Translations under genes and position numbers: made by a program
Assembly (NCBI GenBank): GCA_029098065.1
Contig: JAQXNP010000055.1
Span: 1-13,001, forward strand
DNA length: 13,001 bases
Origin: Clostridiales bacterium
GTDB lineage: Bacteria; Bacillota; Clostridia; Oscillospirales; Oscillospiraceae
Direction: 5' to 3'
Part shown: positions 1 through 13,001 of the stretch, in pieces
Numbering within the stretch: the first letter of the stretch is position 1
How the letters are laid out: every line of letters begins with the position of its first letter
The notes under the pieces: generated by a model
Seen by the model: the letters and a program-made list of their open reading frames with translations, nothing else
Database searches by the model: none
Told to the model about the DNA's origin: nothing

Positions 1-159
1 ACCATCGGACTTGATTACGATGCGCTCACGAAGGAAGAGTTTGTTTCAATCATTAGCGGACTTAAAAAGTCCAAGTACCTGAAAAGCCCCAGCAACCAGC
101 GTGGAAAGGCAAGACCATCGATGATGCCGCACGGTAAAGGCAAAAAAAAACGCAAATAA
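1..159 (+). CDS. C-terminal fragment of an unrecognised protein (5' end outside window)
   Basis: An open frame enters at base 1 and stops at TAA 157-159, giving 52 residues. It starts with TIGLDYDALTKEEF, which looks like the end of a small folded domain, and finishes in a very basic tail (GKGKKKRK), as seen in nucleic-acid-binding proteins. GC content is about 48 percent by eye, clearly below the 60 percent or more of the genes to the right, and codon choice is more A/T-ending. It converges on groEL and is followed after 4 bases by a hairpin terminator, which supports it being a real gene end. I do not recognise the family. A mobile-element or phage origin is possible from composition, but this is inference only. 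Confidence 0.55.
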   Translation, partial: TIGLDYDALTKEEFVSIISGLKKSKYLKSPSNQRGKARPSMMPHGKGKKKRK

Positions 160-163
160 GAAA

Positions 164-197
164 AAATCGGCACCTGCTTTTTGGCAGGTGCCGATTT
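164..197. terminator. Strong hairpin terminator between converging genes
   Basis: A perfect 14-bp stem (164-177 with 184-197) encloses a 6-base loop. On the plus strand it follows the stop at 159 and is trailed by a weak TTTCTGTT. On the minus strand the stem is followed by TTTTTTCTT (from the A-tract at 161-166), a better intrinsic terminator. It can therefore end both the left-edge gene and groES-groEL transcripts, which would carry an untranslated tail of about 145 bases. No other hairpin with a T-run is seen directly after groEL. Confidence 0.8.
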
Positions 198-226
198 CTG
201 TTACCCTATAATGCGCTTGAATTTTT

Positions 227-253
227 GGCGTAAGTGGCGTAAGTTTGGCGTAA
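227..253. repeat. Three short direct repeats of GGCGTAA
   Basis: GGCGTAA occurs at 227-233, 236-242 and 247-253, spaced 9 and 11 bases apart (start to start), in a low-GC stretch of about 110 bases between the terminator at 164-197 and the groEL stop at 308. No gene explains it. Such clustered short repeats can be binding sites for a recombinase or regulator, but nothing in the sequence proves this. Confidence 0.45.
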
Positions 254-307
254 ATCCGCTTTTCCGCATTCAAAAAATCAAGCAATTTCAAGGGGTTGAG
301 GCATTTT

Positions 308-1939
<1,632 letters not shown>

Positions 1940-1982
1940 TTACCTCCAATAAATTCAAATTTCAGTTACGCGATTGGGGATC

Positions 1983-2279
<297 letters not shown>

Positions 2280-2308
2280 CTATTTATCATTTTTCTTATA
2301 AACGTTTC

Positions 2309-2349
2309 AAGCGTGTTAGCACTCATTTTGCCGGAGTGCTAACACGCTT
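2309..2349 (-). promoter_or_regulatory. CIRCE operator (HrcA binding site)
   Basis: TTAGCACTC-N9-GAGTGCTAA lies at 2316-2342 and matches the CIRCE consensus in every position. The dyad extends outward to 16-bp perfect arms (2309-2324 and 2334-2349). HrcA repressor binds this element and is released on heat shock when GroEL is titrated. It sits directly downstream of the -10 element, covering the expected transcription start, and in the 5' leader of groES. Confidence 0.97.
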
Positions 2350-2381
2350 ATTATAATAATCTCGGTTTCCATTTTTGGCAA
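2350..2381 (-). promoter_or_regulatory. Sigma-A promoter of groES-groEL
   Basis: Reading the minus strand: -35 TTGCCA (2376-2381), 17-base spacer, -10 TATTAT (2353-2358). An overlapping TATAAT (2350-2355) lies 20 bases from the -35. The predicted start falls inside the CIRCE dyad, which fits repression by blocking initiation. Confidence 0.8.
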
Positions 2382-2482
2382 GTTTTAATTTTCTTGTTTT
2401 CCGCTGTTTTTATTTGAATCTTTCCGATATTCTTATTTATATTTTATTTTCTGCTTCTTACTTTTATTTTCTTTTGTTTTCT
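2382..2482. other. A/T-rich, strand-biased intergenic tract upstream of the groESL promoter
   Basis: About 100 bases between the lipid kinase stop and the groESL -35 element. The plus strand is almost all T and C, so the minus strand reads as runs of A with some G. No open frame or hairpin is seen, and there is no terminator for the kinase operon here, so read-through into groES is possible. Phased A-tracts upstream of a -35 can act as an UP element or a bent region; that role is inferred. Confidence 0.4.
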
Positions 2483-3433
2483 TTAATTTTTGAAAATCAC
2501 GTCTTTTAAATTGTTAGCAGTCTGTGAACTTTCACGCCAGCCGCACCCGGTCGGATAGAAAAAGTTCACTTTCTTTTCCGAAAGCCGGAGGGTGAACCGC
2601 TTGTCTCTCAGCACCTCTCCGTCCACCACCACGGTGATCTCCTCCCGGCTGGAGAAATCGACCCGGGCGCCGTGATAGTCCCGGACGATCTCCGGACACT
2701 CCCGGTAGCGCCCGGCGGCGTACCGTCCCACATACCGGGCGAACTTCAGCCGGGAGATGTCCCCCACCAGCAGCATATCCAGCACCCCGTCATCGGGCAT
2801 GGCGTCGGCCACCGGGCAGAATCCGCCGCCATAGTGCCGTCCGTTGCAGACGCACAGGATGGCGGTGGGACCCTCGTAATGGATCTCCCCCATGTCCACC
2901 CGCATCGGCCGGGTGATGCCTCCGGCCACGTTGGCGATCAGGGAGAGCACATAGGCGCCGGTGCCGCTGACCAGCGGCAGTTTCTTGTAGCGGTGGACCT
3001 CGGCGGCCACCCGGGCGTCCACCCCCGCGCAGATCACATCCAGGCCCAGCAATCCGTTGCAGTCCATCAGATCCAGGGCGGACTGAGGGCCGTCCCGAAG
3101 GGCGGCCAGATCGGCAAACCGCTTCCGCCCCTCTTTTCCAAAAATGCGCAGAAAATCGTTGGCGGTGCCCATCGGCACGTTGGTCACCGCCGCAAAGTCC
3201 ACTCCCGCCGCGGCGTTCACCACCTCGTTGAGCGTCCCATCCCCGCCGCAGGCGTAGAGCCGCACCGGCTCCCCCCGCTCCAGGGCCCGGAGGGCCAATG
3301 TCCGGGCGTCGCCCGCCCCCTCGGTAAAATACGCCTCATAGTCTCCCCCCAGGACGGCGTCGGCCTGCTCCAGCAGCCGCCGGGCGCTGGAGCGCTTTCC
3401 GGCGGAGGGGTTGATAATCAGAACCTGCCTCAT
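2483..3433 (-). CDS. Diacylglycerol/lipid kinase, YegS/DgkB/BmrU family
   Basis: A 316-residue cytoplasmic lipid kinase of the soluble DAGK-catalytic family, which phosphorylates diacylglycerol or a related lipid to return it to phospholipid synthesis. The N-terminal INPSAGK strand, the nucleotide-binding GGDGTLNEV (residues 63-71) and PMGTANDF (87-94) are all present, followed by the beta-rich second domain with GGGFCPVADAMPDDGVLD. Length fits the family (about 290-320). The last 20 or so residues are poorer in GC and look like a non-conserved extension. ATG 3431-3433 lies 3 bases after the stop of the SLH gene and has no strong ribosome site of its own, so translation is probably coupled to it. 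Whether the substrate is diacylglycerol (DgkB) or another lipid cannot be told from this sequence. Confidence 0.9.
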   Translation of the reverse strand: MRQVLIINPSAGKRSSARRLLEQADAVLGGDYEAYFTEGAGDARTLALRALERGEPVRLYACGGDGTLNEVVNAAAGVDFAAVTNVPMGTANDFLRIFGKEGRKRFADLAALRDGPQSALDLMDCNGLLGLDVICAGVDARVAAEVHRYKKLPLVSGTGAYVLSLIANVAGGITRPMRVDMGEIHYEGPTAILCVCNGRHYGGGFCPVADAMPDDGVLDMLLVGDISRLKFARYVGRYAAGRYRECPEIVRDYHGARVDFSSREEITVVVDGEVLRDKRFTLRLSEKKVNFFYPTGCGWRESSQTANNLKDVIFKN

Positions 3434-3436
3434 CGC

Positions 3437-4564
3437 TTAGAAGAACGTGATCCGCTGCTCCGGCCGGGCCAGCCGGGCAGCCAGAGCGGCGGCGGCGCCC
3501 CGGGTGGTGGTGCCATCGGGGTCAAACCTCAGGCTTCCGTCCACCCCGGTGAAGATCCCCTTCGCGTAGAGTCCGCAGATGGCGTCGGCCCCCGGATCGG
3601 AGGGGGCGACGTCCTTCACCGAGGCTCGCACCCGGGCCAGGCTGTTTCGCTCGGGCAGGCTTCTGGCCAGGCTGGTGGCGGCGAACACCTGGGCCAGCTC
3701 CCGCCGGGTAATGGGCCGGTCATAGCTGTCGAACTGCCCCCGGCTGATGATCCCGCCCGCCAGGCAGTAGGTCACCGCCGCGGTGTACCAGAGCTTGCTG
3801 TCATAGGTGGTGGTATGGAAGTCATCCCCCCGGTAGCGGCTCTCCATGTTGGCGGCCATCTGGATGGCCTCGGCCACGGTCACCGCCCGATCCGGCTCAA
3901 ACCGTCCGCCGCCCGTCCCCGACATGATACCGGTATTGTAGGCCAGATCCACCCACAGGGCGTACCAGTCTTTCCCCTTCACATCGGAAAAAACGGGCAG
4001 TTTCCCCTTGGTCAGCGGAAACTGGCTCCCCTCGACACCGAGCTCTTCCAGCCGGGTCGGGATCTGATAGAGCGGCACAACGGTCCGCTTTCCGTCCCGG
4101 GCGGTGAGAATCAGGGCATCCAGCCCGCCGCTGCTGCCCAGCTCCGCTTTCTTGTAAGTAAGCGGCCAGACCTGATTGGTGAGATTTCCGGCGGCATCCC
4201 GGTAGGACAGCACGCTGACCACGCCCCAGCTGCCCCCCTTCTGCGCGGTGTAGAGGCCATAGCCCGCCGGCATCAGGGTGTCATACTCCGGCGGGATGAG
4301 ATAGGTCCCGTCGGGCCGGATGACCCCCAGCTTTCCGTGGAGGTTCACCGCCGCCATCCCCAGGGAAAAGGACACCACCGAGTCATACTGCAGGGGAATG
4401 ACCACCTGACCGGCGGCGTTGGCAAAGCCCCACCTGCCGTTTTCCTCAGCCTGGGCCAGCCCCTCGCTGTATCCGTAAATGGTGAGGGCCCTGGCCCCCG
4501 GCAGGGCGGAGACCAGCAGGCACAGGCACACCGCCAGCGCCGTCAGCCGTGTTCTGAATTTCAT
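3437..4564 (-). CDS. Secreted protein with N-terminal WG repeats and C-terminal SLH domains
   Basis: A 375-residue exported protein. A signal peptide (about residues 1-26: basic start, hydrophobic core, cut near ARA) is followed by WG-type repeats, GRWGFANAAGQVVIPLQYD (43-61) and a second unit GKLGVIRPDGTYLIPPEYD (77-95), with a weaker third around GSWGVVSV (111-118). Residues from about 192 hold S-layer homology domains: one at 192-245 (FSDVKGKDWY ... GGRFEPDRAVTVAEA), one at 259-298 (ending DRPITRRELAQVFAA) and one at 316-370 (VKDVAPSDPGADAI ... RFDPDGTTTRGAAA). SLH domains usually tether proteins to pyruvylated or similar cell-wall polymers. The role of the WG part is unknown. Its ATG overlaps the methyltransferase stop by 4 bases (4561-4564), so it is the middle gene of a three-gene operon. 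Confidence 0.88.
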   Translation of the reverse strand: MKFRTRLTALAVCLCLLVSALPGARALTIYGYSEGLAQAEENGRWGFANAAGQVVIPLQYDSVVSFSLGMAAVNLHGKLGVIRPDGTYLIPPEYDTLMPAGYGLYTAQKGGSWGVVSVLSYRDAAGNLTNQVWPLTYKKAELGSSGGLDALILTARDGKRTVVPLYQIPTRLEELGVEGSQFPLTKGKLPVFSDVKGKDWYALWVDLAYNTGIMSGTGGGRFEPDRAVTVAEAIQMAANMESRYRGDDFHTTTYDSKLWYTAAVTYCLAGGIISRGQFDSYDRPITRRELAQVFAATSLARSLPERNSLARVRASVKDVAPSDPGADAICGLYAKGIFTGVDGSLRFDPDGTTTRGAAAALAARLARPEQRITFF

Positions 4565-5694
4565 GTCTTTCCTCTCTTCCCCAGATATTGAAACAGATCA
4601 CATTTGAGCATTCCGTTATAAAGCTTCCGTTTTTTATCCGCCGTCCTGCCGAAGGTCCGCTCGAACTCGGTGTGGGAGGACAGCAGATAGAGGCTCCAGC
4701 CGGAGGGCATGGCCTTCCACGCCTGTCCGAAATCAGCGTAGAGCTCCTCGGCCTCTTTCCTGTCCGACAGCCGCTCTCCGTAGGGCGGATTGGTCACCAC
4801 CCGGCCCGCCTCTCCGCCGGGGTGGAAGGCGGCGGCGTCCGCCTGCGCGAACCGGACGAGGTCCTCCACCCCCGCCTTTTCGGCGTTGGCCCGGGCTATG
4901 TCCACCGCCCGGGCGTCGATGTCGCTGCCCATAATATCGTAGTTCCCGTCGTACTCCAGATCCATGGCCCGGTCCGCCTCCTCCATCCAGACAGAGGAAG
5001 GCAGCCACGCCCATTTTTGGGCGGAAAAGGTTCTGTCCAGGCCTGGCGCCCTGTTCTTGGCGATCAGAGCCGCCTCGATGGGGATGGTGCCCGAGCCGCA
5101 GAAGGGATCCCGGAAGGGCTCTTTCCCCCGATACCGGGAGATCATCACCATCCCGGCGGCCAGGGTCTCCCGGAGGGGGGCGGCCACCCCCACCGCCCGG
5201 TAGCCCCGCTTGTGGAGGCTGGGGCCGGAGGTATCCAGATAGAGCTCCGCCGTGTCCTTCATCAGGAGAAACTGCACCTGACAGACCGCGCCGGTCTCGG
5301 GCAGATGCTCCAGGCCGTATTTCCCTCCCAGCCGGTCGGCCACCGCCGCCCGTATGACGGCGGTGCACCGGGGAACGGAGTGGAGCCGGGAATCCAGGCT
5401 ATGCCCTTTCACCGGAAAGACCCCGTCTCTCGGAACGAACTCCTCCCAGGGCAGGGCCCGGACCCCCTGATAGAGCGCGTCAAAGTCCGGGGCGTCAAAC
5501 CGGCCCAGACGGATCAGCACCCGTTCGCCTGTGCGCAGATTCAGGTTTGCCCGGACAATTCCGGCAGGGCCGCACTCGCACAGCACCCGGCCGTTTTCCG
5601 CCCGGACCTGTTCCAGATCCATCCGCCGCAGTTCCTCGGCGCAGAGTCCCTCCAACCCGAAGAGGGTGGGGACGGAGAGGGTGTAGCGTTCCAT
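4561..5694 (-). CDS. THUMP-domain class I RNA methyltransferase (RlmL/YpsC-like, 23S rRNA guanine-N2)
   Basis: A 377-residue SAM-dependent RNA methyltransferase. The N-terminal half carries a THUMP RNA-binding region (about 45-155), followed by LDTSGPSLHKRGYR, typical of the UPF0020 family. The Rossmann domain contains DPFCGSGTIPIEAA (196-209) and the catalytic NPPYGERL (302-309). Members of this family (E. coli RlmL N-terminal domain, B. subtilis YpsC) modify 23S rRNA at G2445-equivalent positions; the exact target is inferred from family. ATG 5692-5694 has AAGGAG at 5702-5707, 7 bases upstream. It is the first gene of the operon that includes the SLH protein and lipid kinase, and has its own promoter at 5729-5758. 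Confidence 0.92.
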   Translation of the reverse strand: MERYTLSVPTLFGLEGLCAEELRRMDLEQVRAENGRVLCECGPAGIVRANLNLRTGERVLIRLGRFDAPDFDALYQGVRALPWEEFVPRDGVFPVKGHSLDSRLHSVPRCTAVIRAAVADRLGGKYGLEHLPETGAVCQVQFLLMKDTAELYLDTSGPSLHKRGYRAVGVAAPLRETLAAGMVMISRYRGKEPFRDPFCGSGTIPIEAALIAKNRAPGLDRTFSAQKWAWLPSSVWMEEADRAMDLEYDGNYDIMGSDIDARAVDIARANAEKAGVEDLVRFAQADAAAFHPGGEAGRVVTNPPYGERLSDRKEAEELYADFGQAWKAMPSGWSLYLLSSHTEFERTFGRTADKKRKLYNGMLKCDLFQYLGKRGKT

Positions 5695-5728
5695 GGCAGA
5701 GCTCCTTCTTTCCTTTGTTTTCAGATCA

Positions 5729-5758
5729 ATTATACTATATTTATTTCTTTCTTTTCAA
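5729..5758 (-). promoter_or_regulatory. Sigma-A promoter of the methyltransferase-SLH-lipid kinase operon
   Basis: On the minus strand: -35 TTGAAA (5753-5758), 18-base spacer, -10 TATAAT (5729-5734, perfect). It gives a leader of roughly 30 bases before the ATG at 5694. Confidence 0.85.
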
Positions 5759-5770
5759 TAGCCATCGTTC

Positions 5771-5835
5771 CCCGGCGGAACCGCCGGGCCGGGACAGACC
5801 GTTTCCCCGGGGAGGCGGAAGGGATTTTATCCGCC
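5771..5835. repeat. Cluster of GC-rich palindromes between divergent promoters
   Basis: Three dyads lie between the two divergent promoters: CCCGGCGG-AA-CCGCCGGG (5771-5788), a CCCCGGGG palindrome near 5804-5811, and GGCGGA-N10-TCCGCC (5814-5819 with 5830-5835). None is followed by a proper T-run, and both flanking transcripts start outside and run away from it, so they are not needed as terminators. They may be operator or insulating sequences; the role is unknown. Confidence 0.5.
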
Positions 5836-5861
5836 TTTCCCTTCCCTTTCTCTCCCGGATA

Positions 5862-5870
5862 TGATATACT
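5862..5870 (+). promoter_or_regulatory. Extended -10 promoter of the nfeD-SPFH operon
   Basis: TGATATACT at 5862-5870 gives an extended -10 (TGn plus TATACT, 5 of 6). The -35 region is pyrimidine-rich and poor, which the TG extension commonly offsets. The expected start is about 18 bases before the ATG at 5896. Confidence 0.6.
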
Positions 5871-5895
5871 GAATTTCAGAAAGGAGCTGATCGGT

Positions 5896-6342
5896 ATGCC
5901 CTGGCTTCCCAGTGCGGTATGGTTGGTGCTGCTCGTTCTTTTCGGAGCAGCGGAGGCGCTCACAGTGGGGCTTGTTTCCATCTGGTTTGCCGCAGGCGCC
6001 CTTGCCGCTCTGCTCTCCACCTTTTTCACAGACAACGTGTGGCTCCAGGCCGTTATTTTTCTGGCGGTCTCCGCCGTCACACTGGCCCTGGTCCGTCCTC
6101 TGGCCCGGAAATACTTCTCCCCCAGCCGGACGGCCACCAATGCCGACCGGCTCATCGGCCGGAACGCCCTTGTCACCGAGGAGATCGATGACTTAACCGC
6201 CACCGGCGCGGTAAAAATTGATGGGGCTGAATGGACCGCCCGGTCCGAGTCCTCCGCTCCGATCCCGGTTGGAGAAACTGTCACCATCCTTCGTATCGAG
6301 GGAGTGAAGCTCATCGTAGCTCCCGTCCACAGAAAGGAGTAA
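5896..6342 (+). CDS. NfeD-like membrane protein (short NfeD1b/YbbJ type)
   Basis: A 148-residue inner-membrane protein. Hydrophobic segments at about 6-24, 27-43 and 48-67 are followed by a cytoplasmic OB-fold region (about 84-145) with the typical IGRNALV ... GAVKIDGAEWTARSES ... IPVGETVTI pattern and final GVKLIVAP. Short NfeD proteins lack the N-terminal ClpP-like protease domain and bind SPFH partners in lipid domains. ATG 5896-5898 has AAAGGAG ahead of it. The stop is 5 bases before the SPFH gene, whose ribosome site (GGAG 6336-6339) is formed by the last codons of this gene, so the two are coupled. Longer in-frame starts upstream would read into the promoter and are rejected. Confidence 0.88.
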   Translation: MPWLPSAVWLVLLVLFGAAEALTVGLVSIWFAAGALAALLSTFFTDNVWLQAVIFLAVSAVTLALVRPLARKYFSPSRTATNADRLIGRNALVTEEIDDLTATGAVKIDGAEWTARSESSAPIPVGETVTILRIEGVKLIVAPVHRKE

Positions 6343-6347
6343 AAGTC

Positions 6348-7295
6348 ATGCCATTCTTCAAAGCGTTCATCCCCCTTGTTCTGGTGATCCTCGTTCTCCT
6401 GATCCTGGCTTTTAACATCAAGGTGGTCCAGCAGTCCCGCGCCTATGTGGTGGAGCGGCTGGGCGCTTTCCACTCCGTCTGGGGGGTGGGCATCCACTTC
6501 AAGATCCCCTTTATCGAGCGGGTGGCCAAGGCGGTCTCCCTGAAGGAACAGGTGGTGGATTTTGATCCCCAGCCCGTCATCACCAAGGACAACGTCACCA
6601 TGCAGATCGACACGGTCATCTATTTCCAGATCACCGATCCCAAGCTCTATACCTATGGTGTGGAGCACCCCATGTCCGCCATCGAAAACCTCACCGCCAC
6701 CACGCTCCGGAACATCATCGGCGAGCTGGAGCTGGATCAGACCCTCACCAGCCGGGATATCATCAACTCCAAGATGCGCTCTCTGCTGGACGAGGCCACC
6801 GATCCCTGGGGCATCAAGGTCAACCGGGTGGAACTGAAGAACATCATGCCCCCCAAGGACATCCAGGAGTCCATGGAGAAGCAGATGCGGGCCGAGCGGG
6901 AACGCCGGGAGGCCATCCTTCAGGCCGAGGGCCAGAAACAGTCTCAGATCCTGGTGGCCGAGGGCGAAAAGCAGTCCGCCATCCTGAAGGCCGAAGCCGC
7001 CAAGGAGGCCGCCATCAAGAAGGCCGAGGGCGAAAAGGCGGCCCGGATCATGGCCGCCGAGGCGGAGGCCCAGGCGATTCTTCAGGTCCAGCAGGCCACC
7101 GCTCAGGCGCTGAAGCTGCTGAACGAGGCCGCCCCCACCGATCAGGTGGTGAAGCTGAAGGCTCTGGACGCCTTCGCCAAGGCTGCCGACGGAAAGGCCA
7201 CCAAACTCATCATTCCCTCTGAGATCCAGGGATTGGCCGGTCTGGCCGCCAGCGCCAAAGAGCTGCTCACCGACGCAGAGAAAAACGGCAAATAA
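6348..7295 (+). CDS. SPFH/Band 7 (stomatin-paraslipin, QmcA-like) membrane protein
   Basis: A 315-residue flotillin/stomatin-family scaffold protein. One N-terminal membrane helix (residues 5-23) is followed by the SPFH domain (about 25-180: VVQQSRAYVVERLG, GIHFKIPFIERV, ITDPKLYTYGVEHP, MRSLLDEATDPWGIKVNRVE). Then comes a charged helical coiled-coil built of five 11-residue repeats starting xAE (192-246), and a small C-terminal domain ending in LLTDAEKNGK. Such proteins form large membrane-bound rings and are thought to organise membrane domains and guard membrane proteins. The start at 6348 is chosen because it gives the membrane helix at once and has GGAG at 6336-6339; an earlier in-frame ATG at 6231 lies inside nfeD. 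The nfeD-SPFH order matches E. coli and Bacillus partner pairs. Confidence 0.93.
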   Translation: MPFFKAFIPLVLVILVLLILAFNIKVVQQSRAYVVERLGAFHSVWGVGIHFKIPFIERVAKAVSLKEQVVDFDPQPVITKDNVTMQIDTVIYFQITDPKLYTYGVEHPMSAIENLTATTLRNIIGELELDQTLTSRDIINSKMRSLLDEATDPWGIKVNRVELKNIMPPKDIQESMEKQMRAERERREAILQAEGQKQSQILVAEGEKQSAILKAEAAKEAAIKKAEGEKAARIMAAEAEAQAILQVQQATAQALKLLNEAAPTDQVVKLKALDAFAKAADGKATKLIIPSEIQGLAGLAASAKELLTDAEKNGK

Positions 7296-7305
7296 GATTC
7301 CCGCT

Positions 7306-7342
7306 AAGGGGGCGGATATCCGCGGGATATCCGCCCCCTTTT
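7306..7342 (+). terminator. Intrinsic terminator after the nfeD-SPFH operon
   Basis: A 16-bp perfect stem (7306-7321 with 7325-7340) with a 3-base loop and four T (7339-7342), 10 bases after the SPFH stop. It also lies only about 10 bases before the NUDIX ribosome site. No clear separate promoter for the NUDIX gene is visible after it, so some read-through may feed that gene. Confidence 0.8.
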
Positions 7343-7368
7343 CCAACACTTCAAGGAGGTCTCCCGCC

Positions 7369-7941
7369 GTGTATGCAGATGATATCGCCGCCTATGTGCC
7401 CCAGTCGGAGGCGGAGGCCGCTGATCAGGAACAGATGCTGGCCTATATCCGTCAATTTCCCGACACCATCCTGACCCGGGAGAACAAGTGGGCCCATCTC
7501 ACCGCCTCCGGCTTCATCCTCAGCGCCGATGGGGAATGGGTCCTCATGGCCCACCACAACATCTACCGGGTGTGGGCCTGGACCGGGGGCCATGCCGACG
7601 GGGACCCCGATCTGCTGTCGGTGGCCCTCCGGGAGGCTCGGGAGGAGACCGGAGCGGCCCGCATCCGCCCTCTGTCCTCCTCCATCGCCTCGCTGGAGAT
7701 CCTGCCCGTGTGGGGCCATGTGAAACGGGGGGTGTATGTCCCGACCCATCTTCACCTCAACGTCTCCTATCTTCTCACCGCCGGCCGGGACAGCGCCCTC
7801 ACCGTCCGGGAGGGGGAAAACACCGGTGTGGCCTGGCTGCCGGCGGACCGGCTGCCCGAACTCACCAACGAGTGGCAGATGGACCCGGTCTATGCCAAAC
7901 TGCTGAAACGGGGCCGGGCTCTGCTGGGCCTGTCCGGGTGA
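7369..7941 (+). CDS. NUDIX hydrolase
   Basis: A 190-residue enzyme of the NUDIX superfamily, which cleaves nucleoside diphosphates linked to another group. The start is GTG 7369-7371, supported by a full AAGGAGGT at 7353-7360, 8 bases upstream; no in-frame ATG lies near. An N-terminal helix region (1-45) leads into SGFILSADGEWVLMAHH and the NUDIX box GGHADGDPDLLSVALREAREETGA, split as GGHADGDPD (73-81) and REAREETGA (88-96). The core REuxEExG is intact, but the earlier conserved Glu of Gx5E is Pro80, flanked by Asp79 and Asp81. The later part, WLPADRLPELTNEWQMDPVY, is conserved in related clostridial proteins as I recall them. The substrate cannot be deduced; the gene is probably a housecleaning pyrophosphohydrolase. 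Neighbouring inorganic pyrophosphatase could remove its pyrophosphate product if one is formed. Confidence 0.88.
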   Translation: MYADDIAAYVPQSEAEAADQEQMLAYIRQFPDTILTRENKWAHLTASGFILSADGEWVLMAHHNIYRVWAWTGGHADGDPDLLSVALREAREETGAARIRPLSSSIASLEILPVWGHVKRGVYVPTHLHLNVSYLLTAGRDSALTVREGENTGVAWLPADRLPELTNEWQMDPVYAKLLKRGRALLGLSG

Positions 7942-7972
7942 AAAAGAGGGGCAGGACTTTCCTCTCCCCGCC

Positions 7973-8001
7973 TTGTATTTCCCCGTCGAACCGTTTATAA
8001 T
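7973..8001 (+). promoter_or_regulatory. Sigma-A promoter of the pyrophosphatase gene
   Basis: -35 TTGTAT (7973-7978), 17-base spacer, -10 TATAAT (7996-8001, perfect). The leader of about 45 bases ends in AAAGGAG (8039-8045), 8 bases before the ATG. Confidence 0.85.
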
Positions 8002-8053
8002 GGGAGTGGAGACCTGTTCACAAACCAGAACGTAACACAAAGGAGTTTTTCTC

Positions 8054-8584
8054 ATGAGCAACATCTGGCATGATATGGACCCCAAACGCATCACCCCGCA
8101 GGACTTTGTCGCTGTCATCGAGATCCCCCAGGGCAGCAAGAAAAAATATGAGCTGGACAAATCCACCGGCCTCATTATTCTGGACCGAATTCTCTATACC
8201 TCCACTCATTATCCCGCCAACTACGGCTTCATTCCCCGGACTTACGGCGATGACGGTGATCCTCTGGACGTGCTGGTTCTCTGCTCCGAGGTGCTGGATC
8301 CCCTGACCCTGGCCCGCTGCTACCCCAGCGGCTATATCTCCATGCTGGACGGGGGAAAGAACGACGAGAAGATCATCGCCATCCCCTTTGCCGATCCCAC
8401 CTACAACAGCTACAAGGATATCTCCGAGCTGCCCGATCATATTTTTGACGAAATGGCCCACTTCTTCACCGTCTACAAGACCCTCGAAGGGAAAGAGACC
8501 GTGGCCGGAGACGTCAAGAACCGGGAAGCCGCCGAGGAGGTCATCCGCGCCGCCATTACCCATTACAAGGACTGCTTCTGCTGA
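8054..8584 (+). CDS. ppa: Inorganic pyrophosphatase, family I
   Basis: A 176-residue soluble enzyme that hydrolyses pyrophosphate to two phosphates, pulling biosynthetic reactions forward. The family I signature DGDPLDV is at 67-73. Active-site residues line up with E. coli PPase at a constant offset of two: Glu23, Lys31, Glu33, Arg45, Tyr57, Asp67, Asp69, Asp72, Asp99, Asp104 and Lys106; the Tyr-Lys pair near the C-terminus is at 141-142. Length is the family norm. It has its own promoter and stands alone between the NUDIX gene and glf. It is not a family II (DHH) enzyme, which many Firmicutes use instead. Confidence 0.95.
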   Translation: MSNIWHDMDPKRITPQDFVAVIEIPQGSKKKYELDKSTGLIILDRILYTSTHYPANYGFIPRTYGDDGDPLDVLVLCSEVLDPLTLARCYPSGYISMLDGGKNDEKIIAIPFADPTYNSYKDISELPDHIFDEMAHFFTVYKTLEGKETVAGDVKNREAAEEVIRAAITHYKDCFC

Positions 8585-8632
8585 ATCTTTGCAAAAACGT
8601 AAGAGAATCTTTCCTTTTTCTCTATCATTCTG

Positions 8633-8641
8633 TGGTAGACT
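8633..8641 (+). promoter_or_regulatory. Candidate extended -10 promoter for glf
   Basis: TGGTAGACT gives TGn plus TAGACT (8636-8641). The -35 region is T-rich and poor. A weak 6-bp inverted repeat (AGAGAA 8602-8607, TTCTCT 8618-8623) lies just upstream. The site is the only promoter-like sequence in the 93 bases between ppa and glf. Confidence 0.4.
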
Positions 8642-8677
8642 ATTTTTATCTCAAAACAGGGCGCAAGGAGAATACAA

Positions 8678-9844
8678 ATGTCACACTATGACTGTCTGGT
8701 CATCGGCGCCGGCTTTGCCGGGGCAGTGACCGCCGGAGAACTGGCTCGCCGGGGACACCGGAAAGTCCTGGTGCTGGAGCGCCGGAACCACGTGGGAGGC
8801 AACGCCTACGACTGTCTGGACAACGCCGGTGTGCTCATCCACCAGTATGGTCCCCATATCTTCCACACCTCTGACAAACGGGTTTACGACTATTTGTCCC
8901 GGTACACCGCCTGGCGGGATTACCAGCATCAGGTCGTGGCCAACATTCCCCATGGGACAGGCCGTCTCCAATATCCCGTCCCCTTCAATCTGATTTCTCT
9001 GGAAACCGCCTTTGGCCCGGAAAGGGCCCATGCACTGGAGGAAAAGCTCATCGCCGCCTATGGCGCCGAACGGAAGGTCACGATTCTGGAGCTGCGGGAA
9101 AATCCCGATCCTGAGATCTCCGCTCTGGCCGATTATGTGTACGAGCATGTGTTCGTCCGCTACACCATGAAGCAGTGGGGCCAGAAGCCGGAAGAGATCG
9201 ATCCGGCCACCACCGCCCGGGTCCCGGTGTTCCTCTCCCGGGACTGCCGGTATTTCCAGGATCCCTATCAGGGGATGCCCGCGGAGGGCTACACCCCCAT
9301 GTTCAAAAAGCTTCTGGACCACCCCGATATCACGGTGGAACTGGAGACGGATGCCGCCCGGCGTCTCTCTCTGGGGGATGAGGTCCTGTTGGACGGGGAG
9401 CCCTTCTCCGGTCCCGTCATCTATACCGGGACGCTGGACGAGCTCTTCGGCTGCCGGTTTGGCCGGCTGCCTTACCGGACGCTGGATTTCCGGTTCGAAA
9501 CCTATGACACCGACTTCTTCCAGAGCCATGGAACCGTGAATTACACTGTGGATCAGGACTTTACCCGGATTACCGAGTTCAAGCGTCTCACCGGGCAGGT
9601 CCTGCCCGGCGTGACCACCATCATGAAGGAGTACTCCCGCTCCTACACCGGGTCCGACGGAGAGACCCCCTACTACGCCGTCATCAACGATGCCAACAAC
9701 GCCCTTTACGGCCGGTACGCCGCCCTGGCGGAGCAGTATCCCAACGTGTACCCTCTGGGGAGACTTGCCGAATACAAATACTACAATATGGACGCCATCG
9801 TGGGCCGTGCGCTGGCCCTGGCGGACCAGCTGCTGGGAGGATGA
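8678..9844 (+). CDS. glf: UDP-galactopyranose mutase
   Basis: A 388-residue flavoenzyme that interconverts UDP-galactopyranose and UDP-galactofuranose, the donor for galactofuranose in surface glycans. The N-terminal FAD-binding GAGFAG is at 10-15, followed by VLERRNHVGGNAYD (32-45) and the HQYGPHIFHT loop (55-64). The mobile-loop and substrate region shows RYTMKQW (161-167) and QGMPAEGYTPMF (198-209). The C-terminal GRLAEYKYYNMD stretch, which contacts the flavin, is intact. Length matches bacterial Glf. ATG 8678 has AAGGAG at 8665-8670. The last codons GGA GGA TGA supply the ribosome site of the next gene, so glf and the glycosyltransferase are translated as a coupled pair. Confidence 0.96.
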   Translation: MSHYDCLVIGAGFAGAVTAGELARRGHRKVLVLERRNHVGGNAYDCLDNAGVLIHQYGPHIFHTSDKRVYDYLSRYTAWRDYQHQVVANIPHGTGRLQYPVPFNLISLETAFGPERAHALEEKLIAAYGAERKVTILELRENPDPEISALADYVYEHVFVRYTMKQWGQKPEEIDPATTARVPVFLSRDCRYFQDPYQGMPAEGYTPMFKKLLDHPDITVELETDAARRLSLGDEVLLDGEPFSGPVIYTGTLDELFGCRFGRLPYRTLDFRFETYDTDFFQSHGTVNYTVDQDFTRITEFKRLTGQVLPGVTTIMKEYSRSYTGSDGETPYYAVINDANNALYGRYAALAEQYPNVYPLGRLAEYKYYNMDAIVGRALALADQLLGG

Positions 9845-9849
9845 CTTCC

Positions 9850-10878
9850 ATGGAGAAAATACTGACCTTCGCCGTCCCCTGCTACAACTCCGCAGCCTAC
9901 ATGGAACACTGTATCGAGACCTTGCTGACCGCGGGGCCCGACACTGAGATCATCCTGGTGGACGACGGCTCCACCAAAGACGACACGCCCGCCATCTGCG
10001 ACCGCTACGCCGCGGAATACCCCGACATCGTCCGGGTCATCCATCAGGAAAACGGCGGCCACGGCGAGGGCGTCAACCAGGGGATCCGCCACGCCCGGGG
10101 ACTCTACTATAAAGTGGTGGACTCCGATGACTGGCTGGACACCGACGCTCTGCAGAAGGTGATGGCCAAGCTGCGGGAGTTCGCCCGGCGGGAAGAGCCC
10201 CTGGATCTTCTCATCGCCAATTACGTCTATGAACACGCGGAGGACCAAACTCAGAAGGTCATGCGCTACCGCAATGTGTTTCCCCATGGCCAAGTGTTCG
10301 GCTGGAAGGACATCTATCGTTTCCGCCCCTCCCAGTATCTGCTGATGCACTCGGTCATCTACCGCACCCAGCTGCTGCGGGACTGCGGGCTGGAGCTGCC
10401 CAAACACACCTTCTATGTGGACAATATCTTTGTCTACCAGCCTCTTCCCTATGTCAAGACCATCTACTACATGGACGTGGATCTCTACCGCTACTTCATC
10501 GGCCGGGCCGACCAGAGCGTCAATGAAAAGGTGATGGTGGGCCGGGTGGACCAGCAGGTCCGGGTGACCCGGCTGATGATCGACGCCCACGACCTGCGGA
10601 AGATCAAGGCCCAGCAGCCCAAGCTGGGGCGGTACATGGTCAGCTATCTCTCCATGATGATGACCATCTCTTCCATCTTTCTCAACATCGATGGCTCCCC
10701 CCGGGCACTGGGCGAAAAAACCGAGCTGTGGGAGTACCTTCGGACCGTGGATCAGGGTCTCTACCACAAGCTGAAGTACCGGGACATGTCCGCGGTGGGC
10801 ATGTTCCCCGGTTACCAGGGGCGGAAGCTGTCCGTCCAGCTCTACCGGATGGTCCAGCGGATTTACAAATTCAACTGA
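9850..10878 (+). CDS. Family 2 (GT-A) glycosyltransferase
   Basis: A 342-residue cytoplasmic or membrane-associated sugar transferase. The N-terminal GT-A fold shows TFAVPCYNSAAYMEHCIETL (6-25), ILVDDGS (35-41), ENGGHGEGVNQGI (67-79) and the metal-binding DSDDW (91-95). No membrane helix is obvious. Two starts are possible: ATG 9841, overlapping the glf stop by 4 bases, and ATG 9850. The ribosome site GGGAGG (9835-9840) touches the first but is 9 bases from the second, so I choose 9850; the difference is three residues (MTS). Its coupling to glf suggests it uses UDP-galactofuranose or adds a sugar to the same glycan, but acceptor and donor are not shown by the sequence. No other polysaccharide genes lie nearby. 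Confidence 0.92.
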   Translation: MEKILTFAVPCYNSAAYMEHCIETLLTAGPDTEIILVDDGSTKDDTPAICDRYAAEYPDIVRVIHQENGGHGEGVNQGIRHARGLYYKVVDSDDWLDTDALQKVMAKLREFARREEPLDLLIANYVYEHAEDQTQKVMRYRNVFPHGQVFGWKDIYRFRPSQYLLMHSVIYRTQLLRDCGLELPKHTFYVDNIFVYQPLPYVKTIYYMDVDLYRYFIGRADQSVNEKVMVGRVDQQVRVTRLMIDAHDLRKIKAQQPKLGRYMVSYLSMMMTISSIFLNIDGSPRALGEKTELWEYLRTVDQGLYHKLKYRDMSAVGMFPGYQGRKLSVQLYRMVQRIYKFN

Positions 10879-10892
10879 GCAAACAGCGCAGA

Positions 10893-10926
10893 GGGGCCGC
10901 CGGCAAAAGCCGGCGGCCCCGTTTTT
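10893..10926 (+). terminator. Intrinsic terminator of the glf-glycosyltransferase operon
   Basis: A 12-bp perfect GC stem (10893-10904 with 10909-10920), AAAA loop, and GTTTTT at 10921-10926. The T-run overlaps the stop codon (10925-10927) of the converging regulator gene. On the minus strand the hairpin has no T-run, so it would stop the converging transcript poorly. Confidence 0.93.
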
Positions 10927-11509
10927 ATGTTCTGACCCGGAACAGCCCGTGGCGGTTGCAGCAGGCGTACACCACCGCTCCCGGCCAGCGGGAGAGGCTG
11001 GCCTCAGCCGGCTGCTCGGGGTAGAGCTTCACCAGCTCCAGGCGGTCAAAACGAATCTGGGCGATGAAGGAAATAAAATGTCCCTTTTCCATGGGGTGAT
11101 CCAGAGTGACATGCGTGCGGCCATCCCACTCTTCCACATGGATCTCATGCGCCCCGTCGGGCTCCTCCGCCTCCAGGGGCGGCAGGGCCACGCCGCAGCA
11201 GTGGAAGGCTCCCTCCCCCATGGCGTGGATCACGTTTCCGCATACCGGGCAGACATAGAACCTCCCCCGCAGGGGGTTGGCCGAGCGGTTGCGGTTGGTG
11301 ATCTGCTCCCCGGAGAGGAGCTCCGCCACGCTCACCCCCAGCGCCGCGCCCAAGGGCTCCAGCAGAGACAGGTCCGGCAGGCCCCGGCCTGTCTCCCACT
11401 TACTCACCGCCTTGTCTCCCACCCCGATGCGGTCGGCCAGCTGTTTCTGCGTGTATCCCTTTTTCTCCCGGAGGGTCCTGATGGTGGCTCCGGTCACATA
11501 GCTGTTCAT
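10925..11509 (-). CDS. XRE-family HTH domain fused to a two-iron desulfoferrodoxin (superoxide reductase) domain
   Basis: A 194-residue three-part protein. Residues 7-66 form an XRE-type HTH (TQKQLADRIGVGDKAVSKWE). Residues 84-112 form a desulforedoxin-like knuckle with C87-x2-C90 and C104-C105; the gap is 13 residues where classical desulfoferrodoxin has 15. Residues about 118-192 match superoxide reductase: His121, HPMEKGH (His138, His144) and CNRHG (axial Cys184, His187) give the expected four-His one-Cys iron site. The Glu-Lys pair just before the first His in classical enzymes is replaced by Gly-Ala. Superoxide reductases reduce superoxide to peroxide in anaerobes. With an attached DNA-binding domain the iron centres could sense superoxide or redox state, act as an enzyme, or both. 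ATG 11507-11509 has GGAG at 11519-11522, and a private promoter lies at 11539-11567. An HTH-Dx-SOR class has been recognised in SOR classification, as I recall, so the architecture is rare rather than new. Confidence 0.9.
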   Translation of the reverse strand: MNSYVTGATIRTLREKKGYTQKQLADRIGVGDKAVSKWETGRGLPDLSLLEPLGAALGVSVAELLSGEQITNRNRSANPLRGRFYVCPVCGNVIHAMGEGAFHCCGVALPPLEAEEPDGAHEIHVEEWDGRTHVTLDHPMEKGHFISFIAQIRFDRLELVKLYPEQPAEASLSRWPGAVVYACCNRHGLFRVRT

Positions 11510-11510
11510 G

Positions 11511-11541
11511 GATCATCTCTCCTTTCACTTCCGAGACGATC
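11511..11541. promoter_or_regulatory. Candidate operator dyad at the HTH-desulfoferrodoxin promoter
   Basis: GATCATCTC (11511-11519) and GAGACGATC (11533-11541) form an inverted repeat with 8 of 9 positions matching and 13 bases between. It spans the end of the -10 element, the predicted start and the ribosome site, where a dimeric XRE protein could repress its own gene. Because transcription should start near 11532, the upstream arm is mostly absent from the RNA, so this is more likely a DNA site than an mRNA hairpin. Confidence 0.5.
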
Positions 11542-11567
11542 ATAGCAGACCCCAGGCCGGACGGCAA
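11539..11567 (-). promoter_or_regulatory. Sigma-A promoter with extended -10 for the HTH-desulfoferrodoxin gene
   Basis: On the minus strand: -35 TTGCCG (11562-11567), 17-base spacer, -10 TATGAT (11539-11544) preceded by TGC as an extended -10. The -35 begins right after the stop codon of the upstream regulator (11569-11571). No terminator separates the two genes, so both independent and read-through expression are possible. Confidence 0.75.
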
Positions 11568-11568
11568 C

Positions 11569-12714
11569 CTACGCTTCGTAGAGGGGGTCCTCCTCCGATT
11601 CCGCCGCCGGCGTCTTTCTGACCAGGGTCAGCCCGGCGAAGGCGAGCCAGATCCCCGCCGCGATCCCGGCGAAGAGGGCGGTGGCCCAGGATCCCCAGCC
11701 CACAGGGATATACCGGATCCCGGTCCCGCTGACCGCGGCCGCCTGATAGGGGATGAGCCCTCTGGAAACCTCGGACCACATGCAGGGATACTGCCGTAAG
11801 CCCAGCATCATCCAGCACGCCGCCGTCAGCAGCCAGGCGGGAGGAATGTACCGCCGCAGCCCCTTTTTCAGCAGAGGAAGGACCGCCAGCGCCCCCAGGA
11901 CCACCAGCCAAAGGGCGAAAAAGGTCTCCTGGCTGTAGAGGACGCCCGGCATTCGGGGAGACAGTGCCCTCCAAACCGCCGGAAGCCAGAAGAGTCCCGC
12001 CAAAACAGGGGCCAGAGCGGGCAGGCTCTTTCGGAGCCCCGGCCGGCGCCAGGACAGGGTCCGGCCCCCGCCGGGCCTCTCTTTCCCGGAGGCCGATGGC
12101 CCGCCGAAGCTCTTCCGCCATACCGCGTACTGGGTAACAGCAGTGAGGGCCAGTCCCGCCAGGACCGTCAGCGCCATCGCCTGGGCCCGGTGTTCGATGG
12201 CCCAGAACAGATACCGGCTCAGGTTCTCACTCACCCCGACGGACATGGCCGCCAGCCTCGACACGCAGCCCCTGGTGACGGACAGGTTCACCCCCAGGTT
12301 CACCACAGCCTCCCCCAGAAAGAACCAGCGGCTCTGATAGGCGTAGTATTTCTGAAGATACACGCCGTAAGCCAAACAGCCCAGATAGGCCAGATAGCAC
12401 AGCGGGGCGGGCATGAACAGATCCAGCAGAAAATAGAGCACGCCGCCGCCCAAAGCAAAGGCGAAGGACAGCAGATTCTGCCAGTCCGCCTTTGTCAGCG
12501 TCCGGACGGGCCGCTTGTCATCCAGGAGGTCGTCCACCGTCACCCCCAGCGCCCGGGCCAGGGGGACCAGCACCGGCACGTCGGGGTAGCCGCCGCCGCT
12601 CTCCCAGCGGGAGACCGTCTTATCGCTGACCCCGATCTGCTCCGCCAGTTCCTGCTGGGTCAGATTCTTTTCTATTCTATATCGCCTGAGTCGTTCGCCG
12701 AAGCTCTGTTCCAT
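11569..12714 (-). CDS. XRE-family HTH domain fused to a multi-pass membrane region
   Basis: A 381-residue membrane-anchored putative regulator. Residues 5-66 are an XRE HTH (LTQQELAEQIGVSDKTVSRWE) of the kind shared with the downstream regulator. The rest is hydrophobic with about seven or eight likely membrane segments: roughly 81-100, 104-120, 130-146, 165-172 (weak), 180-198, 233-250, 264-282, 293-307 and 342-364, with a basic Gly/Ser/Arg-rich cytoplasmic linker at 200-230 and an acidic tail. I do not recognise the membrane part as a transporter or enzyme; HTH-membrane proteins of this layout are common in Clostridia and are usually unassigned. ATG 12712-12714 has AAGGAG at 12724-12729. 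Its leader of about 105 bases contains alternative inverted repeats, and its promoter lies at 12826-12855. Confidence 0.88.
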   Translation of the reverse strand: MEQSFGERLRRYRIEKNLTQQELAEQIGVSDKTVSRWESGGGYPDVPVLVPLARALGVTVDDLLDDKRPVRTLTKADWQNLLSFAFALGGGVLYFLLDLFMPAPLCYLAYLGCLAYGVYLQKYYAYQSRWFFLGEAVVNLGVNLSVTRGCVSRLAAMSVGVSENLSRYLFWAIEHRAQAMALTVLAGLALTAVTQYAVWRKSFGGPSASGKERPGGGRTLSWRRPGLRKSLPALAPVLAGLFWLPAVWRALSPRMPGVLYSQETFFALWLVVLGALAVLPLLKKGLRRYIPPAWLLTAACWMMLGLRQYPCMWSEVSRGLIPYQAAAVSGTGIRYIPVGWGSWATALFAGIAAGIWLAFAGLTLVRKTPAAESEEDPLYEA

Positions 12715-12754
12715 GCGGCTCAGCTCCTTTCCGGGGCCAGCATACCAGGAAAAT

Positions 12755-12809
12755 GCCTCTCGCGGGAACCCCGCAGGGCGGGAATTCCCTCTCGTTTTCC
12801 GGGAGAGGC
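12755..12809 (-). promoter_or_regulatory. Leader with mutually exclusive hairpins upstream of the membrane regulator
   Basis: In the minus-strand RNA, the segment from 12809-12803 (GCCTCTC) can pair either with GAGAGG at 12793-12788 or with GAGAGGC at 12761-12755. In the second fold an inner hairpin (GGGAA/TTCCC 12785-12789 with 12764-12768, plus CCCGC/GCGGG 12778-12782 with 12770-12774) forms inside. The ribosome site at 12724-12729 is outside both, and the T-run after the outer stem is short, so neither attenuation nor riboswitch action is proven. Confidence 0.4.
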
Positions 12810-12825
12810 CCTTACTGGGCTTTTT

Positions 12826-12855
12826 ATTGTATCATAAGCTGTCCGCAATGTCCAA
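12826..12855 (-). promoter_or_regulatory. Sigma-A promoter of the membrane HTH regulator
   Basis: On the minus strand: -35 TTGGAC (12850-12855), 18-base spacer, -10 TACAAT (12826-12831) preceded by TGA, an extended -10. The predicted start gives a leader of about 105 bases. Confidence 0.75.
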
Positions 12856-12893
12856 AGCTGCCGGATGACAGATCCAGACCGCCGGACATAATA

Positions 12894-12925
12894 AGGGGGC
12901 GCGGAGAAGATCTTCCGCGCCCCCT
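12894..12925 (-). terminator. Intrinsic terminator of the spore-protein gene
   Basis: A 12-bp perfect stem (12894-12905 with 12914-12925) with an 8-base loop, 17 bases after the stop at 12943 in minus-strand direction, followed by TTATTATG. It isolates the regulator promoter downstream from the spore gene. Confidence 0.8.
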
Positions 12926-12942
12926 GCCTTCCTTTGGGTAGG

Positions 12943-13001
12943 TTACTTCATGCCGTTCTCGTAGGCCTCGATCATTTTCTTGACCATCTGGCCGCCGACG
13001 G
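12943..13001 (-). CDS. Alpha/beta-type small acid-soluble spore protein, C-terminal end (5' part outside window)
   Basis: Nineteen codons remain and end in VGGQMVKKMIEAYENGMK before TAA 12943-12945. This matches the conserved C-terminal block of alpha/beta SASPs (GSVGGEMVKRMVEKYEQ-type in clostridia). These small proteins coat DNA in the spore core and protect it against UV and heat, and are degraded on germination by the GPR protease. The GPR cleavage site lies upstream, outside the window. The call rests on the short tail alone but the motif is distinctive, and it indicates a spore-forming lineage. Expression is expected in the forespore under sigma G, but the promoter is not in view. Confidence 0.82.
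   Translation of the reverse strand, partial: VGGQMVKKMIEAYENGMK

Follow-up and report, generated by a model that had tools for sequence, protein, structure and literature searches.

The 13,001-nucleotide stretch of DNA analysed here (the window) encodes on its minus strand a 194-aa protein in which an XRE/P22-c2-type helix-turn-helix (HTH) domain is joined to a desulfoferrodoxin fold (HTH-SOR; 10925..11509, stop included), and nearly all of the family's genes that were compared have a palindrome, CTACGnnnCGTAGGTTG, upstream, as revealed by a listing of the upstream DNA. This palindrome at the HTH-SOR promoter is a new finding of the present analysis. Sequence comparison makes direct autoregulation by HTH-SOR highly probable; the fuller reading, an autorepressor gated by its iron site whose output in the window's lineage is its own SOR-like domain, has about an even chance of being correct.

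The XRE/Cro-CI type HTH comprises residues 1-68 (11306..11509, minus strand), with the recognition helix at about residues 32-39. It is followed by a desulforedoxin-like (Dx) part (residues 82-112; 11174..11266, minus strand), carrying C87, C90, C104 and C105 as CX2C-X13-CC, and by the superoxide reductase (SOR) domain (residues 113-194; 10928..11173, minus strand) with ligands H121, H138, H144, C184 and H187. HTH_3 matches residues 10-64 with 56.3 bits against a gathering score of 23; the only HTH families above their cut-offs are HTH_3, HTH_31 and HTH_26, none of MerR type. The Dfx match covers residues 79-191, downstream of the HTH. These matches and the conservation of all nine ligands confirm the original prediction of an HTH fused to a complete desulfoferrodoxin. 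The same order, an N-terminal HTH, then desulforedoxin, then the SOR unit, defines the HTH-Dx-SOR class named in 2011 in SORGOdb, with 19 of 325 proteins (PMC3116461), in agreement with the original remark that this architecture had appeared in SOR surveys. The available text of that paper gives the architecture only and no operator, target or function. No functional study was found among open-licence papers, nor was a regulator role for HTH-SOR, and the class name occurs only in PMC3116461, as far as the accessible text of these papers goes. HTH-SOR is not described in the accessible portions of PMC12724145, PMC11980386, PMC4046663, PMC3828012 and PMC3317640. Two other regulators were considered and set aside: according to the parts of the reports available, TrtA of Treponema denticola is a 104-aa protein, its tail having no match (PMC12724145), and OseR of C. 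difficile belongs to the Spx family (PMC11980386); neither is a member of the HTH-SOR family. For PerR, OseR and OxyR, the accessible sources describe a response to peroxide or oxygen rather than to superoxide.

The family is large. The protein search returned at least 8000 candidates at E 0.001 or better, the best 120 listed having 61% identity or more, while weak matches beyond these 120 could rest on the HTH alone. In the genome collection, relatives were present in at least 560 of at least 595 pattern-matched stretches, and the best 80 were kept; taxa among these 80 include Clostridia, Oscillospiraceae, Lachnospiraceae, Coriobacteriaceae, Adlercreutzia, Collinsella, Gordonibacter, Treponema, Acidaminococcaceae and others.

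In the window, a ribosome-binding site, AAAGGAG, precedes the gene (11519..11525, minus strand), and a GC-rich hairpin terminator (10893..10920) separates it from the convergent gene, thus leaving HTH-SOR without a co-transcribed downstream partner. The gene upstream (11569..12714, minus strand) encodes another XRE protein, whose long C-terminal part looks membrane-spanning from its sequence. A survey of 61 loci (19 of the 80 were dropped, the gene not having been placed by the crude caller; single-neighbour counts rest on 58-59 loci) found no conserved gene neighbours of HTH-SOR, the largest cluster comprising 3 of 61 loci.

The predicted operator of the window, CTACGAAGCGTAGGTTG (11565..11581, minus strand), has 0 mismatches to the family consensus; it overlaps the -35 box and contains the stop codon of the XRE gene upstream. 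The promoter reads TTGCCG-17-TATGAT with TG before the -10 box (11539..11567, minus strand). Across the window and the 80 loci, 19 operators have no mismatch, 38 have one, 13 two, seven three and two four. Sites with up to two mismatches therefore occur in 70 of 81 upstream regions vs. 0 of 1620 shuffles, and with up to four in 79 of 81 vs. 71 of 1620 (9 at three, 62 at four); the two regions without a site are no longer than 53 and 59 bp. The original prediction placed the DNA site at 11511-11541, which differs from the conserved site at 11565-11581. The inverted repeat GATCGTCTC...GAGATGATC at 11511-11541 is present in the window but was not seen by eye in the close relatives L002-L005, and it was set aside.

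A -10 hexamer lies at one fixed offset from the palindrome in 96 of 109 cases, which puts the palindrome centre near -43 and its right arm over the -35 box. The TG of an extended -10 element is found at its place in 45 of 109, while 19 other offsets have 1 to 25, all but one of them 11 or fewer; this suggests a promoter that would be strong by itself and hence subject to repression. A site centred near -43 would suit an activator too, and we consider repression the rather likely sign of the autoregulation. P22 c2 and SinR type XRE repressors likewise combine this HTH fold with a palindromic site over the -35 box, but the partner domain of HTH-SOR is a predicted iron redox protein.

The operator is not confined to close relatives. 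Four consensus variants were scored 20-130 bases upstream of 135 distinct proteins (136 rows, L018 and L122 being identical). Eight of the 63 genome-search loci (L100-L104, L114, L118 and L119) are repeats or fragments and fall outside these rows, and the upstream DNA set lacks seven of the 57 HTH-SOR genomes of the class sample described below (G094, G158, G178, G203, G220, G243 and G250), of which G158 has a site beside HTH-SOR in the class scan. Sites were found at up to two mismatches for 108 proteins, at three for 13 and at four for two, compared with 1, 15 and 130 of 1340 shuffles; thus, sites with up to three mismatches lie directly upstream in 121 of 135 cases vs. 16 of 1340 shuffles. 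Four-mismatch sites are so common in shuffles that the direct sites of L188 and L194 are no better than chance and were not counted. With a one-mismatch site 133 bases upstream of L008 and eight sites heading operons that end in HTH-SOR (L133, L180, L183, L188, L190, L191, L192 and L193), an operator of this type, clade variants included, stands at the head of 130 of the 135 distinct transcription units (121 + 1 + 8). The remaining five are L030 and L040, cut by contig ends, the chimera L113, L194 with its weak match, and L181, for which no site in promoter position was found in about 5 kb of partly masked DNA, the one one-mismatch match being inside another gene. Operator variants go with protein similarity, as judged by eye: CTACGGnnCGTTTATTG and TAAACGnnnCGTGGATTG occur in divergent members and CTACGGnnCGTGGATT[GA] in the set with an AAA-ATPase operon. 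Viral contigs contain 45 exact matches to the operator pattern, a 14-base pattern for which chance matches are expected in so large a collection.

A natural exchange in the window's genus bears on direct autoregulation. L113 (G009:C16:26900-28100) is a hybrid HTH-SOR gene made of two neighbouring XRE genes. Its residues 1-42, recognition helix included, match the window's adjoining XRE protein at 34 of 42 positions and HTH-SOR at 21 of 42; from residue 43 onwards it matches HTH-SOR at 28 of 31 and the adjoining XRE protein at 13 of 29. Its upstream DNA resembles that of the XRE gene (69 of 101) rather than that of HTH-SOR (39 of 80), and it lacks the CTACG palindrome. Such an arrangement would be expected from recombination between two adjacent HTH genes. 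The joint exchange of the DNA-reading half and the promoter is what direct autoregulation predicts, in a single case. Covariation is less telling. Plain mutual information for operator position 1 ranks K22, D32, K16 and R42 highest, all in the HTH, but the tree-aware test (1000 random placements on the C-terminal tree; about 190 residues, p uncorrected) does not place them at the top and gives p 0.003 for A77 and R186. For position 4, D32 comes second in the same test, next to I70 and T132 (p 0.004; of 12 changes, 5 coincide where 1.3 are expected). The test establishes no clear coupling of the recognition helix to operator bases; it was not used as support and, if anything, weighs against the gated autorepressor.

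The genome of the window (90% complete) contains one site at up to two mismatches; the bare palindrome has one exact place, 11565-11581, and 11 places with one mismatch. Among 60 relatives, 15 with HTH-SOR, all five exact sites belong to HTH-SOR genes; the 13 one-mismatch sites divide into five at HTH-SOR and eight in genomes without it, the reversed control giving 21. Five HTH-SOR genomes lack such a site: G009 with the chimera, G013, in which the gene is cut by a contig end, G016 with two mismatches, and G030 and G038, whose divergent proteins have divergent sites, that of G038 being weak. With the promoter included in the pattern, 16 genomes of the genus yield eight sites with up to one mismatch, all at HTH-SOR, none with two, and 14 three-mismatch sites elsewhere vs. 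37 in the reversed control. Each HTH-SOR genome of the genus in which a site was found (8 of 10) has one, and no second operator target was seen in the window's genome or in these 16.

In the class sample, HTH-SOR at E 1e-25 or better is present in 57 of 293 genomes, about a fifth. Of 38 sites with up to one mismatch, 14 are at or heading HTH-SOR units (hand count); of the others, five lie in the 57 genomes with HTH-SOR, and 18 of the 236 genomes lacking it contain 19, so that site density outside HTH-SOR units is equal whether or not the gene is present. Three of the five were inspected, two lying inside genes and one before a gene. By hand count, 43 of the 57 HTH-SOR genomes also encode a stand-alone SOR (E below 1e-10), so the SOR output may be redundant, a point against the gated autorepressor; some PF01880 match is present in 137 of the 236 genomes without HTH-SOR. 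The window's genome itself has a canonical Dx-SOR (L001, G000:C34:6576-6830) with Glu-Lys and X15, and the best operator match at that locus has five mismatches.

The metal sites were compared with those of 2Fe-SOR (desulfoferrodoxin; 1dfx, 2ji1, C. difficile Sor). HTH-SOR shares its fold, the four Cys of centre I, the five ligands of centre II (the histidines H121, H138, H144 and H187 and the cysteine C184) and the HX5H and CX2H spacings. It differs in being fused to a DNA-binding domain, in lacking the Glu-Lys pair, in scoring below the cut-off of the curated 2Fe-SOR profile TIGR00320 (44 vs. 146.9 bits) and in three spacings. The 2Fe-SOR motif in the available text of PMC11980386 is (E)(K)H(x)19-27H(x)5H(x)40-63C(x)2H, whereas the window protein reads GAH-x16-H-x5-H-x39-C-x2-H, with Gly-Ala in place of Glu-Lys and with x16 and x39 outside the ranges. 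Likewise, the accessible part of PMC3116461 gives CXXCX15CC for the Dx domain in general, so that X15 may not define the HTH-Dx-SOR class itself; the window protein and 125 of 136 rows have X13.

As the original prediction stated, the four desulforedoxin cysteines and five SOR ligands are present, and they are all but invariant in the window and its 80 best relatives: C87, C90, C104, H121, H138, H144 and C184 are conserved in 80 of the 80, C105 and H187 in 79, the exceptions being one C105H and one H187Q. The phmmer alignment sets H124 over the first SOR histidine; H121 was preferred, since all 80 relatives have it and position 124 varies. The residues before H121 are another matter. Glu two positions before it is present in 34 of 81 near homologues and Lys directly before it in 2 of 81, compared with Glu-Lys in 31 of 31 stand-alone SORs, a canonical sample (the 30 best-scoring PF01880 loci of the class sample and the window genome's own SOR) that says little on Dx spacing, 30 of 31 being without a detected Dx motif. 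The scarcity of this Lys argues against the gated autorepressor. One SOR is reportedly described, in the title of a study cited in PMC3116461, as functional without the glutamate, so the loss of Glu in HTH-SOR is no proof of lost catalysis. It had been proposed that the short Cys spacing and missing Glu-Lys pair mark a shift from catalysis to sensing. Loss of Lys and X13 spacing did prove family-wide, and Glu persists in 34 of 81, but the five SOR ligands hardly vary in the window's clade, so that such a shift is a possibility only. Near-invariant SOR ligands together with the sole predicted self-target suit a sensor and an enzyme that adjusts its own supply equally well.

Some divergent members, whether solo or in multi-gene operons, have relaxed ligands. 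In 55 further, mostly more divergent members, H121 is kept in 45, H138 in 55, H144 in 52 and C184 in 52; H187 is present in 43, with Asp in nine, and C105 in 49, with His in six. Over the 136 rows three Dx cysteines are invariant (136/136) and the fourth is Cys or His. Most SOR ligands are gone in L180, L198 and L199, and five solo members (L150, L196-L199) lack the first SOR histidine. In L133 (operon) and L139-L142 (solo), Asp for H187 is paired with His for C105, a combination that would alter the ligand set of both metal centres. Judged from these alignments, the SOR site is less durable across divergent members than the operator and the Dx cysteines, which suggests that DNA binding would be the wider role and weakens a purely enzymatic reading. 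That the operator stays where ligands are lost or altered also speaks against the gated autorepressor.

Taken as a mechanism, HTH-SOR would be a one-component autoregulator. Its XRE domain, presumably dimeric, would bind the palindrome at 11565-11581 over its own -35 box, and bound HTH-SOR would most likely repress its own promoter. A change in the state of a site presumed to hold iron (oxidised, superoxide-exposed or emptied) would loosen DNA binding, giving more HTH-SOR under superoxide or iron stress. In the window's lineage its own gene is the only predicted target, and the SOR-like domain, which may retain residual SOR activity, would be both gauge and useful product; self-targeting and the retention of all SOR ligands suggest that the domain is also the output. 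Gating of DNA binding by the metal sites seems to us somewhat more probable than a mechanism lacking it, and superoxide as the natural signal is a tentative proposal, the less favoured part of the scheme. Thus, of the earlier idea of a superoxide-sensing regulator, the metal-site DNA-binding regulator finds support in the conserved operator and the joint exchange of HTH half and promoter, and superoxide itself stays an inference. Superoxide reductases contribute to the survival of air by anaerobes.

The best-surviving alternative, although we regard it as fairly unlikely, is a pure redox sensor, an anaerobe's counterpart of SoxR, which would have a non-enzymatic SOR domain and control defence genes, its own gene being one target among them. 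SoxR belongs to the MerR family and carries a 2Fe-2S cluster, while HTH-SOR would be a redox-iron transcription factor of the XRE type with mononuclear-iron type sites; as with SoxR, pump and flavin-reductase genes lie behind its operator in some lineages. Operators with a good promoter do stand before other genes there. In fifteen hand-picked genomes with variant operators, 12 of 21 sites are at HTH-SOR, seven inside other reading frames and two at a well-formed promoter, one in front of a DUF2087 gene (G215), the other in front of a CAT-like gene (G197); DUF2087 is also found in an operon behind the operator in G265. G156 has a gene of the FMN-reductase family behind the operator, within its HTH-SOR operon, and G545 has one in trans, on another contig (the two are 31% identical); in G670 the operator also precedes an MFS gene, nearest to Mef macrolide pumps and below their cut-offs. 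In a scan of the phylum, 52 of 398 genomes had sites. Of 24 genomes chosen visually for the quality of their sites and then tested, 19 encode HTH-SOR; the site lies directly before the gene in 12, at the operon head in six and elsewhere in one (G595). The operator also heads operons of the form 117-aa protein - DUF6530 - AAA_5 ATPase - HTH-SOR, and shorter forms, in which the first SOR histidine is absent in 9 of 14 members; this and the missing Glu-Lys suit a non-enzymatic domain. The absence of a second target in the window's genome and genus and the near-constant ligands of the window's clade argue against the pure sensor.

The operon loci are L331, L332, L334, L335, L339, L341, L350, L351 and L352, with an ATPase of about 680 aa and a 117-aa protein without a Pfam match. 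DUF6530 is absent from L333; L333 and L352 have the ATPase split over two frames, and in L350 transposase-like frames interrupt it. Family searches covered the proteins of L335 and L334 plus a single 116-aa protein of L346; the remaining operons were matched by protein starts. In L337 (G635:C14:27300-28700), an HTH-less Dx-SOR frame lies about 330 bases behind an operator-like site with no HTH readable between; it is possibly a decayed copy or a trans target.

Taken more broadly, HTH-SOR may represent a large family of transcription factors by which strict anaerobes respond to superoxide, with a retuned SOR centre as sensor. The switch would be self-directed in most lineages seen, making one protein the sensor, scavenger and regulator, and in others it would be wired to flavin reductases, efflux and the AAA-ATPase operon; we put this below an even chance. 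The conserved operator provides a searchable mark for targets of the family.

Two further readings have a low probability. HTH feedback might merely hold the level of an enzyme constant, the SOR domain scavenging independently of DNA binding; the single self-target in the genus and the near-invariant ligands of the window's clade accord with such an enzyme, while retention of the operator before other genes in other lineages, and in L198 and L199 despite the loss of SOR ligands, does not. Just as improbable is a sensor of metal availability, in which the signal is not superoxide but whether iron (or zinc) fills the Dx and SOR sites. The persistence of the Dx cysteines where SOR ligands are gone would suit it; however, no iron-uptake gene is among the few extra operator-headed genes inspected, and a five-ligand SOR site would be needless. 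That the palindrome belongs to another regulator, HTH-SOR being merely one target, is very improbable: XRE proteins often have unlinked targets and helix-operator covariation gave no clear link, but the 293 class genomes show no excess of sites outside HTH-SOR units in those bearing the gene, operator variants follow protein similarity as judged by eye, and L113 exchanged HTH half and promoter together.

Elsewhere in the window, groEL reads in two frames (308-1330 and 1343-1933, minus strand) with a break between about 1330 and 1343, either a frameshift or an assembly error, and a groES-like frame is intact at 1983-2267. At 5912-7295 (plus strand), the translations read as a small NfeD-like membrane protein followed by an SPFH/stomatin-like protein.
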